A DNA stretch of 52,171 nt. Origin: Gemmatimonadaceae bacterium (GTDB taxonomy: Bacteria; Gemmatimonadota; Gemmatimonadetes; Gemmatimonadales; Gemmatimonadaceae). The position numbers were made by a program, and so were the translations under genes. How positions within the stretch are numbered: the stretch's first letter is position 1; each line of letters starts with the position of its first letter. The stretch lies in the NCBI GenBank assembly GCA_013813715.1, contig JACCRF010000176.1:1-52171 (forward strand), in the 5' to 3' direction. Under the pieces are notes generated by a model. It saw nothing but the letters and a program-made list of their open reading frames with translations. It was not told where the DNA came from and did no database searches. Of the stretch, positions 1 to 52,171 are shown piece after piece.

Positions 1-101
1 GCGTAGAAACCGAGCATCCCGTCGGCCTTGATGTCGGCGGGATAGAAGCTGCCCTTCCACTCCTTGAATGAGTATCCGCTCGTTCCGGCAAGCAGCCTCA
101 C
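1..101 (-). CDS. DUF72 family protein, N-terminal part (runs off the window)
   Basis: Reading leftward from a GTG at 101, the 33 visible codons give LLAGTSGYSFKEWKG followed by FYP, which matches the N-terminus of DUF72 (YecE-like) proteins, TIM-barrel-like proteins of unsettled function. An in-frame TGA, which is the stop of Ku, lies two codons upstream, so the GTG (or something later) must be the start. It follows Ku by 3 nt on the same strand and is probably co-transcribed with it. The identification rests only on the N-terminal motif; the rest of the gene is outside the window. Confidence 0.75.
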   Translation of the reverse strand, partial: MRLLAGTSGYSFKEWKGSFYPADIKADGMLGFY

Positions 102-104
102 TGC

Positions 105-944
105 TCAGGAAGCTTTCTTCTTCCTGCCTTCCCCTGCGGATTTCTCTTCTGACTCGTCGTCCCCGGATTTGGACTTGGCCAGGCTCTGTTTCAGGGCTTC
201 CATAAGGTCGAGGATCTTGTCACCGCCGCCACCCGCCGCCGGCTGGGTCGTGATGTCCTGACCTTCGACCTTCTGCTGAATCGTCTCGAGGACCCGCTCG
301 CGCACCGTGTCCTTGTACTTCGACGGCTCGAATTCCTCGCTCGACGTCTGGTCGATCAGCATCATCGCCAGCTTGAGCTCCTGCGCCTTCACGTCGCCTT
401 CGGGAACCGGCACCTCGCTGGTGGAACGCACTTCGTCGGAATAGTGGAGCTGTTCCATCACCAGGCGGCCATTGAGCGGGCGCAGCAGCACGAGGTGCTG
501 CTGTCCGCGCGCCGCGTACTGGCCGAGTGCCGCGCGGCCTGATTCCTCGAGCGCTTTAGTGAGGAGACGGTATGCGCGATCTCCACCTTTGTCGGGGCCA
601 AGGTAGTAGACCTTCTCGAGGTACTCGCGGTCGACCTTGGCGAGGGGGACGAACTCGAGGACGTCGATCGTGCTTGTCGCCTTCTCCTCGAGCGCTTTGA
701 GCTCTTCGGGCGTGAGGACGACGTATTGGTCCTTCGCGAACTCGTACCCTTTGACCATCTCGTCGCGAGTGACGATTTCGTTGTCCTTGGGGCAGATGTA
801 CTGCTGCTTGAGTCGCGAGCTGCATTTCTTGTGCAGCATGTTGAAGGATACGCTCGCCTTCGACTCGCCGGACGAGTAGATGTTGACCGGTACCGAGACG
901 AGACCAAAGGAGATCGTTGCGGTGGCAATCGAGCGTGCTGGCAT
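105..944 (-). CDS. ku: Ku protein (non-homologous end joining)
   Basis: This is a 279-residue bacterial Ku, the homodimeric ring that binds double-strand break ends and recruits LigD. The N-terminus has the family pattern (ARSIATATISFGLVSVPVNIYS), followed by the conserved MLHKKC and QQYICPKDNE region of the beta-barrel core. The last 20 or so residues are rich in Lys, Ser and Glu (ending GRKKKAS), as in the basic tails that contact DNA. Length is normal for the family. The ATG at 944 gives the conserved start, although no good Shine-Dalgarno precedes it. A TATAAT-like box lies about 95 nt upstream. LigD is encoded 3.4 kb away on the opposite strand, so the two are not one transcript. Confidence 0.95.
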   Translation of the reverse strand: MPARSIATATISFGLVSVPVNIYSSGESKASVSFNMLHKKCSSRLKQQYICPKDNEIVTRDEMVKGYEFAKDQYVVLTPEELKALEEKATSTIDVLEFVPLAKVDREYLEKVYYLGPDKGGDRAYRLLTKALEESGRAALGQYAARGQQHLVLLRPLNGRLVMEQLHYSDEVRSTSEVPVPEGDVKAQELKLAMMLIDQTSSEEFEPSKYKDTVRERVLETIQQKVEGQDITTQPAAGGGGDKILDLMEALKQSLAKSKSGDDESEEKSAGEGRKKKAS

Positions 945-1037
945 GGGAACGAGGGGTTGAGTGGACCGGTGGGGACTCGGATATAAGGGCCCGGATCCGA
1001 AATCGGCAACGAGATTCGAAGGGGCTCGTTACTCAAT

Positions 1038-1068
1038 ATTATAGTATTGCCTCGTCGATGCCTTTCAA
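1038..1068 (-). promoter_or_regulatory. Putative sigma70-type promoter for ku
   Basis: On the minus strand a perfect TATAAT (1043-1038) stands out in GC-rich DNA, with TTGAAA (1068-1063) 19 bp upstream. The -10 box sits inside an inverted repeat, CAATA at 1034-1038 and TATTG at 1045-1049. The -35 overlaps the end of the upstream nucleotidyltransferase gene. The spacing is slightly long, and no expression evidence exists. Confidence 0.4.
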
Positions 1069-1517
1069 GGCGACTCCTCACCCAACGCTTCGAGATCGGC
1101 CCGGTCCTTGAGCCGTCCAGTTTCACGCTTGTTGACGACCAGCGTAGCGCGGCCGATGAACGGAATCTGGATCGACCCTGTGTCGTAGTGCACACGGTCA
1201 TTCCATGCGTCTTCGAATGTGAGCCCCGAAAGGCCGGTGAGCAGGTCTATTCGACGGGGAGGAAGTCCAACCTGGACGACCATGTCCGGTTTGGTCAGGT
1301 CATGACGCGTGATCCCGAGACTTTCCATAGGCGCGCCGAACTCGGCCAACGCTTTCCATACACGGTCTGCGTTTTCAATCGATGCGTCGATCCAGATATC
1401 GAGGTCGCCGGTTGCCCTGGGAACACCGTGCAATGCCAGGGCATGCGCACCAGTCACGAGAAACCGCGCGCCGGCATCGGTCAATGCCCTGAGAAAATCG
1501 TCGAAATCCGGATTCAT
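1065..1517 (-). CDS. Nucleotidyltransferase (DUF6036/MntA-like), TA-type module
   Basis: This 150-residue protein belongs to the polymerase-beta-type nucleotidyltransferase superfamily. It has the signature VTGAHALALHG followed by RATGDLDIWID, where the two Asp of DLD would bind metal. Relatives are found in toxin-antitoxin and abortive-infection modules and can modify RNA or a partner protein by adding nucleotides; the target here is unknown. The reading frame is open upstream, but the ATG at 1517 is preferred: it has GAGAGGA just before it and overlaps the stop of the preceding small gene by 4 nt (ATGA). It ends next to the ku promoter. A solo housekeeping role cannot be excluded. Confidence 0.8.
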   Translation of the reverse strand: MNPDFDDFLRALTDAGARFLVTGAHALALHGVPRATGDLDIWIDASIENADRVWKALAEFGAPMESLGITRHDLTKPDMVVQVGLPPRRIDLLTGLSGLTFEDAWNDRVHYDTGSIQIPFIGRATLVVNKRETGRLKDRADLEALGEESP

Positions 1518-1726
1518 TCCTCTCGATCTGCGCGCGGTACTACTGCAACAGGTATTTCCGCTCGAGCATAATTCGGAATCTTGAGGCCGGCGAGGGTCCA
1601 CATTTCTCGAGTGAGATCGGCAACAAGGGCGAGGCGCTGAGCGGCGCTCGTGTGGCCGATCAAGTCATCCCTCGGTTCCCGAGCAAGAGGGAAAACGCGG
1701 GCGCGAAGCGCTGCTCGGTTCTGCAT
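1514..1726 (-). CDS. Small partner protein of the nucleotidyltransferase
   Basis: A 70-residue soluble protein without signal or membrane segment. It contains AAQRLALVADLTREMWTLAG and then a proline-containing tail with YARAEIPV. From memory, short proteins of this pattern often sit directly upstream of DUF6036-type nucleotidyltransferases, so an antitoxin or cofactor role is inferred. Its stop overlaps the next start by 4 nt, implying translational coupling. The ATG at 1726 follows a G-run directly, so initiation is not certain. It has no clear DNA-binding motif. Confidence 0.65.
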   Translation of the reverse strand: MQNRAALRARVFPLAREPRDDLIGHTSAAQRLALVADLTREMWTLAGLKIPNYARAEIPVAVVPRADREE

Positions 1727-1773
1727 CCCCCAATTTAGCGGAATCTCGGTGCTTCTGGGACTTAGCGGGTCAG

Positions 1774-2079
1774 TCAGCCCGCCGCCCGCCGGCGTTTTCT
1801 CCCACGCTCCGCTGAAACTCGATCGGCCAGGTAAACCTTCAGCAGGCTCTGATACGGGACGTCGCGCTCGTTCGCCAGCAACTTGAGCTCCGTGAGCAAA
1901 GTGTCTGGCAACCGGACAGAGATCGCGGTGGTCGATGGCCGCAAATCCGGGAATCGCACCACGTTTGCCTTCGACCAGTCAACGTACCGCGTCGAATCGG
2001 CCGTCGTTCAGAATTCCCGTTCGTCTTCCTCGGATTTAAACGTCGGGATCTTCTGCAAACGTTTCTTTGACTTTGCCAT
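1774..2079 (-). pseudogene. CopG/BrnA-type RHH antitoxin interrupted by an in-frame UGA
   Basis: Reading from the ATG at 2079, which has a strong AAGGAGAGG 6 nt upstream, gives MAKSKKRLQKIPTFKSEE and then EREF followed by TGA (2010-2008). The frame then continues open as TTADSTRYVDWSKANVVRF and a complete ribbon-helix-helix core (STTAISVRLPDTLLTELKLL). In relatives a Trp (TGG) sits in the EREFW position, so one G-to-A change explains the stop. A shorter product from GTG 1962 (62 residues) would keep the RHH domain but lose about 40 N-terminal residues. No BrnT-like toxin is adjacent. UGA is used as a normal stop elsewhere in the window, for example by ku, so recoding is unlikely. Confidence 0.75.
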
Positions 2080-2200
2080 AGCGCAGCCTCTCCTTGCGGT
2101 TCACTGTCACGCGCCGCGAGCACGCGAATGAAGGCGCTAGTTCCTTTTTTTCCGTCCCTAATCCGTTCCCATCCGTCAGATCGTTCCATATAGTAGTGCC

Positions 2201-3844
2201 ATGTCCATGAGACTCGCTGCCGCCATTTTCGGCGCTACCCTGATCTTCACGCAGGGTATTCCGCTCCGGGCTCAACGCGCCGGTAGCACCGTCTCCATCA
2301 TCCCGCGGCCGGCCAGTCTCGTGCCCCGCGCGGGCAGGTTCACCCTCACGCCGCGCACGGTCATCTGGGTGGATCGCGGCACTGCGACGCTCGGCAGGCA
2401 GCTCGCCGGCTACCTCGATCCTGCCACGGGATTCGATCTCACTGTAAGAACCGCCGGCACGCCCGCCGGAAACCGGATCGTTCTCAGACTCGATCCGGCG
2501 CTTGCCCGGCTGGGGGATGAAGGGTACCTGCTCGATGTACGTCCCGGAGTCGTATCGATCCGCGCGCCGAAGGCGGCCGGCGTGTTCTACGGAATGCAGT
2601 CGCTCAGGCAACTCCTGCCGGTCGAGATATTCCGCGAAGCGCACGTAACCGGCGTCAACTGGACCGCGCCCGCGCTGCGCATCGAGGATTCACCGCGCTT
2701 CGCCTGGCGCGGCATGCATCTCGACGTCGCCCGCCATTTCATGCCGAAGGAGTTCGTCAAAAAGTTCATCGACCTCCTCGCGCTTCACAAGATGAACATA
2801 TTCCACTGGCACCTCACCGAAGACCAGGGATGGCGGATCGCGATCAACAAGTATCCGCGACTCACCCAGGTTGGGGCGTGGCGTAAGGAGACAGTAGTAG
2901 GGCCGAACGTCCGCGATTCCAGCCAGCGCGTGTTCGACGGCAAGCGGCACGGCGGTTTCTACACGCAGGACGATGTACGCGAGATCGTTGCCTACGCGAA
3001 AGCGCGCTTCGTCAACGTCGTGCCCGAGATCGAGATGCCCGGCCATGCGCAGGCGGCTATTTCAGCCTATCCCGAACTTGGGAACACTGGAACGCAGATT
3101 GGCGTCAGAACCTTCTGGGGAGTGAGCGAGCACATCCTCAACCCCGAGAACAAAACCGTCGCGTTCATGCAGGGCGTGCTCGGCGAAGTTCTCACGTTGT
3201 TTCCGAGCAGGTTTATCCACATCGGCGGCGACGAAGCAGTGAAGACTCAGTGGAAGTCCAGCCCGCGGGCGCAGGAACGCATTCGCGAGCTGGGTCTCAA
3301 GGACGAGCACGAGTTGCAGAGTTGGTTCATCCGGCAGATAGATACTTATCTCACACAGCAGGGGAGGCGACTCATCGGCTGGGATGAGATTCTCGAGGGC
3401 GGCCTCGCTCCGAATGCAACCGTCATGTCCTGGCGCGGAATCGAAGGCGGCCTTGCTGCTGCCCGCGCTGGCCACGACGTCGTGATGGCACCGAACACCG
3501 CCGTGTATTTCGATTACTACCAGTCGCTTGACAAAGCCACTGAGCCGCTCGCGATTGGCGGCTTCATCCCCCTCGACAGTGTGTACGCCTACGAGCCTGT
3601 GCCCGCCGAGCTCGAGCCACAGTTCGTGAAGCACATACTGGGGGCACAGGGGCAGCTCTGGACCGAGTATATGCCGAACGGCAAGCACGTGGAGTACATG
3701 GCGTTTCCGCGGGTGTCTGCGCTCGCGGAGGTGCTATGGACGGCGAAGAATGCCAGGGATTTCGGCGAGTTCAGGGCGCGCCTTGAAACTCATTTGCGGC
3801 GCCTCGACGTGTTGGACGTGAATTATAGGCCGGTCAGACCGTAG
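2201..3844 (+). CDS. Secreted beta-N-acetylhexosaminidase (GH20)
   Basis: This 547-residue protein removes terminal beta-linked N-acetylhexosamine from glycans such as chitin oligomers or peptidoglycan fragments. It has a signal peptide (residues 1 to about 24, cleavage near the LRAQ segment), a GH20b-like N-terminal domain (about 30-150) and the catalytic TIM barrel from about 160. FAWRGMHLDVARHFM and HWHLTEDQGWR are typical, and the catalytic pair lies in HIGGDE with D344 and E345, as expected for substrate-assisted catalysis. Length is normal. ATG 2201 or ATG 2207 could be used. The gene is divergent from the broken antitoxin and precedes an RHH/RelE module; nothing else nearby handles chitin. 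Confidence 0.93.
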   Translation: MSMRLAAAIFGATLIFTQGIPLRAQRAGSTVSIIPRPASLVPRAGRFTLTPRTVIWVDRGTATLGRQLAGYLDPATGFDLTVRTAGTPAGNRIVLRLDPALARLGDEGYLLDVRPGVVSIRAPKAAGVFYGMQSLRQLLPVEIFREAHVTGVNWTAPALRIEDSPRFAWRGMHLDVARHFMPKEFVKKFIDLLALHKMNIFHWHLTEDQGWRIAINKYPRLTQVGAWRKETVVGPNVRDSSQRVFDGKRHGGFYTQDDVREIVAYAKARFVNVVPEIEMPGHAQAAISAYPELGNTGTQIGVRTFWGVSEHILNPENKTVAFMQGVLGEVLTLFPSRFIHIGGDEAVKTQWKSSPRAQERIRELGLKDEHELQSWFIRQIDTYLTQQGRRLIGWDEILEGGLAPNATVMSWRGIEGGLAAARAGHDVVMAPNTAVYFDYYQSLDKATEPLAIGGFIPLDSVYAYEPVPAELEPQFVKHILGAQGQLWTEYMPNGKHVEYMAFPRVSALAEVLWTAKNARDFGEFRARLETHLRRLDVLDVNYRPVRP

Positions 3845-3887
3845 TCCCGTCCCCGATCAATTTAATCCCGCCTGATCGCCGTTCTGT

Positions 3888-3911
3888 TGACGTCACAACG
3901 TCATAACGTCA
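3888..3911 (+). promoter_or_regulatory. Iterated operator (three ACGTCA repeats) before the RHH/RelE module
   Basis: ACGTCA occurs at 3890-3895, 3898-3903 and 3906-3911, an exact 8-bp period, and the first copy is part of the palindrome TGACGTCA (3888-3895). The array ends 9 nt before the antitoxin start. RHH repressors such as MetJ bind tandem 8-bp boxes, so this fits autoregulation by the encoded RHH protein. Confidence 0.6.
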
Positions 3912-3920
3912 TTTTGAGCC

Positions 3921-4151
3921 ATGTCCAACACCAAGCGTGCTACCGTCTATTTCGAAGAGCCCTTGCACAAGGCTCTTCGACTCAAGGCCGCGGAAACTGA
4001 TGCAAGTATTTCGGAGCTCGTCAACTCCGCGGTCCGTCGATCATTGTCTGAGGATGCAGATGACCTCGCTGCATTCCGCGAGCGTGCCCGCGAGCCACGG
4101 CTTTCCTTTGAAGACGTAGTGAAAGACATGAAAGTTCGTGGCAAGCTATAA
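3921..4151 (+). CDS. RHH (CopG-like) antitoxin
   Basis: A 76-residue protein. It starts with a beta-strand pattern (KRATVYFEEPLHKALR) followed by two helices (AAETDASISELVNSAVRRSL), the layout of a ribbon-helix-helix dimer, and an acidic tail (FEDVVKDMKVRGKL) that probably wraps the toxin. It overlaps the RelE gene by 14 nt, which is typical of an antitoxin-toxin operon. The tandem 8-bp repeats upstream are the likely autoregulatory target. The Shine-Dalgarno is weak (TTGAG). Confidence 0.85.
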   Translation: MSNTKRATVYFEEPLHKALRLKAAETDASISELVNSAVRRSLSEDADDLAAFRERAREPRLSFEDVVKDMKVRGKL

Positions 4152-4398
4152 GCTCCTCATTACGCGAAGCGCATCGAAGGAGCTGGAAGCCGCGCCGACG
4201 AAGGACCGCAGCCGCATCGTCGCGAAGATTCGGGGCCTGGAGGACCATCCTCGCCCGCCAGGAGTCGAAAAGCTCAGTGGCGATGAGAAATACCGTTTGC
4301 GGCAGGGTGATTTCCGGATTTTGTACGAGATCGAGGACCGCCAGCTTATTGTCACGGTAGTTCGGATTGGGAACCGGCGAGACGTTTACCGTCGGTAA
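4138..4398 (+). CDS. RelE/ParE family toxin
   Basis: This 86-residue protein carries the RelE/ParE fold signature: an N-terminal strand (YKLLITRSASKELEA), two helices, then KLSGDEKYRLRQGDFRILYEI and the C-terminal VVRIGNRRDVYRR. In the family such proteins cleave mRNA in the ribosome (RelE) or poison gyrase (ParE). The Arg-rich GDFRILYEI and RRDVYRR segments favour RelE. It starts at GTG 4138, inside the antitoxin gene. The next gene, ligD, begins 23 nt after its stop, so read-through into ligD is possible. Confidence 0.88.
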   Translation: MASYKLLITRSASKELEAAPTKDRSRIVAKIRGLEDHPRPPGVEKLSGDEKYRLRQGDFRILYEIEDRQLIVTVVRIGNRRDVYRR

Positions 4399-4421
4399 GG
4401 CCTGGGTGACATATTTTCCCC

Positions 4422-7016
4422 ATGGCCGACGATAGCCTCAGCACCTACCGAGCGAAGCGCTCTCCCGACAGCTCACCCGAGCCGGTCGGCACAGTCTCGC
4501 CCGTCCCCGGCAACCTGTTCGTCGTCCACAAGCACGCCGCACGTCAGCTGCATTTCGATTTGCGGCTGGAGATGGACGGCGTGCTCCGGTCGTGGGCTGT
4601 CCCTCGAGGGCCGTCGTATGACCAGGCCGATAAGCGACTGGCAGTGAAGGTCGAGGATCATCCGCTCGAGTACGGCGACTTCGAAGGAGTCATTCCCGCC
4701 GGGAATTATGGTGCCGGCGGCGTGATAGTGTGGGACCGGGGCGAGTGGGTGCCCTTGGAGGATTGGAGAGAGGGCCTGGAGAAAGGAAAGCTCCTGTTCG
4801 AGCTCAAGGGCTACAAGCTCCATGGGAAGTGGACGCTGGTGAAGATCAAGAAAGCCGAGAAGGAGTGGCTGCTCATAAAGGAGCGGGACTCCTTCATGAA
4901 GTCGCCGGGCGATGTTTTCCCCGAAGAGTCGGTATTGTCGGGATTGACCGTCGAGGAAGTGAAAGCCGGCGTCGTTCCCAGCGCTCAGTTGCGTTCGAAG
5001 ATCGAAGCCAGCGGTGCGGTTCGATCGCGCGTCGATCCACGGAAAGTCGAAGCGATGCACGCCGAGTCGGTGGATGAGGCGTTTACGCGTGATGGGTGGG
5101 TGTTCGAGCTCAAGCTCGATGGGTATCGGCTGATTGCTTCGAAGTCCGGTGGCGAGGCGCTGCTGCTCACACGCAACGGGAACGACTACACCGCCGTATT
5201 CCCCGAGATCGCGCGTGCGGTGAAGGCGCTTCCGGTGGACGAGTGCATCATCGATGGCGAAGTAGTCGTAACCGACGCCAGGGGATTGCCGAGTTTCGCG
5301 ATGCTTCAGCGGCGTGGTGCGTTGTCGTCGCCGATCGACATCAAGCGCGCGGCCGTCGAGCTGCCTGCAACTTTCTTCGCTTTCGATCTATTGGCATTTC
5401 AGGATCTTGATCTTCGCGGCTTGCCCCTGCTGCAACGCAAGCAGTTTCTTGTTGACGTCGTCCCCAGCCTGGGCCCTTTCCGCGCGCTCGATCACATCGA
5501 GCGGGAGGGCGAGGCGTTCCTGAAGCAGGTCATCGCGATGGGCCTCGAGGGCATCATCGCCAAAAAGGCCGATGCTCCCTATCGCAAGGGACGCTCGGCC
5601 CAGTGGCTCAAGATCAAGGGGGAGAAGACCGGGGATTTCGTGATCGTTGGATTCACCGCGCCGAAGCGAAGCCGTGCCCACATTGGCGCATTGCAGCTCG
5701 CTGACTATGTGAATGGAGCGCTGGTGTACGCCGGCCGGGCGGGCACCGGCTTCAACGACGCGCTGCTGGCTGAGATCAAAACCATGCTCGACCCCATCGT
5801 GCGCCGTGATCCGCCATGTGCCGGCCCCGCGACGGCGCCTGGCGTAGATCCGCTGCCGAGTGAGCGAATTCCCGAAATATCGACCACCACCTGGGTGGAT
5901 CCGGTGCATGTCTGCGAGGTTCGCTTTCGCGAGTGGACACCGGATGGGCTGCTCCGTCATCCAGCGTTCCTGAGGCTTCGCGAGGACAAGCGTCCCCACG
6001 AATGCGAACGCCAGGGTTGGCATTCTGTTGCGAGCGAGCCCCCGCCTCAATCTCCGACTGAGTCAACCGATGGTGTCGCAACCTCGGTGACGTCCCACGA
6101 CCCGCCCCCTCCTCCTCCCAAAGCCGCCGTTCAGAAGACCATCGCCTTCTCCAATCCCGGGAAGATCTACTGGCCAGCCGAGGGCTACACGAAGGGCGAC
6201 ATGATCGAGTACTACCGGGCCGTGTCGCGCTGGCTGCTTCCGTACCTCAAAAATCGCCCGGTGGTATTGACGCGCTTTCCCGACGGGATCGAAGGAAAGT
6301 CCTTCTATCAGAAAGATGCGCCCGAGTTCGCGCCCGACTGGATGCGAACCGTGCCCATCTGGAGCGAGGAGACGCAGCGCGACATACGGTACTTCGTGTG
6401 CGACGACGAGGAGTCGATTCTCTACATCGCCAACAGCGGCTCGATTCCGCTCCACATCTGGGCCAGCCGGGTGGGATCGCTCGAGCTACCGGATTGGTGC
6501 GTGATAGATCTCGATCCAAAGGAGGCGCCGTTCTCGGACGTGATTCGGGTTGCCCAGGTGCTGCATCGGATCTGCGACTCGGCCGGGCTCCCCAATTATG
6601 TGAAGACGACGGGAAAGACCGGCTTGCACATCCTGCTGCCACTCGGGCGACAGTTCACGTATGAACAATCACGGGTCATCGGCGAGCTTTTGGCGCGGCT
6701 GGTGATTCGCGAGCTTGGCGACATTGCGACCATCACGCGTCACGTGACGAAACGTGGCGACAAGGTGTACATCGATTATCTCCAGAACAGGCACGGGCAG
6801 ACAATTGTGGCGCCGTTCAGCGTGCGCCCACTTCCTGGTGCAACCGTATCCATGCCGCTCACCTGGGACGAGGTGAATGACTCCCTCGATCCGCGGGCCT
6901 ATACCATAAGAAGTGCGATCGAGCGGCTCGAAGGGCTGGGACGCGATCCGGTATTGCCGGTGCTGGAGCAGAAGCCAAACCTTGGGCAGGTTCTGGAGCG
7001 GCTGTCAATCCTCTGA
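4422..7016 (+). CDS. ligD: Multifunctional DNA ligase D (phosphoesterase-ligase-polymerase)
   Basis: An 864-residue LigD, the end-processing and sealing enzyme of bacterial NHEJ. Domain order is 3-prime phosphoesterase (about 30-170; VVHKHAARQLHFDLRLE with H38, H44, D46, and H80 in EDHPLEYGDFEG), ATP-dependent ligase (about 205-510; K231 of KLDGYR is the adenylated lysine, with EGIIAKK as motif IV) and primase-polymerase (about 570-860; WCVIDLDP with D696 and D698 as metal ligands). This is the Pseudomonas-like PE-LIG-POL order rather than the mycobacterial POL-PE-LIG order. A Pro-rich linker (PPPPPP) precedes the polymerase. It acts with Ku encoded at 105-944. No Shine-Dalgarno is evident. 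Confidence 0.96.
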   Translation: MADDSLSTYRAKRSPDSSPEPVGTVSPVPGNLFVVHKHAARQLHFDLRLEMDGVLRSWAVPRGPSYDQADKRLAVKVEDHPLEYGDFEGVIPAGNYGAGGVIVWDRGEWVPLEDWREGLEKGKLLFELKGYKLHGKWTLVKIKKAEKEWLLIKERDSFMKSPGDVFPEESVLSGLTVEEVKAGVVPSAQLRSKIEASGAVRSRVDPRKVEAMHAESVDEAFTRDGWVFELKLDGYRLIASKSGGEALLLTRNGNDYTAVFPEIARAVKALPVDECIIDGEVVVTDARGLPSFAMLQRRGALSSPIDIKRAAVELPATFFAFDLLAFQDLDLRGLPLLQRKQFLVDVVPSLGPFRALDHIEREGEAFLKQVIAMGLEGIIAKKADAPYRKGRSAQWLKIKGEKTGDFVIVGFTAPKRSRAHIGALQLADYVNGALVYAGRAGTGFNDALLAEIKTMLDPIVRRDPPCAGPATAPGVDPLPSERIPEISTTTWVDPVHVCEVRFREWTPDGLLRHPAFLRLREDKRPHECERQGWHSVASEPPPQSPTESTDGVATSVTSHDPPPPPPKAAVQKTIAFSNPGKIYWPAEGYTKGDMIEYYRAVSRWLLPYLKNRPVVLTRFPDGIEGKSFYQKDAPEFAPDWMRTVPIWSEETQRDIRYFVCDDEESILYIANSGSIPLHIWASRVGSLELPDWCVIDLDPKEAPFSDVIRVAQVLHRICDSAGLPNYVKTTGKTGLHILLPLGRQFTYEQSRVIGELLARLVIRELGDIATITRHVTKRGDKVYIDYLQNRHGQTIVAPFSVRPLPGATVSMPLTWDEVNDSLDPRAYTIRSAIERLEGLGRDPVLPVLEQKPNLGQVLERLSIL

Positions 7017-7080
7017 ATCATGCCGTGCTGCGCGCCCTCTCCTGGCTGCATTTTGCTCGTCCCGGTCACAACTCATGACC

Positions 7081-8304
7081 TCAACCCTTCCTGCCCATTC
7101 CCCTCACCGGCTTGAAGTACTTCTCGAACGCAAGCTTTCCGATCGATACGCCCATCGCTTTGCCCGCATTCGTTGAGAACCGATAATGCACCCCGGCCAT
7201 GATGCGAGCTTCGGCCACTTCGTCGATGTACTCTTTTGCGGTTTCGTACCTGCGCAGCATGGACTTCTCCTGATCGACGACTATTGACGGCATCTTCTTC
7301 CCGAACTCCTGATCTATCACGGTTCCCACCGCGGCGGCGGAGAGACAATGCCCGCACGGATACTCCGGGTGCCACGGGGTGCTCACCATCGGCTCCCACG
7401 CCGGATCCGCGGATGTCGAATCGTTGCCATCCATCGCTGCGCCGCGAATCGCAGTGACAGGGCGCCACAGATTGTAGGCGTATTTACCGTCCATCATCGC
7501 GACGTACGAGTCCGCCCACGCCATCTCCGCCAGTGCGAGGAACCGCGCGTCGTCAACCAGACTCCGCCCTGGTAACCCTATCAGCTGCCGCAGAACCAGT
7601 CGCACATCACGACTTGCCCAGAAGAGTCCAATGTCGCTCTGTTCGGCGCTGCGCACCTTGCCGGCTTTCGACCCGAGGTTCCTGATCTCGTTGTAATCGC
7701 GCAGCCAGGTTGCGCTCTTGAGAGCAGGCGGGGCGGGCGGCCTGACCTCGTCGTACTTCTTCATCACCCACGGCGCCTGGCGCGCCCAGATCATCCCCAC
7801 CTGACGAATTGTCGGCACGTAGACTCCGGCAGTGGCGGACGACATGAACGGATCCTTCCCTTCCGCTTTGGAGGTGGCACGAACTGCGAGAATTGCTGCG
7901 GCAGCCTGCCGACCCACCGAGGCGCCATTTTCGCGGGAGACGCTGTCCTTGATGAGCGCGAGCTGACTCTTCAATGCGCTGTCCCATGCGGATTTCTGAT
8001 CCGCACACAGCTTGACCAGGATGTCGTGCGCCGCAGTAGCCGCGGCGGCGTCCATCGAGCTCCCGGGCCTGGCAGTTATTCTAACAGTGAACGGGGTGTA
8101 CTTTCCGGCGATTGAGTTGATAGCCTCGAACATCGCGATATGCATCATCGCGTCGACGTCTGTCTGTGACCCCTCCTCGCACTTGTCGGACTGATCGCGC
8201 CACTGAAGGAGCACGTTGTTGATGACGCCGGCGGACGCGATTGCCGGGACGAGCGACATGATCAGCGACAGCAATTGCAACCGAGTGCCAAAGGCGAGGC
8301 GCAT
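7081..8304 (-). CDS. Secreted vanadium-dependent haloperoxidase / PAP2-like protein
   Basis: This 407-residue protein has a signal peptide (MRLAFGTRLQLLSLIMSLVPAIASA) and the vanadium haloperoxidase/PAP2 fold. TPWHPEYPCGHCLSAAA holds the conserved His near 319, and AGVHYRFST supplies the second His near 373, which in the family contacts vanadate or phosphate. The first motif (KxxxxxxRP) is probably KYAYNLWRPVTAIR. Such proteins oxidise halides or act as phosphatases; sequence alone does not decide. The frame is open 22 codons further, but the ATG at 8304 has GGAG 7 nt upstream and begins the signal peptide. It stands alone, converging with ligD. Confidence 0.85.
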   Translation of the reverse strand: MRLAFGTRLQLLSLIMSLVPAIASAGVINNVLLQWRDQSDKCEEGSQTDVDAMMHIAMFEAINSIAGKYTPFTVRITARPGSSMDAAAATAAHDILVKLCADQKSAWDSALKSQLALIKDSVSRENGASVGRQAAAAILAVRATSKAEGKDPFMSSATAGVYVPTIRQVGMIWARQAPWVMKKYDEVRPPAPPALKSATWLRDYNEIRNLGSKAGKVRSAEQSDIGLFWASRDVRLVLRQLIGLPGRSLVDDARFLALAEMAWADSYVAMMDGKYAYNLWRPVTAIRGAAMDGNDSTSADPAWEPMVSTPWHPEYPCGHCLSAAAVGTVIDQEFGKKMPSIVVDQEKSMLRRYETAKEYIDEVAEARIMAGVHYRFSTNAGKAMGVSIGKLAFEKYFKPVRGMGRKG

Positions 8305-8414
8305 TCGTATCTCCGGGACATGAGGTCGGACGAGAGGCGCGAATATTGGAGAGAAACCCGGAAACCGCAAATCCCCTTCGTCACCGAGCGAAGGAGACCC
8401 ACGCGATGGAGGCG

Positions 8415-9263
8415 TTACTGATTCACTGCGCGGGCGAGCAGGTAGTCGTGAAGAGCTCCGATTTCGTCATCGGTGAAATGACTGAACCTGTTCCGCGCAG
8501 CGGAGCTCATCAGCTCCAGCTCGCGGTCGCCTGACGCCTTTCCGGTTCGCATCAATCGCACGAATTGCTCGCGCGAATATCCCGCTGCAATGCGAAGGTC
8601 CGGTGTACCCCGCTCGCCGTTGAGGTCCAGACCGTGGCATTCAGTGCATACTGTCCGAGCCAGGTAAGCGCCTCGCGCTGTTGGATGTCCTGCTGCGGGG
8701 AAAGAATCCGTGAGCGTCGCTGCCCGCCGCACTTCCCCCGCCGAAGGCTTGAATATTCTCAGCGCTATTCCCGTTCGACCACCAGGTCCCGGGCGCATCA
8801 TCCGCTTCTGACCGGAGACTTCAGGGACGCTTCGCAGATAGGCCAGTATTTTCCCCATGTCAGCGTCGTCGAGAAGACTGAACATATCCGAAGGCATTCC
8901 CACGACACTTCGGTTGTCTGGCCGGATTCCGTGCCGGATGATTCTCTCCAGCTGTGCGTCGGAGTACTCGCGGACAGCAACCGTAAGATTCGGCGAGGCG
9001 ATCCGCGCGAGCATCGGCTCATCGATGAACATGTGCCCTTCGAGCTTATCGCCGTGACATCCGGTGCAACCGCGGATCCGCGCCAGCCGTGCACCCTCCG
9101 CAATCGACGCCGCGTCAGATGGGACCGCGACTGGCCGGCCGGGCTCTTTGTAAGCGCGTCTCACAGTCATCTCCGACACTGCAAAGATGGCGAGCGCGGC
9201 AACGACGATCAGGCCGAACAGCCCAGCAACGCCATTTCGCAGCCAGCGGACAGACCGTCTCAT
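8415..9263 (-). CDS. Membrane-anchored di-heme cytochrome c
   Basis: A 282-residue protein with an N-terminal membrane anchor (about 8-31) and two c-type heme sites, CTGCH (C66, C69, H70) and CTECH (C206, C209, H210). Candidate sixth-ligand Met residues are MPSDM in the first domain and the C-terminal MRTGK/ELMS region in the second. It is laid out like the small electron-transfer subunits that feed periplasmic dehydrogenases or oxidases. The ATG at 9263 overlaps the stop of the upstream membrane-protein gene by 4 nt. The frame extends further upstream but without cytochrome-like sequence. The redox partner is not evident; the haloperoxidase-like gene follows about 100 nt downstream. Confidence 0.9.
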   Translation of the reverse strand: MRRSVRWLRNGVAGLFGLIVVAALAIFAVSEMTVRRAYKEPGRPVAVPSDAASIAEGARLARIRGCTGCHGDKLEGHMFIDEPMLARIASPNLTVAVREYSDAQLERIIRHGIRPDNRSVVGMPSDMFSLLDDADMGKILAYLRSVPEVSGQKRMMRPGPGGRTGIALRIFKPSAGEVRRAATLTDSFPAAGHPTARGAYLARTVCTECHGLDLNGERGTPDLRIAAGYSREQFVRLMRTGKASGDRELELMSSAARNRFSHFTDDEIGALHDYLLARAVNQ

Positions 9264-9907
9264 GATGTTCTCGAAGTGAAAGGGGTGGTGAGCATGCTGC
9301 CGATCACCGTACCCGCCGCGATGGCCGCAGCACAGATTCCAAGCGTCGTTACGACTACCATCGTTGCCCGTTGAGCGGCGCCTGGTGCGCCGACTCGCCA
9401 TCCAATGGCGTCCATCGCAAGATCCACCACCAGGAAGGCCGCCGCCGCGGCGAGTCCCCCACCAAGTGCGAGCCGCGCTCCGAACGTCGGACCGCGAAGC
9501 ACCTTGCCAATCACGAATGCGCCGACACTTGCGATCACGAGCGTTGCGGGAACGAACAGAAGGGTATAGACGATGTGGATTCCCAGCCCGGCAGTCGCGC
9601 CCCTCTGCACCAGGCTCGGCTCGAGCAGCCCCAATGCCACACCGATCGTTACCATCACCGGCATGAGAACTCTGGCGGTTCTGCGTCCGGCACTTTCCGG
9701 ATCGGCCGCGCCGGCCATGCGCGAGATGTCGCGGCCCCACAGTCGAACGCCGAGGTAGAGTATGCAGCCTGCGGCCAGGATCGACAGAATTCTGAACACG
9801 AGCATGTACGGCCTGCCGAGTGCGTCGATCAGGCCCCCGGTGGCGACGGCCAGCAGCAGCCCCCCGATGAGATCGCGGACCGTCAACAGCGCCGCCCGGG
9901 CCATCAT
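9260..9907 (-). CDS. Integral membrane protein of unknown function, partner of the cytochrome c
   Basis: About 215 residues with roughly five hydrophobic helices: an N-terminal pair around LLAVATGGLIDALG and MLVFRILSILAAGCILYLG, then VLMPVMVTIGVALGL, IVYTLLFVPATLVIASVGAF, and two more near the C-terminus. I recognise no family. The start is uncertain: ATG 9907 or 9904 is chosen because hydrophobic sequence begins there, but TTG 9973 would add 22 polar residues. It is coupled to the di-heme cytochrome c gene by an ATGA overlap, so it may anchor or serve that cytochrome. It is divergent from the Ser/Thr kinase gene. Confidence 0.6.
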   Translation of the reverse strand: MMARAALLTVRDLIGGLLLAVATGGLIDALGRPYMLVFRILSILAAGCILYLGVRLWGRDISRMAGAADPESAGRRTARVLMPVMVTIGVALGLLEPSLVQRGATAGLGIHIVYTLLFVPATLVIASVGAFVIGKVLRGPTFGARLALGGGLAAAAAFLVVDLAMDAIGWRVGAPGAAQRATMVVVTTLGICAAAIAAGTVIGSMLTTPFTSRTS

Positions 9908-10075
9908 CAGCGTGAGGGAAGAATTCCGCGACTCAATCGGACCACGAGGCGATCGCCGGGCATCGGGAGACAAATATCGGTGTCCCGCATTGCCGCGGCC
10001 AGATGAACCTCCGTCACGCGTATCCCAGGTGTCTATCGTTTTTCACTACATTAGGTGGCCACGGAGCCAGACCCG

Positions 10076-12634
10076 ATGACCGACCTGCGCGACCAGTTAC
10101 AACACGTACTCGGCGACACCTACCAGCTGGAGCGCGAGCTCCCGGGCGGGATGTCGCGTGTATTTGTGGCCGAGGAGACGGCGCTCGCGCGGAAGGTGGT
10201 GATAAAGGTGTTGCCTCCGGAGACTGCGGCGGCGGTGAACGTCGCCCGGTTCCGGCGCGAGATCCAGCTCGCCGCGTCGCTCCAGCATCCGCACATCGTT
10301 CCCCTTCTGAGTGCAGGGTCGCGCGGTGATCTCCTGTACTACGTGATGCCTCTGATCGAGGGAGAGTCGCTGCGCGCCCGGCTCCTGAGGACCGGGGAGT
10401 TTCCAGTGAGCGACGTCGCATGGATCCTTCGTGATTCAGCGTTGGCGCTCGCGTACGCGCACGGCCACGGCGTAGTGCACCGCGACATCAAGCCGGACAA
10501 CATTCTTCTCACCGGCAAGTTTGCGGTGGTGGCCGATTTCGGCGTCGCGAAGGCGGTGAGTGAAGCGACGAGCGATTCCAATATCACCTCGGCCGGCGTC
10601 GCACTGGGAACGCCGACGTACATGGCGCCCGAGCAGGCCTCGGCCGACCCGACGACTGATCATCGTGCTGACATATACGCGCTGGGGGTCGTCGGGTACG
10701 AGCTCCTGACGGCAGCTCCTCCGTTCACCGGGACGTCACCGCAGATGATTCTCGCTGCTCACGTCACCCGCGCGCCGGAGCATGTCACGAAGCAGCGCGC
10801 TTCGGTTCCACCGGCCCTCGCCAACGTCATCATGCGCTGCCTGGAGAAGAAACCGGCCGACAGGTGGCAGACCGCGGAAGAGCTCGCGCAGCACCTGGCG
10901 TCGATCGCCACGTCGGGCGCAACCACACCGATGACCACGGCGCCGTATCCTGCTGCGGCTCCTTCGGAGGCGGATTCACATCGGTCGCGACGGCCTGCGA
11001 TTGCTGCCGCTTTCATACTCGGGCTGGCTGCTTTCGGCGCCATCGCCTGGTTCACCGGTCGCGATCGCGGAGCCTCGTTCGACGATCGTCGCGTAATCGT
11101 GTCTGATTTCGAGAACCAGACGCGGGAAGCCGCGCTCGATCCTATCGGCAAGCTCGCGTCGGACATGCTCCGTCAGGGGATCTCCCAGGCTGGCGTCGCG
11201 GAGGTTGTCGGCATTCCGGCAGAGGGGAATGCTGACGGGGCAAGGCCTGGATTGACTGTACGTGGGAGATACTACCGCGAAGGCGAGAGCATACGTGTGC
11301 AGGCGGAGATCCTGGATGCGCGCACGTCGAGAGTTGTTCGAGCTATCAGTACTGCCACCAGTGCCGCTACGAATCCTGCAATCGCGCTGGAGAAGCTGAG
11401 GCCGCGGATTCTCGGAGCGCTGGCCTCGCTCAACGATCCACTGATCAGGACATGGGCACGCAAGGCGACCGAGCCTCCCGTGTACGAGGCATATCGTGCC
11501 TATCGTGCGGGTTTAGACGCCGAGATTCCTCGTGCCGGCACTACCGCGGGGATCGACGAGGACGCGGCACAAAGGGAATTCCAGAAGGCAATCGACCTCG
11601 ATTCCATGTTTGTCCTGCCGGTGCTGGAGCTCCAGTATCTTGGCGACAGCCTGCATCCCGCTCTCGTCCGGCTGCATCGCGACCGTGACCGCCTTACACC
11701 ACTGGACCGTGCTATCGTCGATCAGGCAATGGCCGATGCGCAGCTGGAGTTCGACGCGGCGTACAAGGCAGCGCGGCAGGTAGTGGAGCTCGCACCTGAT
11801 CCGCTGCTGATGATGAAACTCGGAGAATTCGCGATATTCGCGGGGCATCCGCACGAGGCCGTCGCTGCACTGAAGAGTGCTGATCCGGAAGGTCAGCTCA
11901 AGCGTGGCTGGGGAGACAGGACGGATGCTCTGCATCTCGTTGGTGATCTTCAGGGAGAGCTGGCGGCTGTGGAGCGGCAGCGACAGCTCGGGCTCAGCAT
12001 CGACTACGAGCTGGCGCAGGTGCTACCCGCGCTGGGGCGAGTTGAAGAAGTCAACGCCCTGATCAATGAGAGAATGCGCCGTCCGTCGCGCGCCGAGGAG
12101 ACTCCCGCGGCACTGATGATGTTCGCGGCACGGGAATACAGGGCGCACGGCTTTCTCGACGCCTCGAATGAGCTCGCCAATCGTGCGATTGCCTGGTACG
12201 ACAGCAGGCCAGATGCCGAGCTGACTGAAGACCGACAATACAACGTTATGGCCGCGTTGTACCACGCGGGACGGTGGGCTGAGGCGCGGGACAGAATCGA
12301 GCCGGCCACGAGACAGTTCAAGTTCCGCGTCGAAGACGAGGCGATGGCGCTTTCTTTCTCTGGACGCATTGCGGCGCAGCTCGGAGACACCGCGATGGCT
12401 CGAGCCTCTATGGAACGATTGAAGGTCGTGAAGCCTGTCTGGAGATTTCGCGGAAACGCCTACTTTCGCGCCCTGATCGCTGCGGGGCTGGGCGAGAAGG
12501 AGATGACTGTGTCGCTGCTTCAGCAGGCATTCGCCGAAGGCTGGGCGTTCGAGCCGTTACTCCATCGGGAGATAGAGCTTCAGGCGATGCAGGACTACCC
12601 GCCGTTACGGGAGCTGCTCTGGCCGAAGGGCTAG
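10076..12634 (+). CDS. Transmembrane Ser/Thr protein kinase with TPR-like sensor half
   Basis: An 852-residue PknB-type kinase. The catalytic domain (about 10-275) has a Gly-rich loop that reads ELPGGMSRVFVAEE, the ATP-binding Lys in VVIKVLPPE (K44), HRDIKPDN (D137 is the base), DFGVAK (D154) and GTPTYMAPEQ. A Pro/Thr/Ala linker leads to one membrane helix (about 304-327) and a roughly 520-residue C-terminal part with helical TPR-like repeats, expected outside the membrane. ATG 10076 is chosen because GGAG lies 10 nt upstream; GTG 10055 is possible. This architecture is common in Gemmatimonadota and Acidobacteria. The partial PP2C gene at the window end is a possible, distant counterpart. Confidence 0.92.
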   Translation: MTDLRDQLQHVLGDTYQLERELPGGMSRVFVAEETALARKVVIKVLPPETAAAVNVARFRREIQLAASLQHPHIVPLLSAGSRGDLLYYVMPLIEGESLRARLLRTGEFPVSDVAWILRDSALALAYAHGHGVVHRDIKPDNILLTGKFAVVADFGVAKAVSEATSDSNITSAGVALGTPTYMAPEQASADPTTDHRADIYALGVVGYELLTAAPPFTGTSPQMILAAHVTRAPEHVTKQRASVPPALANVIMRCLEKKPADRWQTAEELAQHLASIATSGATTPMTTAPYPAAAPSEADSHRSRRPAIAAAFILGLAAFGAIAWFTGRDRGASFDDRRVIVSDFENQTREAALDPIGKLASDMLRQGISQAGVAEVVGIPAEGNADGARPGLTVRGRYYREGESIRVQAEILDARTSRVVRAISTATSAATNPAIALEKLRPRILGALASLNDPLIRTWARKATEPPVYEAYRAYRAGLDAEIPRAGTTAGIDEDAAQREFQKAIDLDSMFVLPVLELQYLGDSLHPALVRLHRDRDRLTPLDRAIVDQAMADAQLEFDAAYKAARQVVELAPDPLLMMKLGEFAIFAGHPHEAVAALKSADPEGQLKRGWGDRTDALHLVGDLQGELAAVERQRQLGLSIDYELAQVLPALGRVEEVNALINERMRRPSRAEETPAALMMFAAREYRAHGFLDASNELANRAIAWYDSRPDAELTEDRQYNVMAALYHAGRWAEARDRIEPATRQFKFRVEDEAMALSFSGRIAAQLGDTAMARASMERLKVVKPVWRFRGNAYFRALIAAGLGEKEMTVSLLQQAFAEGWAFEPLLHREIELQAMQDYPPLRELLWPKG

Positions 12635-12736
12635 GAGAGAAGCCGGCAAGACGCATATCACGCGCGCGCTCGCATTTTTACTTGACTAGTCGCCTCGAAA
12701 CGGCATCTTGGGGCTCCCCCAAAATCAGAGTCCCCT

Positions 12737-14642
12737 ATGTCGGTTGCCAAAACAGGGATCGCGTTTCTCGTCGCTTTCCTGCCTTGTTCGATCGGAGCGC
12801 AATCGACGCTCGAGCGGATCACCTCCAACGACAACCGAACTCCCGCGGGCACTCTCAGGAACGGAGTCCTCACGCTCACTCTCGAGGTGAGGAACGGCCG
12901 ATGGTACCCCGAAGCCGACACTGGAGCGAGCGTGCCGATTCAGGCCTTTGCCGAACCGGGCAAGGCAGCGTCGACGCCTGGTCCACTGATCCGCGTCCCC
13001 GAAGGAACGGAGATTCATCTCACCCTTCGCAACAATCTCGACAGCGTCTCGGCTCGCGTGTTCGGACTCCACACCCGGCCCGGGATGAACGACGCTGGTG
13101 TCGTTGTTCCGGCCAAAGCGTCCGCGACCGTTCAATTCACGGCTGGCGCGCCGGGAACCTACTACTACTGGGGCACGACCCGCGATCGTTCACTCCGCCG
13201 CCGGCGCGGAGCGGAGAGCCAGCTCTCTGGCGCTCTTGTAATTGACCCTCGGTCAGCGCCGCGAACGGCGAAAGATCGGGTATTCGTGCTCGGCATCTGG
13301 AACGAGTTGGCTAGCAACGTAAACGGAGTCGAACAGCCGGAGCGCGAAGTACTGGTTATCAACGGCAAGTCCTGGCCGCACACCGAGCGCTTCAATTTCA
13401 CAGTGGGCGATACCGTGCGGTGGCGATGGGTCAATCCCTCACAGTCCACTCATCCCATGCACCTGCATGGCTTCTACTACAACGTGACCAGTCGCGGCTC
13501 GATGAGCGCGGATACTCTCTATCACTCGGCGCAACACCGCGTCGTCAACACGGAGCTGATGGATTTCGGCAGCACGATGGCGATGAACTGGGTGCCTGAA
13601 AAGCCCGGAAACTGGGTGTTCCACTGTCATTTCGCCTTCCACGTGTCAGAGGAGAATTCACTGGTGCCGCCTCCCAAGCCTGCCTCTGGGGGAGAGCATG
13701 CACACGCGGACATGCCGCACAAGATGGCCGGCCTCGTACTGGGCATTCATGTCGCGCCCCGTCCCGGCGAACAGTACGCGCAGTCAACCGAGCCTCGCCG
13801 CAACATGAGGCTTCTGCTTCAGTCTTCACCGAAGAGATTCGTGAACGAGCCCGCCTACGGATTCGTTCTCCAGGAGGGGGCTAACATTCCGAAGCTGGAC
13901 TCAGTCGCGATGCCGGGGCCAACCCTCCTCCTCAAGCGTGGCCAGCCAGTTCGAATAACCGTGGTCAACAACCTGAAGCAGTCGAGCGCAGTCCACTGGC
14001 ATGGAATCGAGCTCGAGAGTTTCCCTGATGGCGTCCCAAACTGGAGCGGCATGGGAACGAAGCTGATGCCGCCCATTGCACCGAAGGATTCCTTCATCGC
14101 CGAGTTCACGCCGCCAAGGGCGGGGACGTTCATGTATCACGCATCTGAATGAGGGAACGCAGATGAACTCGGGGATGTACGGCGCACTCATCGTGGTGGA
14201 TGATCCGGCGAAGTTCGATCCTGCGAAGGAGAAGATCATCCTCGTTGGCGGAGGTGGTCCGGCGCCACCGGGAGGCGATACACGTGGCTTCGTCAACGGG
14301 AGCGATACTCCTGAGCCGCTTCGGCTGGACGTCGGCAGCACCTACCGCCTGCGCCTCATCAATATTCATCCGGATTGGAGGGTCGAGTTCAGCCTTGGTG
14401 GCGACACCACTGTCGCAAAGTGGCGCGCGGTGGCGAAGGACGGTGCTGATCTGCCAGCGTCGCAGGCGAAGCTGCGTTCCGCGTATCTGATCACGGGCCC
14501 GGGTGAGACTGCGGATTTCGATTTCACGCCGACGCAGCCCGGTTACATGCGGTTGCAGGTCAGAACGAGGGTGGCTGGCTGGAACGTGCCTGTCGATGTG
14601 TTCGTCAGCGAGCCGAAGCGGACTGCTGCCGCCATGCGATAG
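12737..14642 (+). pseudogene. Secreted multicopper oxidase, split by a 2-nt frameshift
   Basis: The sequence encodes one three-domain multicopper oxidase of about 635 residues in two frames. The first part (12737-14152) has a signal peptide, HPMHLHGFYYN, the copper motif HCHFAFH and AVHWHGIELESFPDG, and then reaches a stop just after GTFMYH. The other frame continues at once with HLNEGTQMNSGMYGALIV and runs to 14642. The expected motif is MYHTHLNEG; here TATCACGCATCTG replaces the TATCACACGCATCTG expected for it, so an AC pair is missing near 14138-14142. The lost Thr-His is part of the type-3 copper site. Slippage in CACACG or an assembly error would both explain it. If real, the enzyme is inactive. 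Confidence 0.85.
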
Positions 14643-14712
14643 CGGTCACGCCGGAAGGGGGGAGAGCCGCAGGAACTGGCGACGCGATACGAACGATCCT
14701 CGTCGTCGCCAT

Positions 14713-16599
14713 TCACTCCTTGCCGCACTCCCCGCCCTTCCACTGCTTACCTCCGCAGCTCCAATCCTCTTTGTTCGCCGATCCACGCTGCCACTTCCAT
14801 CCCTCGTAATACGCGTAAATCTCAGTATCGAGCACGTCATCGAACGGCCGGGCAGGGCAACTCCTCATGGAAATTCTGCTGCACCCGGGTTGTGAGGATT
14901 CGACTGCGTTAGGCACCTTGTCGCCGTCGGTGTCGTTCAGGAGTGCAGCAGGAAGGTTGGACACGAGATCCCACGCGCCGCCGACCGACGGATCGGGATA
15001 ACCGTCGGGCCACCAGGTCTTGAGATCGACCCGGTGCTGCCACTCGTGCCGGAGGTTCTCCGCGAAACAGTCGATGCCCTTATTGCCGGGCCCAAACGTG
15101 CGCGTCCCGGCCGCCGCCGGGCCGCGGCAGTCAACCGTAAACGTCGTTTCCGTGATGTAGATCCGATCCTCCCCGGGAACGAAACGCGCCGCAACCTTCG
15201 ACAACCCTCCTCCCGATTCATTTACGTTCGGAAGCGCTTCTTTGTAACGATAGAAAGGCGTGTTGATTCCCTTCGCCGCCGCGGTCTGCATCCAGTAGAA
15301 GAAGAAATTAGCGGCGTCTTTCTGCTCCGAGTCTTCAGCCGATGGATGATTCGCGGCGAGCGCGCTGAAAAAGAAGCGAGGCTTTCGCTCACGCGTGCAG
15401 TTGCACTTGCCACTCTTTACGCGAGCCGTCACTTCCTTCGGGCCGAATGCTGAATTCTCGCGCGGAAGATTCGTGTAGCCGAGCGTGACCGCAGCGCCCG
15501 TCGCCTCGCCTGGGCTCAGCTCTGTGCCGCCCTTCATCGCTTCGAGCGTCCACGCGATGTCTGAGGAGACATCGGTTCCGTCCAGTGATGCTTTCGATAG
15601 AACGCGAAACTCGGCGCGGCCGGGGTCGCTGTCGTCGAAAGTGATGTCGTCGAAACCATCGGCCATAGTCACCGAATCCATCACGCAGAACGAAACAGCA
15701 TGCTCCGCCGTGTAGCGCTTCCCGTCTTTTGTATACGTTATCATGAGAGTGGTGGCGCCGGTCTCGCGCGAGCCTGCCAGGTCCAGACGTGGTGCCGCAC
15801 CACCGTCATTGGCTATCACCCTCGGCGTTTTGCCCGAGGACTTCACCGTGAATGCTTCAAAAACGCCGCCCTTCGCCGACGCGGTCGCGGTAAAGCGCAC
15901 TGATTTGCCCTCGGCATCTTCACCACTGATGCAGCTGCAGGCCGGACCCTCGATGGCGATCTGTGGCTCTTCGGCCAGCGCGGGACCGATGGTGAGTGTC
16001 CAGCCGGTTTGGCCGTCGAAATCGGCGTAGCGGTAAGTGCCCTCGCGCAAAACCCTTCCGTTGAGCATCTGGAGCATGAGGTCTTCATCGTCATCCCTGA
16101 CGCTGAGGTGCCCGCCGCTGCTGAAGCTTGCGGCGACCTCTGCCGCCACCTTGGCCCCGCAGTCGCCACCGACCTGCGCGAGTTCCGGGGATCCCGTCCG
16201 ACGCCACTTGAATGAAACGCCCTGCGACACGGTGAGCTCTACCGAAACTTCGTGGTCGATTTTTGCCGTCGCGATGCAGTTCCGGTGCAGGCCGTCGCTG
16301 GTGGGGGTGATCTGGCAAAAATCCACATCGGCGACGAACCGACCCGTTCCGTAGGAGAACTTCCCTCCTCCGTCCGTCAGCACTGCCGTCATCGTCCGCG
16401 TCCCGTTCCGGCGACCTCGAGCGCAGCCCTCGTCATCACCGTCCTTCACGGCGAGGCCGAATACCTGATACTCTAGGCGGATCGTGGACGGCGGGCGGTT
16501 TCCCCCGGACGCGACCTGTCCCGAAGCCTGACCGGCGAGAGTCATCAGTGCGACCGCGGTGCAGATCGCGGCATTCATGAGCGAGACCTTGAAGGACAT
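14713..16599 (-). CDS. Large secreted protein with zincin-like HEWQH motif
   Basis: A 628-residue protein with a signal peptide (residues 1 to about 28). The middle has repetitive beta-rich sequence with bacterial Ig-like flavour (about 200-400). Near residue 535, NLRHEWQHRVDLK gives HExxH, the zinc-binding and catalytic signature of zincin metallopeptidases, followed by DTDGDKVPNAVE, a calcium-binding type loop. The C-terminus is Cys/Gly/Lys/Trp-rich (SCGGKQWKGGECGKE). I recognise no named family. A third zinc ligand is not obvious; an Asp or Glu in DVLDTEIYAYYEGW is a candidate. The start ATG 16599 has AGGT 6 nt upstream. It converges on the multicopper oxidase gene and is probably monocistronic. 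Confidence 0.75.
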   Translation of the reverse strand: MSFKVSLMNAAICTAVALMTLAGQASGQVASGGNRPPSTIRLEYQVFGLAVKDGDDEGCARGRRNGTRTMTAVLTDGGGKFSYGTGRFVADVDFCQITPTSDGLHRNCIATAKIDHEVSVELTVSQGVSFKWRRTGSPELAQVGGDCGAKVAAEVAASFSSGGHLSVRDDDEDLMLQMLNGRVLREGTYRYADFDGQTGWTLTIGPALAEEPQIAIEGPACSCISGEDAEGKSVRFTATASAKGGVFEAFTVKSSGKTPRVIANDGGAAPRLDLAGSRETGATTLMITYTKDGKRYTAEHAVSFCVMDSVTMADGFDDITFDDSDPGRAEFRVLSKASLDGTDVSSDIAWTLEAMKGGTELSPGEATGAAVTLGYTNLPRENSAFGPKEVTARVKSGKCNCTRERKPRFFFSALAANHPSAEDSEQKDAANFFFYWMQTAAAKGINTPFYRYKEALPNVNESGGGLSKVAARFVPGEDRIYITETTFTVDCRGPAAAGTRTFGPGNKGIDCFAENLRHEWQHRVDLKTWWPDGYPDPSVGGAWDLVSNLPAALLNDTDGDKVPNAVESSQPGCSRISMRSCPARPFDDVLDTEIYAYYEGWKWQRGSANKEDWSCGGKQWKGGECGKE

Positions 16600-16686
16600 C
16601 GAGATACCTGGGTTCTTCGGTTGGCGGGAGCTGCGCGTCCGGGTCCTGCGCGCGTAAACATCCTGTTAGAAGATATTCTGTAGTCA

Positions 16687-16703
16687 GGGTTGGCGCTCAA
16701 CCC
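16687..16703 (-). terminator. Small hairpin after the PIN toxin gene
   Basis: GGGTTG (16687-16692) and CAACCC (16698-16703) form a 6-bp stem with a 5-nt loop, 6 nt past the stop of the PIN gene. There is no T-run, so it is at best a weak terminator or an RNA 3-prime end stabiliser. Confidence 0.3.
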
Positions 16704-16709
16704 GTCAGG

Positions 16710-17120
16710 TCACGCCAGCATCGCCAGCAGCTCGGCAGGAGACCGAGCCTTCACTGGGCTTCGCTTGTAATCCCTCTCATTCCTGGTTGCCACATAATCG
16801 GCACCGACCTTTGCGGCTGCCGCCGCCTGGACAGCGTCCTCGAAATCGGCCATCCCAAACACCAGAGCCTGCGCGAAGTCAGCAGCCTCGACGGGTACGA
16901 CTTTCAGTATCCGAAGCAGGTCGGTTACTGCTGTTGCCGCTTTCCTCGCACCCGCATTCCGCGCAACGATGTAGTGGGCCGTCGTGATCGTGTGGCCCGC
17001 AACATACCCGGTGACTTTCTGCCGCTCCGCAGCATCCAGCAGGAGGGCCGAGTCGCTCGCCCAGGGCTCGCGTTCAAGAAGGACATCCAGAACGACGTTG
17101 ACGTCGATCAGGATTTTCAC
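16710..17120 (-). CDS. PIN-domain toxin (VapC-like)
   Basis: A 136-residue PIN nuclease. Acidic positions expected for metal binding are visible: D6 in LIDVNVVLDV, the DFEDAVQ segment and the late Asp in TRNERDY. The family cleaves tRNA or rRNA when released from its antitoxin. The DFED plus TRNxxDY pattern belongs to the PIN subgroup usually paired with DUF6364 proteins, and the gene overlaps such a protein by 4 nt (ATGA). Sequence length is normal and no catalytic residue seems lost. Confidence 0.88.
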   Translation of the reverse strand: MKILIDVNVVLDVLLEREPWASDSALLLDAAERQKVTGYVAGHTITTAHYIVARNAGARKAATAVTDLLRILKVVPVEAADFAQALVFGMADFEDAVQAAAAAKVGADYVATRNERDYKRSPVKARSPAELLAMLA

Positions 17121-17353
17121 CTCGCGTACTTCTTATCGAGATACCGATGATATCCGCGTTCATCAGCCTTTCCACGGGCGATCCCGAGTAGACGCGCGAC
17201 GACTGGCGCGAGCTGGCGCTCGTCGTCCACGGGCAGGCGTGACAGAAAGTCGCTGACCAGCTGTGATACGCTCGTTCCCTTTTCCCTGCTGTACCGCTCA
17301 CCGTTCCTGACCGCTTCAGGATCCAGAGTCAGGTTCTTGACGATCTTGGGCAT
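17117..17353 (-). CDS. DUF6364-type antitoxin
   Basis: A 78-residue protein that begins KIVKNLTLDPEAVRNGERYSREKG and continues TSVSQLVSDFLSRL, an RHH-like strand-helix-helix pattern typical of DUF6364 antitoxins. The C-terminal region (ARGKADERGYHRYLDKKYAR) is the likely toxin-binding tail. It overlaps the PIN gene and lies just downstream of two TATGCGCAT palindromes, the likely operator. The start is ATG 17353 with AGGAGC about 4 nt upstream. Confidence 0.82.
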   Translation of the reverse strand: MPKIVKNLTLDPEAVRNGERYSREKGTSVSQLVSDFLSRLPVDDERQLAPVVARLLGIARGKADERGYHRYLDKKYAR

Positions 17354-17364
17354 CGGTGCTCCTT

Positions 17365-17397
17365 TATGCGCATATACTGATAAATCTTATGCGCATC
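17365..17397 (-). promoter_or_regulatory. Paired palindromic operator (TATGCGCATA) of the DUF6364/PIN module
   Basis: The perfect palindrome TATGCGCATA (17365-17374) is followed by TATGCGCAT(C) at 17388-17397. Centre-to-centre distance is 23 bp, close to two helical turns, so two RHH dimers could bind on one face. The intervening DNA is AT-rich (ACTGATAAATCT) and may hold the promoter. The first copy begins 12 nt before the antitoxin ATG. Confidence 0.6.
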
Positions 17398-17547
17398 ATC
17401 GTGGGCAGGCAAGCCCGCGACCCCTGGAGACCGCCGGCCTGCTCGACCTCATCAACCCTGCGATCGCGGCGATGTCGGGAGTAAAGCTGGCCGGCAAGCG
17501 GCGTTTCACCTTTGATCCGCGGCTAGTCCTGTGATCTCGGCGACCGC
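17398..17547. other. Gap between two PIN modules, no recognisable gene
   Basis: The plus strand keeps a short open frame ending at 17534 with LETAGLLDLINPAIAAMSG and FTFDPRLVL. It has protein-like composition but no start signal and no family match that I can recall, so it may be a gene remnant. Nothing else is seen. Confidence 0.25.
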
Positions 17548-18039
17548 CTACGCCAGGGTATATCCGAGCGCGCGTGCGTTCTCGGCCACCCGTCGGTCAC
17601 GCGTGATAAACGTCACCAACGGTGGGGGTTCGCCCAGCAGCTCCGCCGTCGCAATGTGTATCGCGTCGAGCGTCCGAATTGGCTCAACCGGAAAAGGGCG
17701 GCCGGCGCGAATCAAGACCTCTTCCGATACAGCGACGATCTCACAGCGACGCGCGAAGGTCTGGAGGCCGCGAATTGCATCACGCTCTACTGCCGCGCTG
17801 AGCCGACCAGTTGTCCGGGCGCGAATGACCGCCCGATTGGCTTCAGCGAGTGTCAACGCCGATGTCACGCGGCGGCCAGGCGCACGGATAGCCTTTCTGG
17901 CAGCAGGATCGCCTTCCAACAGTGCTGCCAGGAGCGCACTGGATTCAATGTACCGTGTCTCCCTGGTGGCGTTCGCCGCTACCGGAGCCGATCGCGTGTG
18001 GGTCTTGCTCGCACCTGCTGGGGCCTCACCGGTCGCCAC
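17548..18039 (-). CDS. PIN-domain toxin with Glu in place of the first Asp
   Basis: A PIN nuclease of about 163 residues. Conserved features are ALTLAEANRA (Glu), TLDAIHIATAELLG (Asp) and FITRDRRVAENARALGY (Asp). The first metal ligand, normally Asp in a LDSSxLL pattern, reads YIESSALLAALL, so Glu replaces Asp. The start is unclear: GTG 18039 has GAGG nearby and overlaps the antitoxin stop by 14 nt, whereas GTG 18072 has no ribosome site. Either start leaves an unusual 30-residue polar N-terminus before the PIN fold. The pairing with a Phd-type antitoxin fits VapC of the same group as the gene at 30942-31364. Confidence 0.78.
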   Translation of the reverse strand: MATGEAPAGASKTHTRSAPVAANATRETRYIESSALLAALLEGDPAARKAIRAPGRRVTSALTLAEANRAVIRARTTGRLSAAVERDAIRGLQTFARRCEIVAVSEEVLIRAGRPFPVEPIRTLDAIHIATAELLGEPPPLVTFITRDRRVAENARALGYTLA

Positions 18040-18310
18040 GATCCTCGTCGATGAGGGCAGCGGCCGTTCCACGCGGGAGTTTGAGCGATGGAAAATCGGC
18101 GAGAGGATCGCCGTGCTCGAGGGCAGGGCGGATCACGCCCGAGGCAACCAGCTCGTTGTAGCGGGACGGATCGGATCGCGCAGGGCCGGGCGGTACCAAC
18201 TCGGCCACGACGCGCCCGCGATCAGTCACCATAACGCTCTTGCCAGCCACAACCTGCCTGAGGTAGCGACTGAGGTTGTTCTTGAGGTCACGAATACCCA
18301 CGGAGATCAT
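18026..18310 (-). CDS. Phd/YefM-type antitoxin
   Basis: A 94-residue protein starting SVGIRDLKNNLSRYLRQV and continuing GKSVMVTDRGRVVAELVPP, which is the Phd/YefM DNA-binding fold (strand-helix-strand). The C-terminal 40 residues are less ordered and would bind the PIN toxin encoded next. It overlaps that gene by about 14 nt. The ATG at 18310 is close to the palindrome ATGTAGCTACAT, its probable operator. No good Shine-Dalgarno is seen. Confidence 0.87.
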   Translation of the reverse strand: MISVGIRDLKNNLSRYLRQVVAGKSVMVTDRGRVVAELVPPGPARSDPSRYNELVASGVIRPALEHGDPLADFPSLKLPRGTAAALIDEDRGDR

Positions 18311-18317
18311 GTGAGTA

Positions 18318-18339
18318 ATGTAGCCTCATGTAGCTACAT
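18318..18339 (-). promoter_or_regulatory. Operator-like palindrome upstream of the Phd/PIN module
   Basis: ATGTAGCTACAT (18328-18339) is a perfect 12-bp palindrome, preceded by another half site ATGTAGC (18318-18324). It lies 8-29 nt before the antitoxin start. The same ATGTAG hexamer occurs upstream of the second Phd/PIN module (31639-31644), which suggests a shared recognition sequence for the two Phd-type regulators. Confidence 0.55.
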
Positions 18340-18482
18340 TTTACAATGCAACGGAGTCTCCACTGCGTCCTTGGGGCGTCTTCTTGACCGAGCATCTGCC
18401 CTTGGGGAACTGGCTTTATCGGGGTATCGCTCGCGTGATCCTTGCTATGTGAACTGGTGGAGGCATGAATAGGGAGGGAGCA

Positions 18483-18782
18483 ATGCCGAAAGCCTGGAGC
18501 GACAAGGACGAGCGCAAGTACGAGCACATCAAGGAAGGCTACGAAGAGAGCGGCAAGTCTGAGGACGAGGCGGAGGAGATCGCCGCGCGTACCGTGAACA
18601 AGGCTCGCCGCGAGGAGCATCGCACGCCGAGCGAGCGGACTCAGGGCACGGGCAATCCTAACACCGGGCTCGATGCACGGACGAAGGATGAGCTTGAGAA
18701 CCGCGCGAAGGAATTGAACGTCAGCGGTTACAGCACCATGAGCAAGGACGAGCTGATTCGTGCGATCAGGGATAAGGGATAG
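18483..18782 (+). CDS. Small stress-type protein with Rho N-terminal-like motif
   Basis: A 99-residue highly charged protein. The first half (PKAWSDKDERKYEHIKEG, then AEEIAARTVNKARREEHRT) matches the short KGG/ChaB-like or plasmid-stabilisation-type proteins found in many soil bacteria. The second half (TKDELENRAKELNVSGYSTMSKDELIRAIR) is a Rho-N/SAP-like helix-extended-helix motif that binds nucleic acid in relatives. The frame opens 18 nt earlier, but ATG 18483 has GGGAGGGAG just upstream. A GGAAC element at about 18400 could belong to an ECF-sigma promoter, but this is weak. The function is not known; desiccation or stress roles are inferred for the family. Confidence 0.75.
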   Translation: MPKAWSDKDERKYEHIKEGYEESGKSEDEAEEIAARTVNKARREEHRTPSERTQGTGNPNTGLDARTKDELENRAKELNVSGYSTMSKDELIRAIRDKG

Positions 18783-18888
18783 ATGGATTCAAAGTGACGT
18801 GGATTGACCACCGAAGCCGAACCGAAGCGACGCCGTGCCCACATCGGTTATTTTGGCTCGGCTCCGTTCACAACCCACTCGAGAAGCC

Positions 18889-21800
18889 ATGTTGAAAGCT
18901 CTCCTGATCTCACTGCTCACCGCCACCTTGGTGAACCCCGCGGGCGCACAACAGGACAGCGCACGCGGGGATACTCTGCGCCGCGCCACTCGCGCCGACT
19001 CGGCCCCTCGCCCTCGCCCTAGCCGCGACCTCCCTCTGGAAGCCGCTCGCACGCTGTCGCTCGATACGGACGAGGGCTCGTGGATGTCCCTCGACGTCTC
19101 TCCCGACGGCCGAACGATCGTTTTCGACCTGCTCGGCGACCTCTACCTGCTCCCGATCGCCGGGGGCACCGCGTCGCCGCTCACGAGCGGAATGGCATTC
19201 GATGCGCAGCCGCGCTTCAGTCCCGATGGGAAATCCATCGTGTTCACGTCCGACAGAGACGGCGGCGACAACGTCTGGACTCTGGATGTTGCGACCCGGC
19301 GCGACAGGCAGATCACCAAGGGAAAAACGAACCGCTATCGCTCGCCCGAATGGACGCCCGATGGCAAGTATGTGGTCGTGTCCCGCGCCTCGACGCCCAT
19401 CGGAGGGTCGAAGCTCTGGCTGTTTCATGCCGATGGCGGCGGTGGCACGCAGCTCATCAAGGACGCGCAGCCTCTGCTCGCGGGAGCGTTTCCCATCGGC
19501 GCGATGGGCGCGGCCTTCGGCAAGGACGAGCGGTACATCTGGTACGCGCAGCGGGGCGGTTCGTGGGAATACAACGCGGGGATGCCGCAGTATGCCGTCA
19601 CGACTTTCGACCGGCAGAATGGCCGACGCGAGATGCGCGCAAACCTTCACGGCTCGGCGTTCCGGCCGGCGCTCTCGGCCGACGGCAAGTATCTCGTTTA
19701 CGGCTCGCGGTACGAAGCGCAGACAGGTCTGCGTCTGCGAGACCTGGGGACGAGCGAGGAGCGCTGGCTCGCTTACCCCGTGCAGCACGATGAGCAGGAG
19801 TCGGTTGCCTCTCTCGACGTGCTGCCAGGCTACTCGTTCACGCCTGACTCGCGCGCGGTCGTAGTCTCATACGGCGGAAGAATCTGGCGTGTTCCGGTGG
19901 ATGGCTCGAGCGCAGCGCAGATCCCCTTCCGCGTCGTCTCGCGAATCGGCATCGGCCCGAACGTGGCGTTCACCTACAAAGTGGATGACGCGCCGGAGTT
20001 CATCGCGCGTCAGATACGCGACGCTGTTCCATCGCCGGACGGCAGGCGGCTCGCGTTCGTTGCATTGGACAGGTTGTACGTGATGGACTATCCGGGTGGA
20101 GCACCGCGCCAGGTCATCAACCTCGAAGGCAATGAGGCGCAGCCCGCATGGTCACCTGACGGAAATTGGCTGGCGTTCGTGACCTGGACGCCGAAGGGCG
20201 GCCGTCTTCACAAGGTGCCGGCATCCGGCGGACGCGCGACCGATCTTGCCGGAGCTGACGCGCTCTACCTGCAGCCCGCCTGGTCGCGTGATGGCCGTCG
20301 GGTTGTGTTCCTTCGCAGTCCCGCGCAGACAGTGCGCGAATCGGGTGGTTTTGGCGGACCTGCTGAGCTTATGTGGGTTCCATCCTCGGGAGGAAAGCCG
20401 CAGTTCATCGCGACCGGGGCCGGTCGAAGCGTTCCTCACTTTGGTCCCGATTCATCGCGCATCTATCTTTACAGTCAGTCCGACGGCCTGATATCGATTC
20501 GCTGGGATGGAAGCGATCAGCGCAATCATCTCAAGGTGACCGGAGCGAAGTTCCCCGAGCCGGCGCCCGGTGGGCCCACCGCTGCGGCGGCTGCGCTCGT
20601 GCGCCTGTCCCCGTCGGGAGATCAGGCGCTCGTGCAGGTCGCGAACGATCTGTACGTCGTACCAGTGCCGTTCGCGGGCGAGTCGCCATCAATCGGACTT
20701 GCGGATATTTCCTCCGCGGAATTTCCTGCGCGGCGGCTCACCGACGTCGGAGGACAGTTCCCGAGGTGGAGCGACAACGGCCGGCTAGTGCATTGGTCAA
20801 TCGGCAACGCTCATTTCGTTTACGACCTCCAGCGCGCGCGTCAGGTTGACGACTCGCTCGACGAGGCGAAGCGGGCTCGCGGAGACAGCACCGCATCGCC
20901 TGCTCGGCCCCAAGCTCAGCCGCAAAGCACCGACAGCACCAAGCCTGCCGACACGACACTGCATGCGGGAGCCGGACCCGCGGCAAATCCTGCTGCGTAC
21001 CAGCCGCGTGAGACGCGGATCTCCATTCGCGCGAAACGCGACACTCCGGAAGGTTCTGTCATCCTGCGTGGCGCACGCGTTATTACGATGAAGGGCCCCG
21101 AAGTGATCGACCGCGGCGACGTGCTCATTCGCAACAACCGCATCGTTGCAGTTGGGCCGAGCGGAACGCTGACCGTGCCGACGGGGGCGCGCGAGATAGA
21201 CGTGAGCGGCAAGACCATAATGCCGGGCTTCGTGGATACCCATGCGCATCTCAGGGTGCAGCAGGGAATCCATCTCCAGCCGTGGTCGTATCTCGCCAAT
21301 CTCGCGTACGGAGTCACGACGACGCGCGATCCGCAGACCGGCACGACCGATGTACTCACGTACGAGGATGCGGTAACCGCGGGGACGGCGATCGGGCCGC
21401 GCATCTATCACACCGGCCCGGGCCTTTTCAGTACCGGTTACCTGCCTTCAGCGGGTGAGGACATCAAGGATCTCGAGCATGCGCGCCGGGTGATGAAGCG
21501 GTACAGCATGTACTACGATACGAAGACGCTCAAGATGTACATCGCCGGCAACCGGCAGCAGCGCCAGTGGATCATCCAGGCCGCGCGCGAGCAGCGGATA
21601 ATGCCCACTACCGAAGGAGCGCTCGATTTCCGCTACGATCTCACGATGGCGATCGACGGATACCCGGGGCAGGAGCACGCGCTGCCCGCGTACCCATTGT
21701 ACAAGGATGTCGTGAGCCTGTTTGCTGCGAGCGGCACCGCCTATACGCCGACGCTGATAGTCGCCTACAACGGGCCGTGGGGCGAGAACTACTTCTATAC

Positions 21801-22350
21801 TACGGAGAACGTGTACGGTGACCCGAAGCTGCGCCGGTTCACACCGTACGAAGTTCTTGCCGGTGCCACGCGTCGCCGTGTGCGCAGCGCTTACGGTGGA
21901 GGAAACTCTGGCGGCTGGTTTGCGAAGGACGAGTACTCGTTTCCCGAGCAGGCGAAGGTCGCCAATTCAATAGTGCGTGCGGGCGGCCGGGTGGGAGTTG
22001 GCAGCCACGGGCAGCTCCAGGGGCTCGGGTATCACTGGGAGCTGTGGATGCTCCAGTCGGGCGGGATGTCATTGCACGATGCGCTCCGCTGCGCGACGAT
22101 CCTTGGTGCGGAGGCGATCGGGCTTCAGCAGGATCTGGGCTCGATCGAGGCGGGAAAGCTGGCGGACATTCTGGTGCTCGATGCGAACCCGCTCGAGAAT
22201 ATCCGGAACTCGAACACGCTCCGGTATGTGATGAAGAACGGCCGGCTGTATGATGCGGGTTCGCTCGATGAGATCTGGCCGCGGCAGAGGGCGATAGCAC
22301 CGATTCCTGGAATACCGGCGATGCCGAGGACTGGGGCGGGGATCAGGTAG
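18889..22350 (+). CDS. Secreted beta-propeller / amidohydrolase fusion protein
   Basis: A 1153-residue exported protein. The signal peptide ends near AGAQQ. Residues about 60-660 carry TolB/PD40 propeller blades (repeated SPDGRTIVF, SPDGKSIVFTSDRDGGDNVW, SPDGNWLAFVTW). After a Pro/Thr/Ser/Ala-rich linker (about 665-710) comes a metal-dependent amidohydrolase domain: RGARVITMKG, then MPGFVDTHAHL with H785 and H787 as metal ligands, and near the end GVGSHGQLQGLG and AGKLADILVLDANPL. The fusion suggests a periplasmic peptidase or imidazolonepropionase-like hydrolase whose substrate is gated by the propeller. The frame opens 54 nt earlier, but the signal peptide starts at ATG 18889. The substrate is unknown. 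Confidence 0.9.
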   Translation: MLKALLISLLTATLVNPAGAQQDSARGDTLRRATRADSAPRPRPSRDLPLEAARTLSLDTDEGSWMSLDVSPDGRTIVFDLLGDLYLLPIAGGTASPLTSGMAFDAQPRFSPDGKSIVFTSDRDGGDNVWTLDVATRRDRQITKGKTNRYRSPEWTPDGKYVVVSRASTPIGGSKLWLFHADGGGGTQLIKDAQPLLAGAFPIGAMGAAFGKDERYIWYAQRGGSWEYNAGMPQYAVTTFDRQNGRREMRANLHGSAFRPALSADGKYLVYGSRYEAQTGLRLRDLGTSEERWLAYPVQHDEQESVASLDVLPGYSFTPDSRAVVVSYGGRIWRVPVDGSSAAQIPFRVVSRIGIGPNVAFTYKVDDAPEFIARQIRDAVPSPDGRRLAFVALDRLYVMDYPGGAPRQVINLEGNEAQPAWSPDGNWLAFVTWTPKGGRLHKVPASGGRATDLAGADALYLQPAWSRDGRRVVFLRSPAQTVRESGGFGGPAELMWVPSSGGKPQFIATGAGRSVPHFGPDSSRIYLYSQSDGLISIRWDGSDQRNHLKVTGAKFPEPAPGGPTAAAAALVRLSPSGDQALVQVANDLYVVPVPFAGESPSIGLADISSAEFPARRLTDVGGQFPRWSDNGRLVHWSIGNAHFVYDLQRARQVDDSLDEAKRARGDSTASPARPQAQPQSTDSTKPADTTLHAGAGPAANPAAYQPRETRISIRAKRDTPEGSVILRGARVITMKGPEVIDRGDVLIRNNRIVAVGPSGTLTVPTGAREIDVSGKTIMPGFVDTHAHLRVQQGIHLQPWSYLANLAYGVTTTRDPQTGTTDVLTYEDAVTAGTAIGPRIYHTGPGLFSTGYLPSAGEDIKDLEHARRVMKRYSMYYDTKTLKMYIAGNRQQRQWIIQAAREQRIMPTTEGALDFRYDLTMAIDGYPGQEHALPAYPLYKDVVSLFAASGTAYTPTLIVAYNGPWGENYFYTTENVYGDPKLRRFTPYEVLAGATRRRVRSAYGGGNSGGWFAKDEYSFPEQAKVANSIVRAGGRVGVGSHGQLQGLGYHWELWMLQSGGMSLHDALRCATILGAEAIGLQQDLGSIEAGKLADILVLDANPLENIRNSNTLRYVMKNGRLYDAGSLDEIWPRQRAIAPIPGIPAMPRTGAGIR

Positions 22351-22393
22351 ATCCGGAGTCGCCTTGCAGGGTCGCCCCCCTGGCCAGCAGTTC

Positions 22394-22660
22394 TCATCCG
22401 CCTACCGCGGTGAGGTTAATGTATTCCGCCCACAGCGGCACGATGCGATTCAGCCTCGCCTTGAACGCCGTTGCGCCGGCTGGATCGAGCGCCGAATTGG
22501 ATATGGCGGCGAACCGCTGATCGCCGGAGACTTCGACGGGCCGAGTAACCGCGCGCGGTATCTCGTAGGTGTCACCCGGTTCGACAATGCCGCAGCCGGT
22601 GACAAAAGGAACGGCGAAGGCAATGCAAATGAACAGGTGACGGGCTGTCGGTTGCCGCAT
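22394..22660 (-). CDS. Small lipoprotein of unknown function
   Basis: An 88-residue protein with a lipoprotein signal (RHLFICIAFAVPFVTGC, lipobox VTGC) and a mature part of about 65 residues (VEVSGDQRFAAISNSALDPAG, ending NRIVPLWAEYINLTAVGG). I recognise no family. ATG 22660 is chosen because GGAG lies 7 nt upstream; the frame also allows a start at 22693. It is divergent from the hydrolase at 22770 and converges on the amidohydrolase gene. Confidence 0.6.
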   Translation of the reverse strand: MRQPTARHLFICIAFAVPFVTGCGIVEPGDTYEIPRAVTRPVEVSGDQRFAAISNSALDPAGATAFKARLNRIVPLWAEYINLTAVGG

Positions 22661-22769
22661 TCGGAGCTCCAGGCTGATGTGTGTGCGATGCAAGCTGCAC
22701 TCATCAACGAGCTCCTCCCATATGTAGAGCGACGTAGAAACGCGGTCATCGATGTGCGAGTTTATCCCA

Positions 22770-24290
22770 ATGAAATTTGGAATGAGATTTCATGCCCATC
22801 TCGTCCTTGTTGTCGTTGCAGCTGCATGCGCGACGCCGAAACTAGCGCCCGAACCTCAGACTGCCGCACCGAGTACACCACTGTCACGTGCTGCCGCCCG
22901 CCTCCCACTCTCACCGTGCACGCTTCCCGGTGTAAATGAGACAGTCCTCTGTGGCGAATTGCGGAGGCCGGAAAATCGAGAGCGACCAGCTGGCCGCACA
23001 ATTCCGATCTACGTTGTCGTCATCCCGGCACTGAGCCCAACACCCCGGCCAGACCCGTGGGTCGAGGTATCGGGCGGCCCGGGCAACGCAGCCACCGACT
23101 ACACGCGGGACTACGTTGGGACCGGAGTGTCCCGTGCCTACCGTCGCGACCGGGATGTGCTGCTGATGGACGCGCGCGGCATGGGACGGTCGAACCCGCT
23201 CTACTGCGAGGAGATCTCGCTCAACCGAATCTCGTCACTCTTTTCCCGCTGGCCGCTGGACTCCGTGCGAAAGTGCCGCGAGAAGCTCGCCGCTGTTGCC
23301 GATCTGTCACAGTACTCCACCGGCCGCACCGCCGACGATCTCGAGGCGGTGCGCGTCTGGCTCGGTTATCCGAAGCTCAATCTCTGGGGCTACTCATACG
23401 GGACTCGCTCTGTGCTCACCTACATGCAGCGGCATCCTGCAAGCGTGCGAAGCGCGATTCTGTGGGGAGTGGTGCCACCCGACTACCGCCGGCCGCTGTT
23501 CTACGCGCGAGACTCAGAGCGGGCGATGGACAGGTTGCTGGCTGATTGCCTCGCAGCCGCGCCGTGCGCTCGCGCATTTCCCCGCGTTCGTGAAGAGCTG
23601 CGCACGGTGCTCGACCACCTCGATCGCGCTCCCGTACCGGTCACTCTGAAACGCCCGGTCACCGGCGAGCCGCTTCCGACGTCGATTACGCGCGCGGGGT
23701 TCGCGCAGGCTTTGTGGGTGGCACTCGCCTATCCCGACGAGGCGCACAAGCTCCCGATGGTGATTCACCACGCAGCGCGCGGCGACTTCGCGCCGTTTCT
23801 GGAAATGGATGTGGCCACTGCGCCGCCTCGTCGCCGCTATTACAACGCGGCTCACCTCTCGATCATCTGTCCGGAGGAAACGCAGCACATCCGGCCTGAC
23901 GAGATCGAGTCGCATCATCGCGGAACCTTCATGCCGCCCGACCGAGCGCACGAGTATCTCGCTGCGTGCAAGCTGTGGGCGGTGCCCACTCTCCCCGGCG
24001 CGACACTCGAGCCGATTCGATCGGACGTACCAACGCTTATCGTCTCCGGATACATGGATCCCTTCACGCCGCCTGAGCTGGGCGACCGAGTGGCACGCCA
24101 TCTGACGAACAGCAGGCACCTGGTAATCCGCCACCTGTCGCACGAGCCCAACGGCATGAGCGGTACCGACTGTCTCGACAGACTCTCGCTCGCTTTCGTT
24201 GCGAAACCGGAGCCCGCAAAGCTCGATGCGCGGTGCGCCACGCGAATGGGCCCGCCAGCGTTTGTACTGTCGCGCCTTCCCTCCCAATGA
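22770..24290 (+). CDS. Exported alpha/beta hydrolase (tripeptidyl-aminopeptidase-like)
   Basis: A protein of about 506 residues with a lipoprotein-type signal (VLVVVAAAC). The fold markers are VEVSGGPGNAATDY (oxyanion region), DVLLMDARGMGRSNPLYC, the nucleophile elbow WGYSYGTRSVL (S209), and the TAP-like C-terminal domain with VPTLIVSGYMDPFTPPE, which carries the Asp, and a later His in RHLSHEPNG. In this family the enzymes release N-terminal peptides or hydrolyse esters. The start could be ATG 22752, 22770 or 22782; 22770 leaves a normal signal length. It is followed 73 nt later by the cupredoxin-like gene, probably in the same transcript. Confidence 0.85.
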   Translation: MKFGMRFHAHLVLVVVAAACATPKLAPEPQTAAPSTPLSRAAARLPLSPCTLPGVNETVLCGELRRPENRERPAGRTIPIYVVVIPALSPTPRPDPWVEVSGGPGNAATDYTRDYVGTGVSRAYRRDRDVLLMDARGMGRSNPLYCEEISLNRISSLFSRWPLDSVRKCREKLAAVADLSQYSTGRTADDLEAVRVWLGYPKLNLWGYSYGTRSVLTYMQRHPASVRSAILWGVVPPDYRRPLFYARDSERAMDRLLADCLAAAPCARAFPRVREELRTVLDHLDRAPVPVTLKRPVTGEPLPTSITRAGFAQALWVALAYPDEAHKLPMVIHHAARGDFAPFLEMDVATAPPRRRYYNAAHLSIICPEETQHIRPDEIESHHRGTFMPPDRAHEYLAACKLWAVPTLPGATLEPIRSDVPTLIVSGYMDPFTPPELGDRVARHLTNSRHLVIRHLSHEPNGMSGTDCLDRLSLAFVAKPEPAKLDARCATRMGPPAFVLSRLPSQ

Positions 24291-24363
24291 GATCGCGAAC
24301 GTGGAACATTCGGGCGAGCAATAGAAAGGACGCTACGAAGACCTCTTTTCCCCCGGAGACGTT

Positions 24364-25260
24364 ATGAGAGTTCTATTCCTCACTGCGCTACCATGTTCGC
24401 TGCTCGCAACAATATCCCCGGCACAGTCAAGCCGCGTGGCTTCACCCGCCGAGCGTCTTCCGGGACGGGTAATAGACGTGAGCGTGGGCGAGTTCTTTAT
24501 CCGCGCTCCCGATACTATTCGCGCCGGCCTCACGACATTTCGTCTTCACCAGGTTGGTGAGATTCTCACCAATCCTGAAAAGGTGAGAGCCGGGAACCTG
24601 GCTCCTCCAACTCCTGACCACGACCCCACAAGGGCTTTTCATATGCTGTGGGTGACGCGGCTCGAGCCTGGAAGAACGGTAGACGAGTGGTACAAGGCCA
24701 AGGTCCGAGGCGAATCAACTCCGTGGGCTGTGGACCTGGGCGGGCCTGCTTCCGCGGCTCCGCCAGGCACCTCAAACGCTACAATGGTTCTCGAGCCGGG
24801 GACGTACGCTCTCGTGTGTCACGTCGGCTCGGCGCGAGCAGACAAGAATCGCAGCCACCTGCTCAAGGGAATGTTCCGCCCGCTTACCGTCGTCTCATCG
24901 AAATCACCCGATGTTTCATTGCCTCGGCCGGACGTGCTGGCTCGCATCACGCTCAACGGCCGGATCCAGCTCTCACGTCCCGTTCGCAAAGGACGTCAGG
25001 TGATCAGAGTGACCAATGAGACATCGAAGTCGCACGAGTTCATCGTGGCTCGCGTGAATCAAGGCCGCACCGCTGAAGAAGCCATCGCGTGGACGAGGAC
25101 AGATGGGACGACGCATCCATTCACCGGCGTGGGAGGGCTCTCGGACATTCCACCAGGTACGACGCGTACAATTACTGAAGTCTTCGACACAGGCTCATAC
25201 ATTTTCTGGACCGTCAGACGCTCGGCGACCAGTGTCGCAGTCACCATAGGCGGGAGGTGA
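24364..25260 (+). CDS. Secreted protein with two cupredoxin-like domains
   Basis: A 298-residue exported protein (signal MRVLFLTALPCSLLATISPAQS). Two beta-rich halves look related. The first (about 35-178) contains LEPGTYALVCHVG and HLLKGMFRPLTVV. The second (about 195-298) contains VIRVTNETSKSHEFIVARV and PGTTRTITEVFDTGSYIFW. Both follow the strand order of plastocyanin-like folds, but a full set of copper ligands (His-Cys-His-Met) is not visible; the first domain keeps only the Cys-His pair. It may be a copper-less cupredoxin or bind metal differently. It lies downstream of the alpha/beta hydrolase gene. The function is unknown. Confidence 0.7.
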   Translation: MRVLFLTALPCSLLATISPAQSSRVASPAERLPGRVIDVSVGEFFIRAPDTIRAGLTTFRLHQVGEILTNPEKVRAGNLAPPTPDHDPTRAFHMLWVTRLEPGRTVDEWYKAKVRGESTPWAVDLGGPASAAPPGTSNATMVLEPGTYALVCHVGSARADKNRSHLLKGMFRPLTVVSSKSPDVSLPRPDVLARITLNGRIQLSRPVRKGRQVIRVTNETSKSHEFIVARVNQGRTAEEAIAWTRTDGTTHPFTGVGGLSDIPPGTTRTITEVFDTGSYIFWTVRRSATSVAVTIGGR

Positions 25261-25282
25261 GCCGTGCCACAGGGCGGGAGGA

Positions 25283-25504
25283 TTACACCGGCAGGGTCAG
25301 GGTGAATATGCTGGCGGCCCCGGGCGTGCTTTCAACCGTCAGGTCGCCGTTCATTCCGCGTGCAAGCTCACGGCTGATCGCCAGCCCGAGTCCAGTCCCC
25401 TCGTGCGGACGCGTGAGACCGGCGCGTACCTGGACGAACGGATCGAAGATCGCATCGAGCTTGTCCGCCGGAATTCCTCTTCGCGACGCAGCGTCCGCGC
25501 TTTC
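25283..25504 (-). pseudogene. Remnant of a sensor histidine kinase (C-terminal ATPase end)
   Basis: Read on the minus strand, 73 codons ending at TAA 25283 give GIPADKLDAIFDPFVQV (G1 box), then EGTGLGLAISRELA (G2 box), and end GAASIFTLTLPV, the exact end of a HATPase_c domain. An in-frame TAG (25507-25505) closes the frame upstream, and the H-box, N-box and any sensor are absent. The first nine codons after the TAG no longer resemble a kinase. The junction lies about 100 nt from the nucleotidyltransferase module at 25610, so insertion or deletion there probably destroyed the kinase gene. Confidence 0.8.
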
Positions 25505-25609
25505 CTACGCCGCCTTTCGAGCAACTGGTAAGCCCGGAGGCCTGAGTATCGCGGATGCGCGCGACGCAAGTGGTGACTCTAAATGGACGCCAATCCAGTC
25601 GAGCGGACG

Positions 25610-26365
25610 CTAATGCAGGTTTCTCGCGGCGTGCCGCAGCTGCTCCAGCTCGCCCCTGAGAGGGAGCCAGTACTCGCGGTCAAGTTGCCGCTCCCGGGCT
25701 TCCTCTTCCGCCAGAGCATGCTCCACCGATGTGTGCTCCTCCCGTCGCGCCGCCGCAATGGGAACCCGCGTCGATTCCAGGTCAGCCGCTTCCACCGGGT
25801 ACGCCGCGGCCGCCTCTAGCAGCAACTCCGGCGTTCGCAGCTCCAGAAGCCAGAATCGGATCCTTTCAGGCGTTGGCTCGTCGCGGTAAGCGAAATAGTT
25901 CGCTTCCACCAGACGACGGACCATCGGCCAATCCTTGTCCCGCTGCGTTTTCTTGGCGGCGACGAGGTCGGGAAGCGCGATGATGTCGAGGGTTCCGATT
26001 CCAGGGATGGTTGCGGTCGTCCGCCTTTCCCACAAAGACGGGAAAGCATCGACTCCCCGCATCTTCGACATCACGTCGAGCCGCATGCGCCTGACATCCG
26101 GGCGACGGCAGGAGAAGTGGATGCTGTGCCCGCGGTCCAGGTGCTTCTTGTCGAATGGCGGTACTGCAATGACTTCAGCCTCCAACTCAGCAAGAGCTCC
26201 TCGCAGCCGCTCGAGGTTGTCGGTATCAGCGAGAATGACGAGGTCGGTGTCCCGGCTAAACTCCGCTGCGCCGTAGAAGATGCACGCCTGACCCCCCATC
26301 AGCAGTGACTTCACGTCGTGCCTCCGGATCGTTGAAAGGACTCTGTGTATCGGGGTCTGGGTCAA
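25610..26365 (-). CDS. Nucleotidyltransferase of a TA-type pair
   Basis: A 251-residue pol-beta-type nucleotidyltransferase. LLMGGQACIFYGAAEFSRDTDLVIL is the signature, shown here in two parts: GGQACIFYG and SRDTD, the latter with metal-binding Asp residues. A third Asp is likely in RMRLDVMSKM. The C-terminal helical part (SVEHALAEEEARERQLDREYWLPL) could contact a partner or RNA. The ATG at 26365 lies 110 nt inside the upstream small gene, in another frame. The conserved GGQ motif begins about 23 residues after that start, so most of the overlap is coding in both frames. The target is unknown. Confidence 0.82.
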   Translation of the reverse strand: MTQTPIHRVLSTIRRHDVKSLLMGGQACIFYGAAEFSRDTDLVILADTDNLERLRGALAELEAEVIAVPPFDKKHLDRGHSIHFSCRRPDVRRMRLDVMSKMRGVDAFPSLWERRTTATIPGIGTLDIIALPDLVAAKKTQRDKDWPMVRRLVEANYFAYRDEPTPERIRFWLLELRTPELLLEAAAAYPVEAADLESTRVPIAAARREEHTSVEHALAEEEARERQLDREYWLPLRGELEQLRHAARNLH

Positions 26366-26492
26366 GCGTACCTCCCAGCGTCGTGTAGGTCGCCCACAGG
26401 CGCGCGCTCTGCTCCCAGCGGTCCAATGGTGTCAGGCGATACCAGTCTGCCCACTCGGGCTCGCAAATGTCCTCAGGTTCGATTCGATTCAT
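26256..26492 (-). CDS. Small partner protein overlapping the nucleotidyltransferase
   Basis: A 78-residue acidic protein: EPEWADWYRLTPLDRWEQ, then LWATYTTLGGTLDPDPD, QSPFNDPEARRE and a terminal LLRRSGV. From memory this pattern recurs in short proteins preceding nucleotidyltransferase genes, which suggests a conserved toxin-antitoxin-like pair. ATG 26492 has GGGAG 6 nt upstream. The C-terminal third is read in a different frame from the start of the nucleotidyltransferase, an unusually long overlap. Confidence 0.65.
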   Translation of the reverse strand: MNRIEPEDICEPEWADWYRLTPLDRWEQSARLWATYTTLGGTLDPDPDTQSPFNDPEARREVTADGGSGVHLLRRSGV

Positions 26493-26587
26493 CCTCACTC
26501 CCGAGCGACGGTTGCGCCGCGATTTCTGAACCCTCGTGACTCGAATGAGTCGTAACTTAGTCGCGAGATCGTTTCGTTCAAGAAAGA

Positions 26588-26608
26588 AGCTCCCTGTTTA
26601 GGGGAGCT
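26588..26608 (-). terminator. Rho-independent-like terminator
   Basis: AGCTCCC (26588-26594) pairs with GGGAGCT (26602-26608) across a 7-nt loop. On the minus strand the stem is followed by TTCTTTCTTG. It lies between the XRE/nucleotidyltransferase pair and the next nucleotidyltransferase pair, so it would separate the two transcripts. The T-run is interrupted. Confidence 0.45.
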
Positions 26609-26840
26609 CTCCCTCGTGCGCGCGCCGTCCGCAAGCTTCGACCCGTTCCGCAGCTTGCTCTCTCTTACTGCTCTCAGCGCTTCCAGACGGGTGAGAAATC
26701 CGACGCTTCGATCGAGCCTTCAAGTTCACACGCTCCATCCAATAGAGACCACACGAAGCCCGGCTTGCTTTTCTCTGCCACGGGAAGCTCACGCATCCTC
26801 CTGATACCAGCCGCGGCGGTAATGGTACCTTGCGAGGTTG
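26609..26840 (-). other. Spacer with one short open frame
   Basis: Between two nucleotidyltransferase modules. On the minus strand a 40-codon frame, starting at an ATG placed directly after AGGAGG, encodes RELPVAEKSKPGFVW and ends GSIEASDFSPVWKR. The ribosome site touches the start codon, and I recognise no family, so coding is doubtful. No repeats seen. Confidence 0.2.
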
Positions 26841-27335
26841 CTACCGCTTCCTCTGCATCGCCTTCAGTATTGCGACATCCTCGCGGTCCTTCGGGCGCCC
26901 CGCAGCCTCCTTCGAACGAATGATGTCACTCAGCGACGCAGCGAGAAACTCGACGCCATATGCTTCGAATTTCTCCGCGTTCAAGGCAAGGTCATCATAG
27001 CCGTCGGTGCCCGCTGGCTTGAACGCTATGTCTATCCGGCCGGCACTCGTTACCAGGTTCCACATCGTCGCGCGACTCAACATCGCTGCCGAGCAGTCGA
27101 ACTTCAGCCCCTCGGGAATGGCGTCGGTGTAGATCTTCGCATGAAGCTCACGAAGGGCCGACGCCAGATGCTCCATGTTGGAAGGGTCGCTTGCCGGAGT
27201 GATGTCAGCATCTGCGGTCAATCGTGGAAACCCATGCAGCCGCGCGGCAAGCGCGCCGATCAGGACGAAGCGAACGCTGTGCTTGTCGAGCGTACCTATG
27301 AGCCTGGCGGGGTCGAGCGGAGCGACTTCAGACAC
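26841..27335 (-). CDS. Nucleotidyltransferase paired with an XRE regulator
   Basis: A 164-residue protein of the nucleotidyltransferase superfamily: RFVLIGALAARLHG and then LTADADITP (DxD metal site), and near the end KEAAGRPKDREDVAIL, a helix typical of DUF6036-like proteins. It overlaps the XRE gene by 8 nt. HTH-nucleotidyltransferase pairs act as toxin-antitoxin or phage-defence modules in several bacteria. Which member is the toxin here is not shown; the enzyme is the likely effector. Confidence 0.82.
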   Translation of the reverse strand: MSEVAPLDPARLIGTLDKHSVRFVLIGALAARLHGFPRLTADADITPASDPSNMEHLASALRELHAKIYTDAIPEGLKFDCSAAMLSRATMWNLVTSAGRIDIAFKPAGTDGYDDLALNAEKFEAYGVEFLAASLSDIIRSKEAAGRPKDREDVAILKAMQRKR

Positions 27336-27648
27336 GGCGTACTGCCGCGATGAACCGGCTCACCGCCGCAACTTCCTCCAGCCTTTGTTCAGGAGTCATG
27401 CGAAGGATTCGCGGCACGTCGTCCAGGCGGGATCGATCCAGTGTCGGAACGCGCTCCAGGCTCGCGCGCAAGTTGAAGCCAGCGGCACGCAGGAGACGCA
27501 TCAAAGTGTTCCATGAAGGGCTGCTATCACCCAGCTCGGTACGAGCCACAACGGACTGAGCCGTGCTCGCTTTTCGGGCGAGCTCACGCTGGGAGAGTCC
27601 AGCGCCTTCCCGGGCAGCTCTAACCAGTTCCATCGCCGAACAATTCAT
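27328..27648 (-). CDS. XRE-family HTH regulator / antitoxin
   Basis: A 106-residue protein with a helix-turn-helix at about 5-60 (VRAAREGAGLSQRELARKA and VVARTELGDSSPSWNTLMRLL). It is the expected antitoxin and autorepressor of the downstream nucleotidyltransferase. The start is ATG 27648, only 8 nt after a perfect 20-bp palindrome and without a Shine-Dalgarno, which suggests a leaderless mRNA. ATG 27633 is the alternative start. Confidence 0.85.
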   Translation of the reverse strand: MNCSAMELVRAAREGAGLSQRELARKASTAQSVVARTELGDSSPSWNTLMRLLRAAGFNLRASLERVPTLDRSRLDDVPRILRMTPEQRLEEVAAVSRFIAAVRRV

Positions 27649-27656
27649 CCGACGAA

Positions 27657-27676
27657 TGATAGCTAATTAGCTATCA
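27657..27676 (-). promoter_or_regulatory. Perfect 20-bp palindromic operator
   Basis: TGATAGCTAATTAGCTATCA is fully self-complementary and AT-rich in a GC-rich setting. It ends 8 nt before the start of the XRE gene. Its length suits a dimeric HTH repressor, so autoregulation of the XRE/nucleotidyltransferase operon is likely. Its AT-rich core may also serve as the -10 region. Confidence 0.7.
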
Positions 27677-27884
27677 GCCAGAAAGGGCCGATCAAACTGG
27701 TGGCTGATATGTCCATGCCACGGCCTGCGTGAACGGCTCAAGGTCCGCGAAGGCGTGCTGGCGGACCAGCTGCGAAGGCTCAACTGGCACACCCGGCCTG
27801 CGTCGCGGATCTGGTTAGACCTCGCGGGAGAGGAGCCGGGCCGCGCCGCGAGCCGCAGTTCACCGATTGCAGAAATCAGCATGA
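27677..27884. other. Gap between divergent TA modules
   Basis: No convincing gene. The plus strand holds a helical-looking stretch (RERLKVREGVLADQLRRLN, about 27730-27790) without a start or family match. The DNA downstream of it becomes AT-rich at the Phd operator. Confidence 0.25.
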
Positions 27885-27903
27885 TTTGTATATTTTGTAC
27901 AAA
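27885..27903 (+). promoter_or_regulatory. Inverted repeat before the Phd/RelE module
   Basis: TTTGTA (27885-27890) and TACAAA (27898-27903) form an inverted repeat with a 7-nt TATTTTG spacer. TGTA/TACA arms are common in Phd/YefM operators. The repeat ends 21 nt before the likely GTG start, so it would cover the promoter. Confidence 0.5.
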
Positions 27904-27924
27904 CCTTACCATGGAGCGAAGCTA

Positions 27925-28179
27925 GTGACCCGAATTCCCGCCAGTGAAGCGCGCCTCCAGTTCGCCGAGGTCGTCAACAAAGTCGCGTTCGGCGGTGAGC
28001 GCATTCTGCTCCACCGGCACGGGAAGGATGTCGCGGCGATTGTCCCGGTTGAGGATCTTCGACTGCTGGAAGATCTGGAGGACAGGATTGACCTCGAAGC
28101 GGCACGCGCCGCACTGAAGGAAAAAGCCCCTCGCGTAAAGTGGAATCAGCTGAAACAGGATCTTGGCCTTACCGACTGA
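27925..28179 (+). CDS. Phd/YefM-type antitoxin
   Basis: An 84-residue protein: RIPASEARLQFAEVVNKVAFG and ERILLHRHGKDVAAIVPVED form the Phd DNA-binding fold, and the C-terminal helices (LEAARAALKEKAPRVKW) would mask the toxin. GTG 27925 is chosen because GGAGCG lies 6 nt upstream and the DNA before it is operator-like; an upstream TTG at 27886 would place coding sequence inside the inverted repeat. The RelE gene begins 42 nt downstream. Confidence 0.85.
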   Translation: MTRIPASEARLQFAEVVNKVAFGGERILLHRHGKDVAAIVPVEDLRLLEDLEDRIDLEAARAALKEKAPRVKWNQLKQDLGLTD

Positions 28180-28221
28180 CTTTACCGGCCGGCTGGACTC
28201 CTGTACACGCCCAGGCAAAAC

Positions 28222-28494
28222 TTGCCTAGCCGCCGGTTTGAGATTCAGATCGCAGCCTCCGCGGCTCGTGCCCTTCGAAAACTCGATCAGCCCACCCGGA
28301 AGCGACTCGCCCGCCAGATCGAGTCTCTGGCAGCCGATCCACGACCGCACGGAGCGAAGAAGCTGGCGGGTGAGCCCAATCTTTACCGGGTTCGATCCCG
28401 CGACCACAGAATCATCTATACGGTGCAGGATCGCGTGCTGATCATTCTGGTCGTTGCCATCGGGCATCGGCGAGATATCTATCGGCGATCGTAG
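28222..28494 (+). CDS. RelE/ParE family toxin
   Basis: A 90-residue RelE-fold protein: RRFEIQIAASAARALRKLD, then AKKLAGEPNLYRVRSRDHRIIYTV and the C-terminal VVAIGHRRDIYRRS. The Arg and Tyr positions resemble mRNA-cleaving RelE homologues. The start appears to be TTG 28222, with AGGCAAAAC upstream; no ATG is available before the conserved first strand. It is paired with the Phd-type antitoxin just upstream and has the same family layout as the toxin at 4138-4398. Confidence 0.87.
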   Translation: MPSRRFEIQIAASAARALRKLDQPTRKRLARQIESLAADPRPHGAKKLAGEPNLYRVRSRDHRIIYTVQDRVLIILVVAIGHRRDIYRRS

Positions 28495-28541
28495 TCAGTC
28501 CTGCCTGTAGAAGACCTTCCCTTTACGACAGAAATAAACTC

Positions 28542-29846
28542 ATGCAGATCCTCACCTACGCCGCGCTGATCCTCTCGGGCGTCATCCTCGCGGTGGCTCT
28601 TCTCATCGGCCTCCTCGACGTTGTCCGCGGAACCCCCGTCACCTCTGTCGGCGCGCCGGGTGAGGACACCTGCTGCCCGGCTATTGCCGACCCCGCGTTC
28701 CGCGAGCACGTGGAGCTCCTTACTCATGTCGACCTGGACCCGGGCCACGAGGTCGAGCTCTTCATCAACGGCGACGAGACATACCCGCGCCTCTGGGAAG
28801 ATCTGCGTACGGCGAAGACGTCCATTACCATGCAGCTCTATTACTGCAACAAGGGTCGGATGGCTGACACTCTCCTCGAGATCCTGGTCGAGCGCGCCCG
28901 CGCCGGGGTCGACATCTACTTCCTCCACGATGCTTTCGGTACCTCGCTGCCCGATGAGTACTTCGAGACTATGCGCGCCGCCGGAGTGAAAGTCAGGCCG
29001 TTTCGTCCCATCAGTCTTCGATCTCTTCAGAAGGCGCAGCACCGCGCGCACATCAGGGTGATCGTCGTGGATGGAATCGTCGGCTACACCGGCGGTTTCG
29101 GAATCGACGACAAGTGGTATGGCACCGGGCGCACCGAAGGACAGTGGCGCGACACGAATGTCAGATTCACTGGCCCGGCCGTGCGCCAGCTTCAGGCCAC
29201 CTTCATCGTCTGCTGGGCAGAGGCCTCGGGCAACCTTCTCACCGGAGAGAGGCTGCTACCGGGCTCGACCCGTCCGACTCCCGATGACGGAAACGTCGTC
29301 GCCGCCGGACTGCTGCACGCCTCACCGACTGTCGGAAGCACATCGGCAGAGCGGTTCTTCGCCCTCTCCGCTGCGGCGGCAAGAGACCGATTCTATCTGT
29401 CCAACTCCTACTTCGTCCCCGCAAGGGGGTTTCGAACCTTTCTTATCGATGCGGCAAAGCGCGGTGTCGACGTGAGAATCCTGACGGTGAGCAAGAAGAC
29501 AGACGTCAAGAGCACCTGGTACGCCGGACGCGCGCGCTACGAGCTGCTGCTTCGCGGCGGTGTGCGCATCTTCGAGTACCAGCCGGCGATGATGCACGCC
29601 AAGACGCTCGTGGTCGACGGGACCTGGTCGTCCGTCGGCAGCATGAACGCAGACAACCGCTCGATGTCCTTCAACGAGGAATCCAACCTGATGATGCTCG
29701 ACCCCACGATCGGACAGAAGATGGAGAAGATGTTCATCGACGACCTGGGCTACTCCGAAGAGATACTGCTCGAGACGTTCATGCAGCGAGGGTGGAGAGC
29801 GAAGGTTGCAGAGTCCGCCTGCTATCTCGTCCGGCGCCTGCTGTAG
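28542..29846 (+). CDS. Phospholipase D family protein, cardiolipin synthase-like
   Basis: A 434-residue protein with one N-terminal membrane helix (about 5-28) and two PLD catalytic motifs. Motif one is AHIRVIVVDG, where H170 and D177 are present but Arg172 replaces the usual Lys of HxK. Motif two, MHAKTLVVDG, is canonical (H352, K354, D359), followed by GSMNADNRS. The order matches cardiolipin synthase ClsA/ClsB, which transfers phosphatidyl groups between phosphatidylglycerol molecules. The Lys-to-Arg change could reduce or alter activity. It follows the Phd/RelE module by 47 nt but is probably independent of it. Confidence 0.85.
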   Translation: MQILTYAALILSGVILAVALLIGLLDVVRGTPVTSVGAPGEDTCCPAIADPAFREHVELLTHVDLDPGHEVELFINGDETYPRLWEDLRTAKTSITMQLYYCNKGRMADTLLEILVERARAGVDIYFLHDAFGTSLPDEYFETMRAAGVKVRPFRPISLRSLQKAQHRAHIRVIVVDGIVGYTGGFGIDDKWYGTGRTEGQWRDTNVRFTGPAVRQLQATFIVCWAEASGNLLTGERLLPGSTRPTPDDGNVVAAGLLHASPTVGSTSAERFFALSAAAARDRFYLSNSYFVPARGFRTFLIDAAKRGVDVRILTVSKKTDVKSTWYAGRARYELLLRGGVRIFEYQPAMMHAKTLVVDGTWSSVGSMNADNRSMSFNEESNLMMLDPTIGQKMEKMFIDDLGYSEEILLETFMQRGWRAKVAESACYLVRRLL

Positions 29847-29999
29847 GGAGGAGCCTGCAAGCACGCACGCTACGGTTCTCGATCTCGAGACGATGCGTGG
29901 CCTGCTTTCGAGGCCGGAAAGAGCGGACGACGGGTACCTCGAAATACTCAAGGAAAAGGCATGGAGCAGGCTCCTCAATAAGCGGTGATCACGACCCGC
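29847..29999. other. Gap with an 11-bp inverted repeat
   Basis: GAGGAGCCTGC (29848-29858) is matched by its exact reverse complement at 29966-29976. A plus-strand frame between them ends at 29988 (METMRGLLSRPERADDG, then EILKEKAWSRLLNKR). It lacks a clear start site and I cannot assign it. Confidence 0.3.
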
Positions 30000-30945
30000 T
30001 CACTTCGAGCGCCGCGCCCTGCCGTCGCGCACCCGTCCCTTCACCGACATCTCCGCGGCAAAGTACGCCTGCTTCATCACCATCGGGCTTATCAATGCCT
30101 GGTCGTATTGCGCCTCTCTCTCGACAAGGCTCTCCAGCAGGCATTTAGATGCTCGTCGTTGCCGGCGTACTGACGAATTCGCGTGGCAGTCCGCTCAATC
30201 ACTCGCCTCGCCGCATCGAAGTCTCCACGACGATTCGCTTCCGTCGCCTCCGCTCGCGCACGAGCCGCATACAGCTCCGCAACCCGTCGATCCACCTCGC
30301 GCTCCCGCGGCTGCCGATCGTTCTCCTCATGACTCGCATAAGTCCATTCGACTGAGGCAGCGTGAATCACGTCGCCGGCACCGCCGACGAGTCTAGCCTC
30401 CGTCGCGACATGCGCATGTGACTCGCCCTGCGGAAATTTCATCCGGACGACGACCTCGACCTGCTGACCCGACACGACATCGCCGAGCTCGACGCGAAGC
30501 GAATTGTCCCCGATCGACGACCGGAACCTGTTCAGGACCTCGGCGTCACCCTTCGCGGAATGTCCATCTCGAGCGCGGCACGCGGCATCACGACCTCGAG
30601 CGCCTCGCCCAGCTCGCTCGTGATGAGATCGGGAATCTGCAGCGCGTTCTCCAGGAAGTAGAAGTTGCCGCCTCCTTCGTGCGCCATGTCGCGCAGCCGC
30701 CGCTCGTCGAAATCGACTCCCACGCCGAAAGTAGAAGTGGACACACCGCGTTGCCGTAGCTCGGACGCGTGTCGCGCAAGCGTATCGCGATCCGTTATGC
30801 CAGGGTTGGCGAGCCCGTCGGTGAGCAGCAGCACCCTGCTGGTCTTCTCCTCTTCAAAGCTGCGAGACCTGCTCGCACCCGTGCATCCAGACTCTGGCCA
30901 CAGAGCCGCATAGACATTGTTGTTCCGAAAGTGCAGCTCCGTCAA
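30000..30945 (-). pseudogene. Decayed VWA-domain protein gene
   Basis: Pieces of one VWA-type protein appear in shifted frames. In order on the minus strand: SLDARVRAGLAALK, then SRVLLLTDGLANPG and FGVGVDFDERRLRDMAHEGG (VWA core, running to MDIPR near 30560), then EVLNRFRSSIGDNSLRVELG and VSGQQVEVVVRMKFPQG, and finally LESLVEREAQYDQAL and MKQAYFAAEMSVKG to a TGA at 30000. Each join (about 30880, 30560 and 30140) fits loss of one base. The metal-binding DxSxS start of the VWA domain is missing; the PIN gene end at 30942 lies where it should be. Such proteins are usually surface or chaperone-linked, but this copy cannot work unless the shifts are sequencing errors. Confidence 0.75.
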
Positions 30946-31364
30946 ACACCGATGACCCGAAAGCCACTCGCCCGCGCTCCGAGAGCGAGACCACGGTCAT
31001 GCGTCGCGAAGATCAAGCCCCCCTCTTTCCCTCGCGCTTCGCGCCACAAATCAGCGGTCGCGAGATGAATTGCATCGAGTGTACCCAGGGGCGTCGCCAT
31101 CGGCTGTGACGCCCGGCGGAGCAGCGCGCTGGTAAGCTCTACCAGCTCGAGTGCCTCGAGCACGCCGTAAACCGCTTCGCGGCGCACGACCGATTCTTCG
31201 ATCGAGAGTCGACCAGCAAGGTGAAGACGGTCGATCGTGCGCAGACATTCCACTTCGACAAGCCCGCTCGCGACTCCGGTGGTGATGCTTTTCCATTCCG
31301 AAATCTGCCCTGGCTGTCCAAGTATGACGCGCAGGACGACGGACGAGTCCAGGTACGCGATCAC
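30942..31364 (-). CDS. PIN-domain toxin (VapC-like)
   Basis: A 140-residue PIN nuclease. Metal ligands are visible in IAYLDSSVVLRVILG (D5), GLVEVECLRTI (Glu), TLDAIHLATADLWRE (Asp) and IFATHDRGLALGARASGF (Asp). The frame is open 276 nt further upstream but only in the shadow of the antitoxin gene; GTG 31364 overlaps the antitoxin stop (GTGA) and begins at the conserved first strand. It is of the same subfamily as the toxin at 17548-18039, which has Glu at the first position. It ends at the broken edge of the VWA gene. Confidence 0.87.
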   Translation of the reverse strand: MIAYLDSSVVLRVILGQPGQISEWKSITTGVASGLVEVECLRTIDRLHLAGRLSIEESVVRREAVYGVLEALELVELTSALLRRASQPMATPLGTLDAIHLATADLWREARGKEGGLIFATHDRGLALGARASGFRVIGV

Positions 31365-31627
31365 CGCTCGCGCTGCCGGTCCTCGAGCAGCAGTTCCACG
31401 GGATCGATGTCGAGGCTGACCGGCGGCGGCAAGGGTACCTCGCGAAGGCTTTTGTAGGCACGCAAAGGCTCGCGCACCACAAGAGTTCCGCGCCGGGAGT
31501 AAGGCAATATCCGCGCGATTGGCTCGTTCCGGTCGTAGACCGTGAGCTCGTGACCTTTTCGAACTTTCCGAAGGTGCTCGCTCAAACGCGCCTTCAGTTC
31601 GGCGATGCGCACCCGGTTCATGGTCAT
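31361..31627 (-). CDS. Phd-type antitoxin
   Basis: An 88-residue protein: RVRIAELKARLSEHLRKVRKG and ELTVYDRNEPIARILPY form the Phd N-terminal fold. The Pro-rich tail (REVPLPPPVSLDIDPVELL) is the toxin-binding part. ATG 31627 or ATG 31621 could start it. Upstream DNA carries ATGTAG (31639-31644), the hexamer also found at the first Phd/PIN operator. It is coupled to the PIN gene by a GTGA overlap. Confidence 0.85.
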   Translation of the reverse strand: MTMNRVRIAELKARLSEHLRKVRKGHELTVYDRNEPIARILPYSRRGTLVVREPLRAYKSLREVPLPPPVSLDIDPVELLLEDRQRER

Positions 31628-31816
31628 AAACTAGTCGCATGTAGTCATGTGGGCAAGGTCGCTTCTTCCTATTGGCTGTAATCAGTCACTGCGGCGGTCT
31701 TGTGGCGTCCGAAGCGAATGCGCACCATCGCCTATTCCTTTTGGGCATTTCCTGACCTCCACACCTGGTTGTGCGTGCCCTCTTGCCAGGCACTGTTATA
31801 GCGAGTATCGCCTCTC

Positions 31817-33448
31817 ATGATCTGTCTCCTGCATGGCTGGCTCCTCGAAGGGTCGGGCAGCAATCTCTGGACACGCTCGATAATCACCGCCTTGGCAAGG
31901 AGCGGTGAGACAGTTCATCTGGTCTGCCAGGAAAATCATCCCGACCGGTACGACGCAATCGCCGAGGGATACAGGCACAGACTGTCGGGTGAGGTCGAGA
32001 CCAGGCTTCAACGCGACACCCGATTCGCCGGCAAATGCATCCTCCACCAGCCGGAGATCGGCGACACGCTCCCCGTCTTCGTGAAGGATCGGTACGAGGA
32101 ATATGACCGTGTAATTCCAATGATCGAACTCGCTGACGACGAGATCGAGCTCTACATCGAGCGCAATGTCGAAGTCGTGCGGCAGATCGTGAAGCAGCAT
32201 GACATCTCGGCGATTCACGCCAATCACGTGGTGCTCATGGCTGTGGTCGCGCAGCGTGTGAGCAGAGAGACCGGTGTGCCCTATGCAATCATGCCGCACG
32301 GCAGCGGCATCGAGTACGCCGTGAAGAAGGACGAGCGTTTCAGGAAATATGCTTCGTCGGCTCTCGCAGATGCACGGCGGATTTTCGTCATCGGACGCGA
32401 GATGCGAGAGCGCGTAATCGGTGTCTTCAACGACCTTCCCGGGATCGAGTCGAAGTTCACCGAGCTGCACCTCGGCGTCGATGCATCACAGTTCGAGCCC
32501 GTGTCTCGCGCAGCGAGGGAGCACAACATCGCGTTGCTGGGGATTTCGCTTGCCGGTGCCCCGCGGGGGAAGATTGCGCAGCAGTCGCTTCGAAACGTTG
32601 CATCAGGCTCGCTCAGCAGGAGCGAGCTAAAATCCGTATTCGACGACAACGCCCGCTATGACAGCAAATATCCCGATGCGAATGTTGAGGAGAAGCTTCA
32701 CTCGGTAGACTGGACGCGCGATCCGGTTCTTCTCTTCACCGGGCGAATTATCTCGCCCAAGGGAATTCAGAGCGTAGTTGCAGCGCTGCCGCTGATTCTC
32801 AAGACAACGCCCGATCTTCGACTGATCATCGTTGGACACGGTCCGCTACGCGAGCCCCTGGAGGCCCTGATCACAGGTCTTCGCACGGGAGACCGGGCAC
32901 TCGTACGAAGCATCGTCGCCTGGGGACGTTGGCTCGAAGGATCGGTGGAGGGAGAAGGTTTCACAGACGACCTCGTCGAGGTGACGCAATTCTTCGATGC
33001 ATTGGCTCAGCGAGGAGAGGAGGAGCGTTACTTCGAAGCCGCCAGGCGATTACTGCGACCCGGCACAGTCATCTTCACCGGCTACCTGACACATCGCGAG
33101 CTGCGATTTCTTTTTCCTTGCTGCGACGTCGGTATTTTTCCGTCCGTCGTTCGAGAGGCGGGACCGCTCGTCTTCCTCGAGGCACTTGCATCCGGGTGCT
33201 TTCCGCTAGGGACCTATTTCGGAGGAATGGCAGCGAGCATCGACGCAGTATCGCAAGGGCTTCCTGACGAAGTCGGGACAACGATGAAGCTCGGACTCAC
33301 GAATACAGTGGATGATATCGTTCAAAAGGTGCCTCGCGCGCTGGCTGTGGGAACCTCGTACAAGGATGCGCTCGCCCGTATCGCTCGGGAGCGCTACGAC
33401 TGGCTGAGCGTCGCGCGCACGCTGAGACAGACGCTGCTCTCACTCTGA
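31817..33448 (+). CDS. GT4-family glycosyltransferase
   Basis: A 543-residue GT-B glycosyltransferase. The N-terminal domain starts CLLHGWLLEGSGSNLWTRS, and HANHVVLMAVVAQ and MPHGSGIEYAV follow. The C-terminal donor-binding domain has LLFTGRIISPKGIQSV, LRLIIVGHGPL and the EX7E motif VREAGPLVFLEALASG (E447, E455). It would transfer a sugar from a nucleotide-sugar donor. The acceptor is unknown and no polysaccharide cluster surrounds it. It is about 100 residues longer than typical GT4 enzymes; the extra sequence is between the two domains and near residues 360-420. No clear Shine-Dalgarno is seen. Confidence 0.88.
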   Translation: MICLLHGWLLEGSGSNLWTRSIITALARSGETVHLVCQENHPDRYDAIAEGYRHRLSGEVETRLQRDTRFAGKCILHQPEIGDTLPVFVKDRYEEYDRVIPMIELADDEIELYIERNVEVVRQIVKQHDISAIHANHVVLMAVVAQRVSRETGVPYAIMPHGSGIEYAVKKDERFRKYASSALADARRIFVIGREMRERVIGVFNDLPGIESKFTELHLGVDASQFEPVSRAAREHNIALLGISLAGAPRGKIAQQSLRNVASGSLSRSELKSVFDDNARYDSKYPDANVEEKLHSVDWTRDPVLLFTGRIISPKGIQSVVAALPLILKTTPDLRLIIVGHGPLREPLEALITGLRTGDRALVRSIVAWGRWLEGSVEGEGFTDDLVEVTQFFDALAQRGEEERYFEAARRLLRPGTVIFTGYLTHRELRFLFPCCDVGIFPSVVREAGPLVFLEALASGCFPLGTYFGGMAASIDAVSQGLPDEVGTTMKLGLTNTVDDIVQKVPRALAVGTSYKDALARIARERYDWLSVARTLRQTLLSL

Positions 33449-33498
33449 AAGCTGGGGATCGCTGTCCGCAGCAGGCGCGGTTGCGGCTTGCATGATAT

Positions 33499-33521
33499 AT
33501 GATAACGTTATAAGTTATCAT
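33499..33521 (+). promoter_or_regulatory. Operator-promoter of the VapBC module
   Basis: ATGATAAC (33499-33506) and GTTATCAT (33514-33521) form a perfect 8-bp inverted repeat with a 7-nt spacer; the nested ATAACGTTAT (33502-33511) is also palindromic. The repeat ends 2 nt before the antitoxin ATG, and no Shine-Dalgarno exists. A -10 such as TATGAT would lie within it. This points to a leaderless, self-repressed transcript. Confidence 0.65.
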
Positions 33522-33523
33522 CC

Positions 33524-33745
33524 ATGCGGACAATCATCGATATCCCCCCGCACATCCTCAGCGAGATCGACGCCCTCGCCAAAAAGGAGAAGATCTCGCG
33601 CGCCGAAGCCGTCAGGCGCGCGATGACCGAATATCTGGAGAAACGCCCGCGGTCCAGACCACATGCCGCGTTCGGCATCTGGAAATCCAGAAAGATCGAT
33701 CCGCTGGCCTACGAGGATGCGCTGCGCGGAGAATGGAATCGGTGA
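33524..33745 (+). CDS. vapB: VapB-type RHH antitoxin
   Basis: A 73-residue protein with an RHH N-terminus (RTIIDIPPHILSEIDALAKK, then SRAEAVRRAMTEYLEK) and a C-terminal tail AFGIWKSRKIDPLAYEDAL that resembles the toxin-neutralising tails of VapB proteins, where Trp-Lys and Arg residues enter the PIN active site. It overlaps the toxin gene by 13 nt. Confidence 0.88.
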   Translation: MRTIIDIPPHILSEIDALAKKEKISRAEAVRRAMTEYLEKRPRSRPHAAFGIWKSRKIDPLAYEDALRGEWNR

Positions 33746-34107
33746 ACGCGGTCGTCGATACGAACATTCTCATCGACTATCTGAACGGATCGGAAGCAGC
33801 AAAGCGCGAGCTCGATTCTTTCGATGCGATCTACATCAGCCTCATCTCCTGGATGGAGATTCTCGTCGGCGCCGGAGAGGGGGACGACGAGTCAGAGGTC
33901 CGTGAATTCCTCCGCCGCTTCCGCGTTCATCCTGTCGACGAAGGAGTGGCGGAACGAGCCGTCGAAATCAGACGCCGTGACAAGGTCAGACTCCCGGACG
34001 CAATCATCTGGGCGACAGCACAGCACCTCGGCCTGCTTCTCGTGACCCGCAATACTCACGACTTTCCGCGGAATCACCCTGGAGTACGCGTCCCGTACAG
34101 CATTTGA
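33733..34107 (+). CDS. vapC: VapC PIN-domain toxin
   Basis: A 124-residue canonical VapC: AVVDTNILIDYLNG (D9), SLISWMEILVGA (Glu), RLPDAIIWATAQ (Asp) and LLLVTRNTHDF (Asp), so all four acidic metal ligands are present. The family cleaves initiator tRNA or other structured RNA. GTG 33742 (VNAVVDTN) is an alternative start to ATG 33733. The gene ends 1 nt before the convergent AAA ATPase gene, so the two transcripts must terminate through each other. Confidence 0.92.
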   Translation: MESVNAVVDTNILIDYLNGSEAAKRELDSFDAIYISLISWMEILVGAGEGDDESEVREFLRRFRVHPVDEGVAERAVEIRRRDKVRLPDAIIWATAQHLGLLLVTRNTHDFPRNHPGVRVPYSI

Positions 34108-34108
34108 G

Positions 34109-35125
34109 CTAGCGAACGACAGCCAGAACTACCGCGATCGCTCCCAGCACCACACCCAGCGCCGCAATTACAATCGTCGCCTGTGCACTCTTCCTCCAGC
34201 GCAACTCAGCGGCCTCGACCGCCCGCATGAGACGGTCCTCACTCCCTTGCTCAGCCTCGCCGAACAGCGACTGCTGCATCACGCTCTTGCCGGCCACCAC
34301 CTCGTCCATCGCCCGCTCGAGTTCCCACTGGTGGATTCTCTTGGCCGCATCCACGCCCGGCTCGGCCGCCGCCATCGTCGCCGCCTTCAGAACGGCGTTC
34401 TTGATGTCGCCCCCGCTCACCGCGTAACGCTCGGCAAGCACGCGAAAGTTCACGTCGTCACCGAGCGGCGTTTTTGCCGGGTGCACCTGCACTTGCCAGA
34501 TCTTCTCCCGCTCTTCGACGCCCGGCATCTCGAACAGGACGTGAGTCCGGATACGGCGCTCGAACGCGGGGTCGAAGTTGACAGCGAGATTCGTCGCGAA
34601 GATCACGACGCCATTGAATACCTCGAGCTCCTTGAGGAGCACATTCACCACAGTGTTCGACTCGCGCTGATACGCCTGAGCCGCACCCGTTGTGCGGCGA
34701 GACGCAATTGCGTCGGCTTCATCGAAGAACAACACCGCATTTTCCTCAGTCGCCATTCTGAACGCCGCGGCGACGTTCTTCGACGTCTCACCCGCCCACA
34801 TCGATTCCATCTCGGCGTATCGGACAGAAAGAAGCTTCTTGCCGAGGACGGTCGCGATCGCTTCGGCACAGATCGTCTTTCCAGTGCCCGGCGGGCCCGC
34901 GAAATTGAACGCCAGACCGAGTCCGCTCGAGTGCCGCTCGCCCAGCCCCCACTGACTGAAGATGAGCTCGTGGCTCTGCACCTGGCTCAGCGCCTGGTCC
35001 AGCGCCGCGCGCGTGCGAGGTGGGAGAATGACGTCGGCGAATGTGCGGTGAGTGGCGATCGTCTCGACGGCCCGTCGGCCGCCGCTGATCCGGCCAGCGA
35101 TGAAATCGCGAATTGGTGTAGGCAT
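34109..35125 (-). CDS. AAA ATPase with C-terminal membrane anchor
   Basis: A 338-residue protein. One classical AAA module is present: Walker A GPPGTGKT (77-84), Walker B VLFFDEADA (D135, E136), sensor-1 region GVVIFATNLAVNFD and arginine-finger region ERRIRTHVLF, then a helical lid (VSGGDIKNAVLKAATMA). It ends with one hydrophobic helix (about 316-337, ATIVIAALGVVLGAIAVVL) and a single Arg, so it is tail-anchored with the ATPase in the cytoplasm. No protease or substrate adaptor domain is attached. Such proteins may extract or remodel membrane proteins, as Msp1-type AAA proteins do with an N-terminal anchor; that is an analogy only. Confidence 0.85.
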   Translation of the reverse strand: MPTPIRDFIAGRISGGRRAVETIATHRTFADVILPPRTRAALDQALSQVQSHELIFSQWGLGERHSSGLGLAFNFAGPPGTGKTICAEAIATVLGKKLLSVRYAEMESMWAGETSKNVAAAFRMATEENAVLFFDEADAIASRRTTGAAQAYQRESNTVVNVLLKELEVFNGVVIFATNLAVNFDPAFERRIRTHVLFEMPGVEEREKIWQVQVHPAKTPLGDDVNFRVLAERYAVSGGDIKNAVLKAATMAAAEPGVDAAKRIHQWELERAMDEVVAGKSVMQQSLFGEAEQGSEDRLMRAVEAAELRWRKSAQATIVIAALGVVLGAIAVVLAVVR

Positions 35126-35250
35126 CGTGTCAGCTACCTCCTTCGTCTTCAGAACAGTACGAGGTATCGCCTCAGGATGTTACGCTCCAAAGGGGCTCGC
35201 GACATGCCGTGACATCTACCTGGCCAGTCAGAGTGCCAATCGGATGCCGG

Positions 35251-36438
35251 TTACTGGCTCGCGCCGACGATCACGAGCAGACCGCTCCCCACCGGACGCT
35301 CCCCCGACTGATCCGACGGCCGATTCGCCACTTTCCCCTCCACGACCATCGTCGTGGATCCACCGCCGTCGAAATTCATGCCGTCGTGCACGCCAAGCTG
35401 AAGCATCAGCTTCGCCAGCTCGACCAGCGTCATCCCCGCGTCAGTCGGCCTTCGTCCGTCAACCGTGATCAGGAACACCGTGCTGCTGTCCTTCGAGAAT
35501 CCTACGGCGCTCCGTGGATTTCTCCCCTCGAATCTCGCGAAAGTCCCCTCGACAATGCTGGCGTATTCCGCCGTGCTGCGTCCATTCCTCACCACCCGCG
35601 GCCACCCGCCCACGATGGTTCTCAACTTTGACTGTGTCGGCTGAATGCGAGCGATGACCCTGAGAGTTCCGCCGCGGCGGCCGATTGAGCGAAGCTCGTC
35701 GCGCATGGATCCGCTCGCGGCAAGCGCTCCTCCCGCCTGGAGAGGCAACGAGCCGCCCTCCGTCGCCCCGCCCGCGACCGCGAAGATCATCGTATCCCCA
35801 CGCTGCACTCGCAGGCGAAGCGGCACCAATGTCGGGCGGCGCCCCACCGTCTCCGCTGGCGTCGCTGCTCCCATCGCGCGAGTGTAGAGAACGAGTGTGT
35901 TGCTGTCGGGCCATGCGTTGATGCCCTCGAGCTGGATCGGCCTTCTTCCCCGCGCATGCAGCGTAGCTGCAACAGTGAACCGCTCGATCGAGGGCCGGTT
36001 CCTCCAGTCCACGCCGAACTGATAGTGCACGTTGTCGAAGGCGTCGTAGGGCGACTCGGTCATCGTGATGCCCTTGTCGATGCGCCCCTCGATCACGACG
36101 TTGTTCTCGCTTTCGCCGTTCCGCGTGTTGAAGAAATCCGTGTTGATCGCCGCGACAGCCTTGCCCGGTCCCTTGTAACGGTCGAACATCGAGCGGACCG
36201 TCTCGCGCGCCACCGCCGAATCCTTGGCACGCACGCCACGCAGAACGAGTCCCGGCTGGCGCAAATCCACCTTCAGAACATTGACGCGCCATGGACCGCT
36301 GTTAACGACGAGCCGCCGGTGAGTCACGCCCGGCGCGACAGTGCGCGCCGTGGACGAATCCCACTGCTGGCCCGAACACGGAACAGCCGCCGCGGCAAGC
36401 GCCACGGCGACCACGGCGGCCATCCAACCAGTCTTCAA
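35251..36438 (-). CDS. Secreted phosphodiester glycosidase (NAGPA domain)
   Basis: A 395-residue exported protein (signal to about residue 24). NAGPA-type domains hydrolyse sugar phosphodiesters; in mammals the uncovering enzyme removes GlcNAc from mannose-6-phosphate, and bacterial relatives act on cell-surface polymers. Visible family features are AAINTDFFNTRNG, RNPRSAVGFSKD, FLITVDGRRPTDAGMTL and DGMNFDGGGSTTMVVEG. Length is normal. The EEP hydrolase gene lies 56 nt upstream on the same strand, in the order EEP then NAGPA, so they may be co-transcribed. Confidence 0.88.
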   Translation of the reverse strand: MKTGWMAAVVAVALAAAAVPCSGQQWDSSTARTVAPGVTHRRLVVNSGPWRVNVLKVDLRQPGLVLRGVRAKDSAVARETVRSMFDRYKGPGKAVAAINTDFFNTRNGESENNVVIEGRIDKGITMTESPYDAFDNVHYQFGVDWRNRPSIERFTVAATLHARGRRPIQLEGINAWPDSNTLVLYTRAMGAATPAETVGRRPTLVPLRLRVQRGDTMIFAVAGGATEGGSLPLQAGGALAASGSMRDELRSIGRRGGTLRVIARIQPTQSKLRTIVGGWPRVVRNGRSTAEYASIVEGTFARFEGRNPRSAVGFSKDSSTVFLITVDGRRPTDAGMTLVELAKLMLQLGVHDGMNFDGGGSTTMVVEGKVANRPSDQSGERPVGSGLLVIVGASQ

Positions 36439-36494
36439 TAGCAGGTCAGTAATTCGGATTCCCCGCCTTCTCGCTCAACGGAACGATGAACAAT

Positions 36495-37316
36495 TCATTG
36501 AAGTGGCTTTGTAAGAACCAGATTTACGACCACCGGAAAATGATCCGACGCATACACCTGCGTGACCCAGGTCTTGCTAACTCTGAAGGCGTCGGAAATA
36601 AGCACATAGTCGATCCGCTTGACCGGCGTTTTCGCCGAGTATGTCAGTCCCGGCCCCTGCTTCGAAGGCCATGTGTCGCGAAGACGCTGGAGAAGGGGCA
36701 CGAGTTCCGAAGCGTCAGGCGGTGCGTTCATGTCGCCCAGCATGAGCGTTGGACCTGTCGACGCACCCATCACCGCCAGCATGTCGGAAACCTGCTGCAC
36801 CCTCACCTTGGGATCAGGCCGGTAATCGAGGTGCACGGCGAACACGCGCACCTTTGTTCCGTTCACGTCGATTGTTGCCTCGAGAAAACCGGGAAGCGGC
36901 TTCGGCACCGGATTCTCTTCCTGCGTCGAGAGCCGGGCGATGACGTGATTTCTGAAGGATACTATCGGATAGCGGCTCAGCACTCCGACGCCGAACTCCC
37001 GCGGCGGCTTTGTCGGATCCGCGTTCGGAATCCGGTAGATGGGCGCGAACCGAGACTCCATCCCCGTCCCCTTCGCCAGTAGCTCTGCCTGGTTCACGAA
37101 GCTGCTCCGCTCACCCCAGTGCACATCCAGCTCTTGCAATCCAACTATGTCGGGCCTCTCGGCCCTGACGACAGCGATCACACTGTCCAACCCTTCGTTG
37201 CCGTACTGGATGTTGTAGCTCATCACGCGAAGCGGCTGCTCACGTGTCGCAACCGGCGCGCTCGCGCACGCAGCGGTGAGGAGACTCAGGGCAGCGGCGA
37301 GTCGCGTGTACCGCAT
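36495..37316 (-). CDS. Endonuclease/exonuclease/phosphatase-family lipoprotein
   Basis: A 273-residue protein with a lipoprotein signal (RYTRLAAALSLLTAAC). EEP fold motifs are RVMSYNIQYGN, IVGLQELDVHWG (catalytic Glu), VHLDYRPDP, LMLGDMNAPPDASEL (metal Asp and Asn) and ASDHFPVVV (final Asp-His). Outer envelope members usually cleave phosphodiesters in lipids or nucleotides. ATG 37316 is chosen since AGGAG precedes it and the signal begins there; the open frame upstream is not protein-like. Substrate not evident. Confidence 0.86.
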   Translation of the reverse strand: MRYTRLAAALSLLTAACASAPVATREQPLRVMSYNIQYGNEGLDSVIAVVRAERPDIVGLQELDVHWGERSSFVNQAELLAKGTGMESRFAPIYRIPNADPTKPPREFGVGVLSRYPIVSFRNHVIARLSTQEENPVPKPLPGFLEATIDVNGTKVRVFAVHLDYRPDPKVRVQQVSDMLAVMGASTGPTLMLGDMNAPPDASELVPLLQRLRDTWPSKQGPGLTYSAKTPVKRIDYVLISDAFRVSKTWVTQVYASDHFPVVVNLVLTKPLQ

Positions 37317-37646
37317 GGTGCGGCCGCTCCTCTCGGTAGAGCGGATATGGGTTACGCATCTCCCGGAATTTCTCGGCATCCAGTTCGACGAACGACTCCA
37401 GTCCCTCCTCGCGGATGTTGCCCTCGATGATGTTGCCTTCTCATCGGTCTCGAAGTTGATTCTTCCCGTCGCGACGCCGCGAGCGGTCACATAGTAGCAC
37501 CGCGTGCCGAGGGACGACAGAGAACCCGCTGTTGGGAACGGCAGCGCTCCAAAGCGGGCCGCCCGCAGACCCTCCTGAGTTCCCTCCCCGCCCGGCTGCC
37601 CCGCGCTGGTTAAGCGTTTCACGAAGGATCTATCGTCAAGGCGCGG
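37317..37646 (-). other. Non-coding or decayed stretch with a broken short frame
   Basis: No intact gene. On the minus strand, YYVTARGVATGRINFETDE (about 37500-37440) can be continued in the next frame as GNIIEGNIREEGLESFVE and LDAEKFREMRNPYPLY, as though one base were lost near 37440. The second piece includes a tandem GGCAACATC repeat. The pieces look protein-like, but I recognise no family and see no start. Confidence 0.3.
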
Positions 37647-37676
37647 AGCCGCGAGCCCTCTTCAGGGCTCGCGGCT
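37647..37676. terminator. Strong hairpin, probable terminator
   Basis: AGCCGCGAGCCC (37647-37658) pairs perfectly with GGGCTCGCGGCT (37665-37676) around a 6-nt loop. It lies 14 nt past the stop of the minus-strand lipoprotein gene. The short T-run (TTTCATTC) is on the plus-strand side, so it may work for plus-strand transcripts, or in both directions. Confidence 0.6.
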
Positions 37677-37689
37677 TTCATTCAGATGC

Positions 37690-38250
37690 CTAGCAGGTCA
37701 CTCCGGGATGCCACGGATCGAACGTGCCACGCGGGTTATCCTTGAATATCCAGGCGTGAAGCTCGTAGTGCGGAACAACCGGCCCACCCGGCGCGAACGT
37801 ATGCTCGCTGTACAACAGTGGCTGCCCCAACACCTGTGGCGGAGCAGCACCCACTCCTTTCTCGCGTTCCCATGCCGCCTTGAAAACAATCCACTCGACC
37901 CCGACAAGACTCATCGTCCCATCGCTTCGCTTTTCATAAAGCAGCATCTCGGGCTTCATCGGGTCGATCACGGCGTCGCCAGTCTGCGGCGTAGTTGCCG
38001 CCCCTCGTAAAGGCACATTCACAAGATGGTATCCCATCTTCCCTTCCGGTGCACTGGCGCAGGTGGCGCCCGCCGCAAACGGGTCGGGCGACCACACCGC
38101 GTACCCCGCGGCCTGTGCCTGCGAGACGTTCTGGTAGGCGCCGAAGGCTTCTCGAATCCGGTCTGCGCCAGCCTCCGCTTCGGTGATGCTGTCGCTGTCG
38201 CAGCCGGTGATGGCGGCCAGGCAGACCAGTGGGATTAACTTTCGGTACAT
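37690..38250 (-). CDS. Lipoprotein of unknown function
   Basis: A 186-residue protein with signal MYRKLIPLVCLAAITGC (lipobox ITGC). The mature part has an acidic N-terminal helix (EAGADRIREAFGAYQNV) and a compact domain with MGYHLVN, DPMKPEMLLYEK, HTFAPGGPVVPHYELHAW and a terminal DPWHPGVTC. The clustered His, Cys and acidic residues could bind a metal. I believe similar proteins occur in several phyla, but I cannot name a family. A strong hairpin follows the stop. Confidence 0.7.
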   Translation of the reverse strand: MYRKLIPLVCLAAITGCDSDSITEAEAGADRIREAFGAYQNVSQAQAAGYAVWSPDPFAAGATCASAPEGKMGYHLVNVPLRGAATTPQTGDAVIDPMKPEMLLYEKRSDGTMSLVGVEWIVFKAAWEREKGVGAAPPQVLGQPLLYSEHTFAPGGPVVPHYELHAWIFKDNPRGTFDPWHPGVTC

Positions 38251-38394
38251 CTCGATGCCTCCGGTTCAACACTTGAAGAGTGGGTCGCATGGGTCCCGCC
38301 TCGGTGCTTGACCACACGATGCCGACGTCCATGATAAGCGGCTCCCCTCACGGGAATCTCACCAATAGGTCACCAGGACAGCGATTCAGACAAA

Positions 38395-40395
38395 ATGTTT
38401 CTGTTGAAGCTTCTCGGATCGTTTTCCCTGCTCTGCGACACGGCCCCTGTGCCGCCTGGTGCGCAACAAAAGCGGCGCGTCGGACTCCTCGCGCTGCTGG
38501 CCATCGGAGGAGAACGAGGCGTATCGCGCGACCGCCTCCAGTCTTATCTCTGGCCTGAAAGCCCGGCGTCGCGTTCGCGTCACGCCCTCGACCAGCTCAT
38601 CTACGCAACCCGCCGGTCACTTGGAAGCGACCCGATTCTTTCCGAAGGCCGTGATCTGCGCCTCGATCCGTCCATCATGGACAGTGACATTCACGCATTC
38701 GGTGAGGCAATCCGTGACAGCCGGTTGGCGAATGCCGCCGCTATCTATGCTGGTCCGCTGCTCGACGGATTCCATATCTCCGACAGCCGGGAACTGGAAG
38801 CCTGGATCGACGGCGAGCGGGCCAGGCTCGAGCACGAATACCACAAGGCCCTCGAGATGCTCGCGAGCCGGTCCGCCGCCGAAAGCGATCATGCCGCCGC
38901 GGTCTCGTGGCTGCGAAAGCTTGCCACGTCCGATCCCCTCTCTGCGCGGGTCGCCTCCGAATTCATTCAGGCGCTGACGGCCGCGGGCGACCCGGCGGGC
39001 GCAATACAGTACGCGCGCAACTACCAGCAGTTGGTGCGATCAGAGTTGGAGGTTGAACCCGATCCGAAGATCGAAGGTCTCATAACCACGCTGAGCGGTC
39101 CGCGTGTCACTGAGACCGCGCGGCCTGAACCCTCAGGCGACCAATACTTTCGCCACACGGCATCCCGGTCGAAATCGGCGGAGGCCGGATCGTTCAGCGA
39201 GCCGGCGACACGACCAGGCCCCTCGACACCTTCACAGTCACGCACCCGATTCCGATCGCTGGCCATTGTCTCGCTTCTCATCGTCGCCATCGCGGGCTCA
39301 CTGGCTGTCCTTAGAAGAGCGCAAGGCGAGAATGTTCAACGCAATGTGGCTGCCCGCGATCGCGCGGTTCGCGACCCTCGCACCCGCGCCGTCAATCCAG
39401 ACGCGAAGGCATTCTACCTCCGCGGGATGAACGCGTGGAGCGACAGGTCGAAGTCGGGGCTCGATACAGCCGTGGTCTACTTCCGCCGGGCACTCGAAGT
39501 GGATCCAGCCTATGCCGAAGCATACGCCGGGCTCGCTAACGCATATGTCCTACTCGGCTACTCGGGTTATCGGCCTTCTGACGCGATGTTCCCGAAGGCG
39601 AAGGCCGCCGCGCTCCGGGCTATCCAGCTCGACAGCAGTTTCGCCGCGCCTTATGCGGCTCTTGGCATGGGGCTCAGCGGAGAACGTGACTTCAGGGCTG
39701 CCGAAACCGCCTTTAGAAAGGCGATTACCGTCGATCCCCAATACGCCACCGCGCACCAGTGGTACGGCATCCTGCTGATGATACTCGGCAGGACCGATGA
39801 AGCGGTTGCCGAAACCGGACGCGCGGCCAGGCTGGATCCCCTCTCGCTCCAGATTCAGAACAACTACGCCACCTTTCTTTCCGCGTCGGGACAACACGCA
39901 GCCGCGCTGCGTCACTACCAGAACGTCGTGGGTGAAGAGCCCGACTCGTCATGGGTTCGCCGCAATCCCTGGCTTCTCACCAACATGGCCAGCGTCTACG
40001 CGGCGAACGGGCAGTACCAAAAAGCCATCCGCTACGCCGAGCGCGCGGTCGAAATCAATCCCGGGCATCCGCGCGGATTGAGTGTACTCGCGTCCATCTA
40101 CGATCGGATGGAGCAGCCCAGAATGGCGCTCGCAATTTTCGCCAGGGCCGACACAACAAATGAGCACTATGCGGCTTACCGCGCCTTCCGGTACGCGGCT
40201 GACGGCAACGCCGATTCAGCTTTCATCTGGTTCGATCGAGTCAGGGAATGGGGAATCCCCGTCATGATCACCCTCGGGTCACCAGGGTCAGCCATGCGAA
40301 TTCGACAAGACCCTCGCTTTGGTGACCTCCTGAAGCGGCTCGGCATGCCCGTTCCCGTCCCCAAGACGACTACCTCGCCGACAGCCGCACGGTAA
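38395..40395 (+). CDS. BTAD-type transcriptional regulator with membrane helix and TPRs
   Basis: A 666-residue protein. Residues about 1-95 form a winged-helix DNA-binding region (LLKLLGSFSLLCD, QKRRVGLLALLA, RDRLQSYLWPES and HALDQLIYATRR), followed by the BTAD helical domain (about 100-235, with ELEAWIDGERARLEHEY). A hydrophobic helix (about 286-306) is followed by at least five TPR repeats (FRRALEVDPAYAEAYAGLA and similar). The SARP-like regulator is therefore predicted to be membrane-tethered, with its TPR half outside. The last ORF-free 140 nt upstream are shared with the divergent lipoprotein gene. Confidence 0.88.
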   Translation: MFLLKLLGSFSLLCDTAPVPPGAQQKRRVGLLALLAIGGERGVSRDRLQSYLWPESPASRSRHALDQLIYATRRSLGSDPILSEGRDLRLDPSIMDSDIHAFGEAIRDSRLANAAAIYAGPLLDGFHISDSRELEAWIDGERARLEHEYHKALEMLASRSAAESDHAAAVSWLRKLATSDPLSARVASEFIQALTAAGDPAGAIQYARNYQQLVRSELEVEPDPKIEGLITTLSGPRVTETARPEPSGDQYFRHTASRSKSAEAGSFSEPATRPGPSTPSQSRTRFRSLAIVSLLIVAIAGSLAVLRRAQGENVQRNVAARDRAVRDPRTRAVNPDAKAFYLRGMNAWSDRSKSGLDTAVVYFRRALEVDPAYAEAYAGLANAYVLLGYSGYRPSDAMFPKAKAAALRAIQLDSSFAAPYAALGMGLSGERDFRAAETAFRKAITVDPQYATAHQWYGILLMILGRTDEAVAETGRAARLDPLSLQIQNNYATFLSASGQHAAALRHYQNVVGEEPDSSWVRRNPWLLTNMASVYAANGQYQKAIRYAERAVEINPGHPRGLSVLASIYDRMEQPRMALAIFARADTTNEHYAAYRAFRYAADGNADSAFIWFDRVREWGIPVMITLGSPGSAMRIRQDPRFGDLLKRLGMPVPVPKTTTSPTAAR

Positions 40396-40507
40396 GACCT
40401 CACCCGGATTGAGGGTCGAATCGCGTACGTAAATTGCTCGGTGAAATCGGACGCCGCGGGTTCGGCAATGGAAACCCGAGTCGTTCATGGGGCGTAATGA
40501 GTAGAGC

Positions 40508-40963
40508 ATGACCTATCCCGTTTCTAATCAGGCAAGAACCCTCCCCGACGTTCTCGTCCCCGACCAGAGCGGCACCACGGTCTGGTGGTCAAATATCAAG
40601 CGCGAGGGTGAGTGGGTTCTCCCCCGAATTTTCCGCGCGTTCACCTTCATGGGAAACGTCGAGCTCGACCTCATGTCGGCGCGAATGGGCTCAGGCGTTT
40701 CAGAGATCGACATCCGCTGCATCCTTGCGAACGTCGAGATCAGGGTGCCACCCGATGTTCGCGTACTATGCGACGGCGATGGACTAGGCGGGAGCTTCGA
40801 GGTCGTGCGCATCGGTGAGGCAGCACCTCTGCTTCCTGACGCGCCAACACTGAGAGTGACGGGAGCCGCCTACCTGGGGAGCGTCACCGTGAAAGTAATC
40901 GGCCAGGTGGGGCCGGGATTGATGGAGAAACTCAAAGCGGGATGGCATGCGCTCAACACCTGA
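40508..40963 (+). CDS. LiaF-like (cell wall-active antibiotic response) domain protein
   Basis: A 151-residue soluble protein made of short beta-strands: RAFTFMGNVELDLMSARMG, IDIRCILANVEIRVPPDVRV and AAYLGSVTVKVIG. This repetitive FxGNVELDL pattern is the C-terminal LiaF/DUF2154-like domain, which in Firmicutes regulates the LiaRS envelope-stress system. The membrane part of LiaF is absent. No sensor kinase of that type is nearby, so its role here is unclear. Confidence 0.72.
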   Translation: MTYPVSNQARTLPDVLVPDQSGTTVWWSNIKREGEWVLPRIFRAFTFMGNVELDLMSARMGSGVSEIDIRCILANVEIRVPPDVRVLCDGDGLGGSFEVVRIGEAAPLLPDAPTLRVTGAAYLGSVTVKVIGQVGPGLMEKLKAGWHALNT

Positions 40964-41072
40964 CGGCTGAGCGCCTGCCGGGTCCGCCCACCCAAGAGTT
41001 TGATCGAGCGCAACGCGTCGACCCGCTCAAACGTCCTCGATGGCGATTACCGCTCCCATTCACCCGAATTGA

Positions 41073-41663
41073 TCAGCCTTTGGCCGCTTTCTTCGCAAGC
41101 AAGCGGCTTGACTCCTCGAGCGTACTGGCGAAGCGCTGCTCCAGCTCCGGATTGATCGGGCCAATCGCATCGACGACTCGCTTCGCCCAGACGAAATATT
41201 TCTCCCGTCGCTCGACATCCCAGCCCTTGGGCACATCCGTGCCGATCTCCTGAACGTTGCTGATCTTGTCCGCCAGCTTGATGACCTTCGCTCCAGGCGA
41301 GAGATGCGGCGCATGCGTGACCTGCAGCTCCTTCCGCTCCTCCTTGTCAAGAGACTTGTCGTCCGTCACCTCCTGCACGAGCTCATCAACGGCCGCGCCG
41401 AACTCCTGTCTGATTTCGTCACGCGAGGTCTTCGTATCCTCGACAGTGTCGTGAAGCAGAGCCGCCGCGAGCACATTTGCATCCACGACCCCGCCAACCT
41501 CAGCGACCAGTCGCGCGACTTCGATGCAGTGCCCGATATAGGGCCGCTTGCTCCTCCCTTTCCTGCGCTGTTTGCGGTGCCTGTGTGCCGCGAACTCCGC
41601 GGCCCTGAGAATGAGTGCGATATCGGAAATAACCGCCTCCTGAAAGAGACTCGGCCGAGGCAT
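41073..41663 (-). CDS. Small HD-domain (p)ppGpp hydrolase
   Basis: A 196-residue protein with the HD hydrolase motifs of RelA/SpoT: RPYIGHCIEVARLV, AALLHDTVEDT (the HD pair) and VIKLADKISNVQEI. It has no synthetase, TGS or ACT domain, so it resembles the small alarmone hydrolases (Mesh1-like) that degrade (p)ppGpp. The frame extends far upstream, but ATG 41663 opens the conserved part. A perfect 14-bp palindrome sits 32 nt before the start. No small alarmone synthetase is seen in the window. Confidence 0.85.
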   Translation of the reverse strand: MPRPSLFQEAVISDIALILRAAEFAAHRHRKQRRKGRSKRPYIGHCIEVARLVAEVGGVVDANVLAAALLHDTVEDTKTSRDEIRQEFGAAVDELVQEVTDDKSLDKEERKELQVTHAPHLSPGAKVIKLADKISNVQEIGTDVPKGWDVERREKYFVWAKRVVDAIGPINPELEQRFASTLEESSRLLAKKAAKG

Positions 41664-41695
41664 GCTTGCCGCGATAAGGTAAGGTATTCTGGTCT

Positions 41696-41709
41696 CCAAG
41701 GTACCTTGG
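41696..41709. promoter_or_regulatory. 14-bp palindrome upstream of the alarmone hydrolase
   Basis: CCAAGGTACCTTGG is perfectly self-complementary. It lies 32 nt upstream of the minus-strand HD gene, in the 303-bp divergent spacer before the NlpC/P60 gene. The regulator is unknown. The rest of this spacer (to 41966) shows no gene and no riboswitch motif I can recognise. Confidence 0.4.
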
Positions 41710-41966
41710 TTTCTGCCACGCCTTCTTATGCTTTCTTCTGTATCGGCGCTCAGGATGGCGACGGCCTTCGGACGCCCGGTGGCTTGCCCGCGGAACTGAG
41801 TCTGTTTCCCGAAAATCGGACAGCGCCCGTCCGCAGGGTTGGACAGCGACACTTTCCAGACACCCTTCGGGCCTAACGCACCTCGTTGATCTGCAACGAC
41901 TTGACGGCGATTCCCGGCGCGGGCGCGGCGAATGCCTAAAGCGTCAAGTCTCTCAGGATCATCCCG

Positions 41967-42698
41967 ATGCTGTTCCGCTCCGCAGGCTTCTGCGCGGTAC
42001 TCGGCTGCCTCGCACAGCCCGCACCCGCCTATGCCCAGATCAACCGGTCGTCCATCACACTCGGCGACATCGAACGCGCGGTACACATCGGAAGAGTGAT
42101 ACTCGACGCCACCGGCAACCGCCCAAACCGGTCACCCCGCCCCACAACCCGAAGGGATCGCGCAACCGATGAAGCGATCGCTGTCGCGGGTGCAGTCATC
42201 TCGACTCGTTCGGCGTCACGCACCGCGCGCCGGGCCGTGGCGACTGGCGACGACTATGTCGGCGTTCCCTACGTTTGGGGCGGCAGCACTCCCCGCGGAT
42301 TCGACTGCTCGGGGTTCGTGCAATACGTCTACCGCGAGCACGGCGTACGGCTTCCGCGCACTTCGCGCCAAATGGCGCGCGCCGGCCAAGCCCTCCGTGC
42401 GAACGTCGGCGCGCTGCGGGAGGGAGACTTGATGCTGTTCCGCGGACGGAACGGCGTGATCGGCCACGTCGCCTTGTACGCCGGACGCAACCGGATACTC
42501 CACTCGTCGTCGAGCGGCAACGGCGTACGCTACGACGACCTATCGAGCAAGCGCGGACGCTACTACCGCACCCACCTTGTCGCGGCCAGACGCGTCACCG
42601 AAAACGGTCGGTCACTCGTTCAGGCCCTGTCCCTGCTCTACAAGGAGAAACCGTTCGACTATTTCGATCCACCAGACGAGGCACCACGGCCACGATAG
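41967..42698 (+). CDS. Secreted NlpC/P60 peptidoglycan hydrolase
   Basis: A 243-residue exported protein (signal to about residue 23, cleavage near AYAQ). A 65-residue linker precedes the NlpC/P60 domain: VPYVWGGSTPRGFDCSGFV with nucleophile C114, IGHVALYAG with H167, and RILHSS with a further His (H179) as the third polar residue. It would cleave D-glutamyl-meso-diaminopimelate bonds in stem peptides. The gene has its own upstream region. The patatin gene follows 119 nt later. Confidence 0.9.
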   Translation: MLFRSAGFCAVLGCLAQPAPAYAQINRSSITLGDIERAVHIGRVILDATGNRPNRSPRPTTRRDRATDEAIAVAGAVISTRSASRTARRAVATGDDYVGVPYVWGGSTPRGFDCSGFVQYVYREHGVRLPRTSRQMARAGQALRANVGALREGDLMLFRGRNGVIGHVALYAGRNRILHSSSSGNGVRYDDLSSKRGRYYRTHLVAARRVTENGRSLVQALSLLYKEKPFDYFDPPDEAPRPR

Positions 42699-42817
42699 CA
42701 TTTGAACTGGCGGCTCCCGACCGGCCTCTACATACTTTGCCGCTACCGTTAGCGCCTGCTGCTGGTCAGTCGATACGGTGATTCCAATCGCGACGTTCAC
42801 CCGCAGGGAGAACCGTG

Positions 42818-45562
42818 ATGAGCCACGCACCATCGCCCGATGTTGCCGACCTCCAGCGCGTACTCGACGAGGAGCTGAAGTACATCCACCACCATCGCCA
42901 TAGCGATATCGAGAATAGCGATGTCGTCAGGCGATCCCTCATCGGCCTCGCCATGTCCGGCGGCGGAATACGCTCCGCCACCACGAGCCTCGGAATACTG
43001 CAGGCACTCGCACGGATGCGAATCCTGCCGATGGTTGATTTCGTCAGCACGGTCTCGGGCGGCGGCTACATCGGCGCATGTCTCTCATCGCTCCTTTCCT
43101 GGAACCAGAACGCGCCGCCAACGCCCCGCGATCCAGCCGCGGCATACACCTTCGGCGCTGGGGAGATGCCGGCCTTTTCGACGAACCCGGAAAACTTCCC
43201 CTTCCGCGCCGATCACTCCGCCCACCGGCAGGATGTTCCGCCGCACGGGCCGCGGCCGGCCCAGCCTCGACCGCAGCACCCTCGAGCCGGAAACGGCATC
43301 GTCGCGCACCTGCGCACTCACGGAAACTTCCTCATCGCGCACCACGGCCTCTTTCGCCGGGAAGCCCTTCGCGGCGTCGGAGCGCTCACTCTCGGCGGGG
43401 TCTATAACGGCACTGCGTTTCTCCTCACGCTTCTGACGGCGAGCGCCGTGTACCTTGCGATGATTCTCGCGATGGCGCCGGCGCTCCCCAAAACCCTCGC
43501 CAAACCGCAGACGGTTGCAGCGGCTCCGGATACGATTCACCACAGTCTCGTTTCGGCCGATTCTTCCATCGTCCGCACCAGCCAGGGAATGGAGACCTGC
43601 GATCCGCGCGTCTCCACCTGTGCCACCGAGACGGCAACGAAGCTCCGCCCCACAGGAATCCGGGACGGGATCGCTCGCAACGCTCGGGCAGTCGCCATCG
43701 TGTTCGCGACGGCACTGCCCCAGCGAGCGCCCGCCGGTGAATCACTGCTGGCCATCGTCCCACTCCCGCTCCGCCCCATCGTCCTCGCGCTGTTGCTCGG
43801 GGTGCTCTCGGTGGTCGGAATCCTGATCTGGATTTCGATCGCACTGCGCCGCTACGTCCGGGGCCGTTCCACAACCGGCTCATTGTCGCCCGGCGATTCC
43901 GTGGAAGACCGCTTTGAGCGTCGCGTACTCCGACGCTCGGCCTGGGCATTGCTTCTGGCGACCGGGGCCGCCGTTATCGCTGGCCAGATCCTCTGGCGCA
44001 GGAGCGTCTCGTTCAACGAGCAGGTCGTCTGGCTCTTCGTCCCACTGGCCGTGCTTACCGGGGCATGGGTAACAAGCTTCATCAGCAATGCCATTATCCT
44101 GCCGATGCGGCGAAAGTGGACTCGGCGGACTCGCTCGCTGACTTCGGCGTTCTACGCGATTGCAAGCTGGGGGTGGTGGGTCATGCTTGCCGTCGGCATC
44201 GCACCACTGGCGATCTATGCGATGCGCGACCACCCTTTGAGCCTTGGAGTCGGAGCCGTCGGTTCGCTGATCGCGAGTCGCCTGCTGGCCGGCCGCACAT
44301 CCGGGTCAAAGCGATTCTCGCTGCCACCGGGTGCGCTCCGGATTCTGCTCGGACTCGTGGTACTGCTGGTCATCACCCTGGGCGGGCTGTTCTTCGCCAC
44401 GCTGCTTGCTAAGCGTTTCGAGACCTGGCAGAGCACCGGAGCTATCGCAGCGATCGGTGTGCTGGTCTTCATCGCCCTGGGATGGCGCGTCAATCACAAC
44501 CGGCTCGGCCCGCAGTACTTCTATCGTGACCGTCTGTCGGAGACTTACCTCTTCAGCGAACTGCCGGACGAAGATGGCAGACTGCGCGTATTTCGCGACG
44601 CGATGGAGATGCCGCTCAATTGCCTGCACGGCCAGTCGAAGGCCGCCGACTGGCGCAACACGGCGCCCTATCACCTCATCGGCGCTGCCATCAACCTCAG
44701 CGGAAGCCGGGATCTCACCCGCAAGGACCGCAAATCGGGATACTGGCTCTTCTCGAAATTGTTCTGCGGCTCGATGCAGACAGGATTTCGCGAGACGTCG
44801 AAGTACAGGGGCGGCCTCACCAAGCTCGCCAACGCCATCGCGATTTCCGGCGCGGCGGCATCATCGGGCATCGGGAAGGACACCTTTTTTGCCCAGGCCT
44901 TTGCAACGGTGCTGTTCAACATCCGCCTCGGCAGCTGGCTCGAGAATCCGGCGCACGAGAGCAGCGTCAAGAGCAACGAGAACAACGTTTTCTGGCCATG
45001 GTACCTGGTTCGTGAAGCGCTCATGAACACCAAAGAGACAAAGCGTCTCGTAAACCTGTCGGACGGCGGTCACACCGGCGACAACCTCGGCATCTATCCG
45101 CTGCTTCAGCGTCGCTGCAAGGTCATCATCGCGTGCGATGCCGAACGCGATCCGAGGCTCACCTTCGGATCATTCACCGAAGCGCTGCGACATGCGTACA
45201 TCGACATGGGAATCGACGTTGACATCGATCTCACAATGATTCGTGCAGATCCGCAAACGGGCTTGAGCCGGACCCATTGCGCAGTGGGCCGAATTCACTA
45301 CCCTGACCGGCCTGATCAGGAAAGCACGCTGATCTACATGAAGAACTCGCTGATGGGTAGCGAGCCCGAGCCAGTGCTCAATTACAAGATGAAGTGTCCG
45401 GACTTTCCGCACGAAACGACCGCCGACCAGTTCTTCGACGATGCCCAGTTCGAGTCCTACCGCGCGCTTGGCGTTCACGTCGCTGAGCACACGTTCGGAC
45501 GCTGGGCACAGGGACTGGAATTCGATACTGCCCGCGCACATCACACTCCGAGCGCGGCATGA
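42818..45562 (+). CDS. Patatin-like phospholipase with a large membrane insert
   Basis: A 914-residue protein. The N-terminus has the patatin oxyanion loop SGGGIRSATTSLG (47-59) and a nucleophile region FVSTVSGGGYIGACL (S80). Then come some six to eight predicted membrane helices (about 200-222, 322-342, 376-396, 403-428, 447-468, 508-530 and a likely seventh near 545). The catalytic Asp appears only much later, in NLSDGGHTGDNLGIYPLL (D749), followed by IIACDAERDP. Patatins normally hold both residues within about 200; here about 670 residues separate them. The nucleophile context is TVSGGG rather than GxSxG, as in other large bacterial patatins I recall. ATG 42818 follows GGGAG by 7 nt. It is coupled to the next gene by an ATGA overlap. 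Confidence 0.87.
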   Translation: MSHAPSPDVADLQRVLDEELKYIHHHRHSDIENSDVVRRSLIGLAMSGGGIRSATTSLGILQALARMRILPMVDFVSTVSGGGYIGACLSSLLSWNQNAPPTPRDPAAAYTFGAGEMPAFSTNPENFPFRADHSAHRQDVPPHGPRPAQPRPQHPRAGNGIVAHLRTHGNFLIAHHGLFRREALRGVGALTLGGVYNGTAFLLTLLTASAVYLAMILAMAPALPKTLAKPQTVAAAPDTIHHSLVSADSSIVRTSQGMETCDPRVSTCATETATKLRPTGIRDGIARNARAVAIVFATALPQRAPAGESLLAIVPLPLRPIVLALLLGVLSVVGILIWISIALRRYVRGRSTTGSLSPGDSVEDRFERRVLRRSAWALLLATGAAVIAGQILWRRSVSFNEQVVWLFVPLAVLTGAWVTSFISNAIILPMRRKWTRRTRSLTSAFYAIASWGWWVMLAVGIAPLAIYAMRDHPLSLGVGAVGSLIASRLLAGRTSGSKRFSLPPGALRILLGLVVLLVITLGGLFFATLLAKRFETWQSTGAIAAIGVLVFIALGWRVNHNRLGPQYFYRDRLSETYLFSELPDEDGRLRVFRDAMEMPLNCLHGQSKAADWRNTAPYHLIGAAINLSGSRDLTRKDRKSGYWLFSKLFCGSMQTGFRETSKYRGGLTKLANAIAISGAAASSGIGKDTFFAQAFATVLFNIRLGSWLENPAHESSVKSNENNVFWPWYLVREALMNTKETKRLVNLSDGGHTGDNLGIYPLLQRRCKVIIACDAERDPRLTFGSFTEALRHAYIDMGIDVDIDLTMIRADPQTGLSRTHCAVGRIHYPDRPDQESTLIYMKNSLMGSEPEPVLNYKMKCPDFPHETTADQFFDDAQFESYRALGVHVAEHTFGRWAQGLEFDTARAHHTPSAA

Positions 45563-46410
45563 GAATCCCGTGGCCGAAGGGGCGCAAAGCGACGGATGAG
45601 TGGATCTGGCGGCACGAGCTCGCCCCGCCGGCCAATCCACCGCGCTTCGATGACCCCGAGGGCAAGCTCGATGGGGCCTGGCGTGAGCTCGTCCTCATTC
45701 ACACCAGCTTTCGGGCGACCAAGCAGGAGGAGTATCGCGAGCTCGTCGACGCGCTGAGGGAGATCGAACGATTGTTCCTTGAGCGGCCGGAGCTCAGCGC
45801 TTACTACGATGAGTGTCACCAGCCTCCAGGAACAAACGTGGATGTTCTGGCGGATGTCCTGCCGGCGGTAACCCATCCACACCGGCATGTCGCCGCAATC
45901 CAGGCTTATTTCATGGAGGACGTCTACTATGTCCTCCAGCTCGCGCGCTACGCAAACGCACTCGACAATCGCGGATGGATGAACCTCTTTCGGTCGTGGG
46001 GTCAATCACCCACGTTCAACGCGGTTTTCAATAACCTGCGTGCAACATTCGCCGAGGAGTTTGTTGAGTTTTATGAGGTCTATATTCGGTACTATTTCGG
46101 GCCGATCGAGACTTGCCCTGTCCCCCACCCGTGGGATGCGGAGCCCGTACGACGCGACCTTCGCGACAGCAGCAAGAAACCGGCGGCGGCAGGGACATCA
46201 ACCGGGTGGTCGCTGCCTGGCGCCTATCTGGACTCGGGCATTCAGGAGGCCGGCGTCGGCGATAACGTACGCGGCGGATTGCTTCCGAGCCCGGGAACGG
46301 AGAGCCACGGTCTGAAAGATGACATGGACGCCATGTCAAGGACTGACCCCGGCATTAAGGCCGCGTCACGTGCGGAAGGTGTAGGCGGCGCCTCTGGTGG
46401 AAACACATAG
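45559..46410 (+). CDS. Unknown protein coupled to the patatin gene
   Basis: A 283-residue soluble protein with no signal or membrane segment. The first 200 residues are mostly helical and aromatic (ELVLIHTSFRATKQEEYREL, AYFMEDVYYVLQLARYANAL, FNNLRATFAEEFVEFYEVY). The last 80 are low-complexity Gly/Ser/Asp-rich and probably disordered. I recognise no family. Its start overlaps the patatin stop by 4 nt (ATGA), so the two are translated together and probably act together; a regulator or adaptor of the lipase is the simplest idea. It is followed by a convergent cupin gene. Confidence 0.75.
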   Translation: MRIPWPKGRKATDEWIWRHELAPPANPPRFDDPEGKLDGAWRELVLIHTSFRATKQEEYRELVDALREIERLFLERPELSAYYDECHQPPGTNVDVLADVLPAVTHPHRHVAAIQAYFMEDVYYVLQLARYANALDNRGWMNLFRSWGQSPTFNAVFNNLRATFAEEFVEFYEVYIRYYFGPIETCPVPHPWDAEPVRRDLRDSSKKPAAAGTSTGWSLPGAYLDSGIQEAGVGDNVRGGLLPSPGTESHGLKDDMDAMSRTDPGIKAASRAEGVGGASGGNT

Positions 46411-46419
46411 CGGTTCGCG

Positions 46420-46827
46420 TTACGATTCGCCCTCCAGATGAACCGTGAGCAGCATCGCGGCCCCTTCCGGAGAACGCACATCATGCGGCACGTCCGGGTT
46501 CAGAATCAGCACACTTCCCGCATTCAGCTCGTGATCCTGTCCATTCGCGAGAACCATTAGACGCCCTTCCAGAACATGAATCGTGACCAGTCCCGGCGCA
46601 GAATGGCCGGGAATTTCTCCACCCGGCTCGAACGCGTAGAGAACTTCGGTCACTGGGCCCCACTGGAAGACTGCGATCTGACGATGTCCGTTCGTTGCCG
46701 CGTGCGGCTCCGCGCGTAATTCCTCCAGCATCTTCGCCAGGTCGATAGCACGACTCAGCCCGGCGAAACGCACGACAGGCCGTGGCCGCAGCCGTTCTTT
46801 CGGTTCATCCTCAATCAGGTCGGGCAT
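46420..46827 (-). CDS. Small cupin-domain protein
   Basis: A 135-residue protein with a single cupin barrel. The expected motif GxxxxxHxHxxxxE is partly degenerate: GGEIPGHSAPGLVTIHVLEG retains one His and the Glu, and motif two is LNPDVPHDVRSPEGA with a His. Metal binding is therefore plausible but incomplete. Such proteins often sense or detoxify small molecules. GGAG lies about 8 nt before ATG 46827. Its 5-prime end faces the stop of the glutamate dehydrogenase gene 83 nt away on the same strand, so co-transcription is possible. Confidence 0.82.
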   Translation of the reverse strand: MPDLIEDEPKERLRPRPVVRFAGLSRAIDLAKMLEELRAEPHAATNGHRQIAVFQWGPVTEVLYAFEPGGEIPGHSAPGLVTIHVLEGRLMVLANGQDHELNAGSVLILNPDVPHDVRSPEGAAMLLTVHLEGES

Positions 46828-46910
46828 TGTGCTGTCTCCATTCGGTTTTCCACCCTGTCTTTGCTCGCTGTCCTTCTCTGCATCTCCCTTTCCTGCCTGC
46901 GTCTCCCTTT

Positions 46911-48323
46911 CTACGGGAAGATGCCGCGCATCGCGTATGACATCGCGACTTTCCCGATGGCGTTGATGAACGCCGCCGTCCGCAGATCCACGCCGCGATC
47001 CTTCTGAATCGTCCTGAGCTCCGCGTAAGCCGCGATCATCGTCTCCTCGAGGCCGGAGTTCACCAGCTCCTCCTCTCCCGCTGATTCAGCCGCGCTCTTG
47101 CGCGCGTCAGGAGTAAATCTCTTGCCAGTCAGTCCCTCAACCGCCTGGAGGATCTGATTGTTGCTCCGCTCCTCGAAGCGCTTCTCCATCCGCCCGTATC
47201 GCATGTGCGAGAGGTTCTTCACCCACTCGAAATATGAGACAGTCACACCACCCGCGTTCGTATAAATATCCGGTACGATGAGCACCCCCCGGCTGAGCAG
47301 CTTCTCGCTCGCGTCCGCCGTGACAGGTCCGTTCGCACCTTCCACTACGATCTTCGCTTTGATACGGTCGACATTCTCACCGGTGATCACGTTTTCCAGC
47401 GCCGACGGAACGAGAACATCGCACTCGATCTCGAGTGCCTCGGCGCTCGTTGGAATGTCACGCGCACCCGGATAGCCGAGTATCGATCCCGTTTCCGTTC
47501 GGTGCGCCACGACTTTGTCGACGTCGAGTCCTTTCCCACAAAAAATGGCTCCTTCACGCTCGGCCAGTGCGACGATGGTGCCGCCGCCTTCCTGGATGAA
47601 TTTCGCCGCGTGATAGCCGACGTTGCCAAGCCCCTGCACCACGACAGTCTTTCCATCCAGTCCGGTAGTGAAGCCAAGCGGCTTCATCTCTTCGGCGTAA
47701 CAGCAGGCCTCACGCAACGCGAAGAACACTCCGCGGCCGGTGCTTTCCGCGCGCCCGCGCACCCCTCCCTGTGTAACGGGCTTTCCGGTGACGCAGCCGA
47801 GCGCGTCTATCTGCCCCTGTGCCAGCACGGAGTACGTGTCCACGATCCACGCCATCTCGCGAGGGCCGGTTCCATAGTCCGGCGCGGGAACGTCGACGCC
47901 GGGGCCGATCATGTTCTTGGCGTAAAGCTCGTAGGTATATCGCCGCGTGATCCGCTCGAGCTCGGCAACCGAGTATTTCGAGGTGTCGACGCGCACCGCG
48001 CCCTTGGCCCCGCCAAACGGCACGTCGACGAGCGCGCACTTGTACGTCATTAGCGCGGCGAGCGCCGACACCTCATCCTCATCCACGTGGGGCGCGAAGC
48101 GGATGCCGCCTTTCGTCGGCAGCCGGTGCACACTGTGCTGGGCGCGCCAGCCATTGATCACTTCGATCGTGCCGTCATCCCGTCGGAGGGGAAACGAGAT
48201 GCGGATGACGGTGTTGCACGCCTTGATCTGCGACAGCAACCCCGGGGAAAGGTCGAGGTACGGCGTTGCCTTGTCGAAATACTTGTTGACCTGCGCAAAC
48301 ATCGGGATGTCTGTTGTGCTCAT
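46911..48323 (-). CDS. gdhA: Glutamate dehydrogenase (Glu/Leu/Phe/Val family)
   Basis: A 470-residue enzyme interconverting glutamate and 2-oxoglutarate with ammonia. The N-terminal domain shows LPTKGGIRFAPHV and LAALMTYKCALVDVPFGGAKG (K95 is the probable catalytic Lys). The dinucleotide fold has VVVQGLGNVGYHAAKF (Gly-rich loop) followed by GGTIVALAEREGAIF, whose first acidic residue after the second strand would define cofactor preference; the Glu suggests NAD. The family also includes leucine dehydrogenases, so the substrate is inferred from length and overall similarity. Confidence 0.88.
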   Translation of the reverse strand: MSTTDIPMFAQVNKYFDKATPYLDLSPGLLSQIKACNTVIRISFPLRRDDGTIEVINGWRAQHSVHRLPTKGGIRFAPHVDEDEVSALAALMTYKCALVDVPFGGAKGAVRVDTSKYSVAELERITRRYTYELYAKNMIGPGVDVPAPDYGTGPREMAWIVDTYSVLAQGQIDALGCVTGKPVTQGGVRGRAESTGRGVFFALREACCYAEEMKPLGFTTGLDGKTVVVQGLGNVGYHAAKFIQEGGGTIVALAEREGAIFCGKGLDVDKVVAHRTETGSILGYPGARDIPTSAEALEIECDVLVPSALENVITGENVDRIKAKIVVEGANGPVTADASEKLLSRGVLIVPDIYTNAGGVTVSYFEWVKNLSHMRYGRMEKRFEERSNNQILQAVEGLTGKRFTPDARKSAAESAGEEELVNSGLEETMIAAYAELRTIQKDRGVDLRTAAFINAIGKVAMSYAMRGIFP

Positions 48324-48425
48324 TCGGGCTCCGAGGGTTGCCCCAATCTGCCTGGCAACACGCCATTGGCAAGAACCGTCGCGGTCAGAAACCCTTACCG
48401 GAAACCGGAAACACTATGAAGCGAT

Positions 48426-48875
48426 TTACGTCGCCGGCTCCTCGGAATAGATGCGGCCTCCCACCAGCGCTGCCAAAAGGAGATTCACGAACCAGATCGA
48501 ACTGTAGGCATACCACAGCGATGGCGACATTATCCCCACCTCCTTGTAACCGTAGGTGAGGATCATTCCAAATACGAAGAAGAGCAGTCCAACATACATA
48601 GCGGTTTTCGCACCAGGTCCGAACCGAGGGCGAATCGCAGCGTACGTCCAGACGAGGAGCATCCCGATGATGAAGTCGAAGAAAACATAGGTGGCGATCT
48701 GCCCTGCACCCATCGCCGCCATCTGGTCGCCGAGTCCAGGCTTGAATGCGTTCGCGTCGGCCCGCATCCGGTCGGCCATGAGCACCGCGTTGGAAAGGAA
48801 ATCGATGACGTTGAGGACTAATCCAGCGGCGAGACCTCCCAGGAAAAGCTTCTGTCGATTCATGTTGACCGCCAT
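48426..48875 (-). CDS. Four-helix membrane protein of unknown function
   Basis: A 149-residue protein with four membrane helices (about 5-24, 50-74, 86-106 and 115-138), starting MAVNMNRQKLFLGGLAAGL. GGAGG lies 5 nt before ATG 48875, while the open frame upstream is not protein-like. The pattern (VLNVIDFLSNAVLM, WYAYSSIWFVNLLLAAL) recalls small uncharacterised membrane proteins of soil bacteria, but I cannot name a family. Confidence 0.7.
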   Translation of the reverse strand: MAVNMNRQKLFLGGLAAGLVLNVIDFLSNAVLMADRMRADANAFKPGLGDQMAAMGAGQIATYVFFDFIIGMLLVWTYAAIRPRFGPGAKTAMYVGLLFFVFGMILTYGYKEVGIMSPSLWYAYSSIWFVNLLLAALVGGRIYSEEPAT

Positions 48876-48968
48876 GCTGCCTCCATGAGAAAGTGGCTTC
48901 AGACCTCTCGAGCCGGTTAACCCGCCGACCACCGGATCCCCCCGTCGACGAACTGTTCGAAGCAGGGC

Positions 48969-49673
48969 TTATCTTCGCAACGCCTCGCGAATCGCCAATT
49001 CGGTGAGGGGCGCCATAATTCTATAGCCTGCCTCATTTGGATGTACGCCATCCGGCGTCAGTTCGCCTCTGAGTCCCATCTTCTCATCCGCCATCGCGGA
49101 GTGATAATCGAGGTAGACGGCTCCGTGCTTCGCCGCGTAGTCCTTCATCCAATGGTTCAACGCAATGATTTTCTGAGCCGGCTCGAGGCCTGGCCGCCAG
49201 GAATAATCGTAGACCGGCAGTACCGACGACAGCACCACGCGAATCCCATTGGCTTTCGCCAGCTCGGCCATGGATGCGAGATTGTCCTCGATCATTTCGA
49301 GCGTGGCGGGTCCAGTATTGCCCGCGATGTCGTTCGTTCCCGCAAGAATCACCACGACCCTGGGCTTCAGGGCGATCACGTCCTGCCGGAATCGGACGAG
49401 GAGCTGAGGGGTGGTCTGCCCGCCGATGCCACGGCCGATATACGGCTTGCCCGGAAACATGCTGGCGAAGTGCGGAGCCCAGACTTCAGTAATCGAGTTG
49501 CCGATGAAGACCACCCGGTCTTCGCCGGGTACGGGCGCAGGAAGCTCCGCGTTCGCCCGGGTGTATCTCTTCAACTGCGCCCAGTCCTGCGCGCCGAGGC
49601 GCGACGAGGCGGAGCATGACACGACTAGTACTACGGCGGCAGAAACAGAGAGGATGCCCTCCCGCCGTGACAT
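48969..49673 (-). CDS. Secreted SGNH/GDSL hydrolase
   Basis: A 234-residue exported esterase or lipase-type protein (signal to about residue 28). All four SGNH blocks are visible: FIGNSITEVW (S60), GRGIGGQTT (Gly), LAGTNDIAG (Asn) and DGVHPNEAGY (Asp and His). Relatives deacetylate carbohydrates or hydrolyse esters and thioesters. The start ATG 49673 follows the upstream msrA stop by 8 nt, so they are probably co-transcribed. Confidence 0.9.
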   Translation of the reverse strand: MSRREGILSVSAAVVLVVSCSASSRLGAQDWAQLKRYTRANAELPAPVPGEDRVVFIGNSITEVWAPHFASMFPGKPYIGRGIGGQTTPQLLVRFRQDVIALKPRVVVILAGTNDIAGNTGPATLEMIEDNLASMAELAKANGIRVVLSSVLPVYDYSWRPGLEPAQKIIALNHWMKDYAAKHGAVYLDYHSAMADEKMGLRGELTPDGVHPNEAGYRIMAPLTELAIREALRR

Positions 49674-49681
49674 AGATGTTC

Positions 49682-50401
49682 CTACCTCGAGGCGCGGCTT
49701 CCCTTCACCGGATCACGCTCGCGGTACATCTCCGGAAAGAGCTTCTTCATGTTTGCCACCTTCGGCGCATCATGAATCCTTATGTACGGTTGGTTGGGAT
49801 GGAGCTCGGCGTAATCCTGATGATACTCCTCCGCTTCGTAGAACTTCCTGAGGGCCGAGATCTCGGTAACGATCGGACGCGAGAACAGCTTCCCCGCGGT
49901 GAGCTGGGCAACGTACGCATTTACGATCCGCTGCTGCTCGGGAGACCTGTAGAAAACGGCCGAGCGATAATGCGGGCCCACGTCGGGCCCCTGCCGGTTG
50001 AGCTGCGTCGGGTCGTGGGCGATCGAGAAGAAAACGCGAAGAAGCTGACCATACGTGACCTTCGAGGGATCGTATACGACCCGCACAGATTCGGCGTGAC
50101 CCGTGTTTCCGGTGCTCACCTCATCGTATGACGGCGATGGCGCGGTGCCGCCGGCGTACCCCGAAACGACCGATCTGACTCCCTTCATGTGCTCGAAGAC
50201 GGCCTCCACTCCCCAGAAGCAGCCGCCTGCGAAAACAGCGACCTCTTCCCCGCTCTTTGCGGCGAGCCGGGCGTCGACCACGGGCTTCGGCAGAACGGTG
50301 CCCTTGTCGGTTAGCGCTTTGGTAGCCATCGTGCCAGCCATTACCACGGTAGCTGGAATGGCGACAATTCCTATGAGTGCGCGTGCGAACACGTTGAGCA
50401 T
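49682..50401 (-). CDS. msrA: Exported peptide-methionine (S)-S-oxide reductase MsrA
   Basis: A 239-residue MsrA that repairs oxidised methionine. The N-terminal hydrophobic segment ([22 protein letters not shown]) indicates export or membrane anchoring. The catalytic motif [14 protein letters not shown] holds C61; [11 protein letters not shown] and [16 protein letters not shown] are conserved. No resolving Cys is visible in the C-terminal region, which ends [13 protein letters not shown]. In the envelope it would protect exported proteins against oxidants. Confidence 0.93.
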
Positions 50402-50530
50402 CGGATTTCCCTGTTGAAAGATCGATATAGCTATCTATCCATCCATTGAACGCCGCAAAATCCGCTTTGGTTCCATTTCAGAACGGGCAATCGGACACCT
50501 GAATTGTGGCACAGTTCCGGGCAGACTGGC

Positions 50531-50593
50531 AACGGGCACCGGCTATCGGGTACCGGGCACCGGGCACCGGGCACCGGGCATCGGGTATTCGGT
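50531..50593. repeat. Nine-unit heptamer tandem repeat (ACCGGGC-like)
   Basis: Consecutive 7-bp units run from 50531: AACGGGC, ACCGGCT, ATCGGGT, four exact ACCGGGC copies (50552-50579), ATCGGGT and ATTCGGT. It sits in the 199-bp region upstream of msrA and downstream of the phosphoesterase gene. No coding frame is implied. The perfect core would allow copy-number variation by slippage. Confidence 0.85.
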
Positions 50594-50600
50594 ACACCGA

Positions 50601-51839
50601 TCAACTGCACCGCCCGCCGAATGGACCCTGAGGGACGTCGATTACTGGCGCGGGCGTCACGAGAATCGTGAAATCGAGCTCGTCCATCAGGTTATTCGCC
50701 GTGACATCCCGCACCGTGAGCGGCTCGAGATTCCATCGCGACTCGATCAACCGCAGCACAGAAGCGTGGTCATAAATTCTACTCGAGACGCTTGCTCGCT
50801 TCACGAACGGTGAGATGAGAAGAGTCGGTACCCGAAAACCGCGGAGCCCATCGAGATTTCCCGCCTCCCGCTCCGCCTGCGGCAGCGGCGCCAGGCCGGG
50901 GGGCACGTGATCGAAGAACCCGCCCCATTCATCGAACGTGACGATCAGCAGCGACTTGCTCCACGCCGGACCCATCGTCACAGCCGTGTAGATACTGCCA
51001 AGAAACGCCTCCGCGTTCCGAATGTCTCCGGGCGGATGATAGCTGTTGTAATCATCGGTGAAATCGGGATCCACGAACGCAACGTTGGGCAGAGTTCCCG
51101 CCGCGGAGTCGCTGAAGAACTTCGTCATCGGATGGATCAGTGACGCATACCGCGTCCCCCATAACGACGACGATACCGCCCCGGCTCCGTAGTTACGTCC
51201 CGTGAGTCCGGCCGCATTCAACCTGTCCCATATGGTGGGAAGCGTGCTTGCGACGAGTGTATTCTCGATTCGATCGGTCTGTCCGGCAAGCGATATCACG
51301 CGGTTCGGAAACGTCGGTCCCATCATCGGTGTGAAGTAGCGGTCCAGCACCTTCCACTGCAGCGCCGCTTTCCCGAGAAACGGGAGATCCGTCGCTACGT
51401 AGTATCCGATCGCGAAAACATCGTTCGCACCTGCCCTGAGCCAACCGTCGCACGCCCCATTGTTGTACTCGACCCGTCCGCCATTGTAGGAATGATCGGG
51501 ATTGGCGAACCCGCATCCCTGGAAGTCGGTCAGCCGATGGGTGGGCCTTGTGACACCGCTTCTGTCCACGTACGACAGCCCTGTCTGCCGGCCATCAGCT
51601 CCCGGCAGCCACCCGAGCAGGTGATCGAACGACCGGTTCTCCATCGTCACGACAATGACGTGGTCGATTGAGCCGAGTACCGCCGCGGGCGGTGGTGAGC
51701 CTGTTGAGTCGGAGCATCCCAGGATTCCCGTACCCGACGCGACAGCCATCAGCGCCAGAAACTCCCGTCGCGACAGATTCCTGTTTGAAATTCGTCTAGT
51801 CTCCTGGTCTTCCACGCAAACCCCTTTCCAGAGCGGCAT
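50601..51839 (-). CDS. Tat-exported phospholipase C / acid phosphatase-type phosphoesterase
   Basis: A 412-residue phosphoesterase-family protein. The twin-arginine signal NLSRREFLALMAVASG ends in a lipobox (GILGC), so it is a Tat lipoprotein. Family motifs are DHVIVVTMENRSFDHLLG (metal and nucleophile region with Glu-Asn), NPDHSYNGGRVEYNNG, and VTFDEWGGFFDHVPPG (Asp, Glu and His metal ligands). Members are phospholipases C or acid phosphatases. ATG 51839 gives a 27-residue leader before the Tat motif, which is long; a GTG nearer the Tat motif is possible. Confidence 0.9.
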   Translation of the reverse strand: MPLWKGVCVEDQETRRISNRNLSRREFLALMAVASGTGILGCSDSTGSPPPAAVLGSIDHVIVVTMENRSFDHLLGWLPGADGRQTGLSYVDRSGVTRPTHRLTDFQGCGFANPDHSYNGGRVEYNNGACDGWLRAGANDVFAIGYYVATDLPFLGKAALQWKVLDRYFTPMMGPTFPNRVISLAGQTDRIENTLVASTLPTIWDRLNAAGLTGRNYGAGAVSSSLWGTRYASLIHPMTKFFSDSAAGTLPNVAFVDPDFTDDYNSYHPPGDIRNAEAFLGSIYTAVTMGPAWSKSLLIVTFDEWGGFFDHVPPGLAPLPQAEREAGNLDGLRGFRVPTLLISPFVKRASVSSRIYDHASVLRLIESRWNLEPLTVRDVTANNLMDELDFTILVTPAPVIDVPQGPFGGRCS

Positions 51840-51888
51840 CTATGCCAGGCAAAATGATCTCGATCATTGCACCCTTCTATTGACCTTC

Positions 51889-51925
51889 TTGCAAGGCGTG
51901 ACTCGATTCCCTAATTATACTCGCC
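51889..51925 (+). promoter_or_regulatory. AT-rich promoter-like element before the PP2C gene
   Basis: TTGCAA near 51890 is followed, 17-21 nt later, by TAATTATACT. This is the most promoter-like patch in the 206-bp divergent spacer between the phosphoesterase and PP2C genes. Spacing is acceptable only for one of the two overlapping -10 candidates. Confidence 0.3.
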
Positions 51926-52045
51926 TCGAAAATCCCGACCGTTCTATGCGGGTGCGGCCTTTCTCCGGGGAAGACACCATAATCCAATCGACGTACGCCG
52001 GAGGGTTGCGACCATGATCAAGGTGCTGGTACGAGTGAGATAGCG

Positions 52046-52171
52046 ATGGCACCGCCCGTCAGACCTTCCGACGAAGAACTGGATCTATTCGGCATCACGC
52101 ATCAGGGCAACGTGCGCGCCGAAAATCAGGATCACTTCCTGGTGTCCACGGTGCACCCGGAGGTCGTTGTA
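52046..52171 (+). CDS. PP2C-family Ser/Thr phosphatase, N-terminal part (runs off the window)
   Basis: Forty-two codons are visible. ELDLFGITHQGNVRAENQDHFL is the first PP2C motif, normally G(x)T(x)xGxVRxxNQDxF; the Asp of NQD would be a metal ligand. ATG 52046 has only a weak GAGA upstream. In many bacteria such phosphatases reverse PknB-type kinases, and the kinase at 10076 is one possible counterpart, though far away. Confidence 0.85.
   Translation, partial: MAPPVRPSDEELDLFGITHQGNVRAENQDHFLVSTVHPEVVV

Follow-up and report, generated by a model that had tools for sequence, protein, structure and literature searches.

Group IV cytosolic phospholipases A2 (cPLA2) and the patatins PlpD, CapV, and CapE are the closest described systems to the gene pair analyzed here. 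The cPLA2 enzymes carry the motifs GLSGS and DSG, and CapV and CapE are known anti-phage effector patatins. The pair lies in the window, a 52,171-nucleotide stretch of the Gemmatimonadaceae contig JACCRF010000176.1, and consists of a patatin gene and a smaller partner gene. As a preliminary description of this DNA had already noted, Ser80 and Asp749 of the patatin flank a membrane section, and the next gene begins within an ATGA overlap. The features are as follows.

42818..45562, forward strand: membrane-inserted patatin / cPLA2-like phospholipase, 914 aa (PF01734; model pTM 0.78; cPLA2-alpha Z 25.6)
42818..43111, forward strand: N-terminal catalytic half, residues 1-98, with GGGIRS and TVSGGG (invariant in 56 sequences; pLDDT about 70-95)
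43418..44491, forward strand: membrane insert with eight predicted transmembrane (TM) helices, residues 201-558 (hydropathy, loop charges, long helices of low pLDDT)
44510..45511, forward strand: C-terminal catalytic half, residues 565-898, up to the FESYRALG helix (alignment, model, weak PLA2_B match)
45559..45562, forward strand: ATGA in which the patatin stop overlaps the partner start
45559..46410, forward strand: partner gene, 283 aa (homologous to a C-terminal domain fused to patatin relatives)
45649..46089, forward strand: helical domain conserved in the partner, at about residues 31-177 (48-row alignment; pLDDT mostly 73-98)
46141..46407, forward strand: disordered partner tail rich in Gly and Ser, residues 195-283 (pLDDT mostly below 50)

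An alternative patatin start, a GTG at 42815, lies three bases upstream of the ATG at 42818. Third codon positions are rich in G+C in both genes (0.76 in the patatin and 0.70 in the partner) which, together with an orthologous pair in another phylum, indicates that the pair is not a chance arrangement of reading frames.

The N-terminal half alone accounts for the match to the Pfam Patatin family (PF01734; residues 44-91, E 2.9e-6, 28.1 bits against a cut-off of 27.7). A second match, to PLA2_B (PF01735), falls within the C-terminal half (residues 716-779, E 8e-4) and scores 18.4 bits, below the cut-off of 23, while the patatin of the orthologous pair reaches 23.2 bits against the same family. 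In a 56-row alignment, no variation is seen in the glycines of the oxyanion loop (G48-50), R52, the serine and following glycines (S80-GGG), or D749-GGH, nor at about 30 other positions. The features that place a protein among the patatins, namely an oxyanion loop of the form GGGxR/K and a Ser-Asp dyad with DG[GA], are thus present as GGGIRS, Ser80 (43055-43057, within the nucleophile elbow TVSGGGY), and Asp749 (45062-45064, within SDGGH) followed by two glycines. The elbow itself reads TVSGG where patatins have GxSxG, position 78 being threonine in 53 of the 56 sequences and serine in the other three. Judged from the alignment, TVSGG is a family-wide variant of the motif, which lowers strict motif membership and leaves the fold assignment intact. 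The calcium-binding N-terminal C2 domain of group IV cPLA2 was also sought, and the window patatin has no Pfam C2 match; in the model, the first catalytic strand follows after only about 40 residues.

We modeled the patatin with a five-model AlphaFold2 prediction (pTM 0.78), in which both catalytic halves are mostly confident and the membrane section is of low confidence. The best structural match is human cPLA2-alpha (1cjy; Z 25.6, 393 residues at 3.9 A), followed by cPLA2-delta (5iz5; Z 24.8), PlpD (5fya; Z 19.4, 235 of 255 residues aligned), CapE (Z 19.3), CapV (Z 17.5), and patatin (Z 17.3), and Foldseek gives E 2.6e-5 for cPLA2. Because the single superposition on cPLA2-alpha uses model residues 4 to 914, Ser80 and Asp749 are predicted to lie in one active site. 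We infer this assembly from the superposition of both halves on solved enzymes, and the model thus agrees with the earlier expectation that the lipase fold assembles around the membrane section, both halves superposing on one cPLA2/patatin domain.

The section between the two halves had been described as a 350-residue membrane region, which is correct in that eight hydrophobic segments occupy residues 201-558. Topology was assigned from hydropathy and the positive-inside rule. The alternating short loops carry 9, 6, and 4 lysines and arginines on one side as opposed to 2, 1, and 2 on the other, and this charge bias, combined with the even number of TM helices, suggests that both catalytic halves are cytosolic and that a 101-residue loop (about 220-320) is on the outer side, with the proviso that the rule is not clean for this loop, since it has 11 lysines and arginines of its own. 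Two cysteines (METCDPRVSTCATE, 43592-43624) occur in the predicted periplasm-facing loop of the patatin and could form a disulfide. Across aligned family members, the part of the chain that corresponds to window residues 98 to 565 is 343 to 601 residues long, and crude TM counts among relatives range from 6 to 11. Median identity to the window patatin over the 56 rows is 54% for the N-terminal half (38-98) and 45% for the C-terminal half (740-890), as opposed to 15% for the membrane section (180-560), which indicates strong constraint on the catalytic halves and freedom to vary in the membrane section.

A catalytic domain split by a membrane section is not peculiar to this protein but is the rule in a large bacterial family. 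When one genome per species was scanned, at least 501 related loci were recovered, the best 80 of which were retained for domain analysis; the same type of scan with the window patatin alone as the query returned no relatives. These relatives belong to Acidobacteriota, Pseudomonadota, Nitrospirota, Verrucomicrobiota, Planctomycetota, Myxococcota, Bacteroidota, and other phyla, and the enzyme is one of soil and aquatic bacteria. A tblastn search of plasmids matched 42 records, mostly from rhizobia, with matches from both ends of the query that cover under about 56% of it, and no phage record carries a member of this patatin family. In the papers searched, this membrane-inserted patatin architecture is undescribed. 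A quick tree of the patatins shows a sporadic distribution with many gains or losses. Among the sampled Gemmatimonadota genomes, 31 of 298 have a patatin match, so the patatin is not a core function.

One account of the role of the enzyme is housekeeping lipid remodeling, whereby the acyl chains of phospholipids are recycled or edited, and its spread over many free-living phyla fits such a role, as does the adjacency of lipid genes in single relatives: a fatty acid desaturase 10 bases downstream of the patatin at one locus (L040) and an AMP-binding, acyl-CoA-synthetase-like gene 5 bases downstream at another (L145). Its absence from most of the sampled Gemmatimonadota genomes (present in 31 of 298) and its unconserved neighbors weigh against this account, to which we give somewhat less than an even chance, and which is compatible with the assignment of the parts of the system proposed below.

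We also identified the nature of the partner, for which no match was found in Pfam, NCBIfam, or PADLOC. The preliminary description of a helical protein with a disordered tail agrees with the model, which places helices at residues 33-177 and a tail at 195-283 mostly below pLDDT 50. Against solved structures, the partner model yielded nothing convincing (best Foldseek E 1.7); the EDS1 complex, the best VIA-align match at Z 5.4, was rejected as a homolog, as this score does not rise above the noise for helical proteins. A direct sequence search with the partner by itself matched 3 of 298 Gemmatimonadota genomes and no plasmids. The sparse direct matches suggested an orphan, a notion that a fused match in one genome (G131) showed to be wrong, and a match to the tail in another (G051; 32% over 62 residues, E 8.5e-4) was set aside because it looks like composition. 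The partner-alone search matched a segment of a 1253-aa patatin from another genome of the same order, and three further Gemmatimonadota patatins have the same segment C-terminally. A 48-row alignment of the domain is marked by the motifs MED-VY, DNRGWMNLFRxW, and F..F.

With a profile made from these fused segments, 12 of 395 genomes gave matches, comprising the window, ten fused cases, and one weak match at a contig edge; in all ten of the other clear Gemmatimonadota matches, the domain lies within the patatin reading frame, directly behind the core. Among the best 80 patatin loci, 52 have the domain (not an estimate of frequency, since the scan query contained it), and in 50 of these it is fused behind the C-terminal half, while in the other two (L128 and L149) it is encoded by the next gene. 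Applied to 297 genomes from the phylum to which L128 belongs, the profile matched the genome of L128 and one fused case only. Over about 690 genomes of two phyla, there was no clear match to a domain without a patatin, the one weak contig-edge match apart. By this comparison of sequences, the partner is the patatin family's own C-terminal helical domain, present here as a separate gene. It is therefore not the separate and unassignable component that it had been taken for, homologous domains being fused to the patatin at 50 of 52 loci, and the gene-neighborhood search proposed for it finds the domain only with patatins, the one weak contig-edge match aside. The observation named as refuting the earlier idea, a partner seldom adjacent to patatins, is thus not what the genomes show, though the domain is usually part of the same chain and many family members lack it. 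Since nearly all relatives that have the domain carry it as the C-terminal end of the enzyme itself, the two genes almost certainly work as one lipid-cutting unit, as previously supposed. Taken as a whole, the earlier interpretation is supported for the single unit and for the fold around the membrane, and not supported for the partner as a second component of its own.

Many members of the patatin family are without the domain, so catalysis in general does not require it. The nearest relatives of the window patatin besides L128, namely L040 and the rhizobial proteins, lack it, and genes downstream of the domain-less relatives examined include no diverged copy of the partner. Behind the domain, most fused relatives carry roughly 110-230 more residues with an RVQDHLRRxGLG-type motif, a lobe that the window partner does not have. 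The corresponding lobe of the L149 partner shows resemblance to acetyltransferases at levels below cut-off (Acetyltransf_7, E 0.0023; Acetyltransf_1, E 0.003), and four other tails of relatives gave no Pfam acetyltransferase match.

Translational coupling of a small gene adjoining a lipase could also be read as the arrangement of an immunity or inhibitor protein that restrains a toxic enzyme. We consider this highly unlikely, as the same domain is covalently fused in cis to the lipase in most relatives and, in the model, the catalytic N-terminal half of the patatin begins almost at once, leaving no room for a secretion signal.

A further question is whether the gene boundary is genuine or whether a frameshift in the assembly cut one fused gene in two. 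The assembly is a draft of 183 contigs, relatives with the domain are nearly all fused, and the two frames overlap by only four bases. Against this stands an orthologous separate pair with a different junction in another phylum (L128; JACOUA010000034.1, an Acidobacteriota MAG) and a further separate pair at L149, and residues 1-30 of the window partner have no clear counterpart in fused forms. The genes of L128 are in the same order, its patatin being 45-47% and its partner 43-46% identical to those of the window. Unlike the window, a short gap takes the place of the ATGA overlap: the L128 partner shares the frame of the patatin, starts 19 bases behind it once a stop codon has been passed, and is preceded by its own GGAGG-like sequence resembling a ribosome site, GGGAGGAG. 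In the quick tree, the window and L128 patatins form a clade with support of 100, while L149 sits on another branch beside a fused relative. As the separate arrangement exists in at least two lineages, it is not an assembly slip of the window contig, and we regard an artefactual split as extremely improbable. Near its end (L128:6949-7120), the L128 partner apparently changes frame, and the other frame encodes VPGIYLDSGRRE, which resembles LPGAYLDSGIQE in the tail of the window partner; this likeness is weak (E 0.45) and hints at a possible short motif conserved within the disordered tail.

The genes surrounding the pair are ordinary by Pfam (TPR/BTAD regulator, LiaF-like, HD, NlpC/P60, and cupin), and no family occurs more than twice among 42 close neighbors of relatives; clustering of the neighbors shows none that is conserved outside close kin. 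With neighbors this poorly conserved, gene context does not decide the role. About 117 bases upstream of the patatin and on the same strand is an NlpC/P60 peptidoglycan hydrolase (41967-42698); a glucosaminidase and an N-acetylmuramidase lie upstream of relatives in Ensifer (L004) and Hymenobacter (L007), respectively, so that cell-wall hydrolases beside membrane patatins are loosely recurrent. In one relative (L042:5218-6069), a Ser/Thr protein kinase gene overlaps the end of the patatin by four bases, at the place of the partner.

Some of these contexts recall immunity. In another gemmatimonadotal genome, a gene with TIR and SLOG (LD_cluster2) domains begins 25 bases after a family patatin (L041:5002-7059), possibly an unlisted nucleotide-signaling immune operon, and in an Acidobacteriota MAG a caspase (Peptidase_C14) gene is directly upstream of a fused patatin (L115:1364-3244). 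The pair in the window might be an immune or cell-death effector, in which the patatin destroys the membrane of its own cell upon a signal transmitted by the partner or its disordered tail. These single relatives, the sporadic distribution with its many gains or losses, and the presence of CapV and CapE among the fold matches are consistent with such a role. Conversely, neither window protein matches a catalogued defence protein in PADLOC, the neighbors in the window are ordinary, no neighbor family exceeds two of 42, and the family is absent from phage records, such that we consider an effector role unlikely. We lean toward membrane-lipid remodeling or a response to stress and regard defence as the less favored reading.

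We propose that the two genes probably encode one membrane-bound, cPLA2-like lipase distributed over two polypeptides, with the partner as an optional C-terminal domain made as a subunit. The Ser80/Asp749 dyad would sit in a single alpha/beta catalytic domain facing the cytoplasm; after the nucleophile helix, the chain would leave this domain, pass through about eight TM helices, and return before the Asp strand. The membrane section would tether the active site to the inner leaflet and would probably form or deliver a substrate path, and the expected chemistry would be hydrolysis of acyl esters in membrane glycerolipids, of the phospholipase A or lysophospholipase type. The partner, presumably produced as a separate and translationally coupled subunit, would attach to the C-terminal region of the patatin, regulating or stabilizing it. 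The sequences and the model show the homology, the invariant catalytic residues, the predicted coming together of the halves, and the fusion of the partner domain in relatives; we infer the topology, partner binding, regulation, substrate, and physiological role of the pair. More generally, and tentatively, the family might place its active site on an intramembrane lipid path controlled by the helical domain in cis or in trans, often with a GNAT-like lobe as a possible ligand sensor. A naturally separate domain allows the lipase and the domain to be expressed apart or together, which is impossible with the fused relatives, and a partner gene previously without a family gains its first family assignment.

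Among described proteins, the patatin is of a known kind, its membrane-inserted form is widespread, and the helical domain is unnamed. The "Patatin-like phospholipase family protein" of rhizobial plasmids (e.g. WP_262263666.1 from Phyllobacterium) has the same succession of N-terminal half, membrane insert, and C-terminal half; unlike the window patatin, these proteins have no partner domain, either fused or adjacent. PlpD, CapV, and CapE share the patatin fold (Z 16-19), the GGGxR oxyanion loop, the Ser-Asp dyad, and DGG, but their catalytic domains are compact and without a TM insertion, and the window pair has no Omp85 barrel and no cyclic-nucleotide system nearby. Group IV cPLA2 provides the best fold match over the whole catalytic domain of the window patatin model and likewise has a long sequence distance between its Ser and Asp, with an insertion separating the two. 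The window patatin differs from these enzymes in being bacterial, in having no C2 domain, in the eight predicted TM helices of its insertion, and in combining the elbow TVSGGG with DGG, as opposed to GLSGS with DSG.
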